Positions 1 through 64,000 of a stretch of DNA of 64,000 nt are shown piece by piece (position 1 is the stretch's first letter; every line of letters starts with the position of its first letter). The DNA is taken from positions 1-64,000 of the forward strand of contig JAAYUV010000100.1 of NCBI GenBank assembly GCA_012517475.1, given 5' to 3'. Position numbers and translations under genes: made by a program. Source of the DNA: Peptococcaceae bacterium (GTDB lineage: Bacteria; Bacillota; Desulfitobacteriia; Desulfitobacteriales; Syntrophobotulaceae). The notes under the pieces are model-generated. The model did not search any database, was not told the DNA's origin, and saw nothing but the letters and a program-made list of their open reading frames with translations.

Positions 1-2
1 AG

Positions 3-62
3 TGGGGATTGCACTGCATTGCTCATAATATGAGGAAGATGGCAGTAATAATAACCGGATAG
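3..62 (+). CDS. C-terminal fragment of a probable transposase (partial)
   Basis: An open frame enters from the left edge and stops at TAG 60-62. The visible tail reads WGLHCIAHNMRKMA followed by a few hydrophobic residues. This resembles the extreme C-terminus of DDE transposases of the IS1182/IS5 type, which often end in a 'WxLxxIAHNxRKM' helix. Only about 19 residues are in the window, so the family is a guess. A strong hairpin follows about 40 bases later, as expected at the end of an insertion sequence. It could instead be the tail of another protein. Confidence 0.4.
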   Translation, partial: WGLHCIAHNMRKMAVIITG

Positions 63-101
63 GAAAATTTGCAAATAATTTTTTGGAGTAAAAAGGTTAA
101 T

Positions 102-141
102 GGGGACGCGGCGAAACTAAAGTTTCGTTACGTCCCCTTTT
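102..141 (+). terminator. Rho-independent terminator or IS-end hairpin
   Basis: GGGGACG (102-108) pairs with CGTCCCC (131-137). An inner CGAAACT/AGTTTCG stem is nested inside, and TTTT follows. It would end transcription from the left-edge gene. It could also be a terminal palindrome of the element that gene belongs to. Confidence 0.6.
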
Positions 142-167
142 CTATATGAATTGTTGCTGCAGACGGA

Positions 168-473
168 TTAGGTACTGAAGTTCATTCTTAGTTCCTTTAA
201 GAGTTCAAAAGCATCTTCGAAGTCTGTGGCATAAAACAGCATGTTCGGGAATTCTTCCAATTCAACGAATGTAAATAGATTGTAGCCATGTGTAACTTTT
301 ACCGTATAGACTTGACCTTTTTCCAGTAATCTCTCGGCGTTTTCACCTGCCATGAACAGATCGTGTTCATCGTGCGGTGGAGCAATGAATCTTACTTTGT
401 CTCCTTGAACGGCATAGAGATTCATGCATTTTCTTTCATTGCTCAAGGTAGATGTCACCGCTGTGTTTTCCAT
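168..473 (-). CDS. Hypothetical protein, 101 aa
   Basis: I do not recognise this protein. It starts at ATG (471-473 on the minus strand) behind a GGGGGTG ribosome-binding site and is transcribed divergently from the hydrogenase operon. It has no signal peptide or membrane segment. It is rich in acidic and aromatic residues, with no Cys motif (one Cys, near the N-terminus). The middle (KVRFIAPPHDEHD and KGQVYTVKVTHGYNLFTFVE) looks like a small beta-barrel, SH3-like fold with an acidic helix at the end. Codon use is like its neighbours. Confidence 0.55.
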   Translation of the reverse strand: MENTAVTSTLSNERKCMNLYAVQGDKVRFIAPPHDEHDLFMAGENAERLLEKGQVYTVKVTHGYNLFTFVELEEFPNMLFYATDFEDAFELLKELRMNFST

Positions 474-605
474 ATTTTGAGCACCCCCTACTCCCTATAT
501 TCACGCTCCTTAGAAAAAGTTCTTTGGTAGTTATTACTTATGAACGAATCCGGGGTTTTATTCTGGAAGTGGCAGCAGTTTGTCCAAATCTTTTTTTCCC
601 AAATT

Positions 606-634
606 TTGACTTTGTTTTATTGAGCGAGAATAAT
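606..634 (+). promoter_or_regulatory. Probable sigma-A promoter of the [NiFe] hydrogenase operon
   Basis: TTGACT (606-611) and AATAAT (629-634) are separated by 17 bases. Each hexamer differs from consensus at one position. The start point would be near 641, about 125 bases upstream of the first hydrogenase gene. Confidence 0.45.
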
Positions 635-712
635 TCCTGCCGGCGCCTCATAAAAATGAACTTGAAAGGAGTGGTACGAGCTGTCGGAGATTAGCCTTTA
701 TGGCAGGGGGCT

Positions 713-742
713 CTCAAGTAATTTTTATGGTTATTGCTTGAG
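713..742 (+). promoter_or_regulatory. Hairpin just upstream of the hydrogenase ribosome-binding site
   Basis: CTCAAG (713-718) pairs with CTTGAG (737-742), with a possible inner TAA/TTA extension. The stem ends 6 bases before the GAGGAGG ribosome-binding site (749-755). There is no U-tract, so it is not a terminator. It could be an operator or a translational control hairpin; no factor can be assigned. Confidence 0.35.
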
Positions 743-765
743 TGAATTGAGGAGGTGCAAAACCG

Positions 766-2667
766 GTGGAGAAAATCATTCTAAACAAAAATGATCTTAA
801 CACGTTATTTGCCAGATTAAAGGATGAGTATGAGGTTTATGGACCTGTGGCAAAAAAAGATCAATATGTTTTTTCTATGGTCGAAAATGTGGAGGAGTTG
901 AAGTTGGATTATGACACGACAATTCTTCCTCCAAAAAAATACTTTCATTCACCTGTTCAATCTATGATTCAGTTTTCCGAGATTTCAGAAGGAGATCAAG
1001 AAAGAAGTCCGTTAGTTAAACGGGCTTTATTCGGTGTCCATCCTTGCGATGTCCACGCAACGCTAAGCCTTGATAAAGTGTTTCTGGAGACCTACCCTGA
1101 TCCGTACTACAAAGATTTGAGAAAACAGACATTAATCGTGGCCTTAAATTGCAAAAAGCCATGTCGTAATGGCTTTTGTGCTTCATTTAATACCGGTCCC
1201 GGAATTGACATCGGTTTCGATCTGTGTATGACCGATTTGGGCGATCGATATATGATTTCTGTTGGGTCTGAAAAGGGACGGGATCTTGTTTCAGGCTTTT
1301 TACCCGCCGGTGAAGAGGAAATCAGGAGAGAGAAAGATATTATTGATGACTGCAGAGACATGGTAACACGCTGGATTGACACGGAAGAGGATTTAGGGGA
1401 ATTTCTGCATCAGAATTTTGAGCACAAGGTTTGGCGGGATGTTTCGAAAGAATGTCTGGCCTGCGGGGGATGTACCACGGTTTGTCCCACATGCTATTGT
1501 TTCGCGGTGAAAGATGTAGTTGATTTGACGATCAAAGACGGAAAAAGGATGCGTTTCTGGGATTCCTGTATGTTTTATGAGTTTTCAAGAGTTGCTTTGG
1601 ATCACGTGTTTATGCCTGAAAGGGAAGCGAGAGTCAAGCAAAGGCTTTATCATAAACTTGCCTACTACCAACAGCAGTTTAATGTCCTTGGATGTGTAGG
1701 GTGCGGGCGCTGTGTTACCGCCTGTGTCAAGAATATCGATCCGGTTATGATTATGGCCAGAATCCAGGCAGATCCCTGTGAAGAAAAAGAGATATCCCTG
1801 TATAAACCGCCTCATAAAAAGATTGAGAGTGATGAAAACCCCTGGATGCCCTATAAAGCTGTAATTAAAGATATCAAAAAGCAGACCTGTGATGTAAATA
1901 CGTATACGTTTGAGTATTTGGACGAAAAAATCAAAGCAGGATACACCTACTTAAACGGTACTTATAATTTAATCAGTCTTTTCGGAACCGGTGAATCTGC
2001 CATATCGATCAGTTCCTGGGAAGAGATGAAGGGAACTTTTGAGCATACCGTCAGAGCAGTGGGAAATGTGACCAAAGCCTTAGCGGAGTTAAAAGTCGGC
2101 GACGTCGTAGGAATCAGAGGGCCCTATGGGCATGGCTGGCCGATGGAAAAGATGAAGGGCAGAAACATCCTTTTAATAGCAGGCGGGATTGGACTGGCGC
2201 CATTAAGAGGAGTAGTTGAATCAGTAAAAAACCACCGTGAAGAATATGGAAAATTTGAAATTCTTTACGGGGCAAGAACTCCAGGCGGATTGCTTTTTAC
2301 GGATGAATATGAAAAGTGGAGGCAAATTCCGGACACAAACCTTTATTTGACTGTGGATGAAGTTCCTCAAGGAATGGAATGGAATGAAAATGTTGGGGTT
2401 GTTACCACACTCTTTGACAGGATTTCCTGTTCCAGGGAGAATACCGTAGTGATCACCTGTGGTCCCGATATTATGATGAAATTCGCAGTTCTCGGTTTAA
2501 TGAAGCAAGGGTGGTCACCGGAACAGATCTACGTCTCTTTAGAACGCCGCATGGGTTGTGGCATGAAAAAATGCGGTAATTGCCAAATGGGACCGGTTTT
2601 TGTTTGTCAGGACGGACCTGTATTTCAATATGCAGAAATCATGAATCTTCCCGGAGGGGTGTTTTAA
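766..2667 (+). CDS. Fused beta-gamma subunit of a sulfhydrogenase-type [NiFe] hydrogenase
   Basis: This subunit would carry electrons between the NiFe catalytic dimer and NAD(P). The start is GTG at 766 behind GAGGAGG. Residues 1-345 match the Fe-S beta subunit (HydB type): C230-x2-C233-x2-C236 followed by CP, then a second cluster at C310-x2-C313-x2-C316-x3-C320. From about residue 365 to the end it matches the gamma subunit (HydG type), a ferredoxin-reductase-like flavin domain. It has an RGPYGHGWP flavin-loop region, a nucleotide-binding AGGIGLAP (472-479), and a C-terminal [2Fe-2S] site C598, C603, C606, C614 as in dihydroorotate dehydrogenase electron-transfer subunits. In Pyrococcus-type enzymes these are two proteins encoded in the order beta, gamma, delta, alpha. 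Here they are joined and the gene order is kept, which supports a group 3b hydrogenase. Confidence 0.85.
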   Translation: MEKIILNKNDLNTLFARLKDEYEVYGPVAKKDQYVFSMVENVEELKLDYDTTILPPKKYFHSPVQSMIQFSEISEGDQERSPLVKRALFGVHPCDVHATLSLDKVFLETYPDPYYKDLRKQTLIVALNCKKPCRNGFCASFNTGPGIDIGFDLCMTDLGDRYMISVGSEKGRDLVSGFLPAGEEEIRREKDIIDDCRDMVTRWIDTEEDLGEFLHQNFEHKVWRDVSKECLACGGCTTVCPTCYCFAVKDVVDLTIKDGKRMRFWDSCMFYEFSRVALDHVFMPEREARVKQRLYHKLAYYQQQFNVLGCVGCGRCVTACVKNIDPVMIMARIQADPCEEKEISLYKPPHKKIESDENPWMPYKAVIKDIKKQTCDVNTYTFEYLDEKIKAGYTYLNGTYNLISLFGTGESAISISSWEEMKGTFEHTVRAVGNVTKALAELKVGDVVGIRGPYGHGWPMEKMKGRNILLIAGGIGLAPLRGVVESVKNHREEYGKFEILYGARTPGGLLFTDEYEKWRQIPDTNLYLTVDEVPQGMEWNENVGVVTTLFDRISCSRENTVVITCGPDIMMKFAVLGLMKQGWSPEQIYVSLERRMGCGMKKCGNCQMGPVFVCQDGPVFQYAEIMNLPGGVF

Positions 2668-2680
2668 GGAGGGATAAACC

Positions 2681-3454
2681 GTGAGTAAGCCAAAGCTTGC
2701 TTTCTTTAAGCTTAGTTCATGTGCCGGCTGCCAGCTTTCCGTTCTCAATATTGAGCCGGTTTTGCTGGATGTACTCGGGGCCATTGATATTACCTACTTT
2801 GTCATGGCGAAGCGCAGTAATTACCACGGGCCTTATGATATCGGCTTTGTGGAAGGCGCGGTTACTTCTCCCCGTGAGCTGGAAGAACTTAAAAACATTC
2901 GCCGGGAGTGCAATTTGGTTGTTGCCATGGGGACATGCGCTTGTTTTGGCGGTATTCCGTCTATCAAAAATTTCACCGGGATGACGCAAAGACAAATGGA
3001 AGAAAAAGTTTATTCAGAGCTTTGGGATATCAAATCCATTCCTGTTCAGGGAATTGATTATTATATTCCGGTTGATCATTATCTCCGGGGTTGCCCGATT
3101 GATCTGGAAGAATTTCTTACCCTGGTCAAAAGTTTGTTAAAAGGGGTAAATCCGCACTTCCGTTTTCATAGTGTCTGCAATGAATGTAAACTAAACGAAA
3201 ACATCTGTCTTTTGGTGAACAGGGGTAAGGCCTGCATGGGATCTGTCACCGCCTCAGGGTGTAATGCCCTATGCCCCAGTCTGGGCAGGGAATGTGAAGG
3301 ATGCAGGGGACCTGCCAGCGACTGTAATGCGGAATCCCTGGCCAAAACGTTTAGCAAAGAATTAGGACTGGATAAAGCGGATATTGTCAGGAAGTTCCGC
3401 AAATACGCAGGAAACACGTCTGAATTCAGTAAAGGAGCTGGGGACAATGAGTAA
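2681..3454 (+). CDS. [NiFe] hydrogenase small (delta) subunit
   Basis: This is the electron-transfer small subunit that pairs with the NiFe large subunit. The start is GTG at 2681, 13 bases after the previous stop, behind AAGGAGGG. The proximal cluster ligands are visible: CAGC at residues 14-17, CACFGGIPS, and GCPID. The C-terminal third is cysteine-rich (CNECKLNENIC, CNALCPSLGRECEGC), as expected for the extra Fe-S clusters of sulfhydrogenase delta subunits. There is no twin-arginine signal, so the enzyme should be cytoplasmic. At 257 aa it is normal length for the family. It overlaps the next gene by 8 bases. Confidence 0.88.
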   Translation: MSKPKLAFFKLSSCAGCQLSVLNIEPVLLDVLGAIDITYFVMAKRSNYHGPYDIGFVEGAVTSPRELEELKNIRRECNLVVAMGTCACFGGIPSIKNFTGMTQRQMEEKVYSELWDIKSIPVQGIDYYIPVDHYLRGCPIDLEEFLTLVKSLLKGVNPHFRFHSVCNECKLNENICLLVNRGKACMGSVTASGCNALCPSLGRECEGCRGPASDCNAESLAKTFSKELGLDKADIVRKFRKYAGNTSEFSKGAGDNE

Positions 3455-4763
3455 CAGAAGGATTCATGTGGATTACATTGCCAGGGCTGAAGGTGACGGT
3501 GCCTTTGATATTGTGATTGACAATGAGGGCGTATTGAAGAAAGCATCCTGGCAGGTATGGGAACCCCCACGTTTTTTTGAGGCGTTTATGGTAGGACGAA
3601 AAGCTGAAGAAGTTCCGGAACTGGTTCAGCGGATTTGCGGAATTTGCCCGCATTCCCATCATATTTCCGCTTTGAGAGCTGTAGAAAGGGCTATGGACGT
3701 TACAGTAAGTGAGCAGACGGTACTCTTAAGGGAACTTCTCCATTATTCCGACTGGATTATGAGTCATGCCTTGCATGTATATTATCTCGCTGCGCCGGAT
3801 TTTCTCGGATATGAAAGCGTGATTGCCATGACTGAAAATCCGGACCTTTTGCCCATCGTAAAAGAGGCCCTGAAATTAAAACGGTTGGGAAATGATATGA
3901 TCGTTTGTCTGTCCGGTCAGGAGATTCAGAATAAAACATCCGTAATAGGCGGTTTTACCTCTTTGCCCACGCTGTCCGATCTGAATAAGATGAAGGAACA
4001 GTTAAAGAAGATGAAGGATTTTGCCTATTCCACAGTTGGGTTGGCCAACCAGCTGGCATCCCAGGTTCCCTACAAGGATCTTTCCAGGAAGTGTGAGCAT
4101 GTAGCTTTATCCGATCCGGATAAATATGCCATCAATGACGGCAGGTTTGTATCCACTGAGGGTCTTGATATTGGGGATTGGGAATATCCGCAGTGGATCA
4201 TGGAATCTCATATTCCGGGCTGCAATGCCAAACATTCTGTGATCAAGGGAAGGGATTCTTTCCTGACCGGACCTTTGGCCAGAGTAAACGTGAACTTTAA
4301 TAAACTCTCGAAAGATGCCGGAAAAGCAGCCGGGGAGGTCGGCTTCAATCCGCCGTCATTCAATCCGTTTATGAGTATTGTTGCCCGGGCAATTGAGTTG
4401 GTTCATGCCATTGACACATCCACAGAGCTGATTGATGCAATAGGAAAACCCGTGGAAGAAGAGCCCAAGTTCAGCTATAAAGCCGGTGAATCTTATGCCA
4501 TTACCGAAGCCCCAAGAGGAATTTGCTGTCACGGCGGGAAAATCGATAAATACGGGGTTGTACAAAAATGGGATATTGTTGCTCCCACGGCAAGAAATAT
4601 ATATAATCTGGAAAAAGATTTCCGGGAATTTATACCTAAGCTCTTGCACCTCAGCGATGAAGAACTTACTTTAAAGTGTGAAGTGATGATAAGAAATTAC
4701 GATCCCTGCCAGTCTTGCGCCACACACTCTCTTAAAATCAGGCTGCGCCGGGAAGGAAATTGA
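3447..4763 (+). CDS. [NiFe] hydrogenase large (alpha) subunit
   Basis: This is the catalytic subunit holding the Ni-Fe site. I chose ATG 3447 (AAAGGAGCT ribosome-binding site), which gives 438 aa, over an upstream in-frame alternative at 3384 inside the previous gene. The L1 motif RICGICPHSH is at residues 62-71 (Ni ligands C64, C67). The L2 motif DPCQSCATH is near the C-terminus (C421, C424, H427), followed by an 11-residue tail that a maturation protease would remove after H427. All four nickel ligands are cysteine, so this is not a [NiFeSe] enzyme. The protease gene follows directly. Confidence 0.9.
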   Translation: MSNRRIHVDYIARAEGDGAFDIVIDNEGVLKKASWQVWEPPRFFEAFMVGRKAEEVPELVQRICGICPHSHHISALRAVERAMDVTVSEQTVLLRELLHYSDWIMSHALHVYYLAAPDFLGYESVIAMTENPDLLPIVKEALKLKRLGNDMIVCLSGQEIQNKTSVIGGFTSLPTLSDLNKMKEQLKKMKDFAYSTVGLANQLASQVPYKDLSRKCEHVALSDPDKYAINDGRFVSTEGLDIGDWEYPQWIMESHIPGCNAKHSVIKGRDSFLTGPLARVNVNFNKLSKDAGKAAGEVGFNPPSFNPFMSIVARAIELVHAIDTSTELIDAIGKPVEEEPKFSYKAGESYAITEAPRGICCHGGKIDKYGVVQKWDIVAPTARNIYNLEKDFREFIPKLLHLSDEELTLKCEVMIRNYDPCQSCATHSLKIRLRREGN

Positions 4764-5263
4764 TGGCCTGCGGGATCATGGTGATAGGATGCGGCAATAC
4801 ATGGGCATCCGATGATGCGATTGGGATTCGCGTTGTAGAGTTTCTTAAAAAAAGCTATGATATCCCCTCAGATGTAACAATCGTGGAAGCCGGCTGCCCG
4901 GGAATTGATCTTCTTTTCATCTGGGAAGACGTCCCGGCGGTGATCCTCGTAGATGCAGTAACCGGATTTGGAATGCCGGGGACGATTCATACTTTCGACG
5001 CCGATCATCTTTTACCGCGAGAGAAAATGCCGTATTCTTCCCATTCCATTAACGTAATCGACGCGATCGAACTGGGAAAAAAATTCCGGCAATTGCCTTG
5101 TCTGCTGACAATTGTCGGAATAGAAATTAAAAGCGAGGAATCATTCTGTTTGAAATTGTCTCCGGAAGTGGAAGAAGCCCTTCCGGCGGCATGTGAGACG
5201 ATTTTCCGGGAAATCGAGAAGATCCGCTGCGCCTCTTCATTAACTGCAGATACTCCTTTATGA
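4763..5263 (+). CDS. Hydrogenase maturation protease (HycI/HyaD/FrxA family)
   Basis: This endopeptidase removes the C-terminal tail of the large subunit after nickel insertion. ATG 4763 overlaps the TGA of the large subunit by one base, so the genes are translationally coupled. The N-terminus IMVIGCGNTWASDDAIGIRV carries the family's GxGNxxxxDD-x-G motif with the nickel-sensing Asp/Glu. The later acidic residue (EAGCPG) and a SSHSINV motif with a metal-ligand His are also present. 166 aa is the usual length. It is the last gene of the operon and a strong terminator follows. Confidence 0.85.
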   Translation: MACGIMVIGCGNTWASDDAIGIRVVEFLKKSYDIPSDVTIVEAGCPGIDLLFIWEDVPAVILVDAVTGFGMPGTIHTFDADHLLPREKMPYSSHSINVIDAIELGKKFRQLPCLLTIVGIEIKSEESFCLKLSPEVEEALPAACETIFREIEKIRCASSLTADTPL

Positions 5264-5272
5264 CAATAGTTT

Positions 5273-5300
5273 GACCCCCGATCCGGGGGTCTCAGTTTTT
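5273..5300 (+). terminator. Terminator of the [NiFe] hydrogenase operon
   Basis: GACCCCC (5273-5279) pairs with GGGGGTC (5285-5291) and is followed by TCAGTTTTT. The T-tract runs in the plus direction only. The facing deacetylase gene ends at 5292, so this hairpin sits between two convergent genes. Confidence 0.8.
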
Positions 5301-6218
5301 ATAGGCTTTTACATGGAGAAGATAATCCAGGGTTACGATTTTATACCCTTTGGCATGAAGGCCCTCAATAATTTTCGGGAGGGCTTTTTGTGTTTGTGTT
5401 TTGTCACCGTTGCTATGCATCAGGACAATCTCACCCGGTCTTATGTTTTGGAGCACGTTATTGGCAATATGGTCTGCGTCCTTATGTGACCAATCAAAAG
5501 TATCTGTTGACCAAATAATGAGTTTGAAGTTTTGATCTTTGGCGATTTTAATAATATTCTCATTGACAATTCCATAAGGCGGGCGGACCAGAGCGGGTAT
5601 TTTACCTGTCAGGGTTTCTATGAGTTGACCTGTTTTATTGATTTCATCCTTAATAAACTCCGGTTTCTTATTGTCAAAGTTTGGGTGGGAGTAACTGTGG
5701 TTCAGAACAAGGTTGCCTTCCTGATAAGCTCTCCGGACTATTGCCGGGAAAGTCTTGACATTTTGACCTGTGAAAAAAAAGCTGGCATGTCCTCCATAAG
5801 ATTTCAAAATATCCAGGATGGCGGGAGTGACTTGCCCGTCCGGACCATCGTCAAAAGTAAGGGCAACCATTTTTTCCCCGGTTTGACCGTTGATGTACAC
5901 AGTATTGCCGTACTGATCAGAAAATGTCTGAACCTGCTGTTTCCATTCTGCTATGGATTGTATGTTCTTTTTCGAAAGTTGTTGTGAGGTCCCTTTTATC
6001 TCATAAGGGGGAATTCTTGTTGTCTGATCATCTTGAACCGGTTTTTGGTCAGAAGTTTTCACCTCTTCGCGATAAGCGGAAGTCGGGGAAGCATCCGGCT
6101 GGGTTGCGCCAATCTGTGCCTCACCCGTTTGAGCAATACCAATAAAAGGTTTTAAACCAATAAACAATGCTAAAATAATAACATATAAGTAACAAAAAAT
6201 AAAAATTCTTCTTAACAT
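5292..6218 (-). CDS. Polysaccharide deacetylase (NodB domain), exported or membrane-anchored
   Basis: A predicted carbohydrate esterase family 4 enzyme acting on peptidoglycan or another cell-surface glycan. I chose ATG 6218, which has a CCGGAG ribosome-binding site. An in-frame ATG at 6254 has none. The first ~25 residues (MLRRIFIFCYLYVIILALFI) form a signal anchor, followed by a Pro/Thr/Gln-rich linker. The NodB domain has TFDDGPDG (motif 1), HSYSHPN (metal-binding HxxxH), RPPYG (motif 3) and STDTFDW. The last motif is LMHSNG where many members have LHD. It is related to the PdaA/PdaB sporulation deacetylases, but I cannot pick a subgroup. It is convergent with the hydrogenase operon. Confidence 0.8.
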   Translation of the reverse strand: MLRRIFIFCYLYVIILALFIGLKPFIGIAQTGEAQIGATQPDASPTSAYREEVKTSDQKPVQDDQTTRIPPYEIKGTSQQLSKKNIQSIAEWKQQVQTFSDQYGNTVYINGQTGEKMVALTFDDGPDGQVTPAILDILKSYGGHASFFFTGQNVKTFPAIVRRAYQEGNLVLNHSYSHPNFDNKKPEFIKDEINKTGQLIETLTGKIPALVRPPYGIVNENIIKIAKDQNFKLIIWSTDTFDWSHKDADHIANNVLQNIRPGEIVLMHSNGDKTQTQKALPKIIEGLHAKGYKIVTLDYLLHVKAYKN

Positions 6219-6347
6219 CGTCTGCTCCGGCAAAAAAAATACAAGTATAAACATATTTCACCGTAATGAAGGAATTACCTTCTTGATATCGCATGATTTT
6301 TGCTGTATTTTAAGTGCAAAACTCTTTTCGCATTTCAAAAAGAAAAG

Positions 6348-6375
6348 TTGGATAAACTAATTGTATTACTATATC
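6348..6375 (+). promoter_or_regulatory. Possible promoter of the A-type selenoprotein gene
   Basis: TTGGAT (6348-6353) and TATATC (6370-6375) lie 16 bases apart. The ribosome-binding site GGAGGAG follows at 6381. The match is moderate. Confidence 0.35.
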
Positions 6376-6393
6376 TTCATGGAGGAGATTATC

Positions 6394-6699
6394 ATGCAAA
6401 TCACTCCCATTGCGGCAGAAAAAATTAAAGAGATTATGAAACAAAATGAAAATCCGGAAAGTCTAATGCTTAGGGTAGATGTGGATGGTTATGGCTGAGG
6501 CGGTCCAAGATTAAAATTAGCTCTGGAGGAGTTAAAAGGCGAACGTGATAAAGCTGTAGAAATGAGCGGAGTCCGGATCGTTTACGATTCCGGGATTGAA
6601 GAGGCTATCGAGAACCTGACCATTGATTATTCAGATAGTTCGATGCAGCGCGGGTTCATCGTGAAAGGATCGGATTGTTCGGATTGTTCTTCCTGTTAA
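6394..6699 (+). CDS. HesB/IscA-like (A-type) selenoprotein with in-frame UGA at codon 35
   Basis: A conventional reading stops at TGA 6496-6498, but the frame is open on both sides and gives a 101-residue A-type protein. ATG 6394 has GGAGGAG 7 bases upstream, and the stop is TAA 6697-6699. The N-terminal half (MQITPIAAEKIKEIM, SLMLRVDVDGYG) matches the HesB/IscA fold. The UGA codon sits where the family has the cysteine of the 'SGCSG' loop, which is residue 35 in E. coli IscA. The second half (GGPRLKLALEE, GVRIVYDSG) continues the fold. The C-terminus carries DCSDCSSC, equivalent to the CxC pair that completes the Fe-S site. A SECIS-like hairpin starts 18 bases after the UGA. HesB-like selenoproteins are an established bacterial family. 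Role inferred: Fe-S or selenium/sulfur handling or redox. A simple nonsense mutation is the alternative, but loss of exactly the catalytic Cys codon together with a hairpin argues against it. Confidence 0.85.
6496..6535 (+). promoter_or_regulatory. UGA codon and bacterial SECIS-like hairpin
   Basis: The UGA is 6496-6498. UUAGCUC (6517-6523) pairs with GAGUUAA (6529-6535) over 7 base pairs, including one G-U. The apical loop is UGGAG (6524-6528). The loop starts 25 bases after the UGA and has G at its second position. Both features agree with published rules for bacterial SECIS elements (loop about 16-37 nt from the UGA, at least one G among the first two loop bases). Confidence 0.75.
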
Positions 6700-6707
6700 G
6701 ATGATTG

Positions 6708-6982
6708 AACAAGAAGGGGCAGTTGTAAAACGACTGGTCTCCGTAATGTATAGACAGCGTCAAGTGCGTTACGCATGCGTAACGCGATGCGGAGCGCGGC
6801 AGTTTCGAAGGCCAAGGATGGCCTGGGAAGTAAATGTCCAGTGGACATTTCTTCCGATGCCATGGATGGCATTGAGCGGCTCGCCACGGATGCGTGAAGG
6901 CTAGTGGCCTTCACGATCTGCCGAGAGCGGCTATACATTGCGGAGACCTCTCTTATGTAGTTTTGCAGTGCCCTTTCTTGTT
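6708..6982. repeat. Multi-hairpin palindromic element A (about 275 bp)
   Basis: The ends form a long imperfect inverted repeat: AACAAGAAGGGGCA (6708-6721) against TGCCCTTTCTTGTT (6969-6982), and GGTCTCCGTAATGTATAG (6736-6753) against CTATACATTGCGGAGACC (6931-6948). Inside is a chain of small hairpins: CGTTACGCATGCGTAACG (6767-6784), GGCCAAGGATGGCC, AATGTCCAGTGGACATT, TGCCATGGATGGCA (6858-6871) and GTGAAGGCTAGTGGCCTTCAC (6893-6913, near-perfect). Related copies lie at 22443-22652 and 51333-51530, and a relative is inside the ABC-F gene. No protein is encoded; short ORFs across it are by-products of the palindromes. Confidence 0.85.
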
Positions 6983-7006
6983 ATTGATTTGATAAAAGGT
7001 TATGAT
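6978..7006 (+). promoter_or_regulatory. Probable polA promoter; -35 lies in the right arm of element A
   Basis: TTGTTA (6978-6983) and TATGAT (7001-7006) are separated by 17 bases. The start point would be near 7013, leaving a short leader before ATG 7051. The -35 hexamer overlaps the outer end of the palindromic element. Confidence 0.5.
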
Positions 7007-7050
7007 ATAGGTGGTGTTTTTAGAAGAACCGATCGAAAGGGGTCAATGAT

Positions 7051-9681
7051 ATGGCTCGTATTTTGATTCTTGATGGCAACAGCCTTGTCAACAGAGCATT
7101 TTATGCACTTCCTCCGCTTACTTCAGCTGATGGATTGCCGACAAATGCCGTTCATGGGTTCATGACCATGCTGTTTAAACTGGAAAAGGAGCAGAACCCT
7201 GATTACTGGGTGGTTGTATTCGATAAATCAAAACCAACAGTCAGAATAGAACAATATGGGGGATATAAAGCGCAGAGAAAAGAAACCCCCGAAACCCTAA
7301 GGCCTCAGTTCGCCTATTTGAAGGAAGTCTTAAAGGCAATGTCTGTCCCGATGCTTGAACTCGAGGGTTATGAAGCAGACGACATTATTGCGACCGTAAC
7401 GGATGAGGCTGTAGAACAGGGAATGGAAGTTTGTATTTATACCGGAGACAGGGATGCGCTTCAGCTTATATCCCCGCAGACCAAAGTCTTTCTCACCATC
7501 AAAGGGATTACCGAAGTCCAGTGTTACGATGAAGAAAAGCTGGCTGAAGAATACCAGTTAAAACCTGAACAGATCATTGATCTGAAAGGGTTAATGGGTG
7601 ATGCCTCGGATAATATTCCCGGGATTCCCGGGGTAGGAAAAAAGACTGCGCTCAAGCTTCTATATGAATACGGAACTGTGGAAAATGTTCTTATCCACAA
7701 AGAAGAGGTCAGCGGCAGCAAACTTCAGAATTTGCTCAATGAATATGCGGAACAAGCCTTATTAAGCAAAAAACTTGCTGCAATGATTCATGATGTGCCT
7801 ATTGTATTTTCTCTGGAAGAATTATTGCGTACCGAACCGAACAGGCAGGAGTCGCTAAACATTTTGCGCCGTTACAGTCTTCATACTGTAGCAAGACTAT
7901 TTGAGCAAAACATGGACAAGCGTAATGAAAATAGGCAAATAAGGAAATCTGTTGATCATTCTTCCGCTGATATTCCCAAGGTGAAAGAACTGGACGGGCA
8001 TTCCTGGCTTGAGCGGATGACTCATTGGCAGGAACAAAAATCAACCCTGGCAATCAGCTACCGCTTCGAAGGAGATCAGGTTCATTCCGGCAGATGGTCC
8101 GAAATGGGGATTTGCGATGGAGAAAATACTTATCTTTTAATTAGAAAGGAACAGGCTGCACCGGTTATCAACCTGTGGCATGAAATCCTTGCTGACGATG
8201 CCGTCCGCAAAATCATAGCCGACAGCAAATCACTCCATTCCCTTCTGTTAAATGAAGAAAAATATTTCAACGGTTTGGATTTGGATTTAAGTCTCGCAGG
8301 CTATCTTTTGAACCCGAATCAATCCAACTATACCGTGTCGGAATTGTTACGGGATTATTCAACAGACTTATTTGCTCTTTCTCCCGGGCAAGAAGCGTAT
8401 CTTTTAAGAAGGATGGCGGCAGAAACGGTTGATAAACTGGCAGAAGAAAAACTGGAAGTGCTTTTACATGAAGTCGAGGAACCTTTAAGCAGAGTTCTGG
8501 CGTTTATGGAGAAAACGGGGATAGCAGTAAATAAAAGCATGCTTTTGGATTTTGGGAAGGAATTGGACGAAAAAATAGGGAACCTGGAAAAAGAGATTTA
8601 TGTCTCGGCCGGTTCGCCATTTAATATCAATTCACCGCAGCAGCTGGGGAAAGTCTTGTTTGAAGACTTGGGCCTTCCCCCAATGAAAAAAACCAAAACG
8701 GGGTATTCCACTGACGCGGAAACACTGGAAGAATTAAGATCAGAGCACCCGGTTATTGAAAAGGTCCTGGAATTCCGGCAATTGGGCAAATTGAATTCCA
8801 CCTACGTCAAAGGATTATTAAACCAGTTAAGCGAAGGGAAAATCCATACCACTTTTCAGCAGACGGTAACCGCGACAGGAAGATTATCCAGTATTGAGCC
8901 CAATCTTCAGAATATCCCAATCCGGCTGGAAGAAGGGAGAAAACTTCGTAAAATTTTTAGTCCGACCAAAGACGAGTGGCTGTTATTTTCTGCGGATTAT
9001 TCCCAGATTGAATTAAGAATATTAGCGCATTATTCGCGTGATCCGATACTTTGCCAGTCTTTTCTGGTAGGAGAAGATGTACACAGCAGGACGGCATCCG
9101 AGGTATTTCAAGTGCCGCTTTCTGAAGTTACGTCAGATATGAGGCGTAAGGCAAAGGCAGTTAATTTTGGTTTAATGTATGGATTGACCGATTTCGGTCT
9201 GGCCCGGGATCTTGCGATACCCAGAAAAGAGGCCAGGTTTTACATTACACAATATTTTGAACGCTACAGCGGAGTTCAACGATACCTTCAGGAAGTAGTG
9301 GATCAGGCCAAGGGCTCCGGTGAAGTCAGAACCCTGCTCAACCGTTTGCGGAGAATTCCGGAATTGTCTCATCCCAATCGAATGACCAAACAGTTCGGGG
9401 AACGGATAGCCAAAAACACCCCGATTCAGGGTACAGCAGCCGACATTATGAAAATTGCCATGATTCAGGTGTTCGAGACCCTTGAAGGTTTTGAGGCCGA
9501 TATTTTGCTTCAGGTTCATGATGAACTGCTCATACAGGTTAGTCCCCGGGATCTTGATATCGTTGCCCGAAAAGTGAAAGAAGTCATGGAAACGGCATAT
9601 CCGATTTCGGTTCCGTTGGAAGTGGACTGCAAGGTAGGTAACAACTGGTATGAAATGGTACCCTATCAATTTCAAAAATAG
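7051..9681 (+). CDS. polA: DNA polymerase I
   Basis: DNA repair and Okazaki-fragment processing polymerase, 876 aa. ATG 7051 has GAAAGGGG upstream. Residues 1 to about 290 form the 5'-3' exonuclease: LILDGNSLVNRAFYALP, EGYEADDIIAT, YTGDRDALQLI, GLMGDASDNIPG and GVGKKTALKLL. The middle ~310-480 is the 3'-5' exonuclease-like domain, but the DxE catalytic pair is not there (TLAISYRFEGD), so proofreading is probably lost, as in Bacillus and Taq enzymes. The polymerase domain has motif A (DYSQIELRILAHYSRD), motif B (RRKAKAVNFGLMYG) and motif C (QVHDELLIQV). It heads polA-mutM-(ABC-F)-ytaF-coaE, an order close to that in Bacillus. Confidence 0.95.
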   Translation: MARILILDGNSLVNRAFYALPPLTSADGLPTNAVHGFMTMLFKLEKEQNPDYWVVVFDKSKPTVRIEQYGGYKAQRKETPETLRPQFAYLKEVLKAMSVPMLELEGYEADDIIATVTDEAVEQGMEVCIYTGDRDALQLISPQTKVFLTIKGITEVQCYDEEKLAEEYQLKPEQIIDLKGLMGDASDNIPGIPGVGKKTALKLLYEYGTVENVLIHKEEVSGSKLQNLLNEYAEQALLSKKLAAMIHDVPIVFSLEELLRTEPNRQESLNILRRYSLHTVARLFEQNMDKRNENRQIRKSVDHSSADIPKVKELDGHSWLERMTHWQEQKSTLAISYRFEGDQVHSGRWSEMGICDGENTYLLIRKEQAAPVINLWHEILADDAVRKIIADSKSLHSLLLNEEKYFNGLDLDLSLAGYLLNPNQSNYTVSELLRDYSTDLFALSPGQEAYLLRRMAAETVDKLAEEKLEVLLHEVEEPLSRVLAFMEKTGIAVNKSMLLDFGKELDEKIGNLEKEIYVSAGSPFNINSPQQLGKVLFEDLGLPPMKKTKTGYSTDAETLEELRSEHPVIEKVLEFRQLGKLNSTYVKGLLNQLSEGKIHTTFQQTVTATGRLSSIEPNLQNIPIRLEEGRKLRKIFSPTKDEWLLFSADYSQIELRILAHYSRDPILCQSFLVGEDVHSRTASEVFQVPLSEVTSDMRRKAKAVNFGLMYGLTDFGLARDLAIPRKEARFYITQYFERYSGVQRYLQEVVDQAKGSGEVRTLLNRLRRIPELSHPNRMTKQFGERIAKNTPIQGTAADIMKIAMIQVFETLEGFEADILLQVHDELLIQVSPRDLDIVARKVKEVMETAYPISVPLEVDCKVGNNWYEMVPYQFQK

Positions 9682-9711
9682 ACCATAGTAATAAAGGAAG
9701 GGGGTTTTTCC

Positions 9712-10533
9712 ATGCCTGAACTTCCGGAAGTTGAAAGCATAAAATTAACACTAGCCAAAAATACACTGGGTAAAAAGATTCTTGATGCGGAGATATTTTG
9801 GCCCCCTGCGGCTGTATCCATCGCTGATCTGGATTTTGCGGAACTGGTTAAAGACAGGGTTATTGAAAATTTTGACAGAAGGGGAAAGTATCTGCTAATC
9901 GGTTTAAACAACGGGATTACCATGATCGTGCATTTCAGGATGACAGGCCGGCTAATATATTATCCGGAAAAACAACCGGTCGATAAACATACCCATGTGG
10001 TCTTTTATTTGGATGAGGGGGAAATGCATTACTCAGATATCAGGAAATTTGGAAGAATTCAGCTTGTTCCCACTCAAAAAGCTTCAGATATCTCTTCCCT
10101 GGCCAAGCTTGGTCCTGAACCGCTCGATGAATGTTTTGCCTTTGATACCTTAGGACAAAGGCTGGCCAAAAAGAAGAGTTCCATAAAGGCCGCCCTGCTT
10201 GACCAAGCCGTGATTGCAGGATTAGGAAATATCTATGCTGATGAAGCTCTTTTCCGGGCGGGAATCCTGCCGGGAAGAAATACCCAGTCTTTGAAAGTTT
10301 CCGAAATCATTTTGCTTTATAATTCCATTTGTGAAGTCCTGACGGAAGGAATCAATGCCAGGGGGACCTCATTCCGGGATTATCGTGATGCCGACGGAAA
10401 CAGAGGCTCATTCCAGGAAAACCTGATGGTTTACGGGAGAGGCGGAATGGAGTGCAAAGAATGCGGAAGTCTTTTGCAGCGGGAAAAAATTGCCGGGAGA
10501 ACCACGGTCTATTGTTCCCAGTGCCAAAAATAA
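9712..10533 (+). CDS. mutM: Formamidopyrimidine-DNA glycosylase
   Basis: Removes 8-oxoguanine and formamidopyrimidines and cleaves the abasic site. 273 aa. After Met removal it begins PELPEVE, with the catalytic N-terminal Pro and Glu. A conserved Lys lies in RRGKYLLI. The helix-two-turn-helix segment contains LDQAVIAGLGNIYADE. The C-terminal zinc finger is CKECG-x16-CSQC, complete. It starts 30 bases after polA and is probably co-transcribed with it. Confidence 0.95.
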   Translation: MPELPEVESIKLTLAKNTLGKKILDAEIFWPPAAVSIADLDFAELVKDRVIENFDRRGKYLLIGLNNGITMIVHFRMTGRLIYYPEKQPVDKHTHVVFYLDEGEMHYSDIRKFGRIQLVPTQKASDISSLAKLGPEPLDECFAFDTLGQRLAKKKSSIKAALLDQAVIAGLGNIYADEALFRAGILPGRNTQSLKVSEIILLYNSICEVLTEGINARGTSFRDYRDADGNRGSFQENLMVYGRGGMECKECGSLLQREKIAGRTTVYCSQCQK

Positions 10534-10575
10534 TTGAGACAGAAATCATGATCAAGAGGAGCATCCGGATAGTAC

Positions 10576-12546
10576 ATGAGTATTTTATTTTGCAGGAACG
10601 TAGAAATTGAAGTTGCGGGGAGTACGCTTCTTGAAAATATATCATTTCGACTGGAAAAAGGAGAAAAGGCAGGGCTTGTTGGAGCAAACGGAGCCGGAAA
10701 AACGACTCTTTTGCGTGTGTTAATGGGGGAAATCCCTTACGAAAAAGGGGAAATCGACAGACCGTTAACCATAGGATATCTCCCTCAGGCAACGGCCACG
10801 GAGGGCCTAATGCCGCGGTTTCAAGGAGGAAAAGGAGCGGCAACGGCCACGGAGGGCCTAATGCCTCGACGATCAGGAGGATCTAGTGCTGCGATGCCAT
10901 GGATGGCAAAGAGCAGCGAATTTCAAGGTACCGTTTTTCACTCGATGCTTTCTGAAAGACAAGATATTATGGATATGCGGGAAAATCTTCGCTATTTGGA
11001 GATTAGGATGTCTCAGGAGGCCGATGAAAAAACCCTTGAACAATACAGCAAGTTAACCGAAAAATACGAGCATGACGGGGGATATGCCCTGGAAGCCCAG
11101 GCCCGTAAGATTCTTGCCGGATTAGGGTTCTCCAACGATCATGCGAAAGACTGCCAAAACCTCAGCGGCGGACAAAAGACCAGGCTCGCACTGGGAAAAT
11201 TGCTCCTGCGAGAGCCTGAACTTCTCATACTCGACGAGCCTACCAATCACCTGGATATTGAAGCCTTGGAATGGCTGGAAAACTACTTGAATGATTATTC
11301 CGGTGCTGTTCTGGTTGTTTCCCACGACCGGTATTTTCTGGACAGGGTCTCCAGCCGGATTTTCCTAATCCAGGATGGGAATTTAAAAGAATATACGGGG
11401 AACTATACAGAGTTTGAACTGCAGCGGGCGGTCGAAGAAGTGACATTAACCAGGGAAGCGGAAAGGGTAAACAAAAAGATCGCTGATTTGGAAGAATATA
11501 TCCGCCGGCATGGGGCAGGGATCAAGGCCAAACAAGCCAGGGGAAGAGAAACCCAGCTTAAGAAAATTACCCCCGTAACTGCTCCTAAAGTGACGAAATC
11601 CCTGAACCTTCACTTTGGCCCCCAAAACAGAGCAGGGGATAAGGTTCTGAATATTGATAACCTTTCCATCGCTTATCATCAGAAGGAAATATTTAAAAAT
11701 GTTGAACTGGAATTACGCAGGGGAGACCGGGTTGCCCTTTTGGGGAAGAACGGAATCGGAAAGACTTCCCTGTTAAAAGCTGTTTTGGGAAAAATACCTT
11801 TTCATGGATCAATCCGAATCGGAGCAAATGTATCTATCGGCTACTTTTCTCAGGAACATGAAGATATTGGACTCAGGGACACCGTTATCGATGAGATCCG
11901 TTATTCAACAAAATACGAGGACCCTCAGATCAGAAATATCCTTGCTGGATTTGGATTCCGGGGAGATGATGTTTTCAAGCCTCTCCAGGTTCTCAGCGGT
12001 GGGGAAAAAAGCAGACTGGCCCTGTGTAAATTGTTTTTGGCCAAAGGAAACCTGCTTCTTTTGGATGAGCCAACAAACCACCTGGACATGGATACAAGGG
12101 AAGTACTTGAAGAAGCTTTGCTGGAGTATGATGGAACCATACTGACCGTATCGCATGACAGGTATTTTTTAAACCGGATTGTTAACAAGATAGCAATCCT
12201 GACTCCTCTGGGTTTAAGAATCATTGAAGGAGATTATACTACTTACCGGGAAATTATCGAGAATGAAAATTCCATGGAAGACCAAACCGGAAATCAGGAT
12301 GCTCCGACTACTTCTGCTTCCAGGAGTTTTCAGGAAGAATCCAAAAATAACCGGCGTAAAGAGAAAAAAATAAAACAGCTGGAAGAAAAAATCGAAAAGA
12401 CAGAAGAATTACTCCGGATAACAGAACGGAATTTGGAGTTGGTTTCCGGTGATTATGAGCAAACTTTAAAGCTGCATACCGAGTATGAAAAGCTGCAGGA
12501 AGAGTTAGACATACTCATGCAGGAGTGGCTGGTTTTCTCTGATTAA
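10576..12546 (+). CDS. ABC-F family ATPase (YdiF/Uup-like) with a repeat-derived insertion
   Basis: A soluble protein with two ABC domains and no membrane segments; ABC-F proteins act on ribosomes. Domain 1 has GANGAGKTT, LSGGQKTRLAL and LLILDEPTNHLD. Domain 2 has GKNGIGKTS, LSGGEKSRLAL and LLLLDEPTNHLD. The linker (~290-340) is charged, and the last ~80 residues are a coiled coil (KEKKIKQLEEKIEKTEELL), as in YdiF and Uup. Directly after the Q-loop glutamine of domain 1 (YLPQ, residue 71) there are ~47 extra residues. They include two copies of ATATEGLMPR and the stretch AMPWMA, which are translations of the palindromic repeat found elsewhere in the window. The frame stays open through the insertion. 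Both ABC domains look intact, so the protein may still work. Housekeeping translation factor versus antibiotic resistance cannot be decided. Confidence 0.88.
   Translation: MSILFCRNVEIEVAGSTLLENISFRLEKGEKAGLVGANGAGKTTLLRVLMGEIPYEKGEIDRPLTIGYLPQATATEGLMPRFQGGKGAATATEGLMPRRSGGSSAAMPWMAKSSEFQGTVFHSMLSERQDIMDMRENLRYLEIRMSQEADEKTLEQYSKLTEKYEHDGGYALEAQARKILAGLGFSNDHAKDCQNLSGGQKTRLALGKLLLREPELLILDEPTNHLDIEALEWLENYLNDYSGAVLVVSHDRYFLDRVSSRIFLIQDGNLKEYTGNYTEFELQRAVEEVTLTREAERVNKKIADLEEYIRRHGAGIKAKQARGRETQLKKITPVTAPKVTKSLNLHFGPQNRAGDKVLNIDNLSIAYHQKEIFKNVELELRRGDRVALLGKNGIGKTSLLKAVLGKIPFHGSIRIGANVSIGYFSQEHEDIGLRDTVIDEIRYSTKYEDPQIRNILAGFGFRGDDVFKPLQVLSGGEKSRLALCKLFLAKGNLLLLDEPTNHLDMDTREVLEEALLEYDGTILTVSHDRYFLNRIVNKIAILTPLGLRIIEGDYTTYREIIENENSMEDQTGNQDAPTTSASRSFQEESKNNRRKEKKIKQLEEKIEKTEELLRITERNLELVSGDYEQTLKLHTEYEKLQEELDILMQEWLVFSD
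10788..10929. repeat. In-frame palindromic repeat D inside the ABC-F gene
   Basis: A 27-bp unit starting GGCAACGGCCACGGAGGGCC occurs twice, at 10788-10814 and 10839-10865, 51 bases (17 codons) apart. Each unit can fold as a nested hairpin. It is followed by GATGCCATGGATGGCA (10893-10908), which is shared exactly with elements A and B. The downstream GAGC and upstream CTAGTGC context also match element B. Total length keeps the host frame. The outer terminal arms of elements A-C are missing, so this is a partial or rearranged copy. Confidence 0.75.
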
Positions 12547-12616
12547 AAACTTCACCAATTATTCCTGACTGTCATATATTATCCCTGAAGTAATACTTAA
12601 AAGGGGTATAATATAT

Positions 12617-13267
12617 ATGGGAATAGCGCTGGTTATCGCTCTGGCTTTAAGTCTCGACGGATTCGGTGTAGGAATGGCTTATGGGCTGAAACGGATTAAA
12701 ATCCCTTTGGGATCGATGGCGATTATTGCCTTTTGTTCAGCCCTGGCTATGGCAACTTCGATGCTCTTTGGTCAACTGATCATGCCGAAACTTACGTTCG
12801 TCTCACCGAAAGTTTTAGGTGCTGTGATCCTGATAGTCATTGGTTGTTACCAGTTGATTCAGGCCTTTCAAGCACGGAGGGAGGAAGCTGTCCCGGCTAT
12901 GGCCTCGGCTGTTGCCCGGGAGGAATCCTATAAAACGCTTTTGAGTATCAAATTAAACCTGTTCGGACTTGTAATTCAGATACTCAAAAGTCCGGATGCG
13001 GCTGATATTGATGGATCGGGTACGATCAGCCCCAATGAAAGTATCCTCTTGGGGATTGCCCTGGCTTTGGATACATTTGCTTCAGGAATGGCTGCCACGA
13101 TGACGGGCGTTACGCTGTACGTGATATTGCTGGTAGCGATTATGCAGGTTCTGATGATCTGTGCGGGACAGATTTTAACTGGAAAATTATCTTCCGGTTT
13201 CTTAAAGAAGGCAAAATTTTTACCAGGGGCGGTACTTGTATTGATCGGTTCACTGAAAATGATTTGA
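12617..13267 (+). CDS. ytaF: YtaF-type sporulation membrane protein (MntP-like fold)
   Basis: A polytopic membrane protein, 216 aa. Two homologous halves each carry a short acidic signature in a helix, LALSLDGFGVGMAYG near the N-terminus and LALALDTFASGMAA in the second half, as in the MntP/YtaF cation-efflux superfamily. The loop between them contains DIDGSGTISPNES, which resembles an EF-hand-like calcium loop. In Bacillus, ytaF lies beside mutM and coaE, and the same neighbours are seen here. YtaF is linked to sporulation but its transported ion is unknown. Confidence 0.8.
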   Translation: MGIALVIALALSLDGFGVGMAYGLKRIKIPLGSMAIIAFCSALAMATSMLFGQLIMPKLTFVSPKVLGAVILIVIGCYQLIQAFQARREEAVPAMASAVAREESYKTLLSIKLNLFGLVIQILKSPDAADIDGSGTISPNESILLGIALALDTFASGMAATMTGVTLYVILLVAIMQVLMICAGQILTGKLSSGFLKKAKFLPGAVLVLIGSLKMI

Positions 13268-13280
13268 GGAGTAATTGTAC

Positions 13281-13868
13281 ATGATGAGGATTGGACTTAC
13301 CGGAGGAATTGCCAGCGGAAAAAGCAGTGTCGCAGCATGGTTCCGGAAAAAAGGGATTTCTGTTTTTGATGCGGATGATGCCGTTCATCAAATCATGGCC
13401 GAATCGGTCATGATTTCGGCTATTGAGAAGGAATTTGGGTCAGAATACCTGATAAATGGTGAAATAAACAGGCCCTTACTTGCTCTTCATGTCTTTCAGG
13501 ATCAAAACATGAAAACCCGGCTGGAAAAACTCCTTCACCCGCCTGTATTGGAAGAAATGGAGAAACAATGCCGGGAAGCTGAAAAATGTGGGGAGAAGCT
13601 GATAATTTTGGACATTCCGCTTCTTTTTGAGGCAGGGTGGGACAAGTTTATGGATGAAATATGGGTGGTATATGTTCCTTTTTCTGTTCAATTGGAAAGA
13701 CTGATCTTACGAAACGGATTATCCGGGGAGGAAGCGGAAAGACGGATCCGCTCCCAGATGAATCTGGATGAAAAGGCTGGTAAAGCAGACCGGGTTATTG
13801 ACAACGGGGGAAGCAGAGAAGAAACGGAGCAACAGCTGGAATCGATCTGGAAAGATCTAATCCTTTAA
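13281..13868 (+). CDS. coaE: Dephospho-CoA kinase
   Basis: Catalyses the last step of coenzyme A synthesis, phosphorylating the 3'-hydroxyl of dephospho-CoA. I chose ATG 13281 behind GAGGAG; ATG 13284 is equally possible, and a TTG lies two codons upstream. P-loop GLTGGIASGKS is near the N-terminus, then FDADDAVHQI, the substrate-binding DIPLLFEAGW, and the lid region RLILRNGLSGEEAERRIRSQM. About 195 aa is typical. It follows ytaF by 13 bases. Confidence 0.93.
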   Translation: MMRIGLTGGIASGKSSVAAWFRKKGISVFDADDAVHQIMAESVMISAIEKEFGSEYLINGEINRPLLALHVFQDQNMKTRLEKLLHPPVLEEMEKQCREAEKCGEKLIILDIPLLFEAGWDKFMDEIWVVYVPFSVQLERLILRNGLSGEEAERRIRSQMNLDEKAGKADRVIDNGGSREETEQQLESIWKDLIL

Positions 13869-13941
13869 TTGAAATTTACTAATAAACGGTTTGAAGGATG
13901 CATAGAGATATAGAGCCAGAAAAAAATAGGATGGGTGTATT

Positions 13942-14502
13942 TTGTACGTTATAAAATTAACAAAAACTAAACTGCTGATTATTCTTTTAGCGCTTTTTAT
14001 TGTTGTTTCTTATAAATATGATATTTTTGAAAAAATTCTATATCCTTACCCGCATAAGCAAACCATCGAGAAATATGCAATAGCCTACGGGGTTGACCCT
14101 TTATTTGTAACGGCTGTTATCAGGGAGGAAAGTCACTTTATTCCTTACTCCAGCTCTCACAAAGGCGCCGTCGGACTGATGCAGCTTATGCCTGAGACTG
14201 CCAGGGAAATAGCGGTTTGGCTTGGTGAAGATTACGCGAAAATTGACCTGACTAAGCCTGAGGATAATATTCGTTATGGAACCTGGTACCTTGCCACTTT
14301 AAATAAACAGTATTCCGGCAATCATATTCTTGTTCTGGCAGCCTATAATGCCGGAAGCGGGAGAGTAAGCAAATGGCTGGCAAGTTCACCGCGGGATCTG
14401 AATTCCTATCTGATCGATGATATTCCCTTTAAGGAAACCAGAGACTATGTTCAGAAGGTTTTAGCATCTTATAAGAAGTATACCTCTCTGTATGCTGAGT
14501 AA
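13942..14502 (+). CDS. Soluble lytic murein transglycosylase (SLT domain), membrane-anchored
   Basis: Predicted to cleave peptidoglycan glycan strands. The start is TTG 13942 with GGATGGGTG upstream. An N-terminal hydrophobic helix (LLIILLALFIVVSY) anchors it outside the cell. The SLT domain follows: VIREESHFIPYSSSHKGAVG with the catalytic Glu, then LMQLMPETA, NIRYGTWYL, and LAAYNAGSGRVSKWL. 186 aa matches the short YjbJ-type family commonly placed after coaE in clostridial genomes. It is convergent with thrB, with only 4 bases between the stops. Confidence 0.88.
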   Translation: MYVIKLTKTKLLIILLALFIVVSYKYDIFEKILYPYPHKQTIEKYAIAYGVDPLFVTAVIREESHFIPYSSSHKGAVGLMQLMPETAREIAVWLGEDYAKIDLTKPEDNIRYGTWYLATLNKQYSGNHILVLAAYNAGSGRVSKWLASSPRDLNSYLIDDIPFKETRDYVQKVLASYKKYTSLYAE

Positions 14503-14506
14503 AGGA

Positions 14507-15406
14507 TTATTCTTCTATCAGAACCGCACCTTCCGGATCGATATCCAGTGCCATAAAAGTAGACTGAAGATAATTTTTGGCGAGTGCGTTTTGCATGTGC
14601 TCTGCGACTCGCTGTTCAATACCCGCAGGGCAGAAAGCCAAGAGAGTAGGGCCTGATCCGCTTAAAGCAGCACCATAAGCGCCGGCCTTCAGGGCAGAAT
14701 GTAAAGCCTCCGGCATACCGGGGATTAAAGAAGCCCTTTGGTTTTGGTGAATGCGGTCCTGGGTAGCAATCGATAAAAGATGATAATCTTCATGGATAAA
14801 TGCATCAACGAGCAATCCTACCCGGGAGGAGTTAAAAACAACATCGTTTCGCGGTACAGCGGTAGGGAGTATTCCCCTTGCTTTTTCTGTTTCAACCAGA
14901 ATATCCGGGATTACTACCACAGCCTTAAAAGAGGGATTTTTAGAAAGTATCCGTGGTACCACACTATCTTCCGTCATGACGGTAAGGGTAATCCCGCCGT
15001 AAAGAGCCGGTGAGACATTATCCGGATGTCCTTCGATTTCAGTGGCAAGCTTTAATAATTCAAAACGGTCATATGGATAACCGGCTATGGCGTTGGCGAT
15101 CAGCAGCCCTCCAACCACGGCGGTTGAACTGCTTCCCAGTCCGCGGGCGGGCGGGACATGCCCCTGGGTTGTTATCTTGAGGGGTTTCGGATTAAAACCG
15201 ATACGCTGCCAAAGCAGACAGGCCGTTTTCCATAGGAGGTTGTTTTCATCCAGCGGGATATGGTCACAATAGGTTCCTTCTAGTATAAATTCTAACCTGT
15301 CACTTGCTTCAGCGGTAAAAGTATTGTAAAGCTTGACGGCCAGTCCCATGCAATCAAATCCCGGTCCGAGATTGGCTGAGGTGGCAGGTACTTTTACTTG
15401 TAACAT
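14507..15406 (-). CDS. thrB: Homoserine kinase
   Basis: Phosphorylates homoserine on the way to threonine. GHMP kinase family, 299 aa. The N-terminus VKVPATSANLGPGFDCMGLA is the substrate-binding motif. PPARGLGSSSTAVVGG is the ATP phosphate loop, and GAYGAALSGSGPTLLAFC is the third GHMP motif. It lies about 88 bases downstream of hom on the same strand and is probably co-transcribed with it. No threonine synthase gene is in the window. Confidence 0.93.
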   Translation of the reverse strand: MLQVKVPATSANLGPGFDCMGLAVKLYNTFTAEASDRLEFILEGTYCDHIPLDENNLLWKTACLLWQRIGFNPKPLKITTQGHVPPARGLGSSSTAVVGGLLIANAIAGYPYDRFELLKLATEIEGHPDNVSPALYGGITLTVMTEDSVVPRILSKNPSFKAVVVIPDILVETEKARGILPTAVPRNDVVFNSSRVGLLVDAFIHEDYHLLSIATQDRIHQNQRASLIPGMPEALHSALKAGAYGAALSGSGPTLLAFCPAGIEQRVAEHMQNALAKNYLQSTFMALDIDPEGAVLIEE

Positions 15407-15494
15407 CTTTTCCTCCGTCTTACAGGCTCTAAAATTATTTTGATCAACTCATAAATTTTATAACAAATGAATAGGGAAGTAAACTAGGGTAAGA

Positions 15495-16787
15495 TTAATG
15501 CATGCCGTTAGTTTCCAAACGAATGACGTTATAAATCTTATCAAGCTTGCTGTATGAACCCAGAGAATCCAAAGCCTGGCGAAGCTGCCCTTCTTTGCAG
15601 GGATGAGTCACAAGGACAATTTCCGCATTATTTTCCGGACGGGGTTTTTGGATAATGGAGTTAAAACTAATCCCTGCTTCGGCAAAGAATAAGGCCAGGG
15701 TAGCAAAGACCCGGGGTTCATCTTTCACTTTTAAGCGAATATAATATCCTGTTACGAAACTATCGGCGGCTTTGATCGGAGAATTCCGGTAACAGCCACA
15801 CCCGATTAAACCGGATGCTTTTCCTTCCATGTTTCTGACGATTTGGATAATGTCAGATACGACGGCACTCCCTGTAGGCAAAGATCCGGCACCCTTACCA
15901 TAAAACATGGTTTCTCCTACCGCATCACCTACCACGTAGACGGCGTTATACACTCCGCTTACTGTTGCCAGAGGATGTTTTTTGGGGAGGAGTGCGGGGT
16001 GAACCCTGATTTCGATTCCATCTCCCTGATTCTTGGCAATGGCAAGAAGTTTAATGACACAATCCAGTTCCGAAGCGTATTGAATATCGGCCGGAGAAAT
16101 TTTTGTGATCCCTTCCACAAATACGTCGTTAAATTTAACTCTTGTATTAAACGCCAAAGAGGAGAGGATAGCCAGTTTGCGCGCTGCGTCAAGTCCTTCC
16201 ACGTCTGCGGTTGGATCTGATTCGGCATAGCCAAGTTCCTGGGCTTCCTGAAGAACGTCGGCAAAATCACGTCCCTGTTCTGTCATTGCGGATAATATAT
16301 AGTTTGTAGTACCATTGATGATTCCGATTACAGAGGAAATGCTGTTGGCCGTTAAAGATTGCCTGATAGCGGCGATAATGGGGATACCTCCTGCTACGCT
16401 GGCTTCAAAGAACAGGTCCCGTCCATACTGATTGGCTGTATTCAGCAGCTCCTCACCATGAATGGCAAGTAAATCCTTATTGGCTGTAACCACATTCTTT
16501 CCATGTTGAAGGGCGGAAAGAATGTATGAACGGGCCGGTTCAATTCCGCCCATTACTTCTACAACAATATCTATTTCAGGATCATTCAGAATTTCATCAG
16601 GCTTGTCGGTAAAAGAAATCCCGTCACTGTAAGGTCTTTCTTTAAGAAGATTGCGGACTAACGCTTTTTTAACAGAGATATTGGAATGTGAGCGGGTATC
16701 AATATCATAGGGGTTATTCATCAGGATGGCGGCGACACCGCTCCCGACTGTTCCGAACCCCAATAAACCGATCTGGATCTTTCTCAT
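15495..16787 (-). CDS. hom: Homoserine dehydrogenase
   Basis: Reduces aspartate semialdehyde to homoserine with NAD(P)H, the entry to Thr and Met. 430 aa. The Rossmann start is IGLLGFGTVGSGVAAIL. The catalytic region contains FEASVAGGIPIIAAIRQSL and GIINGTTNYILS. A C-terminal ACT domain (RVFATLALFFAEAGISFNSI onward) suggests allosteric control, probably by threonine. ATG 16787 follows a TAGGAGGAAG ribosome-binding site. The gene is divergent from the ilv operon. Confidence 0.95.
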   Translation of the reverse strand: MRKIQIGLLGFGTVGSGVAAILMNNPYDIDTRSHSNISVKKALVRNLLKERPYSDGISFTDKPDEILNDPEIDIVVEVMGGIEPARSYILSALQHGKNVVTANKDLLAIHGEELLNTANQYGRDLFFEASVAGGIPIIAAIRQSLTANSISSVIGIINGTTNYILSAMTEQGRDFADVLQEAQELGYAESDPTADVEGLDAARKLAILSSLAFNTRVKFNDVFVEGITKISPADIQYASELDCVIKLLAIAKNQGDGIEIRVHPALLPKKHPLATVSGVYNAVYVVGDAVGETMFYGKGAGSLPTGSAVVSDIIQIVRNMEGKASGLIGCGCYRNSPIKAADSFVTGYYIRLKVKDEPRVFATLALFFAEAGISFNSIIQKPRPENNAEIVLVTHPCKEGQLRQALDSLGSYSKLDKIYNVIRLETNGMH

Positions 16788-16839
16788 GTTGACTTCCTCC
16801 TATCCTTGTCGAGTGAACAAGTGTTTATCTACAGTGGAC

Positions 16840-16868
16840 ATTATATCAACCTTACGCTATTTAGGCAA
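16840..16868 (-). promoter_or_regulatory. Sigma-A promoter of hom-thrB
   Basis: On the minus strand TTGCCT (16863-16868) and a perfect TATAAT (16840-16845) are separated by 17 bases. The start would be near 16833. The leader is only ~45 bases and contains a weak CTTGT/ACAAG hairpin. Confidence 0.7.
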
Positions 16869-16905
16869 GGTTTTTTTATAGGGGTGCGAAGTTTTATATA
16901 AAGTC

Positions 16906-16934
16906 TTGACACCGGCAACTGTATCATATACACT
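16906..16934 (+). promoter_or_regulatory. Likely promoter of the ilv-leu operon
   Basis: A perfect TTGACA (16906-16911) is followed after 17 bases by TACACT (16929-16934). A separate TATAAT at 16935-16940 is too far for this -35. The transcript would start about 150 bases before the ilvE remnant. Confidence 0.5.
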
Positions 16935-17094
16935 TATAATAATTTTGAGATGTGCTATAACAGTTAGTGCGCGAGTATAAATAGAGGTAAAGAATTTTTT
17001 TACTATTCGACATTATCTTTATAAATAGTTCTTAACATTTAAACCGAAAAGAAGTAAACTTAAGTAATATAAAGTTTTAGAGGGGAATGTACTT

Positions 17095-17265
17095 ATGATG
17101 ATTTACTCTAATGGAAAATTTGTTGACAGCCAAGATAAAAAATTAATTTTTCATCATGGCTTCCTTTACGAAGACGGAGTAATTGTCAAAGACCGAGTGG
17201 TGAAAACTCCCCTTCTTTATTCAGGTGTATTGAATATGAAAAAAAATCATTCCCTCAACCTCTAG
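17095..17265 (+). pseudogene. ilvE remnant (N-terminus of branched-chain aminotransferase), possibly now a leader peptide
   Basis: A 56-codon frame begins MMIYSNGKFVDSQDK and continues HHGFLYEDGVIV. This matches the conserved start of class IV aminotransferases such as IlvE ('IYINGEFV...DHGFLYGDGVFEG'). The PLP lysine and the rest of the ~290-residue enzyme are gone: after ~40 residues the sequence diverges and stops at TAG 17263-17265. AGAGGGG upstream is a good ribosome-binding site, so the peptide may be made. It ends CTC-AAC-CTC-TAG, with two leucine codons lying within a possible RNA stem. It sits where ilvE is often found, at the head of an ilv operon. Confidence 0.65.
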
Positions 17266-17337
17266 AACAGAGGGTATATCGTCTATCTCAGGGGACATTC
17301 CCTCCTCAAGATGAATACCAGGAGGGATGTCCCTTTA
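17252..17337 (+). promoter_or_regulatory. Attenuator-like leader hairpins before ilvD
   Basis: GGGACAT-T-CCCTCCT (17292-17306) pairs with AGGAGGGATGTCCC (17320-17333) over 14 base pairs with one bulged T, followed by TTTATAA. GAGGG (17270-17274) can pair either with CCCTC in the end of the upstream reading frame (17252-17256) or with CCCTC in the 3' hairpin (17300-17304). That gives the 1:2, 2:3, 3:4 layout of a classical attenuator. The U-tract is only three bases, so termination may be weak. No T-box motif is present here. Confidence 0.45.
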
Positions 17338-17362
17338 TAACTATCAGGAAGGAAGTGCGCTT

Positions 17363-19060
17363 ATGAACAGTGATACTGTGAAAAAGGGAATTGACAGGGC
17401 TCCGCATCGGTCTCTTTTTAAAGCGCTTGGTCTGACAGATCGCGAAATAGAAAGACCGCTTGTGGGGATTGTGAATTCATTTAATGAATTAGTGCCGGGA
17501 CATATGCACCTTCGTCAAATAGCAGAGGCTGTTAAATCCGGGGTTCGGGAAAATGGCGGCACCCCGCTTGAATTTCCAACCATCGGAGTTTGTGACGGAA
17601 TTGCAATGGGGCATATTGGAATGCATTTTTCCCTGGCAAGCAGGGAATTAATTGCTGATTCCATAGAGATTATGGCCAGAGCCCATGGTCTGGATGCTTT
17701 GGTCTTCATCCCAAGCTGTGATAAGGTTGTTCCCGGAATGCTGATGGCCGCCGTGCGGCTGAATCTTCCTTCCATTGTTGTAAGCGGTGGACCGATGCTC
17801 CCCGGACGTTTCAAAGGGGAAGAAGTCAACCTGATCACGCTGTTTGAAGCAGTCGGAAAGGTACACAGCGGGCAGGAAAACGAAGAGTGGCTCAAAGGGA
17901 TGGAAGAAAAAGCATGCCCTACCTGCGGGTCCTGTGCAGGCATGTTTACTGCAAATTCCATGAATTGTCTTACTGAAGTCCTGGGTTTAGCCTTACCCGG
18001 CAATGGTACGATCCCCGCCGTGTATTCCGAAAGGATCGTGCTGGCGAAGGAAAGCGGGTACCAGGTTATGAATCTTTTGAGGGCTGATGTCCGGCCCAGG
18101 GACATTGTGACCAGAGCATCCATTATGAACGGAATCGCGGCGGATATGGCTTTGGGCTGTTCCACCAATACCATTCTCCACCTTCCGGCCATTGCTTTTG
18201 AAGGGGAGATTGAATTCGATTTGTCAGTTATCAATGAAATTAATGACCGAACACCTCAAATCTGCAAGCTGAGTCCTGCGCTAAACGGGCATTATCTGGT
18301 TGACCTGAACGAAGCAGGCGGTATTAGTGCCGTTCTGAAAACCTTGTTGGATGCCGGTCTAATAGACGGATCGGTTAAGACGGTATCCGGTGTGACGATG
18401 GCTGAAAGACTAGCCGATGCCAAAATCAAAGACTTTCATATTATTCATCCTCTGGATACGCCTTATTCCCAAAAAGGCGGCTTAAGTATTCTTTTTGGGG
18501 ACCTGGCGCCGGATGGAGCAGTTATAAAAGTAGGCGCCCTGGCTAATAGGGATATTGTTTTTGAAGGAACAGCAAAAGTATATGATGGTGAGGTTCCTGC
18601 CGCCGACGCAATTCGCAACGGGGAAATTAAAGCTGGCGATGTTTTGATCATCCGCTATGAAGGACCGCGCGGGGGGCCGGGTATGAGAGAAATGCTGGGG
18701 CCAACTTCAACCTTAGCCGGTATGGGACTGGACGCATCTGTCGCTCTTTTAACCGATGGCCGTTTTTCAGGCGGCAGCAGGGGGCTTTCCATCGGGCATA
18801 TTGCACCGGAAGCAGCGCTTGGCGGGGAGATCGCTTTTGTTGAAGATGGGGATATCATTCGGATTGATTTGGTAAAACGGACAATTGACTGGCTGCTGCC
18901 CGAAGAGGAAAAAGCGAAAAGAAGAAAAAATTTCTCGCCTGAAAAGGGACTGGCCAAAGCTTATGAAGTTGCAGGAAGAACCGGTTATCTGGGGCGCTAT
19001 GCTAAGTTTGTTCAATCAGCAAATAAAGGAGCTGCCTTTAAGACGTCTAAGGAGGATTAG
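17363..19060 (+). CDS. ilvD: Dihydroxy-acid dehydratase
   Basis: Third step of Val/Ile synthesis; dehydrates dihydroxy-isovalerate and -methylvalerate using an Fe-S cluster. I chose ATG 17363 (GGAAGGAAG ribosome-binding site), giving 565 aa. An in-frame ATG at 17327 lies within the leader hairpin. Cluster and active-site motifs are [31 protein letters not shown] and [22 protein letters not shown]. It is the first complete gene of an eight-gene operon. Confidence 0.95.
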
Positions 19061-19062
19061 GT

Positions 19063-20814
19063 ATGAGTAAATCCATTGACGAAATCTTAACAGCGAGAGA
19101 CCCTGAAACCACCTGGGAAGATGAAGAAAGCCTTTCATTAACATCCTGCAATGGAGCAAAAGTTCTTTTGGATGTGTTAGCCAATGAAGGGGTTGAAGTC
19201 ATCTTCGGCTATCCGGGAGGATCTTTGCTGACGCTGTATGATGCGCTTCTTGACAGCCCGATCAAACATGTCCTGCCACGGCATGAACAAACCTGTGTAC
19301 ATGCGGCGGATGCTTATGCCAGGGTAAGCGGGAAGGTAGGAGTCTGTATGGCAACATCCGGGCCGGGGGCGGCAAATCTTGTTACCGGAATTGCCAATGC
19401 CTATATGGATTCTATTCCGATGGTGATTATTACCGGACAAGTACCGACCCATCTATTAGGAAGTGACTCCTTTCAGGAAGTGGATATCACTGGGATGACC
19501 TTTCCGATAACAAAGCACTCCTACCTTGTTAAAGACGCCAAGGATATTCCCCGAATTGTAAAAGAAGCTTTTCATATCGCGGGAACAGGGAGGCCTGGGC
19601 CGGTTTTGATTGATCTGCCGAAAAACATTATGGCAGCTGAGGTAGTCGATCCGCACCCACCAAAAGTATCGCTGAAAAGCTATAAGTTTTTTACCAAAGG
19701 AAATTCCGGCCAGATTGAAGAAGCGGCAAGGGCTTTAGTACAAAGCAAGAAGCCTGTGGTCTATGCCGGCGGGGGAGTTATCACCTCAGGCGCAGGACCT
19801 GTTCTTCAGGAGCTGATTGAAAAAGCCAATATCCCTGCCGTTACTACCCTTATGGGGATTGGGAGTGTTCCTGCCGGGCATTCCAATCTTTTGGGGATGG
19901 TTGGAATGCATGGTACGATCACCGCAAACCTGGCGGTCAACGACTGTGACCTATTAATTGCTGTCGGGGTCCGTTTTGATGACAGGGTTACAAGCGGGCT
20001 GAAACACCGTTTTGCAACAAAAGCCAAGGTTATTCATATTGATATCGATCCTGCTGAGATCGGCAAAGTGATCAGGGCGCATATTCCAATTGTGGGTGAT
20101 GCCCGTCTTGTTCTGGAAGAGTTGATACAAAAGGTAACTCCTCCAAATATTCCGGAGTGGTGGGAGCAATTACGCCTTTGGCAAAAGGAGTATCCGCTTC
20201 AATATGAACAGGATGGCCGTTTGAATCCGCAGACCATTCTCGAAGCCATGGGGAGAATCGGGGGAGAGAACGCGATTGTTGCCACAGATGTAGGGCAACA
20301 CCAGATGTGGGCTGCCCAGTTTTATCCCGTAAGTAACGGGAGACAATTTATAACAAGCGCAGGCTTGGGAACCATGGGTTTTGGTTTTCCGGCGGCAATC
20401 GGCGCACAGATCGCGAAACCCGATAGTCTGGTTTTTCTCGTTACGGGAGACGGATCTTTTCAAATGAATATTCAGGAGCTGGCGACCACCGTTCAGTATA
20501 ATCTTCCTATTAAAATTATCCTCATGAATAACGGTGTCCTGGGGATGGTAAAACAGTGGCAAAAGATGTTTTATAAAGAACGGTTCAGCCAGATTCAGCT
20601 TCATGCCAACCCAGACTTTATCAAAGTTGCGGAAGCGTATGGCATTAAAGGGATACGGGTTGAAAGTGCCGGGCAGGTAGAAGCTGCCCTGCTCGAAGCA
20701 TTGGCTGTTCCCGGACCGGTTTTGCTTGATTTTACGATTTCCCCGGATGAAGTTGTTCTTCCGATGGTTCCTCCCGGGAAAGCCATTACTGAGATTCTGG
20801 GAGGTAAAGTATAA
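19063..20814 (+). CDS. ilvB: Acetolactate synthase large subunit (first copy)
   Basis: Thiamine-diphosphate enzyme that condenses pyruvate with pyruvate or 2-oxobutyrate. ATG 19063 has AAGGAGG and follows ilvD by 2 bases. 583 aa. There is an acidic N-terminal extension of ~28 residues before the usual start ([23 protein letters not shown]). The catalytic Glu is in [17 protein letters not shown]. The ThDP-binding [12 protein letters not shown] is followed by the [12 protein letters not shown] motif. FAD-binding features such as GVRFDDRV are present. A second copy is at 56849-58540. Confidence 0.94.
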
Positions 20815-21293
20815 TGCTGCATACATTAGCGGTACTTGTAGAGAATAATCCCGGGGTTCTCGCCCGCATCTCCGGTTTGTTTGCGCGGCGGGCCTATAAT
20901 ATTTACAGTTTGACAGTATGTCAGACTGAAAATCCGAGTATATCTTTAATGACCATTGTTGTCGAGGGGGACAGCCAGGTTATTGAGCAAGTGACCAAAC
21001 AACTGCATAAACTTGTTGTTGTTCATAAGGTTTCCAACTTGAGTAACGAAGCAGTGGTGGACAGGGAACTTGCCTTAATCAGAGTGAAAGTCAGGTCGGA
21101 AACAAGGCTTGAAGTTCTACAGACAGTGGATATTTTCAGAGGACGGGTTGTTGATATGGGAAGGAGCAATCTAACCATTGAATTAACCGGGGATGAGGAT
21201 AAGATTAACGCCTTTATCCGTACCATGCGGCCTTACGGGATTCTGGAACTGGTCAGAACCGGTAAGATTGCCATTGCCCGCTCTGATAATTAA
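20814..21293 (+). CDS. ilvN: Acetolactate synthase small (regulatory) subunit, first copy
   Basis: ACT-domain regulatory partner of IlvB, conferring valine feedback. ATG 20814 overlaps the ilvB stop. 159 aa. The N-terminus HTLAVLVENNPGVLARISGLFARRAYNI is the ACT domain, and the C-terminal domain (RELALIRVKV, ILELVRTGKIAIAR) follows the family pattern. Confidence 0.94.
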   Translation: MLHTLAVLVENNPGVLARISGLFARRAYNIYSLTVCQTENPSISLMTIVVEGDSQVIEQVTKQLHKLVVVHKVSNLSNEAVVDRELALIRVKVRSETRLEVLQTVDIFRGRVVDMGRSNLTIELTGDEDKINAFIRTMRPYGILELVRTGKIAIARSDN

Positions 21294-21352
21294 ATAATAT
21301 CAATGCTAATCTAAAGACCTTTTGAATTTATATGTTAGGAGAGTTGAGAATT

Positions 21353-22351
21353 ATGGCAAAGATTTATTATGATTCCGATGCGGATCTGGGAATCCTCCAA
21401 GGAAAAACGATTGCAGTGATGGGGTGGGGAAGTCAGGGGCATGCCCAATCTCAGAATCTTCATGACTCCGGGCTGGATGTATTGGTTGGTTTGCGTAAAG
21501 GAAGTGCCCGCTGGAAGGAAGCTGAAGAAGCAGGTCTAAAAGTGATGACAGTATCTGAAGCCGCTGCTCAGGCCGATATTATCCAGATCCTTCTTCCGGA
21601 TGAACAACAGGGAAAAGTTTACCGGGAAGAAATCGCACCTCATATGAAATCCGGAAAAGTACTGGTGTTTTCTCACGGTTTCAATATTCATTTCGGACAG
21701 ATCGTTCCCCCTGCGGATGTCGATGTCATTATGGTTGCTCCCAAGAGCCCGGGACATCTCGTCCGCCGTACTTATGAAGAAGGAGCCGGAACGCCGGGGC
21801 TGATTGCAGTATATCAGGATGCCACAGGCAATGCCCATCAAATTGGCCTTGCTTATGCCAAGGGAATAGGCTGCACCAGAGCGGGACTTTTGGAAACCAC
21901 TTTCAAAGAAGAAACCGAAACCGACTTATTTGGAGAGCAAGTGGTTCTTTGCGGCGGTGTCAGCGAGCTGGTCAGAGCCGGATTTGATACCTTGGTAGAA
22001 GCGGGATACCAGCCTGAAAGCGCTTATTTCGAATGTTTGCATGAATTAAAGCTCATTGTAGATCTCATGTATGAAGGCGGAATCAGTATGATGCGCTATT
22101 CCATTTCCGATACGGCGCAGTATGGGGACCTGATGATCGGCAGAAGAATTATTACCGAAGAAACCCGGGAGGAAATGCGACAGGTGCTGTCGGAAATTCA
22201 AACCGGAGAATTTGCAAGAAACTGGCTCTTAGAAAACCAAGTCGGAAGACCGGTATTTAACGCCATGACCAAAATAGATGCGGAACACCCTATCGAGCAG
22301 GTTGGAAAAGAACTTCGTTCTATGATGCCTTGGCTTAAGAAAAAGAAATAA
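21353..22351 (+). CDS. ilvC: Ketol-acid reductoisomerase (class I)
   Basis: Isomerises and reduces acetolactate or acetohydroxybutyrate. I chose ATG 21353 with TTAGGAGAG upstream. An in-frame ATG 7 codons earlier overlaps that site. 332 aa, short class I type. The nucleotide loop is [19 protein letters not shown], followed by GLRKGSARW, whose Arg and Ser suggest NADPH use. Mg-binding Glu/Asp are in [12 protein letters not shown] and [16 protein letters not shown]. Confidence 0.95.
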
Positions 22352-22383
22352 CTATATTAATTGATCGAAATAGCAATTGTATT

Positions 22384-22714
22384 ACTAGTAGATTCATTCC
22401 AAAGTAGTGATAACTAAAAAAGCTTTCACTAACCCCAGATTAGTCTCTGTAATGGATGGATAGCGTGAAGCGCGTTACGCATGCGTAACGGGATGCGGAG
22501 CGCGGCTGTTTCGATGCGTGAAGGCTGATAATGCCTTCACGGGAAGGCCTAGTGCGGCGATGCCATGGATGGCAGGGAGCTGCTCGCCACGGACGGTCGT
22601 AAAGGCCCAGCAGGTCTTTACGCTGCCGAAAGTGTCTATCCATTACAGAGACCTGCTCGGATAAAACGAATTGATGTCAATATATTAACGCGATTTACGA
22701 ATCGATCTACTAGT
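22384..22714. repeat. Outer inverted repeat around element B between ilvC and leuA
   Basis: ACTAGTAGATTC (22384-22395) faces GAATCGATCTACTAGT (22699-22714). They pair over the 10 outer bases and again over GATTC/GAATC. They bracket palindromic element B and fill most of the 390-bp gap between ilvC and leuA. No gene is visible in the gap. Confidence 0.5.
22443..22652. repeat. Multi-hairpin palindromic element B (about 210 bp)
   Basis: The terminal arms GTCTCTGTAATGGAT (22443-22457) and ATCCATTACAGAGAC (22638-22652) pair perfectly. Internal hairpins include CGTTACGCATGCGTAACG (22473-22490), CGTGAAGGCTGATAATGCCTTCACG (as two arms, CGTGAAGG and CCTTCACG), TGCCATGGATGGCA (22561-22574), and CGTAAAGGCC against GGTCTTTACG (22608-22622). 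The layout matches elements A and C, with base changes on both sides of the same stem pairs. It lies within a probable operon in the direction of transcription, so it would be carried on the ilv-leu mRNA. Confidence 0.85.
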
Positions 22715-22741
22715 CAATAAGCTGAGAGAGGAGGTTGCACA

Positions 22742-24289
22742 ATGCGCCGCATAGAATTTTTTGATACGACTTTGAGGGACGGGGAGCAATCCCCCGGAGT
22801 AGCATTGAATATGGAAGAAAAGCTGCAGATCGCTCGTCAACTGGAAAAACTAGGGGTTGATGTCATCGAGGCTGGTTTCCCGATTACCTCCCCCGGAGAT
22901 TTTCAGGCTGTTTCCATCATTGCAGAGAATGTGAGGCAGACAACGATCGCTGCTCTGGCCCGGGCTGAAGCGAAAGACATCGAGAGGGCCTGGGAGGCAA
23001 TCCAAAAAGCTGAGAGCCCCCGGATTCATACATTTATTGCTACTTCTCCCATCCACATGCAGTATAAGCTGAGGAAGAACCCCGATCAGGTTTTGGAACA
23101 AGCCAAGTTTGCCGTAGAACTTGCCAAGTCCAAGGTAACCGACGTTGAGTTCAGTGCGGAGGACGCTTCCCGAAGCGATGTGGAGTTTTTGGGGAGAATT
23201 TTCTCAATTGCCATTCAAGCGGGGGCTACAGTTATTAATATTCCTGATACGGTCGGTTACGCCATGCCCGATGAGTTTGCCGCTTTTGTGAAAGCCGTGA
23301 TGGAGAGAACCAAGGGAATAGAAAAAGTGAAGGTCAGTGTACACTGTCATAATGACCTTGGTCTTGCAGTAGCTAATTCCCTTGCTGCAGTCAGGGTTGG
23401 CATTCACCAGATCGAATGTGCCGTAAATGGATTAGGGGAAAGAGCCGGAAATGCTGCGCTGGAAGAAATTGCAATGGCTTTGCATACCCGTAAAGATTCT
23501 TATGGGATTGAAACCGGAATAGTTTCCAAGGAAATTTCCCGAACCAGCAGTATGGTAAGCCGTTTGACAGGGATGAGGATTCAGCATAACAAGGCGGTAG
23601 TAGGAAAAAATGCTTTTATGCATGAATCGGGAATTCACCAGGACGGCGTTCTTAAAGAGAGATCCACCTACGAGATTATGTCTCCTGAGTCCATCGGACT
23701 TGAGATGAATACCATTGTCCTGGGGAAACACTCCGGCAGGCATGCTGTAAAGCAGTCCATAGAAGAACTTGGACTGGATGTTTCAGACAATCGGTTTGAA
23801 AAACTTTTTGAGGATTTTAAGATTCTTGCTGAGAAAAAGAAAATTATCACCGCGGCTGATCTCTTTGCCCTTGCCGATACACAGCATATGACAGAAGAAC
23901 TGTCCCTGGATTATTGGCAAATATTAAGCGGCAACAACTTAAAACCTACAGCCACCATCGGCCTGTGGCATAAAAACGGAGATAATGATGAAGAACTTGT
24001 AAAAGCCGCTTATGGAGACGGTCCTGTTGCTGCAGCTTATAAAGCCATTGATAAGATCATCGGTGTGGATGGAAGATTGCTGAACTATTCACTTCAAGCT
24101 ATCGACAGTGGTGAGGATTCCCAGGGTGAAGTGACGGTAACCGTAAAATTTGGAGATCATACTGTTGCCGGAAGAGGAATCAGTACCGATATTATCGAAG
24201 CAAGCCTCAAAGCTTATCTCCATGCCGTGAATAGAGCCCTGGACAAAGGGTGGATCTCGGTTAAAAATCGGGAAAAACAAAATATTTAA
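22742..24289 (+). CDS. leuA: 2-isopropylmalate synthase
   Basis: First committed step of leucine synthesis, joining acetyl-CoA to 2-oxoisovalerate. 515 aa. ATG 22742 follows GAGAGGAGG. The catalytic start is [15 protein letters not shown], with metal ligands in [14 protein letters not shown] and [14 protein letters not shown]. The C-terminal LeuA regulatory domain (~390-515) is present and likely senses leucine. Element B separates it from ilvC. Confidence 0.95.
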
Positions 24290-24358
24290 TGTAGCAAATA
24301 CCCGTGAAGAGATAATATGATAGTAGAAAATTTAAACAGTAAAAGGGGGTATGTTCCT

Positions 24359-25633
24359 GTGGGGATGACAATCGCTGAAAAAATCCTTGCCGCACATGCC
24401 GGGTTAGATCACGTCGTTCCGGGAGAAATCATTAACGCCAAACTGGATTTGGTATTGGCTAATGATATCACAGGGCCGTTTGCCATACAGGAATTCGAAA
24501 AACTTGGTGTTGATAAGGTATTTGATAAAGAGAAAGTGGCGATGGTTCCGGACCATTTTACACCGAACAAGGATATCGCCTCAGCTGAACAAAGCAAGAT
24601 CATTAAGGATTTTTCCAAGAGACATCATCTTACGCATTATTGGGAAGCCGGACGGGTTGGTATTGAACATTGTCTTCTCCCGGAGCAAGGAGTCGTTCTG
24701 CCCGGAGACCTGATTATCGGGGCTGATTCTCATACGTGTACCTATGGCGCGTTAGGGGCTTTTGCCACAGGGGTCGGAAGCACGGATTGCGGTGCGGCGA
24801 TGGCAACCGGTGAGGCTTGGTTCCGTGTACCCGAGTCGTTAAAATTCGTGTTTAACGGTTCCCGGTTTCAGCCTTGGGTGGGCGGTAAGGATTTAATTCT
24901 GTACATGATTGGTAAAATCGGTGTTGATGGAGCAAGGTATAAGGCCATGGAATTTACAGGCGAAGGAATCAGAAATCTTTCCATGGATAACCGCTTGACC
25001 ATGTGCAATATGGCCGTTGAAGCAGGGGCAAAAGCAGGGATTATCGAACCTGATGAAATTACCCTGAACTACGTAAAGACAAGAGCTAAAAGAGAATATA
25101 AAATCTATCACAGTGATCCCGATGCAAATTATGAAAAGATATTTGAATTGAATAGTGCAGATATTCCGCTTCAAGTGGCTTTTCCGCATCTGCCTGAAAA
25201 TACAAAATCAGTGGATGAAGCAAGCGGTATAAAGATTGACCAGGTTGTAATCGGATCTTGTACCAACGGACGTTTGGAGGATTTGGAAATAACAGCCAAA
25301 ATCTTAAAGGGCAAAAAGGTTCATCCTGAAATCCGGTGTCTGATTTTCCCGGGAACACGGGATATTTATCTGGAAGCTCTTCGCCGCGGTTGGATTGAAA
25401 CTATGATTGAAGCCGGCGCTGCGGTGAGTACTCCTACCTGCGGACCTTGTCTGGGCGGACATATGGGGATATTGGCCAAAGGAGAACGTGCCTTATCGAC
25501 AACGAACCGTAATTTTGTCGGCCGGATGGGGCATCCGCAAAGTGAAGTTTACCTGTGTAATCCTGCTGTGGCGGCTGCTTCCGCTGTCCGCGGGGAGATC
25601 GTTCATCCCAGGGAGGTAGTGAATAATGGGTAA
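24359..25633 (+). CDS. leuC: 3-isopropylmalate dehydratase large subunit
   Basis: Aconitase-family [4Fe-4S] enzyme that isomerises isopropylmalate. I chose GTG 24359 (AAAAGGGGGT 8 bases upstream), which gives the family's usual start [11 protein letters not shown]. Longer in-frame starts reach back to 24317. About 424 aa, the shorter type. The cluster cysteines are in [14 protein letters not shown] and the [13 protein letters not shown] pair. It overlaps leuD by 8 bases. Confidence 0.93.
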
Positions 25634-26114
25634 AGCATGGAAATTTGGTCATGATATTGATACGGATGTCATTATACCGGCGCGTTACCTGAATAGTTCC
25701 GACCCGGCTTTTTTGGCGGCGCACTGTATGGAAGATGCGGATACTTCTTTTGCCCAAAAAGTTCAGGATGGAGATATTATTGTTGGCGGGAAGAATTTCG
25801 GCTGCGGATCTTCAAGAGAACATGCCCCGGTTGCTATCAAAGCGGCGAAGGTGAAAGCGGTTATTGCCGAATCCTATGCTCGGATTTTTTACCGGAATTC
25901 CCTGAATATTGGGATGCCCATCCTGGAATGCCCCGAAGCTGTGGCCGGAATTGATAACGGGGATGAGGTGGATGTGGACCTTTCCAGCGGTCAGATCAGA
26001 AATCTTACAAAGGGAACCTCATTTCAGGCCAGACCTTTTCCGGTGTTCATGCAGGATCTTATCAAGGCAGGCGGTTTGATTCCATATGTAAAGGGGAATA
26101 GGAAGAATGCCTAA
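25626..26114 (+). CDS. leuD: 3-isopropylmalate dehydratase small subunit
   Basis: Swivelling-domain partner of LeuC, 162 aa. The start is ATG 25626 inside the end of leuC, behind GGGAGGT. Key motifs are [13 protein letters not shown] and [15 protein letters not shown]. It overlaps leuB by 8 bases, so leuC, leuD and leuB are translationally coupled. Confidence 0.95.
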
Positions 26115-27183
26115 AGTGGCGGTATTGCCCGGGGACGGGATTGGTCAGGAGATTGTCCCTGAAGCCTTAAAAGTTCTGAATACTGCGCTGAAACAAAGCG
26201 GCATGAAGTTTGAATTTGAAGAGCACTTGATTGGCGGATCGGCAATTGATCTGACGGGAAAAGCATTGCCTGATCGGACGCTTCAGGCTTGTCTGGATGC
26301 TGATGCGGTTCTCCTGGGTGCGATAGGGGGTCCCAAGTGGGACAGCCTGCCTGCTAAGGAAAGACCGGAATTGGGAGCCCTTCTGCCTTTGCGTAAAGAA
26401 CTGAACCTTTATGCCAATATTCGGCCTGTAAAAATGATTCCTTCCCTCCTGTCGGCTTCAACTCTCAAAGAAGATGTTGTGAAAGATGTGGATCTGGTTG
26501 TCTTGCGGGAACTTACCGGAGGTCTTTATTTCGGGGAAAAGGGAAGGAATGATCACCCGCCTGCGGCCTATGATGTCCTGGTTTATACTGAAAATGAAGT
26601 AAAGCGGATTGTGGAGCTGGGTTTCCAAACCGCTCAGCAAAGAAAGAAGAAACTGTGTTCGGTAGATAAGGCGAATGTCCTGGAATCTTCAAGATTCTGG
26701 CGAGAAATTACCAATGATATTGCCCGGAATTATCCGGATGTGGAATTAACCCATATGTATGTCGATAATGCGGCAATGCAGCTCGTTCGTAATCCTGCTC
26801 AATTTGATGTGATTGTCACTGAAAATATGTTCGGAGATATTCTGACAGATCTGGCATCTATGCTTGGCGGTTCCATAGGAATGCTGGCATCGGCAAGTAT
26901 GTCCGGGAAAAAAGGTCTCTATGAGCCTGCTCATGGTTCAGCACCGGACATTGCAGGGCAAAACAAAGCCAATCCGCTGGCAACGATTCTTTCTGCGGCT
27001 ATGATGCTTCGTTATACTTTTGAACTCAATCAGGAAGCCGACAACATCGAAAAGGCAGTAATCAAAGTTTTGGACGAGGGTTACCGGACAGCCGACCTGG
27101 CTAAACCCAATGAGAAAACTGTAGGAACAAAAGAAATGGGTGATGCAGTTGCAGCTGCATTGTCCATGGAGTTTGGCAATTAA
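26107..27183 (+). CDS. leuB: 3-isopropylmalate dehydrogenase
   Basis: Oxidatively decarboxylates 3-isopropylmalate with NAD+. 358 aa. ATG 26107 overlaps leuD. Motifs: [33 protein letters not shown], the [14 protein letters not shown] loop, and [11 protein letters not shown] leading to [18 protein letters not shown], the NAD-binding segment. It is the last gene of the ilv-leu operon. No clear terminator precedes the promoter of the next operon. Confidence 0.95.
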
Positions 27184-27196
27184 TTTCAGACAGTTG

Positions 27197-27226
27197 TTGA
27201 CAACGGTCATGAAACTTTACTATGAT
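27197..27226 (+). promoter_or_regulatory. Promoter of the T-box-proCBA operon
   Basis: A perfect TTGACA (27197-27202) is followed after 18 bases by TATGAT (27221-27226). It lies about 60 bases before the T-box leader begins. Confidence 0.65.
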
Positions 27227-27289
27227 AGAATAAATCTTTGATTTTGTTTAGATATATATGGATTAAATACTAATGACCGACCCAGTATG

Positions 27290-27525
27290 TTAATGATCCA
27301 TGCAGAGAGGGGAATCTTGGGCTGAAAGTTCCTTTGGAGAGTTGGCAGAAACCCAGTCGTGAAGTGCGGATGAGTAACCGCCGGTCCTCCCCGTTAACAG
27401 AGGGTGATTAAACCTCATTGAGGTATGAATCATTGCAGAGCGGCATGTGTTGCAAGTAAGGTGGTACCGCGGAAGAAAACTTCTTTCGTCCTTAGTAAGG
27501 ACAGAGGAGTTTTTTGTTTTTTCTT
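27290..27525 (+). promoter_or_regulatory. T-box leader (probably tRNA-Pro sensing)
   Basis: The T-box core AAGGTGGTACCGCGG is at 27458-27472. Upstream are GCAGAGAGG (27302 on) and GCTGAAAGTTCC, typical of stem I. A stem III-like hairpin (AACCTCATTGAGGT) comes later. Downstream the terminator CTTCTTTCGTCCTT/AAGGACAGAGGAG ends in TTTTTTG (to ~27520). Uncharged tRNA would favour the antiterminator and switch on the genes behind it. Proline specificity is inferred from proC, proB and proA, since I could not place the specifier codon with certainty. Confidence 0.9.
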
Positions 27526-27591
27526 GATTCTGTCCAAATATCAAATAGTAGAATGAGAGTCGAATTAATTATTATGATGGAGTGATCTTTG

Positions 27592-28395
27592 ATGAATAAA
27601 ATTGGTTTTATTGGTACGGGGAATCTGGCGGCTTCGATTATTAAAGGATTAAGGCAGAATAAATCGGATTATGAATTGTATTTATACGATGTCTTTCCGG
27701 AAAAAGCCGATTCTTTGGCGAAGGAGTACCATGCCAGGAGTTGTTCTTTTGAGGAAGTGGTCCGTGAAGCCCAAATCCTTCTCTTAGCCGTAAAGCCTAA
27801 GGATATAAAAAGCTTGCTTGAAGAGTTGTCCGCTTATCCTCTGACGGGCAAGCTCCTGATTACCGTCGCTGCCGGTATCGGAATAGGGCTTTATGAAAGA
27901 GCTTTGCCCGGAACCGCTGTGATCCGCGTCATGCCCAATACTTCAAGTGCAGTGCTTCAGGCTGTTTCGGGTATGGTTAGGGGAAAGCATGTAACGGATG
28001 AACAGGCTGAGGCCGGAGAAAAAATATTTTCTGCGGTTGGCAAGGTCTTGTGGGTTGAGGACAATAAAATCAATGCCCTGACTGCCGTGAGCGGGAGCGG
28101 TCCTGCTTATTTTTACCTGTTTACGGAACTCATGGCTGAGGCGGGAGTGAAACTTGGATTAACCAAAGAGGAGGCTGAGCTGCTGGCCAGAGAAACATTA
28201 GTAGGAGCAGGAAGAATGCTGGCTGAAGATGTCAGGTCGCCGCAGGATTTGAGACAAGCGGTAACCTCTCCGAATGGCACGACATTCGCTGCTTTGGAAA
28301 CTTTTCGCAAAGAAGGGCTGGATCGGATTATCTGGTTGGCCATGAAAGCCTGTTTCCTGCGTTCGGAAGAAATGGAAGGAGAGTATGGTCGATGA
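27592..28395 (+). CDS. proC: Pyrroline-5-carboxylate reductase
   Basis: Last step of proline synthesis, NAD(P)H-dependent. I chose ATG 27592 over TTG 27589; GATGGAGTG is the ribosome-binding site. 267 aa. The N-terminus is IGFIGTGNLAASIIKGL. The signature near the C-terminus is SGSGPAYFYLF and DLRQAVTSPNGTTFAAL. It overlaps proB by 4 bases. Confidence 0.95.
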   Translation: MNKIGFIGTGNLAASIIKGLRQNKSDYELYLYDVFPEKADSLAKEYHARSCSFEEVVREAQILLLAVKPKDIKSLLEELSAYPLTGKLLITVAAGIGIGLYERALPGTAVIRVMPNTSSAVLQAVSGMVRGKHVTDEQAEAGEKIFSAVGKVLWVEDNKINALTAVSGSGPAYFYLFTELMAEAGVKLGLTKEEAELLARETLVGAGRMLAEDVRSPQDLRQAVTSPNGTTFAALETFRKEGLDRIIWLAMKACFLRSEEMEGEYGR

Positions 28396-29516
28396 GTACC
28401 TTGAAAAGGGCAGTGATCAAGATAGGAAGTCACAGCCTTACCTCATCCTCCGGAGGGATTAATGGGGTGGTGATGGACAGGTTAGCGTGTGCGATTGCTG
28501 CGTTCCGTGAAAAAGGTGTGGAATGTATACTGGTAACATCAGGTGCCGTTGCAGCAGGGATGGCGAAGTTACACTTAAAAGAACGGCCGAAGGATATTGC
28601 CGGGAAACAAGCCGCTGCTGCCGTGGGACAGGGAATTTTGATTGAAAAATACTCCTATTTCTTTGAAAAATATGGGTTAACTTGTGCCCAAATCCTGCTC
28701 TCCAGAATAGATCTGGTGGATTCCTCCCATTATCGAAATGCTCAGAATACCTTGGAAAGACTATTGAAATTCGGGATCATTCCGATTGTCAATGAAAACG
28801 ATACAGTGGTGTTCGAAGAATTATGTTTTGGGGATAATGATCGCCTTTCGGCATTGGTTGCGGGGATGATCAATGCAGATATGCTTATACTACTGACAGA
28901 TGTAGACGGATTGTTTACAGAAAACCCAAATAAAAACCCTCAAGCCAGGCTGATCCCTTTGGTAGAGGATGTTGGCAAGGTTAAAGAGCTTGCTGACGGA
29001 GCAGGATCTTCAGTTGGCACCGGAGGGATGACGACAAAGCTTAAAGCTGCCGAGATGGCCAACCGGTTTGGAATGGCTACCTTTCTGATGAATGCCTCAA
29101 AATTAGAAGACCTTCCGAAAATTTCCGAGGGGACTTTTCCTGTGGGGACACTGTTTCCGCCTTCCAAGCATAAGATGTCCGGCAAAAAAAGATGGATGGC
29201 TTATGCCGCGCTTTCCATGGGAACGGTCATGATCGATAAAGGGGCTCAAAAAGCGCTGCTGCAGGATGGAAAGAGCTTGCTGGCTTCCGGGGTAACCGGA
29301 ATAGAAGGGTTTTGGGAAAGAAAAGATCTGATCCGGATTGTGAATTCGGAAGGCGAGGAAATTGCCAGGGGGATCGCTGAACTAAGCAGTGAAGAAACTG
29401 ATAAAGCGAAAGGACTTCGGTCGCAGGATATTATCCAATTATTTCCCGGATTAAAATGTGAAGAACTTGTTCATCGAGATAATATGACGGTTATTGCCGA
29501 AGGGAACGGAGCGTAA
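28392..29516 (+). CDS. proB: Glutamate 5-kinase with PUA domain
   Basis: First step of proline synthesis. 374 aa. ATG 28392 overlaps the proC stop. The amino-acid kinase domain (1 to ~255) has VIKIGSHSL, LVTSGAVAAGM, IVNENDTV, FGDNDRLSALVA, LLTDVDGLF and GTGGMTTKLKAAEMA. A C-terminal PUA domain (~275-370) contains GAQKALLQDGKSLLASGVTGIEG. This is the full-length, feedback-controllable form. Confidence 0.95.
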   Translation: MSTLKRAVIKIGSHSLTSSSGGINGVVMDRLACAIAAFREKGVECILVTSGAVAAGMAKLHLKERPKDIAGKQAAAAVGQGILIEKYSYFFEKYGLTCAQILLSRIDLVDSSHYRNAQNTLERLLKFGIIPIVNENDTVVFEELCFGDNDRLSALVAGMINADMLILLTDVDGLFTENPNKNPQARLIPLVEDVGKVKELADGAGSSVGTGGMTTKLKAAEMANRFGMATFLMNASKLEDLPKISEGTFPVGTLFPPSKHKMSGKKRWMAYAALSMGTVMIDKGAQKALLQDGKSLLASGVTGIEGFWERKDLIRIVNSEGEEIARGIAELSSEETDKAKGLRSQDIIQLFPGLKCEELVHRDNMTVIAEGNGA

Positions 29517-29541
29517 AAAAGATACTCAGGGAGGTTTTAAG

Positions 29542-30795
29542 ATGGAGATTAATAAGGAATTAATCATGATTGGACAAAGAGCAAAAAATGCCGCGAGAAG
29601 GCTTGCTTTTGCGGGAACTGAAGCGAAGAACAATGCTTTGCATGCCATGTCTCAGGCTTTGCTTGAGCATCAGGCAGAAATACTTAAGGCTAATGAACTT
29701 GATGTACAGGCAGCGGAAGGGAAAGGACTCAGAAAAAGTCTTATCAACCGGCTGCGCTTGACTACAGCAACCATTCAGGAAATGAGCAAGGCTATCGAAG
29801 AGGTTATCAGTTTGCCTGATCCGGTGGGGGGAGGGGAATTCTGGACAAGACCCAACGGACTTCGGATTCAAAAAACGAGGGTACCGTTAGGAGTCGTCGC
29901 CATGATTTATGAAGCCAGACCGAATGTCACGGTAGATGCTGCCGCCCTTTGTGTAAAATCGGGGAATGCCTGTGTTCTCCGGGGGGGGTCCGAGGCAATT
30001 GAAAGCAATAAAGTTCTGGCAAGGGTCATATCCGAAGCTGCAGAAAAAAGCGGTCTTCCTGAAGGATCCATTCAGCTCGTTGCCATGACAGACCGGGAGT
30101 ATGCGTTGCAGCTTATGCGAATGAATAAATATATTGATGTGATTATCCCTCGCGGGGGTGCTGGGCTGATTCAGACTGTTATAGAAAATTCAACTGTTCC
30201 TGTGATCGAAACGGGGACTGGAGTATGCCATGCCTTTGTTGATAAGGATGCGGATTTGAATAAGGCCGTTTCCATTGTATTTAATGCCAAGACCCAGAAA
30301 CCGGGAGTCTGTAATGCCTTGGAAACATTGCTTGTGCATGAGGATATCGCTGAAAAATATCTGCCGCTTATCGGAAAACAGTTTCAGGATTTCGGTGTAG
30401 AAATCCGGGGATGCGAAAAGGTCCGGCAGATATTGGAGTATAGCAAGCAAGCCGTTGAAGAAGACTGGGGAACAGAATATCTAGATCTGATTATCAGTGT
30501 GAAAATCGTAAAGGACCTGGATGAGGCGCTGGACCATATTTACCAGTACAGTACAAAGCATTCGGAAACCATTATTACAGAAAACTATACAACCGCGCAA
30601 AGATTCCTGCATGAAATTGATGCGGCTGCTGTCTACGTGAATGCTTCCACCCGGTTCACAGACGGGGGAAGATTTGGATTTGGTGCAGAAATTGGAATCA
30701 GCACACAAAAATTGCATTCGCGCGGACCGATGGCATTACCGGAGCTAACTACCATTAAATATATGATTTATGGGGATGGACAGATCGTTACATGA
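29542..30795 (+). CDS. proA: Glutamate-5-semialdehyde dehydrogenase
   Basis: Second step of proline synthesis, reducing glutamyl-5-phosphate. I chose ATG 29542 with CAGGGAGGT upstream, giving 417 aa. An in-frame ATG at 29494 lies inside proB. Motifs: GVVAMIYEARPNVTVDAA, VLRGGSEAIESN, IPRGGAGLIQ, the catalytic Cys region KTQKPGVCNALETLL, and TDGGRFGFGAEIGISTQKLH. It ends the proCBA operon. Confidence 0.95.
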   Translation: MEINKELIMIGQRAKNAARRLAFAGTEAKNNALHAMSQALLEHQAEILKANELDVQAAEGKGLRKSLINRLRLTTATIQEMSKAIEEVISLPDPVGGGEFWTRPNGLRIQKTRVPLGVVAMIYEARPNVTVDAAALCVKSGNACVLRGGSEAIESNKVLARVISEAAEKSGLPEGSIQLVAMTDREYALQLMRMNKYIDVIIPRGGAGLIQTVIENSTVPVIETGTGVCHAFVDKDADLNKAVSIVFNAKTQKPGVCNALETLLVHEDIAEKYLPLIGKQFQDFGVEIRGCEKVRQILEYSKQAVEEDWGTEYLDLIISVKIVKDLDEALDHIYQYSTKHSETIITENYTTAQRFLHEIDAAAVYVNASTRFTDGGRFGFGAEIGISTQKLHSRGPMALPELTTIKYMIYGDGQIVT

Positions 30796-30931
30796 TGTGG
30801 AAATGTTCGTAATATTTTCATATATTTAAAGCGATTATCTTATCCAAATCTATTGATATGTTTATTATAATAGTGCTATAATTTTAGAGAAAATTTAATC
30901 TTTTCACTTATTTGCCCGTTTTTTTGGTAAT

Positions 30932-30966
30932 CACCTCGAATTTTGGCGAAGGTGTGCTTCTTTTTT
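30932..30966 (+). terminator. Probable terminator of proCBA
   Basis: CACCTCG (30932-30938) pairs with CGAAGGTG (30947-30954) with one bulge, followed by TGCTTCTTTTTT. The 30796-31220 gap holds this, the 31073 hairpin and the Rex-like site; no gene is visible there. Confidence 0.5.
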
Positions 30967-31072
30967 AGGCCAAGATGTGAAAGTTGTAACAATGTTTTGT
31001 TAAAGTCTTATACGAGAAGTAATTGAGCCGGTGGATATGGGTGGGAGTCTCTATTGTTATCAGCTTTTGCAT

Positions 31073-31099
31073 AAAAAAACAGGAGTCTCCTGCTTGTTT
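31073..31099 (+). terminator. Hairpin flanked by A- and T-runs upstream of the [FeFe] hydrogenase operon
   Basis: AAAAAAACAGGA is followed by GTC and then TCCTGCTTGTTTT. The short CAGGA/TCCTG stem has A-runs before and T-runs after it, so it can act as a weak bidirectional terminator. No gene points at it from the right, so its purpose is unclear. Confidence 0.4.
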
Positions 31100-31117
31100 T
31101 TGTGAGTACTAACACAA
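31100..31117. promoter_or_regulatory. Rex-like operator before the [FeFe] hydrogenase genes
   Basis: TTGTGAGTACTAACACAA is an 18-bp imperfect palindrome close to the Rex (NADH/NAD+ sensor) consensus TTGTGAN6TCACAA, with one mismatch in the right half. TTGTGA is also in position for a -35 with GTTATT (31123-31128) 17 bases on, so a bound repressor would cover the promoter. A second palindrome, AACACAAAGTGTGTT (31111-31125), overlaps its right half. Confidence 0.45.
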
Positions 31118-31220
31118 AGTGTGTTATTACCTTATAAAGGTTCCTATCTTTGCATGAGGAGGGTAAGTCTGGTTACTGCATTACTTACACAAATTAAATA
31201 ATAATTAGAGGAGGTTAACG

Positions 31221-31724
31221 ATGAGCTGCGAAGAAAAAAAATGTCAGTGCTGCTGTGGTGAAGAAAATAACCAGCAGAAATATGACAGAATTGCCGAAGT
31301 AATTGAAAAGTACAAAAACAGAGAAGGTAGCCTGATTCAAGTGCTGCATATGGCGCAAAGCATTTTTGGCTACTTGCCGCTTGAACTCCAAAAGTTCATT
31401 GCTGAAGGCATGGACAAGCCTCTTTCAGAGGTTTCAGGAGTTGTAACTTTTTATTCTTTCTTTTCCACCGAACCCAGAGGGGAGCATACGATCAGGGTTT
31501 GTCTGGGAACAGCCTGCTATGTGAGAGGCGGAAAGAAATTAGTGGATCGCCTGGAAGAAATCCTGGAAGTCAAGGTTGGGGGAACTACCAAAGATCAGAA
31601 GTTTACATTTGAAGTTGCCAGATGTATCGGGGCTTGCGGTCTTGCTCCTGCCATGATGATTGATGATGTTGTATATAAGCAGGTAAATCCTGATAAACTT
31701 GAAGCTATTTTGGCCAAGTATTAA
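31221..31724 (+). CDS. NuoE-like subunit of a trimeric [FeFe] hydrogenase (HydC/HndA type)
   Basis: A thioredoxin-fold [2Fe-2S] subunit that passes electrons within NAD-linked hydrogenases. 167 aa. ATG 31221 follows AGAGGAGG. The four cluster cysteines are in CLGTACYVRGG and CIGACGLAPAM. A short Cys-rich N-terminus (CEEKKCQCCCGEE) is unusual for NuoE and may bind metal. It is followed by the NuoF-like and hydrogenase subunits in the usual C-B-A order. Confidence 0.9.
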   Translation: MSCEEKKCQCCCGEENNQQKYDRIAEVIEKYKNREGSLIQVLHMAQSIFGYLPLELQKFIAEGMDKPLSEVSGVVTFYSFFSTEPRGEHTIRVCLGTACYVRGGKKLVDRLEEILEVKVGGTTKDQKFTFEVARCIGACGLAPAMMIDDVVYKQVNPDKLEAILAKY

Positions 31725-31749
31725 TAAGAAAAGGCTTGGAGGTGAAGAG

Positions 31750-34700
31750 ATGAGCGTTACATCTGTTAATAGCATTGCAGATTTAGAAAAAATTAAAAAA
31801 GAATATAACGAAAAACTGTCAAAGTATAACTATCAGGTACTCGTTTGCGGGGGAGCCGGTTGTATATCCTCCAACTGCAGCGAAGTGAAAGAGGCTTTGA
31901 TTAAGAGTCTTGCAGAATATAACCTGAAGGATAAGGTAGCTGTCATCGAAACCGGTTGTATGGGTACTTGTGCGGTCGGACCGGTTATTTTGATTCTTCC
32001 TGATCAAACATTTTATACCGAAGTAAACCCTGTAAAGATGGCTGAGATTGTAAAATCTCATATTATTAACGGCACTGTTATCGAAGAATATACTTTCTAC
32101 GATCAGGCTCAACGCAAGCATATTCCTAACATTAACGATATTGATTTCTTTAAAGCCCAAGTGAAAATTGCGCTTCGCAACTGTGGTCTCATTGATTACT
32201 CTTCAATCGAAGCTTATATCGCAAAAGATGGCTACTATGCCATGGCTAAAGCGATCAGCGGCATGAGCGACAAGGATGTAGTTGAAGAAGTTAAGAAATC
32301 CGGTTTAAGAGGCCGCGGCGGCGCAGGGTTCCCGACTGGAATCAAGTGGGAAGCAGGAATGAAAGCACAGGCCGATCAAAAATATATCGTATGTAATGCT
32401 GACGAGGGAGACCCCGGAGCATTCATGGACAGGAGCATCCTCGAAGGAGATCCGCACAGCGTAATCGAAGGTATGATGCTGGGCGGTTATGCGATTGGTG
32501 CTTCCATGGGTTATGTATATGTCCGTGCTGAATACCCCATTGCTGTTGAACGTTTGGGAGTAGCGATTGAAGAAGCACGCCGGTATGGTTTGCTCGGAGG
32601 AAAGATCTTTGGCAGTGATTTTGAGTTTGACCTTGAAATCAGAATTGGAGCCGGAGCTTTCGTTTGCGGAGAAGAAACATCCCTGATGGCTTCCATCGAA
32701 GGACAACGCGGCGAACCCAGACAGAAACCGCCTTTCCCCTTTGAAAGAGGTTTATTTGGTAAGCCTACCATTATCAATAACGTTGAATCGTATGCCAACG
32801 TGCCACCGATTATCCTTAAAGGTTCTCACTGGTTCTCCCAATTTGGCAATGAATCCAGTAAAGGGACCAAGGTTTTCGCCCTGGCCGGTGACATTGTGAA
32901 TACCGGTATTGTGGAAGTTCCTATGGGAACACCTCTTGGTGATATTCTCTTCAAGATTGGCGGAGGAATTCCCGGCGGCAAACCGTTTAAAGCCGCACAG
33001 GCAGGCGGTCCTTCCGGCGGTTGTATTACCAAGGAATATTTGAACACCCCTGTTGACTATGAGCATATTACCAAATTAGGTGCCATCATGGGTTCCGGCG
33101 GACTTATCGTGATGAACGAAGACACCTGTATGGTGGATACTGCAAGATACTTCATGGAGTTCATTCAGGACGAATCTTGCGGTAAGTGTGTACCTTGCCG
33201 CGTGGGAACAAAACGGATGCTTGAGATTCTGGAGAGAATCACCAAAGGACAAGGTCAGGAAGGTGATATCGAACTTCTCCAAGAACTCAGCGAATATATC
33301 TCACAGACAGCTATGTGCGGTTTAGGACAATCCGCTGCTAACCCTGTTCTTAGTACGATTAAGTATTTCCGCGAAGAATACGAAGAACACATTAAATATA
33401 AATACTGCCGTGCAGGCGTATGTTCCGAGCTGTTTATTTCACCATGTGAAAATGCTTGCCCGGCCAGCGTCAATGTACCCGGATATATGGCTTTAATTTC
33501 TACCGGCAGGTTTATTGATGCATATAATCTTGTCAGACAAGAAAATCCGTTCCCCGCAGTTTGCGGCAGAATCTGTACCCATCCTTGCGAAAGCAAATGC
33601 CGCAGAAATCAATTGGATGAAGCACTGGCCATTGCCGATCTGAAGCGTTTTGTAGCTGATTATGCTTTCAAACATGAAGAAGCTTTCAGCAAAGATATTG
33701 TTTATCCGAAGAATGGCAAGAGCATTGGTATTATCGGTGCAGGTCCTTCCGGTTTAACCTGCGGCTATTATCTGGCCAGACTGGGTTATACCGTTGATGT
33801 TTATGAATCTCAACCTATCGCCGGCGGAGTTTTGGCTTTCGGTATTCCTGAATACAGACTGCCCAACGACGTTCTGGCTCATGAAATCAAACTCATTGAG
33901 CAGGTTGGCGTAAATATTCACCTGAATACGGAAGTCGGCAAAGATATTACCTTTGATGAACTTCGCCAGAAACATGATTCCATCTACATCGCAACAGGTA
34001 CTCAGCTTTCCAACCGGATTGATATCCCTGGCGAAGATATGAATGGTGTTGTTCATGGCCTTGAATTCCTCCGCAATGTAAACCTGGGCCGTGATGTGAA
34101 GATCGGAGAAACCGTTGCAGTAATCGGCGGCGGCAATACAGCCATCGATGCGGCCAGAACCGTTCTCAGAATGGGTGCCAAGAAGGTCATGATCCTCTAC
34201 AGAAGAACGATTGAAGATATGCCTGCGGATGTCAGGGAAATCCATGATTCTTTGGAAGAAGGCATTGAGATCATTCCACTCGTGGCTCCTGTCCGTTTTG
34301 TCGGAAACGGCAAGGTAGAAGGAATTGAATGCGTGAAGATGGAACTTGGCGGATTTGATTCTGCCGGCAGAAGAAGACCGAAAGTAAAAGAAGGTTCAAC
34401 CTTCACTGTAAAAGCCGACATGGTTATTCCGGCTGTCAGCCAGTCTTCCGACCTTCCTTTTGTTAAAAAAGATGAAGTAGAAATGACAGAATGGGGCACA
34501 TTTGTTACGGATAAAGATACACTCATGACCACCATGGAGGGTGTCTTTGCCGGCGGCGATGTTGCCAGAGGTTCTGATGTTGCTATTACCGCAATTGCCG
34601 ACGGTAAAAAAGCGGCTGTATCCATTGACCAGTATCTTGGCGGAAAAGGTATTCTCAATAAAGGTGAAGCGATCGACATTCCGGCTCCTACCGATGAAGA

Positions 34701-34845
34701 TGAGCTTGTTGAACATGAACGCTTCCCGATGGAGATTCTTGAGCCGGAAAAGAGAAAAGATTGCTTCTGCGAAGTAGTTCAGGGTTATCATAAGTTAAAT
34801 GCAATTGCAGAATCCATGCGCTGTTTACGCTGTGACAGGAGGTAG
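31750..34845 (+). CDS. NuoF-like hydrogenase subunit fused to a GltD-like FAD/NAD(P) oxidoreductase
   Basis: I chose ATG 31750 (TTGGAGGTG ribosome-binding site), 1031 aa, over an upstream in-frame start at 31699. Residues ~25-120 are a thioredoxin-like [2Fe-2S] domain (CGGAGCISSNC, GCMGTC). Residues ~180-440 are the NuoF flavin/NADH domain (RGRGGAGFPTGIKWE at ~187, CNADEGDPGAFMDRS), followed by SLBB. The 4Fe-4S site is ESCGKCVPC (~475) with MCGLG. HydB proteins normally end in a two-cluster ferredoxin domain. Here the chain instead runs into a GltD-type module: Fe-S motif CENACPASVNVPGY and CGRICTHPCESKCRR, FAD loop GIIGAGPSGLTCGYYLAR (~660) and NAD(P) loop AVIGGGNTAIDAARTVL (~790). The fusion suggests a second pyridine-nucleotide or ferredoxin site, as in NfnAB, within a bifurcating hydrogenase. 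Confidence 0.88.
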   Translation: MSVTSVNSIADLEKIKKEYNEKLSKYNYQVLVCGGAGCISSNCSEVKEALIKSLAEYNLKDKVAVIETGCMGTCAVGPVILILPDQTFYTEVNPVKMAEIVKSHIINGTVIEEYTFYDQAQRKHIPNINDIDFFKAQVKIALRNCGLIDYSSIEAYIAKDGYYAMAKAISGMSDKDVVEEVKKSGLRGRGGAGFPTGIKWEAGMKAQADQKYIVCNADEGDPGAFMDRSILEGDPHSVIEGMMLGGYAIGASMGYVYVRAEYPIAVERLGVAIEEARRYGLLGGKIFGSDFEFDLEIRIGAGAFVCGEETSLMASIEGQRGEPRQKPPFPFERGLFGKPTIINNVESYANVPPIILKGSHWFSQFGNESSKGTKVFALAGDIVNTGIVEVPMGTPLGDILFKIGGGIPGGKPFKAAQAGGPSGGCITKEYLNTPVDYEHITKLGAIMGSGGLIVMNEDTCMVDTARYFMEFIQDESCGKCVPCRVGTKRMLEILERITKGQGQEGDIELLQELSEYISQTAMCGLGQSAANPVLSTIKYFREEYEEHIKYKYCRAGVCSELFISPCENACPASVNVPGYMALISTGRFIDAYNLVRQENPFPAVCGRICTHPCESKCRRNQLDEALAIADLKRFVADYAFKHEEAFSKDIVYPKNGKSIGIIGAGPSGLTCGYYLARLGYTVDVYESQPIAGGVLAFGIPEYRLPNDVLAHEIKLIEQVGVNIHLNTEVGKDITFDELRQKHDSIYIATGTQLSNRIDIPGEDMNGVVHGLEFLRNVNLGRDVKIGETVAVIGGGNTAIDAARTVLRMGAKKVMILYRRTIEDMPADVREIHDSLEEGIEIIPLVAPVRFVGNGKVEGIECVKMELGGFDSAGRRRPKVKEGSTFTVKADMVIPAVSQSSDLPFVKKDEVEMTEWGTFVTDKDTLMTTMEGVFAGGDVARGSDVAITAIADGKKAAVSIDQYLGGKGILNKGEAIDIPAPTDEDELVEHERFPMEILEPEKRKDCFCEVVQGYHKLNAIAESMRCLRCDRR

Positions 34846-34854
34846 GTGAAAGTA

Positions 34855-36639
34855 ATGATAAATATAACGATTAATGGTAAGCAAGTTTCCGTTGCGGAAG
34901 GCTCGACCATCCTGGAAGCTGCTAAACAGAATAATATTTATATTCCGAACCTCTGTTATCTGGAGGGGGTTCATAAATTCGGATCTTGCAGATTATGTGT
35001 TGTTGAGGTTGAAGGTGCAAGAAACCTGCAGGCTTCTTGCATGGTTCCGGTCAGAGAAGGAATGGTTATTAAAACCAATACGGAAAAAGTCCGTAAGGCC
35101 AGAAAAGTTCTTTATGAACTGATTCTGTCCGACCATCCGAAAGATTGCTTAAGCTGTGAACGCAACCAAAGCTGTGAGCTGCAGGAACTTGGCAACCGTT
35201 TGGGCGTGACGGAAGCCCGTTTCGAAGGAGAAAAATCCGTAGGTAATGAAGATTTCTCGCCATCCATAACCCGTGACATGTCCAAGTGTATCCTTTGCCG
35301 TAGATGCATTACGGTATGCAATGAGATTCAGAATGTCGGAATTCTCAATGCTCAGAACCGTGGATTTAAAACAGTAGTAGGTCCTGCAATGGATCTTCCG
35401 ATCAACACCGTAAACTGCGCTTATTGCGGTCAGTGTACAGTGGTTTGCCCTGTCGGCGCTCTGAAAGAAACAGATGCAATTCAGGACGTTTGGAAAGCCA
35501 TTAATGACAAGAAAAAACGTGTTGTAGTTCAGGTTGCTCCTGCCATCAGGGTTGCGATCGGGGAAGAATTCGGACTGGAACCCGGAACGATTGTAACCGG
35601 CAAATTGGCTACAGCTTTAAGAGAAATGGGCTTTGATGATGTTTTCGACACCAACTTTACTGCTGACCTGACAATCATTGAAGAAGGAACCGAGTTCCTG
35701 ACCAGAGTGAAAAAGGCGCTTACAGGCGGCGAAGCAACACTGCCTATGATTACCAGCTGCAGCCCGGGTTGGATTAAATATGTCGAGCATGCTTTCCCGC
35801 TGGAACTCGATCATCTTTCAACCTGCAAATCCCCGCATACCATGCTGGGTGCTCTGGCTAAATCCTATTATGCAGAAAAGATTAATGTCGATCCGAAGGA
35901 TATGTATGTTGTCTCTATTATGCCTTGTACCGCTAAGAAGTTTGAAATCTCCAGACCTGAAATGCAAAACAATGGCGTACCGAATGTAGATGCTGTCCTG
36001 ACAACCAGAGAACTTGCCAAGATGATCAAGGAAGCCGGGATTGATTTTCTCAATCTGGAAGACGGCCAATATGACAATCCGCTCGGTCTTTCCTCCGGTG
36101 CCGCCGACATTTTCGGTGTAACCGGCGGTGTAATGGAAGCTGCTCTCCGTACCGTCTACGAATTGGTTACCGGACGGGAACTTCCGTTTGATAAACTCCA
36201 TGTTGCCCCCATTGTTGGCCTGGAACAAATTAAAACTGCGGATATCCTCATTGAGAACCCGGTTGAAGCTTATAAATTCTTAGACGGGTTTACAGTGAAA
36301 GTTGCAGTTACCAGCGGACTGAAAGGAGCCAAGATTCTTCTCGACCAAATCGCCAAAGGGGAATCCCCATACCATTTCATCGAAGTCATGGGTTGCCCGG
36401 GTGGATGCATCAGCGGCGGCGGTCAGCCAAGACCAACCACTCCTGAAATCCGTCAGAAACGTCTGGATGCGATTTATAGGGAAGACGAAGGCAAACAACT
36501 CAGAAAGTCTCATGAGAATGAGTATGTAACCAAACTGTACGAAGAATTCCTGAAAACTCCGAATGGTCACAAATCTCATGAATTGCTTCATACCCATTAC
36601 ACCAAACGCGGCAAGTTTAACGAGTATATCGGTGAATAA
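34855..36639 (+). CDS. [FeFe] hydrogenase catalytic subunit (HydA of a trimeric enzyme)
   Basis: Produces or oxidises H2 at the H-cluster. I chose ATG 34855, 10 bases after AGGAGGTAG; a GTG at 34846 is too close to that site. 594 aa. Order of domains: plant-type [2Fe-2S] (CYLEGVHKFGSCRLC), His/Cys 4Fe-4S (HPKDCLSCERNQSC), two 4Fe-4S clusters (CILCRRCITVC, CAYCGQCTVVCP), then the H-domain. H-cluster motifs are L1 TSCSPGW, L2 MPCTAKKFE, and L3 EVMGCPGGCISGGGQP. A small-subunit-like tail (RKSHENEYV, HELLHTHY) ends the protein. L1 has Ser where the best-known enzymes have a second Cys. No signal peptide; cytoplasmic. Confidence 0.93.
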   Translation: MINITINGKQVSVAEGSTILEAAKQNNIYIPNLCYLEGVHKFGSCRLCVVEVEGARNLQASCMVPVREGMVIKTNTEKVRKARKVLYELILSDHPKDCLSCERNQSCELQELGNRLGVTEARFEGEKSVGNEDFSPSITRDMSKCILCRRCITVCNEIQNVGILNAQNRGFKTVVGPAMDLPINTVNCAYCGQCTVVCPVGALKETDAIQDVWKAINDKKKRVVVQVAPAIRVAIGEEFGLEPGTIVTGKLATALREMGFDDVFDTNFTADLTIIEEGTEFLTRVKKALTGGEATLPMITSCSPGWIKYVEHAFPLELDHLSTCKSPHTMLGALAKSYYAEKINVDPKDMYVVSIMPCTAKKFEISRPEMQNNGVPNVDAVLTTRELAKMIKEAGIDFLNLEDGQYDNPLGLSSGAADIFGVTGGVMEAALRTVYELVTGRELPFDKLHVAPIVGLEQIKTADILIENPVEAYKFLDGFTVKVAVTSGLKGAKILLDQIAKGESPYHFIEVMGCPGGCISGGGQPRPTTPEIRQKRLDAIYREDEGKQLRKSHENEYVTKLYEEFLKTPNGHKSHELLHTHYTKRGKFNEYIGE

Positions 36640-36708
36640 CACTCGGTTTATTTGACGCATAACTTAGATGTCTAAGGAATTAACAGCAGGCTGAATTAAA
36701 AATGTTGT

Positions 36709-36740
36709 GAAAGAGCCTTACATAGGCTCTTTCATTTTTT
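36709..36740 (+). terminator. Terminator of the [FeFe] hydrogenase operon
   Basis: GAAAGAGCC (36709-36717) pairs perfectly with GGCTCTTTC (36725-36733), and ATTTTTT follows. Confidence 0.9.
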
Positions 36741-36838
36741 CCATTTTTGTGGTATGAATAGATAATGTAAGAAGCAAATTGGAATTGTTTAAAAGTGGTA
36801 ATTATTCTGACAAAAGTACGGAAGGAATAAGCCTGTAT

Positions 36839-37672
36839 ATGCCAGTGAACAATAAAACCGGAGAGTTTGCGAATTACCGTGAAGTCAGAAATAACGGCAG
36901 TCTTTTGGAAGCTGTTTTGAAAGGAATAACCTTTCCGCTGTTGTTGATTGTCTTTTGGGAATTATCTGCCCGGGCAGGCTTGGTTAACGCCCTTTTTTTG
37001 CCTGCCCCCAGTAAAATTTATCTTACTTTGTTAGATATGCTTCAGGACGGACTCCTGGAAAAACATCTGTTTGCCAGTATGGTCCGGTTGACATATGGTT
37101 TTTTCATTACGGTTGTCATTGCAGTTCCTTTGGGGATATTAGTCGGTAAAGCCAGAAATTTCAGGTTCTGGGTAAATCCCACCTTGTCTTTTTTACAGCA
37201 GATTCCGCCCATAGCCTGGATACCTATATTTATGTTGTGGCTGGGAATAGAAGAAGCATCAAAAATTGCCGTCATTGTGTACGCCGCATTTTTTCCGGTA
37301 TTCTTGAATACAGTCCAGGGAGTTACCAGTGTCGACCCGAAGCTGATTGAGGTCGGGCGCGCCTATATGCTTACCCCGCTTCAAATGATCAAAAAAGTAT
37401 ATATCCCTTCAGCAAGTATGTCTATTTTTGTTGGATTACGGTTAGGACTCAGTAATTGCTGGCGGGCGCTGGTCGGAGCAGAACTTCTTGCGGCTTCGAC
37501 CGGGATAGGGTATCTGATCATAGAGGGCAGGCAGCTTCTTCAGCCTGATAAAATATTTGTTGCTGTCCTGACAATTGGTGTTGCAGGTCTTTTCATTGAT
37601 ATATGCTTAAAGCGATTAGAGAATAAACTGATGCCCTGGAAAAAAGTGTACCAGTCAGGGGAAAAAAGATGA
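36839..37672 (+). CDS. ABC transporter permease (SsuC/NrtB/TauC family)
   Basis: Membrane channel of an importer for a small organic or inorganic anion or a vitamin precursor. I chose ATG 36839 (AAGGAATAAG upstream). A TTG at 36779 is in frame but lies only 40 bases after the terminator, leaving no room for a leader. Six hydrophobic segments are visible, starting FPLLLIVFWELSARAGL. The EAA loop that contacts the ATPase reads EVGRAYMLTPLQMIKKVYIPSA. It overlaps the ATPase gene by 4 bases. The substrate is unknown. Confidence 0.85.
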   Translation: MPVNNKTGEFANYREVRNNGSLLEAVLKGITFPLLLIVFWELSARAGLVNALFLPAPSKIYLTLLDMLQDGLLEKHLFASMVRLTYGFFITVVIAVPLGILVGKARNFRFWVNPTLSFLQQIPPIAWIPIFMLWLGIEEASKIAVIVYAAFFPVFLNTVQGVTSVDPKLIEVGRAYMLTPLQMIKKVYIPSASMSIFVGLRLGLSNCWRALVGAELLAASTGIGYLIIEGRQLLQPDKIFVAVLTIGVAGLFIDICLKRLENKLMPWKKVYQSGEKR

Positions 37673-38421
37673 GCAGGATGATAGTAGAAGTTAACCATGT
37701 GGATAAAACGTTTCATAGTGACTGGGGAAGGGTAGAAGCGCTGAGGGACATTGCTTTTGGCTGTTCAAAAAGCGAGTTTATTTCTATACTTGGTCCCAGC
37801 GGGTGCGGAAAAACTACACTTCTTCGTATTATTGCCGGGCTTGAGGACCCCGATTCGGGTGAGGTTATATTTCAAGGGAAGGTAATCCGTGGACCGGGTT
37901 TGGAAAGGGCGGTTGTTTTTCAGGAACCGCGGTTATTTCCCTGGCTTAGCGTAAAAGAAAACATATCTTTCGGCCTTTCCGGGAAGAAAAGCAAGAATGA
38001 GATAGACAAGATTGTTGAGGAAACTCTTGACCTTGTTGGGTTGACCGCTTTTCTTAAAGCCTACCCATATGAACTTTCAGGAGGAATGGCACAGCGTGTT
38101 GCCATTGCCCGTGCATTTGCATTTGAACCTGAGGCGCTGCTCCTGGATGAACCATTTTCTGCTTTAGATGCTCAGACCAGGTTAAGACTGCAGGAGGAGT
38201 TATTGGATATTTGGCGTAAGACAGAAAAAACGATAATTTTAGTGACCCATGATATTGAAGAAGCTATCATTTTAAGCCAAAGAATCTTTATTATGTCTCC
38301 GTCTCCCGGAACAGTAAAAGAAATACTGGATGTACCGCTGCCTTATCCGCGAGACCGGGAATCTCCTGAATTTATCCGTTTAAGGAAATATATATTTGAC
38401 CGCATTCTTATTAAAACGTAA
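37669..38421 (+). CDS. ABC transporter ATPase (SsuB/NrtD/TauB family)
   Basis: Energises the importer. 250 aa. ATG 37669 overlaps the permease stop (ATGA). Walker A is GPSGCGKTT, Q-loop VVFQEPRLFPW, signature LSGGMAQRVAIARAF, Walker B ALLLDEPFSALD, and H-loop LVTHDIEEA. The PRLFPW and MSPSPG features are typical of nitrate/sulfonate/taurine-type ATPases. Confidence 0.88.
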   Translation: MSRMIVEVNHVDKTFHSDWGRVEALRDIAFGCSKSEFISILGPSGCGKTTLLRIIAGLEDPDSGEVIFQGKVIRGPGLERAVVFQEPRLFPWLSVKENISFGLSGKKSKNEIDKIVEETLDLVGLTAFLKAYPYELSGGMAQRVAIARAFAFEPEALLLDEPFSALDAQTRLRLQEELLDIWRKTEKTIILVTHDIEEAIILSQRIFIMSPSPGTVKEILDVPLPYPRDRESPEFIRLRKYIFDRILIKT

Positions 38422-38499
38422 CTGTTGACATGTGTTATTGCAGCGAATATACAGATGGCTGCAATTCACAAAGGAATATTAAGTTTTTTAGGAGGTTAC

Positions 38500-39495
38500 A
38501 TGATGAAAAAGAATTTAAGAATTTTGACTGTTTTCCTGCTGGTCTTAACGCTGCTTTTTACTCTGACCGGCTGCCAAGGAACTGCAAAGCAGGCGCCTGA
38601 AAAACCAAAGGTAATTAATGTTTCCTATTCTTATAGGCCAATCAATATTCCTTCTATCGTCGCTCTTGAAAAGAAGATGTTTGAAGAAGAGTTTGCCAAG
38701 GACGGTATTGAAGTAAAATGGTTCGAGTTGGAAGGCCCGGCCACAACGGAAGCTCTTGCGGCAAAGTCGATTGATTTTGCAACTTCGCTGAATTATGTAT
38801 CGGCTATCATCTCTAAAGCGAACGGAAATGATGTAAAAATCATTTCCAGCTATTCCAGGTTCCCTAAAGCGATTGGATTGGTTGCGGGGGTACAAAGCGG
38901 AGTAAACTCAGTCTCCGATCTGAAAGGGAAAAAAGTGGCTTTGCAAAAAGGGACCATGCTTCATGAGATGCTGATAAGAGCGCTGGAAGAAGCCAACTTA
39001 AAAGCAAGTGATGTAGAGATTGTGGGGATGGCATCCCCTGATGCGGCAAATGCTGTTCTTCAAAAACAAGTGGACGCTGCCGTTCTGCCTGATCCTATGC
39101 TTACTAAAGCGATTGCGTCCAAAAATGTAAAAATGTTAAGGAATGCTGAAAACCTTATTTTGGGCCAGTCCGTAATTGCCGCCAGGACGGATTTTATAGA
39201 AAAATATCCTGAAATTGCGAAGAAATTTCTTGAAGTTCACCAAAAGACAATAGCCTGGGCTCAGTCAAACCAGGAAGAAGCATTTGCCCTGGCAGCCAAA
39301 GTAAATCAAATGGATATTAATGCGGTAAAGGCCCTGGCCCCTAAATTTGATTTTCAGCTGGCTATGGATCAAAACAATATTCTTAAATATAAAGATTCTG
39401 TGGAATTTCTGAAAGCAAATAAATTCATTAAAGCCGATACAAATGCGGATACGCTCATTACCCAATTAATCGATACAAAATATTTGCCAAAATAA
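38500..39495 (+). CDS. Substrate-binding lipoprotein of the SsuABC/NrtABC-type importer
   Basis: Extracellular binding protein of the NMT1/SsuA type. I chose ATG 38500 behind TTAGGAGGT; ATG 38503 is also possible. The N-terminus is a lipoprotein signal (MKKNLRILTVFLLVLTLLF) with lipobox LTGC. The mature part has the type-2 periplasmic fold: VSYSYRPINIPSIVALEK, ATTEALAAKSIDFA, and VSDLKGKKVALQKGTMLHEML. Acidic and aromatic residues of the pocket cannot be assigned to a ligand. It is last in the operon and is followed by a terminator. Confidence 0.85.
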   Translation: MMKKNLRILTVFLLVLTLLFTLTGCQGTAKQAPEKPKVINVSYSYRPINIPSIVALEKKMFEEEFAKDGIEVKWFELEGPATTEALAAKSIDFATSLNYVSAIISKANGNDVKIISSYSRFPKAIGLVAGVQSGVNSVSDLKGKKVALQKGTMLHEMLIRALEEANLKASDVEIVGMASPDAANAVLQKQVDAAVLPDPMLTKAIASKNVKMLRNAENLILGQSVIAARTDFIEKYPEIAKKFLEVHQKTIAWAQSNQEEAFALAAKVNQMDINAVKALAPKFDFQLAMDQNNILKYKDSVEFLKANKFIKADTNADTLITQLIDTKYLPK

Positions 39496-39533
39496 ATCAG
39501 ATGAATTAGATCCATGATTCAATAAATGTAAGT

Positions 39534-39572
39534 AGATCGTCTTTAAAGTAATTTGGGACGATCTTCTTTTTC
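39534..39572 (+). terminator. Terminator of the ABC importer operon
   Basis: AGATCGTC (39534-39541) pairs with GACGATCT (39557-39564), followed by TCTTTTTC. Confidence 0.7.
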
Positions 39573-39624
39573 AGAGATATTATTGTTTAACGCGCTCTAT
39601 TTTTTGTTATCATATAATTCAATA

Positions 39625-39800
39625 AAAAAAGAACCCGATTTAACTCGGGTTAATAGAGGGGTTAGATAATATTGAGGAGGAGTAGATGAGAATGTACCAG
39701 TGACTCACACTGGTCTCAATAAAAATACAACTCCACATAAACATTTTAACTTATTTTTCTCAAATTGGCCAGACCAATTAAAAAAGTCTGAAAATTAAAT
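39625..39800. other. Gene-free gap with three short hairpins
   Basis: No gene is visible between 39496 and 39945, and the stretch is AT-rich. It holds AACCCGATTTAACTCGGGTT (~39631-39650), preceded by a run of A, so it reads as a terminator on the minus strand. Next is ACCAGTG with CACTGGT (~39697-39715). The third is AATTGG with CCAATT, followed by AAAAAAG (~39762-39785), again terminator-like on the minus strand. The first and third suggest a short minus-strand RNA or a lost gene. Confidence 0.4.
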
Positions 39801-39881
39801 TTATTTAATATAGAAATAATTTTAAAAAAATAATAAAATGATTCGATCTTACCTTAGCTTGGGCTGCTTTATTCTATAAGA

Positions 39882-39910
39882 TTGTTTATACAAATAGAAA
39901 AGTGTAAAAT
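39882..39910 (+). promoter_or_regulatory. Probable hypF promoter
   Basis: TTGTTT (39882-39887) and TAAAAT (39905-39910) are separated by 17 bases. The start would be about 40 bases before the coding region. Confidence 0.45.
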
Positions 39911-39960
39911 GAATTTGTTCAATTTGATTTGCAAAAATAGGGAAAGTGGTCGATATCCGG

Positions 39961-42432
39961 ATGAAAGCATATCATATTCATATTAATGGAATCGTTCAGG
40001 GAGTAGGTTTTAGACCTTTTGTTTATAAACTCGCTGAACAGCTGCAGATTAAGGGATGGGTAAACAATTCAAGCGATGGGTTGGATATTCATGCGGAAGG
40101 GAAGAGTATTGAGGAATTTTATCGCAGGCTTTTAAAAGAAAAGCCTCCCTTGGCTTATATTACATCTTATCATAAAACGGAGGTCCCAATAAAAAATTAT
40201 CAGGATTTTAATATTGTTGAAAGTCAAAAGGCATCGAAAACGGATGTCCTGATATCGCCGGATGTTGCAACCTGTAAAGACTGTTTAAGGGAAATGTGCG
40301 ATCAAGCGGACAGAAGGTACCTTTATCCGTTTATCAACTGTACGAATTGCGGGCCTCGTTATTCAATTATTTATGACCGGCCTTATGACCGGCATAAAAC
40401 AACCATGCAAAAGTTTGTCATGTGCTCCGAATGTAAAGAAGAATATGAAAATCCCCATGACAGGAGATTTCATGCCCAACCTGTATCCTGCGACCTTTGT
40501 GGTCCTGTCCTTCAGTTATTGGATTCTGAAGGGAAAGTTATCCAGGATCAGGGGTTGGGTATCAGTTTCTTGCAGAAAGGAGCTATTTTGGCTGTTAAAG
40601 GTTTGGGCGGGTTTCACCTGGTTTGTGATGCTTATAACCACGAAGCTGTCAAACGGCTTCGAACGGTAAAAGAAAGGGGTGCTAAACCTTTTGCCTTAAT
40701 GGCCAGGGATATCCCTACTGCAGCCAGGGAAGTAGAAATTTCCGATTTGGAAGAGGAAATACTGGAAAGTCCGGCTGCTCCTATTGTTTTGCTGCGTAAA
40801 ACCGACAGACCGAACAGCAGATTATCTTCAGATATTGCGCCTGGTCTTCATACCTTAGGAGTGATGCTGCCCTATACACCCATTCATCATCTCCTTTTCC
40901 AGGGAGGGTTTGAATTTCTGGTGATGACAAGTGCTAATCTCAGCGGGCAGCCATTAATATTTGAAAACGAGGAGGCACTTACAGGATTAAAAGGGATTGC
41001 CGACTATTTTCTGGTTCATAACCGGGATATTTACCATCCATGCGATGATTCGGTCGTACAAGTCATCGGGGATAAAATGACTTTTATCAGAAGGGCGAGA
41101 GGTTTTGTTCCGCTACCCTTGCTGTTAAAGGAAGAATTTGATGACCCCATTGCAGGGTTAGGAGCAGAAATGAAGAACGCTTTTTGCCTTGCTTCAGGAA
41201 AGATGGCATTCATGAGCCAGTATATTGGGGATATGCATGGTTATGAGAATTTTGAACGGTTTAAGCAGGAATTCGATTCTTATCAAAAAGTCGCCGATAT
41301 CTTTCCCAGAAAAGTTGCCTATGATATGCACCCCGACTATGCAACGACCAAGCTGGCAAAATCGATGGTTTATCCCAAATGTGCTGTGCAGCATCACCAC
41401 GCTCATCATGTTAGTGTCATGACAGAACATGGGTTAAGCCATCAGGTGTTAGGAATATCCTGTGATGGGACAGGGTACGGTGAAGACGGGAAAATATGGG
41501 GATTTGAATATTTGTTTGGCAATGCTGAAGGGTATCTTCGTAAGGGACATCTTGAATATCTTCCTTTACCTGGCGGGGATGCGGGAGCGAAATTCCCGGT
41601 AAGGATCGCTTATGCCTATTTGCGGACCATCCTTTCCGAAAAGGAATGGCCTTTGACAAAAGAATTGTGGACAAAGCTAACAGTTCAGGAAAAAAATATT
41701 CTGGAGGCTCAACTGCAAAGTCGTTTCCAACTTTTTGATACTTCCAGTGCCGGGCGTCTTTTTGACGCAGTAAGCGGGTTATTGAATATTTGTACTCTTG
41801 TAACCTATGAAGGACAAGCGGCGATTGAATTGGAGAGCAGAGCTGCAACCTGGGTGGCAGGGTCAAGGCAAAGGGATCGTGAACTGGAGGATAGAGATTC
41901 GAAACTCAGCAGGTTGTATACAGAAGGTGTAACCAGCCTCAAAAAACTGGCAGGAGAACTGAAAGAATTAGAAAGTGATAATGATAAGAAGCTAAATAAT
42001 ATAACAGCCAGAATTCAAATACATGATTTGATTCACAGGGAAAACATGAACCCTAAGCTGTATCCTGTCCGGCTCCAGGAGGCTGCTGATACAGTTAATA
42101 TAAAAATAAACCGTTTTCTACGCCAAATCCTTGAGGCTTTGCTCTTCGGAACTGACCCGGGAGAAATCGCATTTACATTCCATTATTCATTAGCCTGTGC
42201 GATGTTGGAGACCGCTTTGGTTATAGGAATGCCGGAAAATCAATTGGTAATCAGCGGAGGTGTTTTTCAAAATAAGCTGTTAACCGAGTGTCTTCTGGAT
42301 TTGGCAAAAAAGATTGGTGTAACGATCTATTATCCAGGGCAAATGCCCAGTGGGGATGGAGGATTAGCCTTGGGACAGGTTATGATAGCAAATCGTTTCT
42401 TCAGAAAAAGCCTTCAAAAAAAGCAGTCTTAG
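39961..42432 (+). CDS. hypF: Carbamoyltransferase HypF, [NiFe] hydrogenase maturation
   Basis: Makes the thiocarbamoyl group on HypE from which the cyanide ligands of the NiFe site are built. I chose ATG 39961 (823 aa); a GTG at 39946 is possible, and neither has a strong ribosome-binding site. Domains in order: acylphosphatase (GIVQGVGFRPFVYKLAEQL), two zinc-finger pairs (CKDCLREMC, CTNCGPRY; CSECKEEY, CDLCGP), YrdC-like (KGLGGFHLVCDA, MTSANLSGQP), and a Kae1-like domain with VQHHHAHHVSVM and CDGTGYGEDGKIWG. It is complete. It stands alone: no hypA, B, C, D or E is in the window. Its client is presumably the 0.8-5.3 kb hydrogenase. Confidence 0.93.
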   Translation: MKAYHIHINGIVQGVGFRPFVYKLAEQLQIKGWVNNSSDGLDIHAEGKSIEEFYRRLLKEKPPLAYITSYHKTEVPIKNYQDFNIVESQKASKTDVLISPDVATCKDCLREMCDQADRRYLYPFINCTNCGPRYSIIYDRPYDRHKTTMQKFVMCSECKEEYENPHDRRFHAQPVSCDLCGPVLQLLDSEGKVIQDQGLGISFLQKGAILAVKGLGGFHLVCDAYNHEAVKRLRTVKERGAKPFALMARDIPTAAREVEISDLEEEILESPAAPIVLLRKTDRPNSRLSSDIAPGLHTLGVMLPYTPIHHLLFQGGFEFLVMTSANLSGQPLIFENEEALTGLKGIADYFLVHNRDIYHPCDDSVVQVIGDKMTFIRRARGFVPLPLLLKEEFDDPIAGLGAEMKNAFCLASGKMAFMSQYIGDMHGYENFERFKQEFDSYQKVADIFPRKVAYDMHPDYATTKLAKSMVYPKCAVQHHHAHHVSVMTEHGLSHQVLGISCDGTGYGEDGKIWGFEYLFGNAEGYLRKGHLEYLPLPGGDAGAKFPVRIAYAYLRTILSEKEWPLTKELWTKLTVQEKNILEAQLQSRFQLFDTSSAGRLFDAVSGLLNICTLVTYEGQAAIELESRAATWVAGSRQRDRELEDRDSKLSRLYTEGVTSLKKLAGELKELESDNDKKLNNITARIQIHDLIHRENMNPKLYPVRLQEAADTVNIKINRFLRQILEALLFGTDPGEIAFTFHYSLACAMLETALVIGMPENQLVISGGVFQNKLLTECLLDLAKKIGVTIYYPGQMPSGDGGLALGQVMIANRFFRKSLQKKQS

Positions 42433-42553
42433 TACTCATTAATCCTTGGCTGGAGTGTCAATTATATGGTAAAATATAAAGGTTAGGCAAAAATACCGGT
42501 CTGTAAGCAGTAGTTCAAGATGCCAACAGACTTGCAAGGAGAAAGACACAGTC

Positions 42554-43885
42554 ATGGACCGTACTAAACAATTAGCTGAAGAAACAGTAGGCAGACTATT
42601 ATTTATGTTTTCCATGCCTGCCATTATTGGCATGATGGTTAACGCAATCTATAATATCGTTGACAGGATTTTTGTGGGGCGCGGAGTCGGAACTTTGGCT
42701 CTTTCCGGAATAGCCATTTCTTTTCCCATCAACATGCTGTTAATGGCTTTTGGTATGTTGATCGGGGTTGGGGCGACAGCCCTTATCTCTATTAAACTGG
42801 GCCAAAATAAAAAGGACGAAGCTGAGAATATCATAGGAAATGCTGTTACTTTACTGCTTCTTATATCTGTCTTTATGTGTGTCTTTTTCGGGTTATTTAC
42901 CGAGAAGCTCTTGATCCTTTTTGGGGCCAGTCCGGAAGTATTACCCTATGCCAAAGAGTTTGTTTATGTAATCATCCTAGGGATTCCGGCAATGAGCATA
43001 GGTTTCGGAATGAATAATTTTATCCGCGCGGAAGGCAACCCGAAAACTGCCATGATGTCCATGCTTATTGCAGCCGGTTTAAATATCATCCTCAACCCGT
43101 TGTTTATATTTGTTTTCCATTTGGGTGTTGCCGGGTCTGCTTTGGCTACAGTATGTTCGCAGACGGTGGTAGCGGTTTGGGTACTTGCTTATTTTCTCGG
43201 GAAGCGTTCCCATTTAAAATTGAGAAGGTGCTACCTGAGAATTCGTGGCGATATTGTTAAACAGATTATTGCCATTGGACTTTCGCCTTTTGCCACACAG
43301 TTTGTTGCCGGTTTCATTATCGTACTTATAAATAATCGTCTGGCGCTGTATGGCGGAGATATGGCGATTGCAGCTTTTGGGGTTATTAATGCTGTTTCAA
43401 TGGTCATCCTTATGCCGATTTTCGGGTTGGCACAGGGAGTACAACCGATTATTGGCTACAATTTCGGCGCCCGGAACATGAAACGTGTCAAAGAAGCATT
43501 AAAATATGTTATCATATCAGCTACCGCAGTTTGTTGCACAGGGTTCCTGCTTGTGGAATTGTTTCCCGGATACCTTATCGAACTTTTCAGTGAAGGAAAT
43601 GTGGAGTTCACCGCAACCGGAATTCAGGGGCTGCGAATTTTTCTGGCTATGTTGCCTATTGTGGGTATGCAGATTATGGCCAGCCAGTATTTTCAGGCCA
43701 CGGGCAGGGCCAAACAGGCCATTTTTCTCAGCATGTCCCGACAAGTTGTATTTCTTATCCCAGCACTGTATGTTCTGCCTTCTTTCTTTAAGTTGGCAGG
43801 AGTCTGGGCAGCAGGTCCGGCTTCCGATCTCGCATCCTTAATTGTATCCATGATGTTTTTATTTTGGGATTTACGACGCATCTAA
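42554..43885 (+). CDS. MATE-family efflux transporter
   Basis: A polytopic membrane protein of 443 aa with about 12 helices in two related halves. The first half begins RLLFMFSMPAIIGMMVNAIYNIVDRIFVGRG, the second around ATQFVAGFIIVLINNRLALYGG. The segments GMNNFIRAEGNPKTAMM and GLAQGVQPIIGYNFGARNMKRV are typical of the DinF/MepA-like branch. It would export cationic or organic compounds using Na+ or H+. Substrate unknown. It starts at ATG 42554 behind AAGGAGAAAG. Confidence 0.88.
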   Translation: MDRTKQLAEETVGRLLFMFSMPAIIGMMVNAIYNIVDRIFVGRGVGTLALSGIAISFPINMLLMAFGMLIGVGATALISIKLGQNKKDEAENIIGNAVTLLLLISVFMCVFFGLFTEKLLILFGASPEVLPYAKEFVYVIILGIPAMSIGFGMNNFIRAEGNPKTAMMSMLIAAGLNIILNPLFIFVFHLGVAGSALATVCSQTVVAVWVLAYFLGKRSHLKLRRCYLRIRGDIVKQIIAIGLSPFATQFVAGFIIVLINNRLALYGGDMAIAAFGVINAVSMVILMPIFGLAQGVQPIIGYNFGARNMKRVKEALKYVIISATAVCCTGFLLVELFPGYLIELFSEGNVEFTATGIQGLRIFLAMLPIVGMQIMASQYFQATGRAKQAIFLSMSRQVVFLIPALYVLPSFFKLAGVWAAGPASDLASLIVSMMFLFWDLRRI

Positions 43886-43936
43886 AAAATTTTACTATAC
43901 GTATAAGAAAAATTATAAATATAGGGAGGAATCACC

Positions 43937-44692
43937 GTGTCCGGTCATTCAAAGTGGGCGAACATCAAACATAAAAAGGCAAAAACCGATGCAATTAAGG
44001 GCAGAATGTTTACGAAACTTGCCAGGGAAATCATCGTTGCAGCCCGTGCCGGAGGAGGAGATCCCAGCGGCAACTTTCGGCTGAAGATTGCTATTGAAAA
44101 TGCCAAAGCAGCCAATATGCCTAATGACAATATTAACCGGGCCATTCAAAAGGGCGCAGGCGACGGTGAAGGATCGAATTACGAAGAACTGCGTTATGAA
44201 GGATATGGACCTGGTGGTGTAGCCATTATGGTTGATCTCGTAACGGACAGCAGGAACAGAACTGCATCTGAAATGAGACATATTTTTTCAAAAAATGGCG
44301 GAAATATGGGTGAAACAGGCAGTGTTGGCTGGATGTTTACCGAGAAGGGACAATTAAGTGTTCCTAAGGAGTCTTTAAAAATTAATGAGGATGAACTTAT
44401 GCTCCTTGCTTTGGAAGCCGGAGCAGATGATATGGAAGATCAGGACGAAAGCTATGAGATCTTCACCGATCCTTCTGCGATGCAGGAAGTTAGGCAAATC
44501 CTTCTGGACGGGGGGATTCCGATAGAAAATGCAGCGGTAAACCTTATTCCCAATAACCGTGTGGAAGTGTCTGAGCTTGAACAGGCAAAGAAAGTGATTA
44601 AGCTGATTGATTCCCTTGAAGGACATGATGATGTCCAGAAGGTGTACACCAATTTTGATCTGGCCGATTCGTTGGCTGAAGAAGATTTATAA
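43937..44692 (+). CDS. YebC/PmpR family protein
   Basis: A YebC/TACO1 family protein, known either as a transcription regulator or, more recently, as a helper of ribosomes stalled at proline runs. GTG 43937 follows GGGAGGA. 251 aa. The N-terminus SGHSKWANIKHKKAKTDAIKG is diagnostic, with NIKRAIQKG-type segment NINRAIQKGAGDGEG and GGNMGETGSVGWMF. It lies before ruvCAB, a very common arrangement. Confidence 0.92.
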   Translation: MSGHSKWANIKHKKAKTDAIKGRMFTKLAREIIVAARAGGGDPSGNFRLKIAIENAKAANMPNDNINRAIQKGAGDGEGSNYEELRYEGYGPGGVAIMVDLVTDSRNRTASEMRHIFSKNGGNMGETGSVGWMFTEKGQLSVPKESLKINEDELMLLALEAGADDMEDQDESYEIFTDPSAMQEVRQILLDGGIPIENAAVNLIPNNRVEVSELEQAKKVIKLIDSLEGHDDVQKVYTNFDLADSLAEEDL

Positions 44693-44722
44693 TCATCTTT
44701 AGAGCAGTCAGGGGTAGGGAAA

Positions 44723-45217
44723 ATGCTGATACTAGGTATTGATCCCGGAACGGCAATTATGGGATATGGTTTGATTGAGAAGAAAGGGCAGCATTTAACA
44801 CCTGTTGCTTTTTCCTGTTGGCGTACACCGTCAGATTTGCCTATGCCGCAAAGACTCCTGCATTTGTATCATTGTTTAGAAGAATTAATATTAAAATATT
44901 CACCAGATGTCATGGCCGTTGAAGAACTCTTTTTTAATCGGAATACCACAACAGCTTTATCGGTAGGACAGGCAAGGGGTGTCGTCCTTCTAAGCGGCGC
45001 CAGAAATAATATTGAAATTTATGAATACACCCCCCTGCAGGTTAAACAGGCTGTCGTCGGTTATGGAAAAGCAGATAAGAAACAAATTCAATATATGGTG
45101 AGAGCCTTATTAGCTTTGAAAGAAAATCCAAAACCGGATGATACGGCGGATGCTTTGGCAGTGGCGATTTGCCATGCCCACAGTACGGGTCAGGGATTTG
45201 GAGGGTTAAACAAGTGA
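44723..45217 (+). CDS. ruvC: Holliday junction resolvase RuvC
   Basis: Cuts Holliday junctions during recombination. 164 aa. The four catalytic acidic residues are in GIDPGTAIMGYG, AVEELFFNRN, and the C-terminal DDTADALAVAICHAH (two Asp). Its stop overlaps the ruvA start (GTGA). Confidence 0.95.
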   Translation: MLILGIDPGTAIMGYGLIEKKGQHLTPVAFSCWRTPSDLPMPQRLLHLYHCLEELILKYSPDVMAVEELFFNRNTTTALSVGQARGVVLLSGARNNIEIYEYTPLQVKQAVVGYGKADKKQIQYMVRALLALKENPKPDDTADALAVAICHAHSTGQGFGGLNK

Positions 45218-45813
45218 TAGGAATGGTAAGGGGAATAATTTGGGCAGTTGATTCCGATAGAGTGGTTTTAGATGTCCAGGGGGTAGGTTTTTTGCTGCTT
45301 GTTCCTTCCGGTTACCTTGCCAATCTAAAACCTGGCGATGAAAGAACCTTTTATACCCATCTTTTAGTACGGGAAGATGATCTGACTCTTATCGGTTTTT
45401 ATCAGAGGGAAGAGAAGGATCTATTTCTTCAATTGCTTGGGGTGACAGGGGTTGGCCCTAAGGCTGCTCTTTCCATCCTTTCAGCATTCCCTGTAAAGCA
45501 AGTAAAGTCTGCCATCTTGCGGGAAGATGCTTCTTTATTAACAGAAGTTCCCGGTATTGGGAGTAAGATTGCCAAAAGAGTGATTTTGGAACTAAAAGAA
45601 AAGCTGAAGGATAAAGAACAAGATTCTGAACCGGATGAACAGGTAATACCGGGCGGTCGTATGAATGAAGCATTTGATACCCTGCTTGTATTAGGGTTTT
45701 CCAGAAACGAGGCACGGGATGCCTTGTCCAGGGTGGATGAAAAAGGAGTACAATCTACGGAAGAAAGGATCAAAGAAGCTTTGCGTCTATTAGCTAAGAC
45801 AAGGGGGGAATAA
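45214..45813 (+). CDS. ruvA: Holliday junction DNA helicase subunit RuvA
   Basis: Binds the four-way junction and loads RuvB. I chose GTG 45214, behind GGAGGG at the end of ruvC; this gives 199 aa and the usual start [10 protein letters not shown]. The helix-hairpin-helix motifs are [16 protein letters not shown] and [19 protein letters not shown]. The C-terminal RuvB-binding domain ([18 protein letters not shown]) is present. Confidence 0.94.
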
Positions 45814-45814
45814 C

Positions 45815-46840
45815 GTGGATAGGGTAATCGCATCCTTCGAACAGCCCGAAGATCAGGAGTTCGAAGGCCTCAGACCGGGCAGACTGTCTGAGTATATCGG
45901 ACAAACAAGGATTAAGGAAAATCTGAGTGTCTTTATTCAAGCTGCCCAAAAGAGAGGAGAGGCCCTGGATCATGTTCTTTTGTATGGTCCTCCTGGCTTA
46001 GGGAAGACGACCCTCGCCAATATTATTGCTTCAGAGATGGGCGTTAGTATCCGCACTACTTCAGGCCCGGCAATTGAAAGACCCGGGGATCTGGCGGCAC
46101 TGCTGACTTCCCTGGAACCAAGGGATGTTCTTTTTATCGATGAAATTCATCGTTTAAGCAGGACTGCGGAAGAAGTACTCTATTCGGCTATGGAAGACAA
46201 CTGTCTGGATATTGTAATTGGAAAAGGGCCAAGTGCCAGGTCCATCAGGTTATCATTATCTCCGTTTACTTTAATTGGTGCTACCACAAGAGCAGGGCAG
46301 CTGACATCGCCGTTAAGAGATCGATTCGGGGTGATCAGCAGACTGGAATTTTACTCAACGGATGAATTATTGGAAATTGTAATCCGGGCATCCCGTATTC
46401 TAAAGGTTGAATTGTCTTTAGACGGCGCCGAGGAAATCGCAAAAAGGTCCCGGGGAACCCCGCGGGTTGCTAATCGACTGCTGAAAAGGGTCAGAGATTT
46501 TGCTCAATTCTGGGGAAATAATAGGATAGATTTTCAGGTAGCGTCCAAAGCTTTGGACCGGCTGGAAGTTGATCCTATCGGTTTAGACGGTCTTGATAAA
46601 AAAATCATGATGACCATGATCCAGAAATTTGACGGCGGGCCGGTTGGATTAGAAACACTTGCCGCTACAGTCGGAGAAGAAGCCGAAACCCTGGAAGATG
46701 TCGTAGAACCGTTTTTGCTCCAGCGGGGCTTTTTACAGCGGACACCGAGAGGCCGTACCGTCACATCCCAGGTCTATTTGCACTTTGGATTGCCTTTACC
46801 GGCAAACTATCAGCAAGGATTATTTTTGGAAAATAATTGA
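45815..46840 (+). CDS. ruvB: Holliday junction DNA helicase RuvB
   Basis: AAA+ motor for branch migration. GTG 45815 is 1 base after ruvA, with GGGGGGAA as ribosome-binding site. 341 aa. Walker [13 protein letters not shown], Walker B FIDEIHRL, sensor 1 IGATTRAG, arginine-finger region LRDRFG, and the winged-helix end [15 protein letters not shown]. Confidence 0.95.
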
Positions 46841-46902
46841 ATACCATAAAACAATTATGGGCAATCTGTTTAACAAAACAATTGGTTAAGGGATTTGAGA
46901 AG

Positions 46903-48219
46903 ATGATTGCAAAGGTTAAACAGGTTGTTTTTTTGTTCGTTTGGGTTTTGGCATTGTTTTTTTTACCAAAGGTTTGTTATGCAGAAAAGGTGACAGTTGA
47001 TCTCGTATGGAAATTTTCTCAGCCGGGTTGGCTGGAATTTGAAGTGACTCAAGGGGTTTACCTTCTGAACTATGATCAGGTAAACAGCAGTTTACAGGCG
47101 GGTCAGAGTCTGAAGGTAGGTCAGAGCGGGATAACCGTCTTTGTTTACCAGGGGAATAAACTATCGGTTTTAAATAAACCTTTGATTCGGTTTACTACTC
47201 CGGGAGGAGGAATTTTCAGGGTCCGGGAACCGGGAAAAGACTGGGTAAGTTACAGGGGAAACTTGGTTGTCACGAAAGAGGGTATAGACTTAAAACTGGC
47301 GAATACGCTGGATAGCGAGGATTATTTAAAGGGAGTGGTCCCGATTGAAATGAGCAATGCCTGGGCGGAAAAAGGGTATGAAGCCCTAAAGGCACAGGCG
47401 GTTGCAGCAAGGACCTATCTGTTAAAAAATATGGATTCCAACGGAAGGATAACGGATTCTCCCGATATTCATCAGGCTTATTGGGGAAAGACTGTAGAAG
47501 GTGAGGCAAGCCGTGCGGTAGAAGCAACCAAAGGAGAGATTCTGGTTGACTCGCAGTCCGGTGAACCGATATCGATATATTATTCTTCCCATAACGGCGG
47601 GTTTTCTGAGGAGGCACAGCATGTCTGGCAAAATTATGATCCGCATTATGTTTCCCAGCCGGACCCTTTTTCTGACGGGATTGGGGGAAATGTCAATCAC
47701 TGGAGCTTTTGGGTTGCTGCCGATGTCCTCGGAAATAGTTTCGGATTGTCCCCCATAAGAACGGTAAAATTAAAAAAATATCCTTCAGGACGTGTATATG
47801 CAGTAAATTTAGTCGATTGGCTCGGTCAGGAAAAAACCGTGACCGGGGGAGAATTCGTAAGGAAGTTCTACCCGTATGGGAAAGAAATTACCAAAGATTC
47901 TTTTCTTGGCAGATTGTTTGAAGTGGAATACTTCCTGCCGAAACCTTCCGGTGATAAATCCCTGAATCCTTTTCTCGGTTTGAATAATCTTACAGCGGGT
48001 AATAAGAATGTTCCTCAGATATCCTTATTTAAGAGTTCAAATGGCGGCTTAACAGAGAAACCTCGTGACGTCGGCATGTTTCATTTTAATGGCCGCGGAT
48101 GGGGTCACGGGGTAGGAATGTCGCAGTGGGGGGCATATAATATGGCCATGAAAGGGTACTCCTATAAGAATATCCTGTCTTTTTATTATAAGAATTCTAA
48201 ACTTGCAGATATAATATGA
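46903..48219 (+). CDS. spoIID: SpoIID/LytB-family protein, exported
   Basis: SpoIID-type lytic transglycosylase domain protein, used for peptidoglycan remodelling during spore engulfment. I chose ATG 46903, giving 438 aa with a clear signal peptide (VVFLFVWVLALFFLPKVCYA). In-frame starts from 46837 would add residues in front of the signal. The SpoIID domain core is EDYLKGVVPIEMSNAWAEKG, LKAQAVAARTYLL, and the end GRGWGHGVGMSQWGAYNMA. The standalone position between ruvB and queA, as in several Clostridia, suggests the housekeeping spoIID paralogue (LytB-like) rather than the classical sporulation locus. The symbol is therefore tentative. Confidence 0.85.
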   Translation: MIAKVKQVVFLFVWVLALFFLPKVCYAEKVTVDLVWKFSQPGWLEFEVTQGVYLLNYDQVNSSLQAGQSLKVGQSGITVFVYQGNKLSVLNKPLIRFTTPGGGIFRVREPGKDWVSYRGNLVVTKEGIDLKLANTLDSEDYLKGVVPIEMSNAWAEKGYEALKAQAVAARTYLLKNMDSNGRITDSPDIHQAYWGKTVEGEASRAVEATKGEILVDSQSGEPISIYYSSHNGGFSEEAQHVWQNYDPHYVSQPDPFSDGIGGNVNHWSFWVAADVLGNSFGLSPIRTVKLKKYPSGRVYAVNLVDWLGQEKTVTGGEFVRKFYPYGKEITKDSFLGRLFEVEYFLPKPSGDKSLNPFLGLNNLTAGNKNVPQISLFKSSNGGLTEKPRDVGMFHFNGRGWGHGVGMSQWGAYNMAMKGYSYKNILSFYYKNSKLADII

Positions 48220-48301
48220 GTTTTGCAACAGCCCCTTCTCTGCTATGTATTTACCCCAGTTCAATAAGTATGTTCTTTGAGTAAGGAGAAAAGCGATAAA
48301 A

Positions 48302-49342
48302 ATGAGAGTAGATGAATTTGATTTTGATCTTCCTGAAGAACTGATCGCTCAAACCCCTGTCGAGCCTCGTGATTCTTCCAGGTTAATGATCGTGAATAAA
48401 GAAAAAGGAACGATTGAGCATTCGGAATTCCGAAAGATAGTAGACTTGCTCCAACCCGGTGATGTTCTTGTTCTGAATAAAACAAAGGTAATCCCGGCAA
48501 GGCTTCTGGGTGTAAAAAAAGAGACAGGTGCAAAAATCGAGGTATTATTGTTAAAAAGAAATGAAAAAAATATTTGGGAAGTATTGATTAAGCCGGGGAA
48601 AAGGCTAAAAATTGATCAGGAAGTCATTTTTGGAGAAGGCCTTTTAACAGGCAGGTTAATTTCAGTATTGGGAAACGGAAACCGGATTATGGAATTTCGT
48701 TATACCGGTGTGTTTGAGGAAATCTTGGATCAGCTGGGTAAGATGCCGCTTCCTCCTTATATCACGGCAGAACTCAAGGATCAGGAACGCTATCAGACCG
48801 TTTATGCCAAAGAAAGCGGATCTGCGGCAGCTCCGACTGCAGGACTTCACTTCACGGATGAGATATTGGATAGGATTAGAGCTAAGGGTGTCGAAATACT
48901 TGAGATATTGCTTCATGTTGGATTGGGAACCTTTAGACCGGTTAAGACGGAAAACATCATGGACCATCAGATGCATTCCGAATATTTCAAGATAGACCAG
49001 GACACGGTATCGAGAATCAACCTTGCCAAAAGGGAAGGACGCAGGGTGATCGCGGTCGGCACTACGGTGGTGAGAACCTTAGAATCGGCCGCCAGTCTCA
49101 TGGAGGAAAAGGGAATTCAGGAACTCGCTGCCTTGGAAGGGTGGACAGATATTTTTATCTATCCCGGTTATGAGTTTAAAATCATTGACGCATTAATTAC
49201 AAACTTCCATTTTCCGCGTTCTACCTTGATTATGCTTGTGAGCTCGCTGGCAGGGAGAGAATTGATTTTGCAGGCTTATCGTACTGCAGTCGAGGAACGT
49301 TATCGTTTTTTTAGCTTTGGCGATGCCATGTTTATAGTTTAA
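48302..49342 (+). CDS. queA: S-adenosylmethionine:tRNA ribosyltransferase-isomerase
   Basis: Penultimate step of queuosine synthesis on tRNA. 346 aa. The N-terminus is [23 protein letters not shown]. Conserved segments are [49 protein letters not shown] and [20 protein letters not shown]. It normally sits next to tgt. Here the two are separated by 2.3 kb. Confidence 0.95.
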
Positions 49343-49370
49343 CAGATTTTTTGGACACATTTGGACAATG

Positions 49371-49410
49371 AAAAGCCCAGCAATCCTGCGGATCGCGGGC
49401 TTTTTGTTTT
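49371..49410 (+). terminator. Terminator after queA
   Basis: AAAAGCCC (49371-49378) pairs with GGGCTTTTT (49397-49405). An inner ATCC/GGAT stem is nested inside, and GTTTT follows. Confidence 0.85.
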
Positions 49411-49606
49411 ACTCAGAGTTATACAAAAATTTGTGTTCTATACCGTTTTTTAACCTAATCGAGACTATTTTAGTTCAATGAGGAATACACAGTTTCTCCA
49501 GATGTACTTGTGAAGGTACTCAAACGAATTAAAGATTCAGACTCTCGCGAATAACAGCCTAGGCCTTGCTGAGGTTAGGAGGTTTTAACCGGATGGATCT
49601 TTTTGT

Positions 49607-49634
49607 TTGACACCAGTAGAGGGTATGTTAGTAT
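49607..49634 (+). promoter_or_regulatory. Probable promoter of the DUF4160-DUF2442 pair
   Basis: TTGACA (49607-49612) and TAGTAT (49629-49634) are separated by 16 bases. A second TTGACA at 49642-49647 faces TATGAT (49668-49673) at a long 20-base spacing. Confidence 0.45.
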
Positions 49635-49649
49635 GATGATGTTGACACA

Positions 49650-49664
49650 CCCTATTAAATAGGG
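49650..49664. promoter_or_regulatory. Perfect palindrome, possible operator of the DUF4160-DUF2442 pair
   Basis: CCCTATTAAATAGGG is a perfect 15-bp palindrome. It lies just downstream of one promoter candidate and inside the spacer of another. That position suits an autoregulatory operator, as is common in two-gene toxin-antitoxin-like modules. Confidence 0.4.
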
Positions 49665-49707
49665 CAATATGATAATAGAACCGAATGACTGATTGGAGGA
49701 AACGCTG

Positions 49708-49974
49708 ATGCCGGTACTGTCTACGTTCTTCGGTATTATTGTCAGGATGTATAAGGAAACCAGTGGGAAGCATAAAAAACCGCATATCCACGCAGAGTAT
49801 TCAGGAGATGAAATCGTAATCTCTCTGGACGGAGAAATCCTTGAGGGGTCGATTCCTAACAATAAGTTAAAACTGCTCGAAGCCTGGATGGTCATTCACT
49901 ACGATGACCTTGAGGCCAATTGGAAGCTGCTTTCCAACGGTGAACAGTTCTTTCGAATTGATCCGCTGCGATAA
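49708..49974 (+). CDS. DUF4160 domain protein
   Basis: 88 aa. I chose ATG 49708 with TTGGAGGAA 8 bases upstream; a TTG at 49693 overlaps that site. It starts MPVLSTFFGIIVRMYKET and continues with the family's hallmark KPHIHAEYSGDEIVISLDGEILEG, then a helix LLEAWMVIHYDDLEANW. Function unknown. These proteins are very often encoded beside DUF2442 proteins, as here. A toxin-antitoxin-like role has been suggested for such pairs but is not shown by the sequence. Confidence 0.85.
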   Translation: MPVLSTFFGIIVRMYKETSGKHKKPHIHAEYSGDEIVISLDGEILEGSIPNNKLKLLEAWMVIHYDDLEANWKLLSNGEQFFRIDPLR

Positions 49975-49987
49975 GGGAGGTATCGTT

Positions 49988-50236
49988 ATGCTGCAACCCA
50001 AAATAGTGAAAGTGGAGCCTATGGATGAATATAAGCTCAGGCTCAGTTATGAGACCGGAGAGGTTAGGGTATTTGATGTCCTGCCGTATATTGCGGGGGA
50101 CTGGTTCGAAGAGTTAAAAAATAAGGATTATTTCCGAACGGTTAGAGTTATATCCGGTGGATACGGCATTGAGTGGAGTAACGGGCAAGACATAGCACCA
50201 CATGAACTTTATGAAATGAGTACTTTGCTGCAATAA
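49988..50236 (+). CDS. DUF2442 domain protein
   Basis: 82 aa. I chose ATG 49988 behind AAGGGAGGT; longer in-frame starts run back into the previous gene. It has the family pattern KVEPMDEYKLRLSYETGEVRVFD, AGDWFEELKNKDYFRTVRV, and IEWSNGQDIAPHELYE. It starts 13 bases after the DUF4160 gene and is the probable partner. Function unknown. Beyond it, at 50250-50380, lie only a 19-codon GTG frame with a GGAGGCGG site and further broken frames, perhaps a decayed third gene. Confidence 0.85.
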   Translation: MLQPKIVKVEPMDEYKLRLSYETGEVRVFDVLPYIAGDWFEELKNKDYFRTVRVISGGYGIEWSNGQDIAPHELYEMSTLLQ

Positions 50237-50394
50237 TGGAGGCGGCCAAGTGGGAAAGGTATACAAAGATATCATAATAGTCCGGAAGGACCTGCGAGAA
50301 GATTTTTAAGTATGCTTAAGGAAGAACCGGGCCTGATAGATCGTTTCATCATTTTTGTCTGTCATGTCAAATAATTTCGGAAATGGAGTTTAGT

Positions 50395-51300
50395 ATGAAT
50401 AAACCTGATGGATTATGCAATCACTTGAATACATCAACAAGATTTAGAATCTTCTTCATAGTAATCGTTGCAGTGCTGATGTTATTCCCGGCGAATCTTT
50501 TTGCGGCAAGTGATCCGGAGATTGAACGGCTTTTCGGTGATAATCGTTTTGAAACCATGTACCAGATCGCTTTAAAACTTTCTCCGGGGATGGTGAATAA
50601 TGTAGTTCTTACTTCCGGCTATGGCTTTGCCGATACCTTGGCCGGAGTCCCTTTTGCCCATCAAAAATATGCCCCCATTTTGCTTGTTGATAAGGATCCC
50701 CAGGAAAAGAGCAAGGGGATACAGTATCCATGAAACATAGAATCATTGAGGTGAATGCGGATGGTACTTATCAGGTAGTTGCCGGAGGCAAGTATAAAGA
50801 GAATAATGGTTACCTGGAAGGTTCATTGGCTGACGGAAAAGGGGAAGAAGCCAAATTTAATGAACCTGTGGGTTTGGCTATTGGAAGTGACGGCACGGTT
50901 TATGTTGCAGACAGCGGGAATCAGAGGATCAGAGCAATTGCAGCGGATAAGAGTGTAACGACAATTGCCGGTTCGGAAATGATAAAATTACTGATTCCAA
51001 TTATCTCAGAGGTGGTTTCCAGGACGGAAACAGCTCAACCGCATCCTTTAATTTTCCAACCGGTATTGCCATTAATTCAAACGGAGAGCTGTATATTGCG
51101 GACAGCAACAACCATGCTATCAGGGTCATTTCCGGAAACCAGGTGAAAACATTAACCGGAAAAGGTCTGCACGGAAAGCAGAACGGCTATTTGGAACAAG
51201 CCCTTTTTGATGGCCCGAACGGTGTGAGGTTTTTAAAGAACGGTAACCTATTAGTCGTTGATCAATTGAACCATATGGTAAGGATTATCGAGTTTAAATA
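50395..51300 (+). pseudogene. Decayed cell-surface protein: CWB2 start joined to frameshifted NHL repeats
   Basis: The first frame (ATG 50395, stop near 50733) has a signal peptide (FRIFFIVIVAVLMLFPANLFAA). It continues into the beginning of a cell-wall-binding type 2 repeat (RLFGDNRFETMYQIALK, VVLTSGYGFADTLAG) and stops after ~113 residues, where intact proteins have three such repeats. The next frame (ATG 50730) has an NHL beta-propeller repeat (FNEPVGLAIGSDGTVYVADSGNQRIRAI). Near 50985 the frame is lost. A one-base-shifted reading restores more NHL repeats (FPTGIAINSNGELYIADSNNHAIRVI) through to TAG 51298-51300. So there is one internal break plus one frameshift. The parent was likely a wall-anchored NHL protein. 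Confidence 0.75.
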
Positions 51301-51332
51301 GGATTAATTTCCCTAAAATTAAACTAACCCGT

Positions 51333-51530
51333 AAAAGGGGTTGTCGCAAAACGACCAGTTTCCGTAATGTATAGACAGCGTAAAGCACGTTACGCATGCG
51401 TAACGCGATGCCATGGAGGGCATTGTGCGGCTCGCCATGGATGGCCGTAAAGGCCTAGCAGGCCTTTACGCTGCCGAGAGCGGCTATACATTATGGAAAC
51501 CGTCTCAAGTAGTTTAGCAACAACTCTTTT
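51333..51530. repeat. Multi-hairpin palindromic element C (about 200 bp)
   Basis: The arms GTTTCCGTAATGTATAG (51358-51374) and CTATACATTATGGAAAC (51484-51500) pair with one wobble. Outer arms AAAAGGGGTTGT and ACAACTCTTTT extend the pairing to the ends. Inside are CGTTACGCATGCGTAACG (51388-51405), GATGCCATGGAGGGCAT, GCCATGGATGGC (51434-51445), and CGTAAAGGCCTAGCAGGCCTTTACG split by a short loop (51446-51470). The left end, including AAAACGACC, is closely similar to element A. Confidence 0.85.
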
Positions 51531-51603
51531 AAATTTATCGGAAATAGGAATAATTTATTTGCGTATTAAGGTTGTCTGTAATATCATGGTTTAAGATTGG
51601 TAA

Positions 51604-52755
<1,152 letters not shown>

Positions 52756-52797
52756 GTCGGTTTTTTGGAAAGAAGTGCTGAATATCTATTTTAAAAA

Positions 52798-52806
52798 TGT
52801 TATAAT
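52798..52806 (+). promoter_or_regulatory. Extended -10 promoter before yajC
   Basis: TGTTATAAT is a perfect extended -10 (TGN-TATAAT). No good -35 lies 16-18 bases upstream. It would give yajC an independent start, about 100 bases before its ATG. Confidence 0.45.
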
Positions 52807-52908
52807 CATCCAAGGAAAGCATAACCAATTTTCTAGTCGTTTATAAACAATGATTAATCTGGAAACAAATATTTTATTATAACCAATTTAAAGGAGGATA
52901 CAATACAT

Positions 52909-53313
52909 ATGGATTCCAGTATAACCAATATGGTGCTATGGTTTGCAGTCTTTTTTGGTATCATTTACTTTATCATCATCAGGCCAAACAACAAGCAGCA
53001 AAAAGAACGCCGGATGATGTTGGACAGCTTGAAGGAAAAAGATAAAGTAGTAACGATTGGCGGGCTTCACGGGACCGTGACCAAAATTATGGAAGATACG
53101 GTCATGATTAAAGTAGCCAGTCATGTAGAATTGGAATTTACCAAGTCAGCCGTCCAGACAATAGAGAACCGGGATTATAAACAAGGTAAGGGCAAAGCAA
53201 GAAAACTGAAGCCTGCCGATACAGAAGTAACAGAAGAGACGGCAGAAAATGAAGCTCCAAAAGTTTCTGAGGTAAAAACAGAAGCCGTCGATACCCCGGA
53301 AGAAACAAAATAA
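52909..53313 (+). CDS. yajC: Preprotein translocase accessory subunit YajC
   Basis: Small membrane partner of SecDF. 134 aa. ATG 52909 behind AAAGGAGG. A single N-terminal membrane helix (MVLWFAVFFGIIYFIIIRP) is followed by NNKQQKERRMMLDSLKEKD and VVTIGGLHGTVTKIMEDTVMIKV. The last ~40 residues are an acidic, low-complexity tail (Glu/Thr/Lys/Val), longer than in many YajC proteins. Confidence 0.93.
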   Translation: MDSSITNMVLWFAVFFGIIYFIIIRPNNKQQKERRMMLDSLKEKDKVVTIGGLHGTVTKIMEDTVMIKVASHVELEFTKSAVQTIENRDYKQGKGKARKLKPADTEVTEETAENEAPKVSEVKTEAVDTPEETK

Positions 53314-53327
53314 ATTTGCTTACTCTT

Positions 53328-53372
53328 AATATAGAAACAAATAATATAGAAACAAATAATATAGAAACAAAT
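53328..53372. repeat. Three perfect 15-bp tandem repeats after yajC
   Basis: AATATAGAAACAAAT is repeated exactly three times, at 53328-53342, 53343-53357 and 53358-53372. It lies in the untranslated gap between yajC and its terminator. Likely replication slippage. Confidence 0.9.
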
Positions 53373-53445
53373 TATTTTATTTTACTAAGAAGCAAATTAA
53401 TTTAAGAGATTTCTTATTTATATCCATAAAATTATTTTGGGGATA

Positions 53446-53480
53446 AAATAGCAAGTGGTTGTACACTTGCTATTTTTGTC
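53446..53480 (+). terminator. Terminator after yajC
   Basis: AAATAGCAAGTG pairs with CACTTGCTATTT around the loop GTTGTA, and the T-run continues to TTTTTGTC. Confidence 0.85.
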
Positions 53481-53524
53481 TCTGGTTCCAACGCGAGACA
53501 TTTTTCAAGCTAAATATTACTGGA

Positions 53525-53554
53525 TTGACACTCTGAACGCAGTAGGATTATAAT
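53525..53554 (+). promoter_or_regulatory. Strong sigma-A promoter of secDF
   Basis: Perfect TTGACA (53525-53530) and perfect TATAAT (53549-53554) are separated by 18 bases. With the terminator just upstream, it makes secDF a separate unit from yajC. Confidence 0.75.
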
Positions 53555-53604
53555 GAAGTTTGTATATGGGCACGTCCCATTTATTCTATTAGGGAGGAAC
53601 GAGA

Positions 53605-54846
53605 ATGAAACGGGGAAATATCATAAAACTTATAATAACCGTGATATTAGTCGTCGCTGCGGTTTTCTTTTCCATCCAACCCTTAACGGATTCGACTAAA
53701 GGAATTCCGCTGGGACTTGATTTACGCGGGGGAGTTCATCTGGTTCTCCAAGCCGAGCCAGGTAAAGACGGAGCCGCGGTTACTGACGAGGATATGTCAA
53801 AAGCAAAAGCTATTATTGAACAGCGTATTAACGGTTTAGGGGTTGCGGAACCCATTATTCAGGTTGATAACACCAGAAAAAGAGTTATCGTGGAACTTGC
53901 CGGGATTACCGATCCCGATAAAGCTGTGAATCTCCTAAAAACAACCGCAAAGCTGACATTTAGAGACGCCCAGGGGAACATCCTTCTGGATGGAGCCCAA
54001 TTGAAAGATGCAAAAGCAGGAACGGACACTTCCAAAGGAGCTGCCGATTATGTGGTTCATATTACCTTTACGCCCCAGGGAGCCACTCAATTTGCCAAAA
54101 TCACCTCAGAAAACATCGGCAAACAGATCGGGATTTATCTGGATGAAAAAATGATACAGAACCCGAGGGTTGAATCAGCCATTGTCAACGGTGAAGGGCA
54201 AATCACAGGGTATTCTTCCCTGGAAGAAGCAGCTCAATATGCGGTCATTCTTCGTTCCGGCGCCTTGCCTGTCAGTATGAGCATCGCGGAGAAACGTCAG
54301 GTTGGAGCTTTGCTTGGAGCTGATTCCCTGAACAAAAGCATGAACGCCAGTCTCTATGCCGTTATCTTTATTTTCTTATTCATGTTGGTTCTATACCGTC
54401 TTTCCGGTCTTGTCGCTAATTTTGCCCTGGTTGTGTTTGGGCTCATTGTTATTTGGTGCTTATATGCGATCGGAACGGTCCTTACCCTGCCTGGAATTGC
54501 GGGATTCGTCTTATCCATGGGTATGGCCGTAGACCTAAATATTATTATTTATGAAAGAATCAAGGAAGAAATCAAGTTGGGCAAATCGCTCAGGGCTGCT
54601 GTGGATGCAGGTTTTTCCAGAGCTTTTATCGCAGTTTTTGACTCCAATATTACAACCCTTTTTGCAGCTGCCGCCCTTTTCCTTTTAGGATCAACTTCTA
54701 TCAAAGGATTTGCGATCACATTAATTATAGGTATTATTGCCAGCTTATTTACAGGAGTAACATTCACCCGCTGGATTATGCGCTGGATTGTGGGAATTAA
54801 CCCTCGTCTGAGCAAATCTTTGTTCGGAATAAAGGGGGTAAAATAA
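53605..54846 (+). CDS. secD: Protein translocase subunit SecD
   Basis: Uses the proton gradient to complete protein export with SecYEG. 413 aa, six membrane helices. The N-terminal helix is followed by GLDLRGGVHLVLQAE. The large external P1 domain spans ~40-240. The second helix bundle contains MNASLYAVIFIFLFMLVLYR, GIAGFVLSMGMAVDLNIIIYERIKEE (with the conserved Asp), and DSNITTLFAAAALFLLG. Only the short SecD form is present; SecF is separate. Confidence 0.94.
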   Translation: MKRGNIIKLIITVILVVAAVFFSIQPLTDSTKGIPLGLDLRGGVHLVLQAEPGKDGAAVTDEDMSKAKAIIEQRINGLGVAEPIIQVDNTRKRVIVELAGITDPDKAVNLLKTTAKLTFRDAQGNILLDGAQLKDAKAGTDTSKGAADYVVHITFTPQGATQFAKITSENIGKQIGIYLDEKMIQNPRVESAIVNGEGQITGYSSLEEAAQYAVILRSGALPVSMSIAEKRQVGALLGADSLNKSMNASLYAVIFIFLFMLVLYRLSGLVANFALVVFGLIVIWCLYAIGTVLTLPGIAGFVLSMGMAVDLNIIIYERIKEEIKLGKSLRAAVDAGFSRAFIAVFDSNITTLFAAAALFLLGSTSIKGFAITLIIGIIASLFTGVTFTRWIMRWIVGINPRLSKSLFGIKGVK

Positions 54847-54847
54847 A

Positions 54848-55840
54848 ATGGCTGGAAAAACAACGGATAACAAAGTCATCAAAAACCGTGCCGAGACGGT
54901 AACTCCTGCTGCGGGAGACCTGACCTATGATCAGGTTAAACAGGAACACAAACTGTATTTTAATATTGTCAAACGCCGTTATATTTGGTTCGCGATTTCC
55001 TTGTTGATTCTTATCCCTGGGATTATTTCCCTCTTTATCCAAGGTTTGAATCTGGGGATTGATTTTACCGGCGGAACCATGCTGGATATTAAGTTTAATC
55101 AAGCCGTTACCCAACAAAAAATAACCAAAGCGCTCGAATCGGTCGGACTTGCCGGTACGGTCCAAATGTCCGGAGACACGGGAGCATTGATCAGGACCTC
55201 ATTCCTTGAGGATCAGAAAAGAGATGAATTGCTCTCCGCCCTTCAAAAAGATGCAGGCACTTTTGATCCGGGGAACCTGAAAGAGGATAAAGTAGGACCT
55301 GCGATTGGGGCGGAACTGCGGAGCGGAGCGGTGAAAGCGATTGCTCTTGCCTCAATCTTGATTTTGCTTTACGTTTCTGTTCGTTTCCGTTTCATCTATG
55401 CTGTTTCCGGTGTAGTTGCCTTATTGCATGATATTTTTGTTACGATTGGAATATTTTCTATATTCCAGTGGCAAATTGACGCTACATTTATTGCGGCAAT
55501 CCTCACCGTATTTGGTTATTCCATTAACGACACGGTTGTTATCTACGACCGGATCAGAGAAAATGAAAAGCGTATGAAGAAGAGAGACAGTTTTGAGGAC
55601 ATGGTTGATAAATCGGTATGGCAGACCATGGGGCGGTCCATCAAAACGGTTGGGACGGTTATCATTGCGCTGTTCTGCATCTATATTTTAGGCGGGGAAT
55701 CCACGAAAGTCTTTGCTTTAGCCATGATGATCGGAGTGTTCAGCGGAGCTTATTCTTCTATCTTCACTGCCAGTCAGATCGTTGTTGAAGTCAAGACGAG
55801 ATTTGTAGATAAGAAAAAACCCGGCACCGCTGAAGCATAA
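54848..55840 (+). CDS. secF: Protein translocase subunit SecF
   Basis: Partner of SecD. 330 aa. ATG 54848 is 1 base after secD. A ~40-residue polar N-terminus precedes the first helix, then GLNLGIDFTGGTMLDIKF. The membrane bundle has ILILLYVSVRFRFIYAVSGVVALLHDIF and AILTVFGYSINDTVVIYDRIREN, which is the family signature. Confidence 0.94.
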   Translation: MAGKTTDNKVIKNRAETVTPAAGDLTYDQVKQEHKLYFNIVKRRYIWFAISLLILIPGIISLFIQGLNLGIDFTGGTMLDIKFNQAVTQQKITKALESVGLAGTVQMSGDTGALIRTSFLEDQKRDELLSALQKDAGTFDPGNLKEDKVGPAIGAELRSGAVKAIALASILILLYVSVRFRFIYAVSGVVALLHDIFVTIGIFSIFQWQIDATFIAAILTVFGYSINDTVVIYDRIRENEKRMKKRDSFEDMVDKSVWQTMGRSIKTVGTVIIALFCIYILGGESTKVFALAMMIGVFSGAYSSIFTASQIVVEVKTRFVDKKKPGTAEA

Positions 55841-55983
55841 ATCGGATGCTCTTCAGACCGGATTTCTCAGAACCGATCAATTGAATGAGAAAAAAGCTAT
55901 TGTTCATAATAAGAAACAGGGATCTCGGGGCTGCCCGGGGTCCTTTCTTACATACAAGATAAAAACAGGGAAGGGTTGTTGTT

Positions 55984-56718
55984 ATGATGAAACTTACTGT
56001 TCTGGGCAGATGGGGAGCTTATCCCGCGCCGGGGGAGGCAACTTCGGGCTATCTTCTGGAAACGGACAGGCATAAAGTTCTGGTGGACTGCGGCAGCGGC
56101 GTTCTGGCTAACTTGTTTAAATTGATAAGACAAGAGGAACTTGATGCCTTATTTCTTTCTCATTACCATTACGATCACAGCGCTGATTTGGGTTGTTTGC
56201 AATATGCAATGAAAATCGCAATGGGTTTCAAGCGCAGGTCCCAGCCTCTCCCGATTTACGGAAATAATCGTTCTTCCCGATATTCCGAATTAAGTTATCG
56301 GGAATATACTGTTGGCAAGGAGATTCATCCGGACACTATAGTAGATCTCAGTGGTTTGAAAGTTACGTTTTATCAGACCGTACATGAAGAATATAATCTG
56401 GCCATGAGGTTTGAATATGAGGGAAAAGTTCTGGTTTATACCGGTGATCTTGGTCCGGCAACGCAGATTGCTGAATTTTGCAAAGGAGCAGATCTCTTAA
56501 TCTGTGAGACGAGTCTTTTCGAGCATGAAGAAGGGTTGTTTCCCGGGCATATGACCACCAAGCAAGCCGGGGAATTAGCTGAAAAGGCCGGAGTAAAGGA
56601 GCTTTTGCTGACACATTTTCCCCATATCGGAGAGATTCAAAAAATGCCGTCGGAAGCAGCAAAGTATTTTCAAGGCCAGGTCTGGCCGGCAGAAATTAAT
56701 AAGTCCTATGGGCTTTGA
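55984..56718 (+). CDS. Metallo-beta-lactamase-fold hydrolase (YhfI-like)
   Basis: A predicted cytoplasmic metal-dependent hydrolase, 244 aa, of the RNase Z/YhfI branch. The metal motif SHYHYDHSADLG is near residue 58. Later ligands are in VYTGDLGPA (Asp), LICETSLFE, GHMTTKQAGELA and LLLTHFPH. The N-terminus is KLTVLGRWGAYPAPGEATSGYLLE. ATG 55984 and ATG 55987 are both possible. The substrate is unknown. Confidence 0.85.
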   Translation: MMKLTVLGRWGAYPAPGEATSGYLLETDRHKVLVDCGSGVLANLFKLIRQEELDALFLSHYHYDHSADLGCLQYAMKIAMGFKRRSQPLPIYGNNRSSRYSELSYREYTVGKEIHPDTIVDLSGLKVTFYQTVHEEYNLAMRFEYEGKVLVYTGDLGPATQIAEFCKGADLLICETSLFEHEEGLFPGHMTTKQAGELAEKAGVKELLLTHFPHIGEIQKMPSEAAKYFQGQVWPAEINKSYGL

Positions 56719-56729
56719 CAAGCAACTAA

Positions 56730-56771
56730 AGTTTAAAATCCGAATATCATTGTAAAAAAATGTTTTAAACT
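56730..56771. other. 9-bp inverted repeat upstream of the second acetolactate synthase
   Basis: AGTTTAAAA (56730-56738) faces TTTTAAACT (56763-56771) perfectly. TATAAT at 56807-56812 follows without a clear -35. It may be an operator or may be chance in AT-rich DNA. Confidence 0.3.
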
Positions 56772-56848
56772 GTTATTAATATAGTGCATTTTTTATTAAA
56801 CTGTACTATAATACATTACAAGCGAAAGGAGAGGAGAGGATCCGATCA

Positions 56849-58540
56849 ATGAAAATGACCGGCGCGCAAGCAGTAATTGAATGTTTAAAACGCGAAGGGG
56901 TAGAAGTTGTTTTTGGTTACCCCGGCGGGGCGGTTTTAACTTTATACGATGAGTTATATATGGCAAACTTTCCCCATATTTTGCCAAAGCATGAGCAGGG
57001 CGCAATACACGCTGCTGACGGTTATGCAAGGGCTACCGGTAAAGTCGGAGTTTGTATAGCCACATCAGGCCCTGGTGCGACTAACCTCATTACCGGAATA
57101 GCTACCGCATATATGGATTCCATTCCTGTCGTTGTCATTACCGGTCAGGTAGCCGTATCCCTTATCGGGCGTGATTCATTTCAGGAAGCGGATATCCGCG
57201 GAATCACCACCCCGATTACCAAGCATAATTATTTGATTAAAGACGTAAAAGACTTGCCCAAAGCCATGAAAGAAGCCTTTCATATTGCCCGCTCAGGCCG
57301 CCCCGGACCGGTCTTGGTAGATATATCCAAGAATGTATTTGCTGCGGAGCTTGATTTTGAATATCCTCAAGCAATCAGCCTTCGCGGATATAATCCTGTA
57401 TATGAGGGAGACCCGGATTCGGTTGACGCTGTATACAAGGAACTGTTAAAGGCTGAGAAACCTCTGTTTTTTGTGGGAGGTGGAGTGAATCTCTCAGATA
57501 CATCCGAAATAATGAGAAAGATTATTGCTTACACCGGAATTCCCACTGTAACAAGTCTTATGGGGCTTGGCTGTATAGCCGAGGATGATCCCAATTATTT
57601 TGGAATGATCGGGATGCACGGCACTTATGCCGGGAATCTATCCACGACAGAAACGGATCTTCTGATCGGTTTGGGCGTTCGTTTTGATGACAGGGTTACC
57701 GGATTGCTCAATGAATTTGCTGCGAAAGCTAAAATCGTTCATTTTGATATCGATGCAGCTGAGGTCAATAAAAATGTCCGATCCCATATCAAAGTAATTG
57801 GAAATCTGGAGTGGTCTTTGGACCAACTTTATAGGAAAATTAAGGAACGTCCTGATACTGAATGGAAAGAACAATACCGCCCCTGGAAAGAAAAAATGGT
57901 AACCTGGATGAAGGAAAAGCCTTTAGTCTATAACAAAGAAACACAAAGAATCCTGCCGCAAGCCGTTATAGAAAAGATAAGTGAAATAACCCGAGGAAAC
58001 GCAGTGATCGTAACAGATGTAGGTCAGCATCAAATGTGGACCGCTCAATTTTATCAGTTTAAACAGCCGAGGTCGTTTCTGACTTCCGGTGGGCTGGGAA
58101 CAATGGGATATGGATTGCCTGCGGCCATGGGTGCACAAGTGGGGACACCCGGGAAAAAAGTTATCTGTATTTGCGGAGACGGCGGATTTATGATGAATTG
58201 CCAGGAATTGATGGCGGTGGCCGATTTGAATCTTCCTGTGAAAGTGATCATCCTGAATAACGGTTACCTGGGTATGGTTGCTCAATGGCAAAGGACGTTC
58301 TACAATCAGCATTATGCTCATTCCTGTATCAAAACGAAAACTGATTTTGTTAAGCTGTCGGAAGCAATGGGGGTACCTGCCATCCGTTTAGAAAATAAAG
58401 AGGATTTGGAAACAGCATTAGAAAAGGTCATCGCTTCTGATAGTCCTTATCTGGTTGATATCCGTATTCCGGAAGATGAAGATGTTTTACCGATGGTACC
58501 ATCGGGAGCACGGTTAGATCAAATGATCATGGGAGGCTAA
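56849..58540 (+). CDS. ilvB: Acetolactate synthase large subunit (second copy)
   Basis: Same reaction as the 19-20.8 kb copy. 563 aa, without the acidic N-terminal extension of that copy: it starts at the domain (MTGAQAVIECLKREGVEVVFGYPGG). Motifs: PKHEQGAIHAADGYARATG with the catalytic Glu, [28 protein letters not shown] (ThDP) and LNNGYLGMVAQWQRTFYN. It forms a two-gene unit with a small subunit and lies between secDF and recJ, away from the main operon. Confidence 0.94.
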   Translation: MKMTGAQAVIECLKREGVEVVFGYPGGAVLTLYDELYMANFPHILPKHEQGAIHAADGYARATGKVGVCIATSGPGATNLITGIATAYMDSIPVVVITGQVAVSLIGRDSFQEADIRGITTPITKHNYLIKDVKDLPKAMKEAFHIARSGRPGPVLVDISKNVFAAELDFEYPQAISLRGYNPVYEGDPDSVDAVYKELLKAEKPLFFVGGGVNLSDTSEIMRKIIAYTGIPTVTSLMGLGCIAEDDPNYFGMIGMHGTYAGNLSTTETDLLIGLGVRFDDRVTGLLNEFAAKAKIVHFDIDAAEVNKNVRSHIKVIGNLEWSLDQLYRKIKERPDTEWKEQYRPWKEKMVTWMKEKPLVYNKETQRILPQAVIEKISEITRGNAVIVTDVGQHQMWTAQFYQFKQPRSFLTSGGLGTMGYGLPAAMGAQVGTPGKKVICICGDGGFMMNCQELMAVADLNLPVKVIILNNGYLGMVAQWQRTFYNQHYAHSCIKTKTDFVKLSEAMGVPAIRLENKEDLETALEKVIASDSPYLVDIRIPEDEDVLPMVPSGARLDQMIMGG

Positions 58541-58544
58541 AGGG

Positions 58545-59042
58545 ATGAAACACACATTAGCCGTTCTTGTAGAAAATAAGCCCGGGGTTTTGACCCATAT
58601 TTCAGGATTGATCAGCCGCAGGGCGTTCAATATTGAAAGTATTGCAGCGGGGTACACGGAAGAGCCCGATATGACCAGAATTACCATCGTGGTGGAAGCT
58701 GATGATGAATATGAACTGGAACAGGTCGTCAACCAATTATCCAAGCTGATTGATGTTATCAAAATTATCGATCTTACCGGACAGGACAGGGTGCATCGAG
58801 AGCTTGCTTTGATCAAAGTCACGGCGGCACCGGAAAATCGCGCGGAAATTGTGAACATTGTAGAAATTTTCCGGGCGCATATTGTTGACGTAAATAAGGA
58901 AACCATGATTGTAGAGCTTACCGGGGAAGAGATGAAGATAGACGCCATGTGTGAGCTGTTGGAGGACTATGGCATCAGGGAGATTGTAAGGACCGGAAGG
59001 ATTGCGATTGGCAGGGGCCCGATTTCCGCTAAGGAAGTGTAA
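58545..59042 (+). CDS. ilvN: Acetolactate synthase small subunit (second copy)
   Basis: ACT-domain regulatory subunit, 165 aa, 4 bases after the large subunit. The N-terminus HTLAVLVENKPGVLTHISGLISRRAFNIESIAAGYTE is the ACT domain, and the C-terminal half (RELALIKVTA, IREIVRTGRIAIGRG) is complete. It is only moderately similar to the first copy, so feedback properties may differ. Confidence 0.94.
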   Translation: MKHTLAVLVENKPGVLTHISGLISRRAFNIESIAAGYTEEPDMTRITIVVEADDEYELEQVVNQLSKLIDVIKIIDLTGQDRVHRELALIKVTAAPENRAEIVNIVEIFRAHIVDVNKETMIVELTGEEMKIDAMCELLEDYGIREIVRTGRIAIGRGPISAKEV

Positions 59043-59151
59043 CCCGGCGCAACAGTTATCTTACTGGCTTTGGGCTTACTATTTAATAATTTTGTGTTTT
59101 AAGCTAATAAGAAAGTGACAGGTTATTTAATTCAATTCGTTAATTTTTTGG

Positions 59152-59177
59152 AAGGCGGTAAATTAACTGCCTTTTTT
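59152..59177 (+). terminator. Terminator after the second ilvBN pair
   Basis: AAGGCGGT pairs with ACTGCCTT (one G-T pair) around AAATTA, then TTTTT follows. Confidence 0.75.
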
Positions 59178-59274
59178 TCATTACTACACATTTTCGCTGA
59201 GTATAATTATTCCAGGGTTAACAGGAAATACTATATTCAATTATGTTTTATTTCATCATGTCGGGAGCAGAAAT

Positions 59275-59712
59275 ATGTTTTTGAAGCTTTTGTTATTAGA
59301 ATTTGTTTTACTCTCTATAGCCGGATTTTCTTTGTTCGGCAGGAACAAGGGAATGATTCTTTCGACAATCCTGGTATCATTGATTAATTATCTTATTAAT
59401 TCACCTGCAAGTTTTTGGTTTTGGGAAATAATCATTATGACCTATGGGATATTGGGAATTCTCATTAATTCTTCTTTCAACCATAAAACAAGGCATTTGC
59501 GGGTAGTCAAAGTATCAGCAGGTTCCGTAGCGGCCTTATTGGCCTCCGGCTTATTTCTGCCTTTTTTTCCTGCTCTTATTGCCTGGACTGTGGGTATTGG
59601 AATTCCTTTGATATTTACATACCGGGAAATTCCCAGATCCTTATTCCTGCAAATTATTTTTAAGTTTATTTTTTCTACCGGATGGCTTATTATAGGAAAT
59701 ATACTTTATTAA
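59275..59712 (+). CDS. Hypothetical membrane protein, 145 aa
   Basis: I do not recognise this family. Four or five hydrophobic stretches are visible: LLLLEFVLLSIAGFSLFG, MILSTILVSLINYL, FWEIIIMTYGILGILI, GSVAALLASGLFLPFFPALIAW, and IIFKFIFSTGWLIIG. It has few charged residues and no cysteine. It starts at ATG 59275 with GGGAGCAG upstream, directly before the LapA-domain gene. Confidence 0.6.
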   Translation: MFLKLLLLEFVLLSIAGFSLFGRNKGMILSTILVSLINYLINSPASFWFWEIIIMTYGILGILINSSFNHKTRHLRVVKVSAGSVAALLASGLFLPFFPALIAWTVGIGIPLIFTYREIPRSLFLQIIFKFIFSTGWLIIGNILY

Positions 59713-59755
59713 TGATGTTTTTTTTTCTAGAAACATATGGATGGAGGAATATTAT

Positions 59756-60079
59756 ATGTTCGTGTTGATGATATCCATTATTTTGGCCTTGATTATTGTC
59801 GTCTTTGCTGTTCAAAATGCAGCGATCGTACCTGTTCAATTTTTATTCTGGTCAACCGATCTTCCATTGGTTTTAGTAATTTTTTGTTCTGTTTTTGCAG
59901 GAGCCTTATTGATGTTTTCCTTTGCCCTTTGGAGGGAGTTCAAAAAACAGATTGGAAAAAGAGGGAAGAGTATTAACGGGAAAAAGGCTTCCGTAAATGG
60001 TCCCATTGATGTAACAGACTGTAAGACTTCGTCATCGCAAAATTCTGCCGAGATACCGCCTGTTGAAGAGAAAAAATAG
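59756..60079 (+). CDS. LapA-domain (DUF1049) membrane protein
   Basis: 107 aa. I chose ATG 59756, 7 bases after GGAGG; ATG 59741 overlaps that site. Two membrane helices (ISIILALIIVVFAVQNAAIVPVQF and LVLVIFCSVFAGALLMFSFAL) match the LapA domain. A basic stretch and a low-complexity tail follow. LapA proteins help assemble envelope components in other bacteria; the role in Firmicutes is not established. It is probably co-transcribed with recJ, 17 bases away. Confidence 0.8.
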   Translation: MFVLMISIILALIIVVFAVQNAAIVPVQFLFWSTDLPLVLVIFCSVFAGALLMFSFALWREFKKQIGKRGKSINGKKASVNGPIDVTDCKTSSSQNSAEIPPVEEKK

Positions 60080-60096
60080 ATTCTAAGAGGGCCAAT

Positions 60097-62109
60097 ATGT
60101 GGTGTTTATCACAAGACATTCAACATAAAACACAGCGGTTGGAAGCTGCAGGGATATCCGGGAGTATTACTCACATTTTGTGGAGCAGGGGATATCATTC
60201 TGTTGAACAAATTATGGAATTCCTGAGACCTTCTTTATTTGCTTTCCACTCCCCATTCCTTTTCAAGGATATGCAAGCCATAATAGATAGACTGAAAACG
60301 GCCTTGGATCGCCAGGAAAAAGTTCTTATTTATGGTGATTACGATGCGGACGGGGTAACCGGAACGGCGCTGATCTATAAAGTTTTGAAGAATTTCGGTT
60401 TTCAGGTAATCCTTTACGTTCCAAGCAGGGAAGAGGGTTATGGACTTCATGCTGAAGCCATTTATAAAGCGTCCGCACAGCAGGTTTCACTGATTATTAC
60501 TGTAGACTGCGGGATAACCGCAGTTGAGGAAACGTTACTAGCATCCGGACATGGGATTGACGTCATCATCACGGACCATCATGAACCCGGGGAGCGGCTC
60601 CCTCAGGCAGTCGGAATTCTGAATCCGAAAGTAGTTGATTCAGGTTATCCTTTTCAACATTTGGCCGGAGTCGGAGTGGCTTTTAAACTGGTACAAGCTC
60701 TTTTCAGCACTTTCCGGTACCCCGCGGGCAAAGGTACGGAGTTAGAATATTTAGATCTTGTCGCACTTGGCACGATTGCGGATATAGTTCCCTTGACCGG
60801 TGAAAATCGAGTTATTGTTCAATACGGTTTACAAGTTATGACCAAAACGAAACATTCAGGTATCCAAGCGATCCTGGAAGAGTGCGGGCTGTGGGGAAAG
60901 AAACTAAAGGCAGGTCAGATCTCTTACATCGTTGCTCCAAGAATTAACGCTGCCGGTCGGATGGACACTGCGCGTTTGGCTTTGAATCTCCTGCTTGAAG
61001 AAGACGTTCAGGATGCTATCCAAATTGCCAAAGCGCTAAATCAAGAAAATAATTTAAGACAGAGCACGGAACGCCAGATCCTTCAGCATGCTGAAGAGAT
61101 GCTGTCTTCAGCTCAGATTCCGGAAGTTATTGTTTTATCTTCACCGGACTGGCATCATGGTGTTATTGGAATTGTAGCATCAAGACTTGTGGAACGCTTT
61201 AAGCGCCCGGTGTTTCTCATTTCAGAAGAGGGGAATATCGGAAAAGGTTCTGCCAGGGGGATTTCCGGATATCATGTTCTGGAGGAATTAGAAAAACAGG
61301 CGCCGCTTTTAAGCAAATTCGGCGGTCATAAACAGGCTGCAGGTTTCACAATCCCGGTACAAAACATTGATTCGTTTCGGGAAGAGATCATCAACAGTTT
61401 CATTCAGAGTGGGCAGTCTTTGGAAGAACAATTATGGATTGATTCATTTGTGCCTTGCAGTGAGCTTAGCGTAAAACTTCAAAAAGAACTGGAGGAACTG
61501 GCGCCTTTTGGTTCAGGGAATCCGGCGCCCCTTCTCATGACTTCGGATTTGACGGTAAAGAAAATCATGACGATCGGAAAAAACGGTGAACATCTAAAAC
61601 TAATCCTGCAAAAGAACAATTTAATTCTCGAAGCTTTAGCCTTTAAAAAGGGCGGAGAATTGGAAAAGTTTAAACAACTCAAAAATATTGATATGATCTA
61701 TACGCTTGAGATCAACGATTACTTTGGTGAAGAGAGAATTCAGGCGGTTCTGAAAGATTATCGGGAAGCGATGGGGGATAGTTTTTCTGAAATTGCCGGT
61801 ACAAGTGATTCCGTAGATATACTGGATGGGGAAGAAATTATTTCAAACTCTGAAACAGGCACACCGGGGTTAGACAGAAAGATGCTTGTTGAAATTTATA
61901 AGACGATCAGAAATAAAGTCAATGAAAATAATCAGCTTTACTGGATGCCGGAAAAAAATGTACATACTCATATTGAGATGATCAAAATTTTGGAAGAGCT
62001 GGGAATTCTTCAATGGCTGGGAGGAACAGGCCCTTATCTTATAGAACTGAAAAACAAAGATAAAACGGATTTGCACCATTCTCTCCGCTTTAGATTGTTG
62101 AGTTGTTAG
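60097..62109 (+). CDS. recJ: Single-stranded-DNA-specific exonuclease RecJ
   Basis: 5'-3' exonuclease for recombination and mismatch repair. 670 aa. DHH motifs: IYGDYDADGVTGTAL, DCGITA, ITDHHEPGE, NPKVVDSGYPF and ALGTIADIVPL. The DHHA1 domain has GGHKQAAGFTI, and the OB fold follows (~460-560). There is a ~110-residue C-terminal extension that starts after QAVLKDYREAMG, with a helical end; its role is unknown. Confidence 0.92.
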   Translation: MWCLSQDIQHKTQRLEAAGISGSITHILWSRGYHSVEQIMEFLRPSLFAFHSPFLFKDMQAIIDRLKTALDRQEKVLIYGDYDADGVTGTALIYKVLKNFGFQVILYVPSREEGYGLHAEAIYKASAQQVSLIITVDCGITAVEETLLASGHGIDVIITDHHEPGERLPQAVGILNPKVVDSGYPFQHLAGVGVAFKLVQALFSTFRYPAGKGTELEYLDLVALGTIADIVPLTGENRVIVQYGLQVMTKTKHSGIQAILEECGLWGKKLKAGQISYIVAPRINAAGRMDTARLALNLLLEEDVQDAIQIAKALNQENNLRQSTERQILQHAEEMLSSAQIPEVIVLSSPDWHHGVIGIVASRLVERFKRPVFLISEEGNIGKGSARGISGYHVLEELEKQAPLLSKFGGHKQAAGFTIPVQNIDSFREEIINSFIQSGQSLEEQLWIDSFVPCSELSVKLQKELEELAPFGSGNPAPLLMTSDLTVKKIMTIGKNGEHLKLILQKNNLILEALAFKKGGELEKFKQLKNIDMIYTLEINDYFGEERIQAVLKDYREAMGDSFSEIAGTSDSVDILDGEEIISNSETGTPGLDRKMLVEIYKTIRNKVNENNQLYWMPEKNVHTHIEMIKILEELGILQWLGGTGPYLIELKNKDKTDLHHSLRFRLLSC

Positions 62110-62118
62110 AGGTATAGT

Positions 62119-64000
62119 ATGACATTTGAAGAATTAAGGGAAACCCTGAACTTAAACAGTGCACAATACAATATTGATAAGATTGAAAAAGCTTATCTTT
62201 TTGCTGAAGAAGCACACCGCGGGCAGCTTCGGAACTCGGGAGAAGAATATATTCATCACCCCTTGGAAGTTGCGTCTATCCTGGCTGAACTGGAAATGGA
62301 TGATTCCACGATTATTGCGGCGCTTCTTCATGATGTTGCCGAAGATACCGCTCATACTTTGGAAGAGATCCGAAAAAAATTTGGAGATGAAGTTGCGGGT
62401 TTGGTGGATGGTGTGACCAAACTCGGCAGAATTGAGTATAAAAGCAAAATGGAGGTTCAGGTTGAGAACCTCCGCAAGATGTTTTTGGCTATGGCCAAAG
62501 ATATCCGCGTAGTTCTGATCAAATTGGCCGACCGGTTGCATAATATGCGAACGTTAAAATTTCAAAGTGAACAGAAACAGAAGGAAATTGCTCAGGAAAC
62601 TCTTGAAATCTACGCGCCTTTAGCGAACCGTTTAGGGATTTTCCGAATTAAGTGGGAGCTCGAAGATTTATCCTTCCGGTTTTTGAATCCTCAGGAATAC
62701 TATGATTTGGTTGAAGGGATAGCCCTAAAAAGAAAAGAACGGGAAGAGCAAATCAACGAAGTAATCGAACAATTAAAAGTCAGGCTTGAAGAAGTCGGAA
62801 TTGATGCGGATATTGCAGGCCGCCCCAAGCATTTTTACAGTATATATAAAAAAATGGTCAGTCAGAACAAAGATTTGAGCGAGATTTATGATTTGACGGC
62901 CATCCGGGTCGTGGTAGAAACCGTGAATGATTGTTACGGCGCTTTAGGGATCATTCATACCCTCTGGAAACCAATTCCGGGGAGATTCAAAGATTATATA
63001 GCTATGCCTAAGCCGAATATGTACCAATCACTTCATACCACGTTGATTGGAAGTCACGGGGAACCATTTGAAATTCAAATCCGGACCTGGGAAATGCACC
63101 GTACGGCAGAGTACGGGATCGCGGCCCACTGGAAGTACAAGGAAGGCAAAAAGATAGAAAATAATTTTGAACAAAAGCTTTCCTGGCTTCGCCAGCTGCT
63201 GGAATGGCAGCATGATTCCCGGGATGCCGGGGAATTTATGGAGTCTCTAAAGGTAGATTTATTTGCAGATACGGTGTTTGTTTTTACCCCGAATGGGGAT
63301 GTTGTGGAATTGCCTGCTGACTCTTGTCCCATTGATTTTGCCTACCGCGTTCATACCGATGTTGGGCATAGCTGTATCGGGGCCAAAATCAACGGCAGGA
63401 TCGTTCCCCTGGAAAGTAAATTAAAAAATGGGGATATCATTGAAATCCTGACTTCCAAAACCCCTACCGGTCCCAGCCGGGATTGGGTCTGCCTTGTAAA
63501 AACGTCACAAGCCAAGAACAGAATCCGTCAATGGTTTAAAAAAGAAAAAAGAGAAGAAAATATTATTCGTGGCCGGGAAGGATTGGAACGGGAAGCCCGT
63601 AAACTGGGAATGGACCCTGCAATTGCTTTAAAGCCTGAACACCTTCAAAAGCTGGCAAGAAGCTTCAGCTTTAACGGGATTGAAGACCTGTATGCTACTT
63701 TGGGTGACGGTGCCATTACTTTTAAAAGGGCACTCATCCGTTTGCGGGATGAAATCATTAAAGAAGAAGAACCCTTGTATATCATCTCTCAGGGTGAACA
63801 AAAGCCTTCTTCAAAGTCTTCGCAGGGAGTACGGGTTAAAGGTGTGGATAATATCCTGATTCGATTTTCACGCTGCTGTAACCCTCTCCCCGGAGATGAA
63901 ATTGTCGGGTTTATTACCAGGGGGCGAGGGGTATCTATTCATCGTAAAGATTGCAGCGAGCTTTTCGGGATGTCCTCTTTGGAACAGGAACGTTTTATTG
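62119..64000 (+). CDS. relA: Bifunctional (p)ppGpp synthetase/hydrolase RelA/SpoT (partial, runs off the window)
   Basis: Makes and degrades the stringent alarmone. ATG 62119 follows AGAGGTATAG, 9 bases after recJ. About 627 codons are in the window and the frame is open at the right edge; the full protein is usually ~720-740 aa. The HD hydrolase domain has HDVAEDT at residues 71-77, complete. The synthetase has RPKHFYSIYKKM, RFKDYIAMPKPNMYQSLHT (289 on) and EIQIRTWEMHRTAEYGIAAHWKYKEG. RFKD rather than RFDD fits the bifunctional class. The TGS domain starts VFVFTPNGDVVELP. The zinc-finger-like region FSRCCNPLPGDEIVGFITRG is present; the ACT domain would lie beyond the edge. In many relatives apt lies between recJ and relA; here it does not. 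Confidence 0.95.
   Translation, partial: MTFEELRETLNLNSAQYNIDKIEKAYLFAEEAHRGQLRNSGEEYIHHPLEVASILAELEMDDSTIIAALLHDVAEDTAHTLEEIRKKFGDEVAGLVDGVTKLGRIEYKSKMEVQVENLRKMFLAMAKDIRVVLIKLADRLHNMRTLKFQSEQKQKEIAQETLEIYAPLANRLGIFRIKWELEDLSFRFLNPQEYYDLVEGIALKRKEREEQINEVIEQLKVRLEEVGIDADIAGRPKHFYSIYKKMVSQNKDLSEIYDLTAIRVVVETVNDCYGALGIIHTLWKPIPGRFKDYIAMPKPNMYQSLHTTLIGSHGEPFEIQIRTWEMHRTAEYGIAAHWKYKEGKKIENNFEQKLSWLRQLLEWQHDSRDAGEFMESLKVDLFADTVFVFTPNGDVVELPADSCPIDFAYRVHTDVGHSCIGAKINGRIVPLESKLKNGDIIEILTSKTPTGPSRDWVCLVKTSQAKNRIRQWFKKEKREENIIRGREGLEREARKLGMDPAIALKPEHLQKLARSFSFNGIEDLYATLGDGAITFKRALIRLRDEIIKEEEPLYIISQGEQKPSSKSSQGVRVKGVDNILIRFSRCCNPLPGDEIVGFITRGRGVSIHRKDCSELFGMSSLEQERFI

Follow-up and report, generated by a model that had tools for sequence, protein, structure and literature searches.

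HesB-like selenoproteins form a family that is already established (PMC1794560, PMC11097638). A 2006 listing held 11 HesB-like members and recorded Sec-to-Cys conversions, among them a case in Desulfitobacterium (PMC1794560). The UxGP motif marks these proteins in a review that also names the model TIGR01911 (PMC13188914). In Methanococcus maripaludis, the HesB-like selenoprotein MMJJ_08070 was demonstrated by mutagenesis and 75Se labelling, and disruption of the Methanococcus gene left nitrogen fixation unimpaired (PMC11097638). Here, we examine a gene of this kind in a window of 64,000 nucleotides (the whole stretch of DNA that was analysed) from a Peptococcaceae bacterium. The initial annotation of the window proposed an A-type selenoprotein hidden behind an in-frame UGA and noted that HesB-like selenoproteins exist in bacteria, as the described family bears out (PMC1794560).

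The reading frame and its A-type domain

A TGA at codon 35 is the sole interruption of a 101-residue HesB/IscA (A-type, PF01521) frame that spans 6394-6699. The locus comprises the following features:

6381-6387, forward strand: ribosome-binding site GGAGGAG, 6 nt 5' of the ATG, read from the sequence
6394-6699, forward strand: coding sequence of the HesB/IscA-like selenoprotein, 101 amino acids with U35, a frame readable through the TGA in relatives too
6394, forward strand: start codon ATG, read from the sequence
6496-6498, forward strand: UGA codon 35, predicted to be read as Sec, in the motif GYG-U-GGP (UxGP); TGA in 62/62 loci when the codon was left free; aligned with the first A-type Cys
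6517-6535, forward strand: predicted SECIS hairpin in the mRNA, with a 7-bp stem (6517-6523 / 6529-6535) and the loop UGGAG (6524-6528), marked by frozen synonymous codons and covariation
6676-6696, forward strand: C-terminal Cys codons C95 (6676-6678), C98 (6685-6687) and C101 (6694-6696), read from the sequence
6697-6699, forward strand: stop codon TAA, read from the sequence

Re-reading of the sequence returned exactly the 101 codons and the codon 35 TGA of the initial annotation, as well as the good ribosome-binding site that it had claimed. A plain ORF listing is empty at 6394-6699, in agreement with its further claim that standard ORF calling misses the gene. When read through the TGA, the protein exceeds the cut-offs of both PF01521 (Pfam; 37.1 bits against 26.3) and the NCBIfam model TIGR00049 (62.4 bits against 58.8), which upholds its assignment as an A-type sequence. 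An AlphaFold2 model displays the A-type fold (mean pLDDT 81), and the top PDB matches of the model are E. coli IscA (1r94 and 1s98; TM 0.80-0.81). In profile alignments with solved IscA-like proteins, residue 35 pairs with their first A-type Cys, confirming that codon 35 sits at the site of the first IscA Cys.

Recoding of the UGA at codon 35

The in-frame TGA, followed by a hairpin that is not significant as a single sequence, could mark a pseudogene, with a real stop, or an error of sequencing. Yet 104 distinct genes share this TGA, and they stem from many independent genomes in several phyla, which excludes chance and disposes of a sequencing error at 6496-6498. Moreover, purifying selection acts on the part of the gene 3' of the TGA (dN 0.34 versus dS 1.7 between the window and locus L018, from a plain Nei-Gojobori script). 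With the frozen, covarying hairpin and the complete Sec-decoding set described below also standing against it, we consider a real stop extremely improbable.

Matches to the protein occur in 49 of 61 genomes, comprising the window's own and 60 relatives. Three genomes of the same family (G004, G007 and G011) yielded no match to the Sec protein, so its role is dispensable in them. In every homologue read out, codon 35 is either TGA or a Cys codon, and no other sense codon appears at this position among the homologues inspected. We scanned 84,980 GTDB genomes with a degenerate DNA pattern in which codon 35 was left open and recovered 62 loci of the window-like branch, all of them with TGA (62/62; Cys 0, other codons 0); because the pattern was derived from this branch, the Cys-bearing sister branch is uncounted. 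The hosts of these loci belong to the Bacillota, Desulfuromonadales, Spirochaetota and Fidelibacterota, with one bin labelled Chloroflexota. The cultivable Clostridium ljungdahlii also has a member in its genome (L128). Scored against their own profile, full-length window-like members reach at least 131 bits and the rest of the class at most 96; a single window-like member, cut off by the end of its contig, scores 97. In a tree of 115 rows, which was built from 103 columns and in which many forks are unsure, the window falls into a Bacillota group of 30 rows (98/95) that are all Sec, and the Cys forms are confined to a separate group, composed of the window's class. Some relatives carry extra TAA, TAG or TGA codons, which we considered as pyrrolysine or second Sec codons and rejected as normal stops just past ...SSC.

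The hairpin begins 18 bases past the UGA, at 6517, as the initial annotation described it (7 bp, loop UGGAG), and places the apical loop 25 nt from the UGA. The published bacterial SECIS model has a loop of 3-9 nt with a G in the first two positions, lying 16-37 nt from the UGA, and an MFE of at most -7.5 kcal/mol (PMC13188914). Loop and spacing fit this model, but the energy falls on either side of its limit depending on the stretch folded: the bare 36-nt stretch yields -6.3 kcal/mol, short of the limit, and 6499-6560 yields -8.4. An Rfam search returned no SECIS-like match near the gene. Folded alone, the hairpin is no better than shuffled sequences (z from -0.19 to +0.77), and a synonymous-codon control for the window hairpin gave a z of -0.72.

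Rather, the hairpin is convincing because of the comparison across genes. Codons +8 to +11 past the UGA are frozen in the 104 Sec genes (Thr as ACT in 55/55 and Ala as GCT in 49/49, Leu as CTG in 103/104, Asp as GAT in 85/92 and Glu as GAG in 104/104), and the codons that adjoin this block vary freely. In the 18 Cys homologues, the same codons are relaxed (ACT/GCT in 14/17 Thr/Ala codons, CTG in 10/18, GAG in 10/14). Counted over all 104 Sec genes, kin included, the pair formed by nt22 and nt34 covaries (A-U 55, G-C 36, G-U 13, A-C 0; Fisher p 2e-17). Codon-shuffled controls gave a mean z of -1.8 in the Sec set and of -0.7 in the Cys set. Judged by this conservation, the hairpin at 6517-6535 behaves as a bacterial SECIS. 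Its near-invariant string ACU/GCU-CUG-GAU-GAG offers a practical query for genes which plain ORF callers truncate at the UGA and which score below the cut-offs of the current NCBIfam selenoprotein models.

Given that homologues of other lineages carry Cys at codon 35, the UGA might instead be decoded as Cys, or as Trp, through suppression or an altered genetic code. Yet the host genome (G000; 3.68 Mb in 115 contigs, 98% complete) encodes selA, selB, a tRNA-Sec with the anticodon UCA and two selD-like genes, as found by targeted family searches, and the SECIS is conserved only together with TGA and relaxed where a Cys codon takes its place, leaving decoding as Cys or Trp scarcely credible. The selA, selB, selC and selD genes on which the initial annotation made its claim depend are thus all present. 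A positive control lies within the same genome: a host selD reads ...TASSGUAAKL, with an in-frame TGA in the UAAK motif, and so falls on UxxK, the known Sec site of SelD.

Comparative computation shows the UGA to be recoded, with a SECIS and the Sec machinery in place. Decoding would proceed on the ribosome, where SelB and Sec-tRNA(UCA), directed by the hairpin, almost certainly read the UGA at 6496-6498 as Sec. Sec35 would then stand in for the Cys that supplies the first metal ligand in A-type proteins, a replacement that was proposed at the outset and that is supported by the sel genes, the restriction of codon 35 to TGA or Cys, and the conservation of the SECIS.

The two SelD genes of the host genome lie at G000:C12:73444 (L011) and G000:C14:8481 (L012). 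In one of them Sec lies within GUAAK. Its counterpart adjoins selA and carries, at an upstream position, an in-frame TGA in MAUEEKG, which also fits UxxK; it may be a second Sec-containing SelD.

Candidate roles of the selenoprotein

We favor the reading that this A-type selenoprotein serves as a carrier of an Fe-S cluster (or of iron) with a selenolate ligand, which we consider probable. It would work with the IscU-type system of an anaerobe, and its selenolate would be one ligand of the cluster. In a dimer, Sec35 and a terminal Cys from each chain would supply four ligands. We infer this cluster-carrying role and ligand set along with the anaerobic life of the host and an advantage of Sec. 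The 6394-6699 gene is the single PF01521 match in the host genome, which encodes two IscU-type proteins; the SufB/D family, found in 14/14 control genomes, had no match in this 98% complete genome. The Sec protein is hence the only candidate for an A-type carrier in its host. An Fe-S-carrier fold with Sec at the metal-binding position is unusual.

The C-terminus bears on the ligand set. The cysteines that the initial annotation pointed to are present, as C95, C98 and C101, but the C-x-C of IscA is not kept. Among 97 Sec forms, 60 have one tail Cys, ten have two, 25 have three and two lack any, whereas each of the 18 Cys forms carries three to five. Because most Sec forms keep a single tail Cys, the C-x-C pair is absent from most of the branch, and L023, a relative, has zero C-terminal Cys; both speak against a carrier, as do the lack of a match in G004, G007 and G011 and the unimpaired nitrogen fixation after disruption of the Methanococcus gene (PMC11097638). 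The seven C-terminal residues of the model have pLDDT values below 50, which places the geometry between Sec35 and the cysteines beyond judgement in the model.

The retention of Sec with mostly one C-terminal Cys, versus three to five in the Cys forms, also suits a true selenoprotein of a different kind, a redox protein in which Sec35 and a C-terminal Cys would form a selenenylsulphide and, under oxygen stress, reduce peroxide, a disulphide or some other small oxidant. Gene neighborhoods, in which neighbors outside the window's family were named by reading their sequences and not by family search, lend this some weight. Rubrerythrin adjoins hesB in 7/7 Spirochaetota loci (L113, L118, L124, L133, L148, L150 and L155), with a CoA-disulphide-reductase-like gene on the other side in 5/7 and cydAB in 6/7. 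Some of these neighborhoods include a PerR/Fur-like regulator and a rubredoxin:oxygen-oxidoreductase-like protein, and one a peroxiredoxin. In two Desulfuromonadales loci (L115 and L138) cydAB adjoins hesB, and several loci of the Tissierellia type have a small glutaredoxin-like gene roughly 1 kb upstream. These neighbors in Spirochaetota and Desulfuromonadales are, however, mostly on the strand opposite to hesB, so that the spirochaete genes do not form one operon with it. The window gene itself has no such neighbors: in its own family, polA, mutM and an ABC-F gene follow downstream, with no obvious functional link. Fold and family are A-type and not thioredoxin-like, neither a UxxC nor a CxxU motif is present, and L023 has no Cys in its tail. 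Taken together, we regard a redox role as possible but rather unlikely.

Other neighborhoods point to selenium metabolism, in which the protein would carry or sense reduced selenium on behalf of SelD or SelA. The selB gene lies directly 5' of hesB in Clostridium homopropionicum, C. bovifaecis and an uncultured clostridium, at a distance of 42-64 nt, and the gap widens to about 150-250 nt in G395, G351 and G083, three further genomes that belong to other families. At a seventh locus, L106, selA and selB are nearby, and the gene order in C. homopropionicum is selD-selA-selB-hesB. Most loci, including that of the window, are nevertheless not beside sel genes, and the adjacency may only record that a selenoprotein gene was transferred together with the genes needed to decode it; we therefore hold a role in selenium metabolism to be quite improbable. 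A recurrent cluster of neighbor proteins in the synteny analysis was rejected, as it is the antisense frame of the gene itself.

The carrier reading remains the one we prefer over the redox or selenium/sulfur chemistry that the initial annotation suggested in its place, and the contexts, selB in some lineages and rubrerythrin or cydAB in others, are compatible with several roles. A more speculative reading, which we hold unlikely, is that of an obligate-selenium A-type subfamily, in which Sec and a single tail Cys would build an Fe-S (or redox) site with a selenolate ligand for which Cys is no substitute, for selenium handling or oxygen defence. If true, it would explain the absence of a Cys form among the 62 loci even though three-Cys A-type proteins are common elsewhere. 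The all-Sec branch, its selB and oxygen-defence settings and the standing of the protein as the sole A-type protein in its host make the role directly testable.

Two further observations concern the surroundings of the gene. Between hesB and polA, the window contains an element of about 210 bp (6736-6948) with an 18-nt inverted repeat (94%) that encloses several short perfect palindromes. Four exact copies of the unit GCCATGGATGGC lie in the window, and six with one mismatch, against 0.29 expected. Because the unit recurs in the window, including one copy within the ABC-F ORF at 10896, the element looks like a repeat of the REP/MITE type. Upstream, at 766-5263, the ORF listing read by eye suggests a four-gene [NiFe]-hydrogenase set: an FeS/FAD fusion, a small subunit, a large subunit with the Cys-type ligand motif DPCQSCATH, and a maturation protease.

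Comparison with known families

The window protein resembles the HesB-like selenoproteins (PMC1794560) in its A-type/HesB domain, Sec at the first conserved Cys, the UxGP motif and a SECIS just downstream. It combines the PF01521 domain and the IscA fold with a UGA at that Cys, in a genome with selA, selB, selC and selD. A presumably anaerobic host and Cys forms in Desulfitobacterium-type relatives are likewise shared. Its scores fall below the NCBIfam selenoprotein cut-offs (TIGR01911, 33.9 bits versus 66.35; NF038090, 58.3 versus 85). With the stop read through, 0/398 sampled Bacillota genomes exceeded either cut-off, and none of ten representatives with Cys substituted did so. In the limited literature searched, we found no mention of the all-Sec branch, the frozen SECIS or the selB adjacency. 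The archaeal MMJJ_08070, likened to the window protein by description, is a HesB-like selenoprotein too. Its SECIS is expected to be of the archaeal type.

The A-type Fe-S carriers IscA, SufA and ErpA share with the window protein their fold (TM 0.8 to E. coli IscA) and the place of the first metal ligand. Unlike these carriers, which combine C35 with a C-terminal C-x-C, the window protein has U35 and C95, C98 and C101, with Sec in place of Cys35 and no C-x-C tail motif, and it stays below the equivalog cut-offs of TIGR02011, TIGR01997 and ErpA. The A-type fold also occurs in DsrR (2k4z), which presumably lacks the cluster-binding Cys, so that the fold is able to do other work. The kind of selenoprotein is thus already described. 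What sets the window protein apart from the described family is its place in an all-Sec branch with mostly a single tail Cys, and new as well are the scores below the NCBIfam cut-offs and the varied neighbors.
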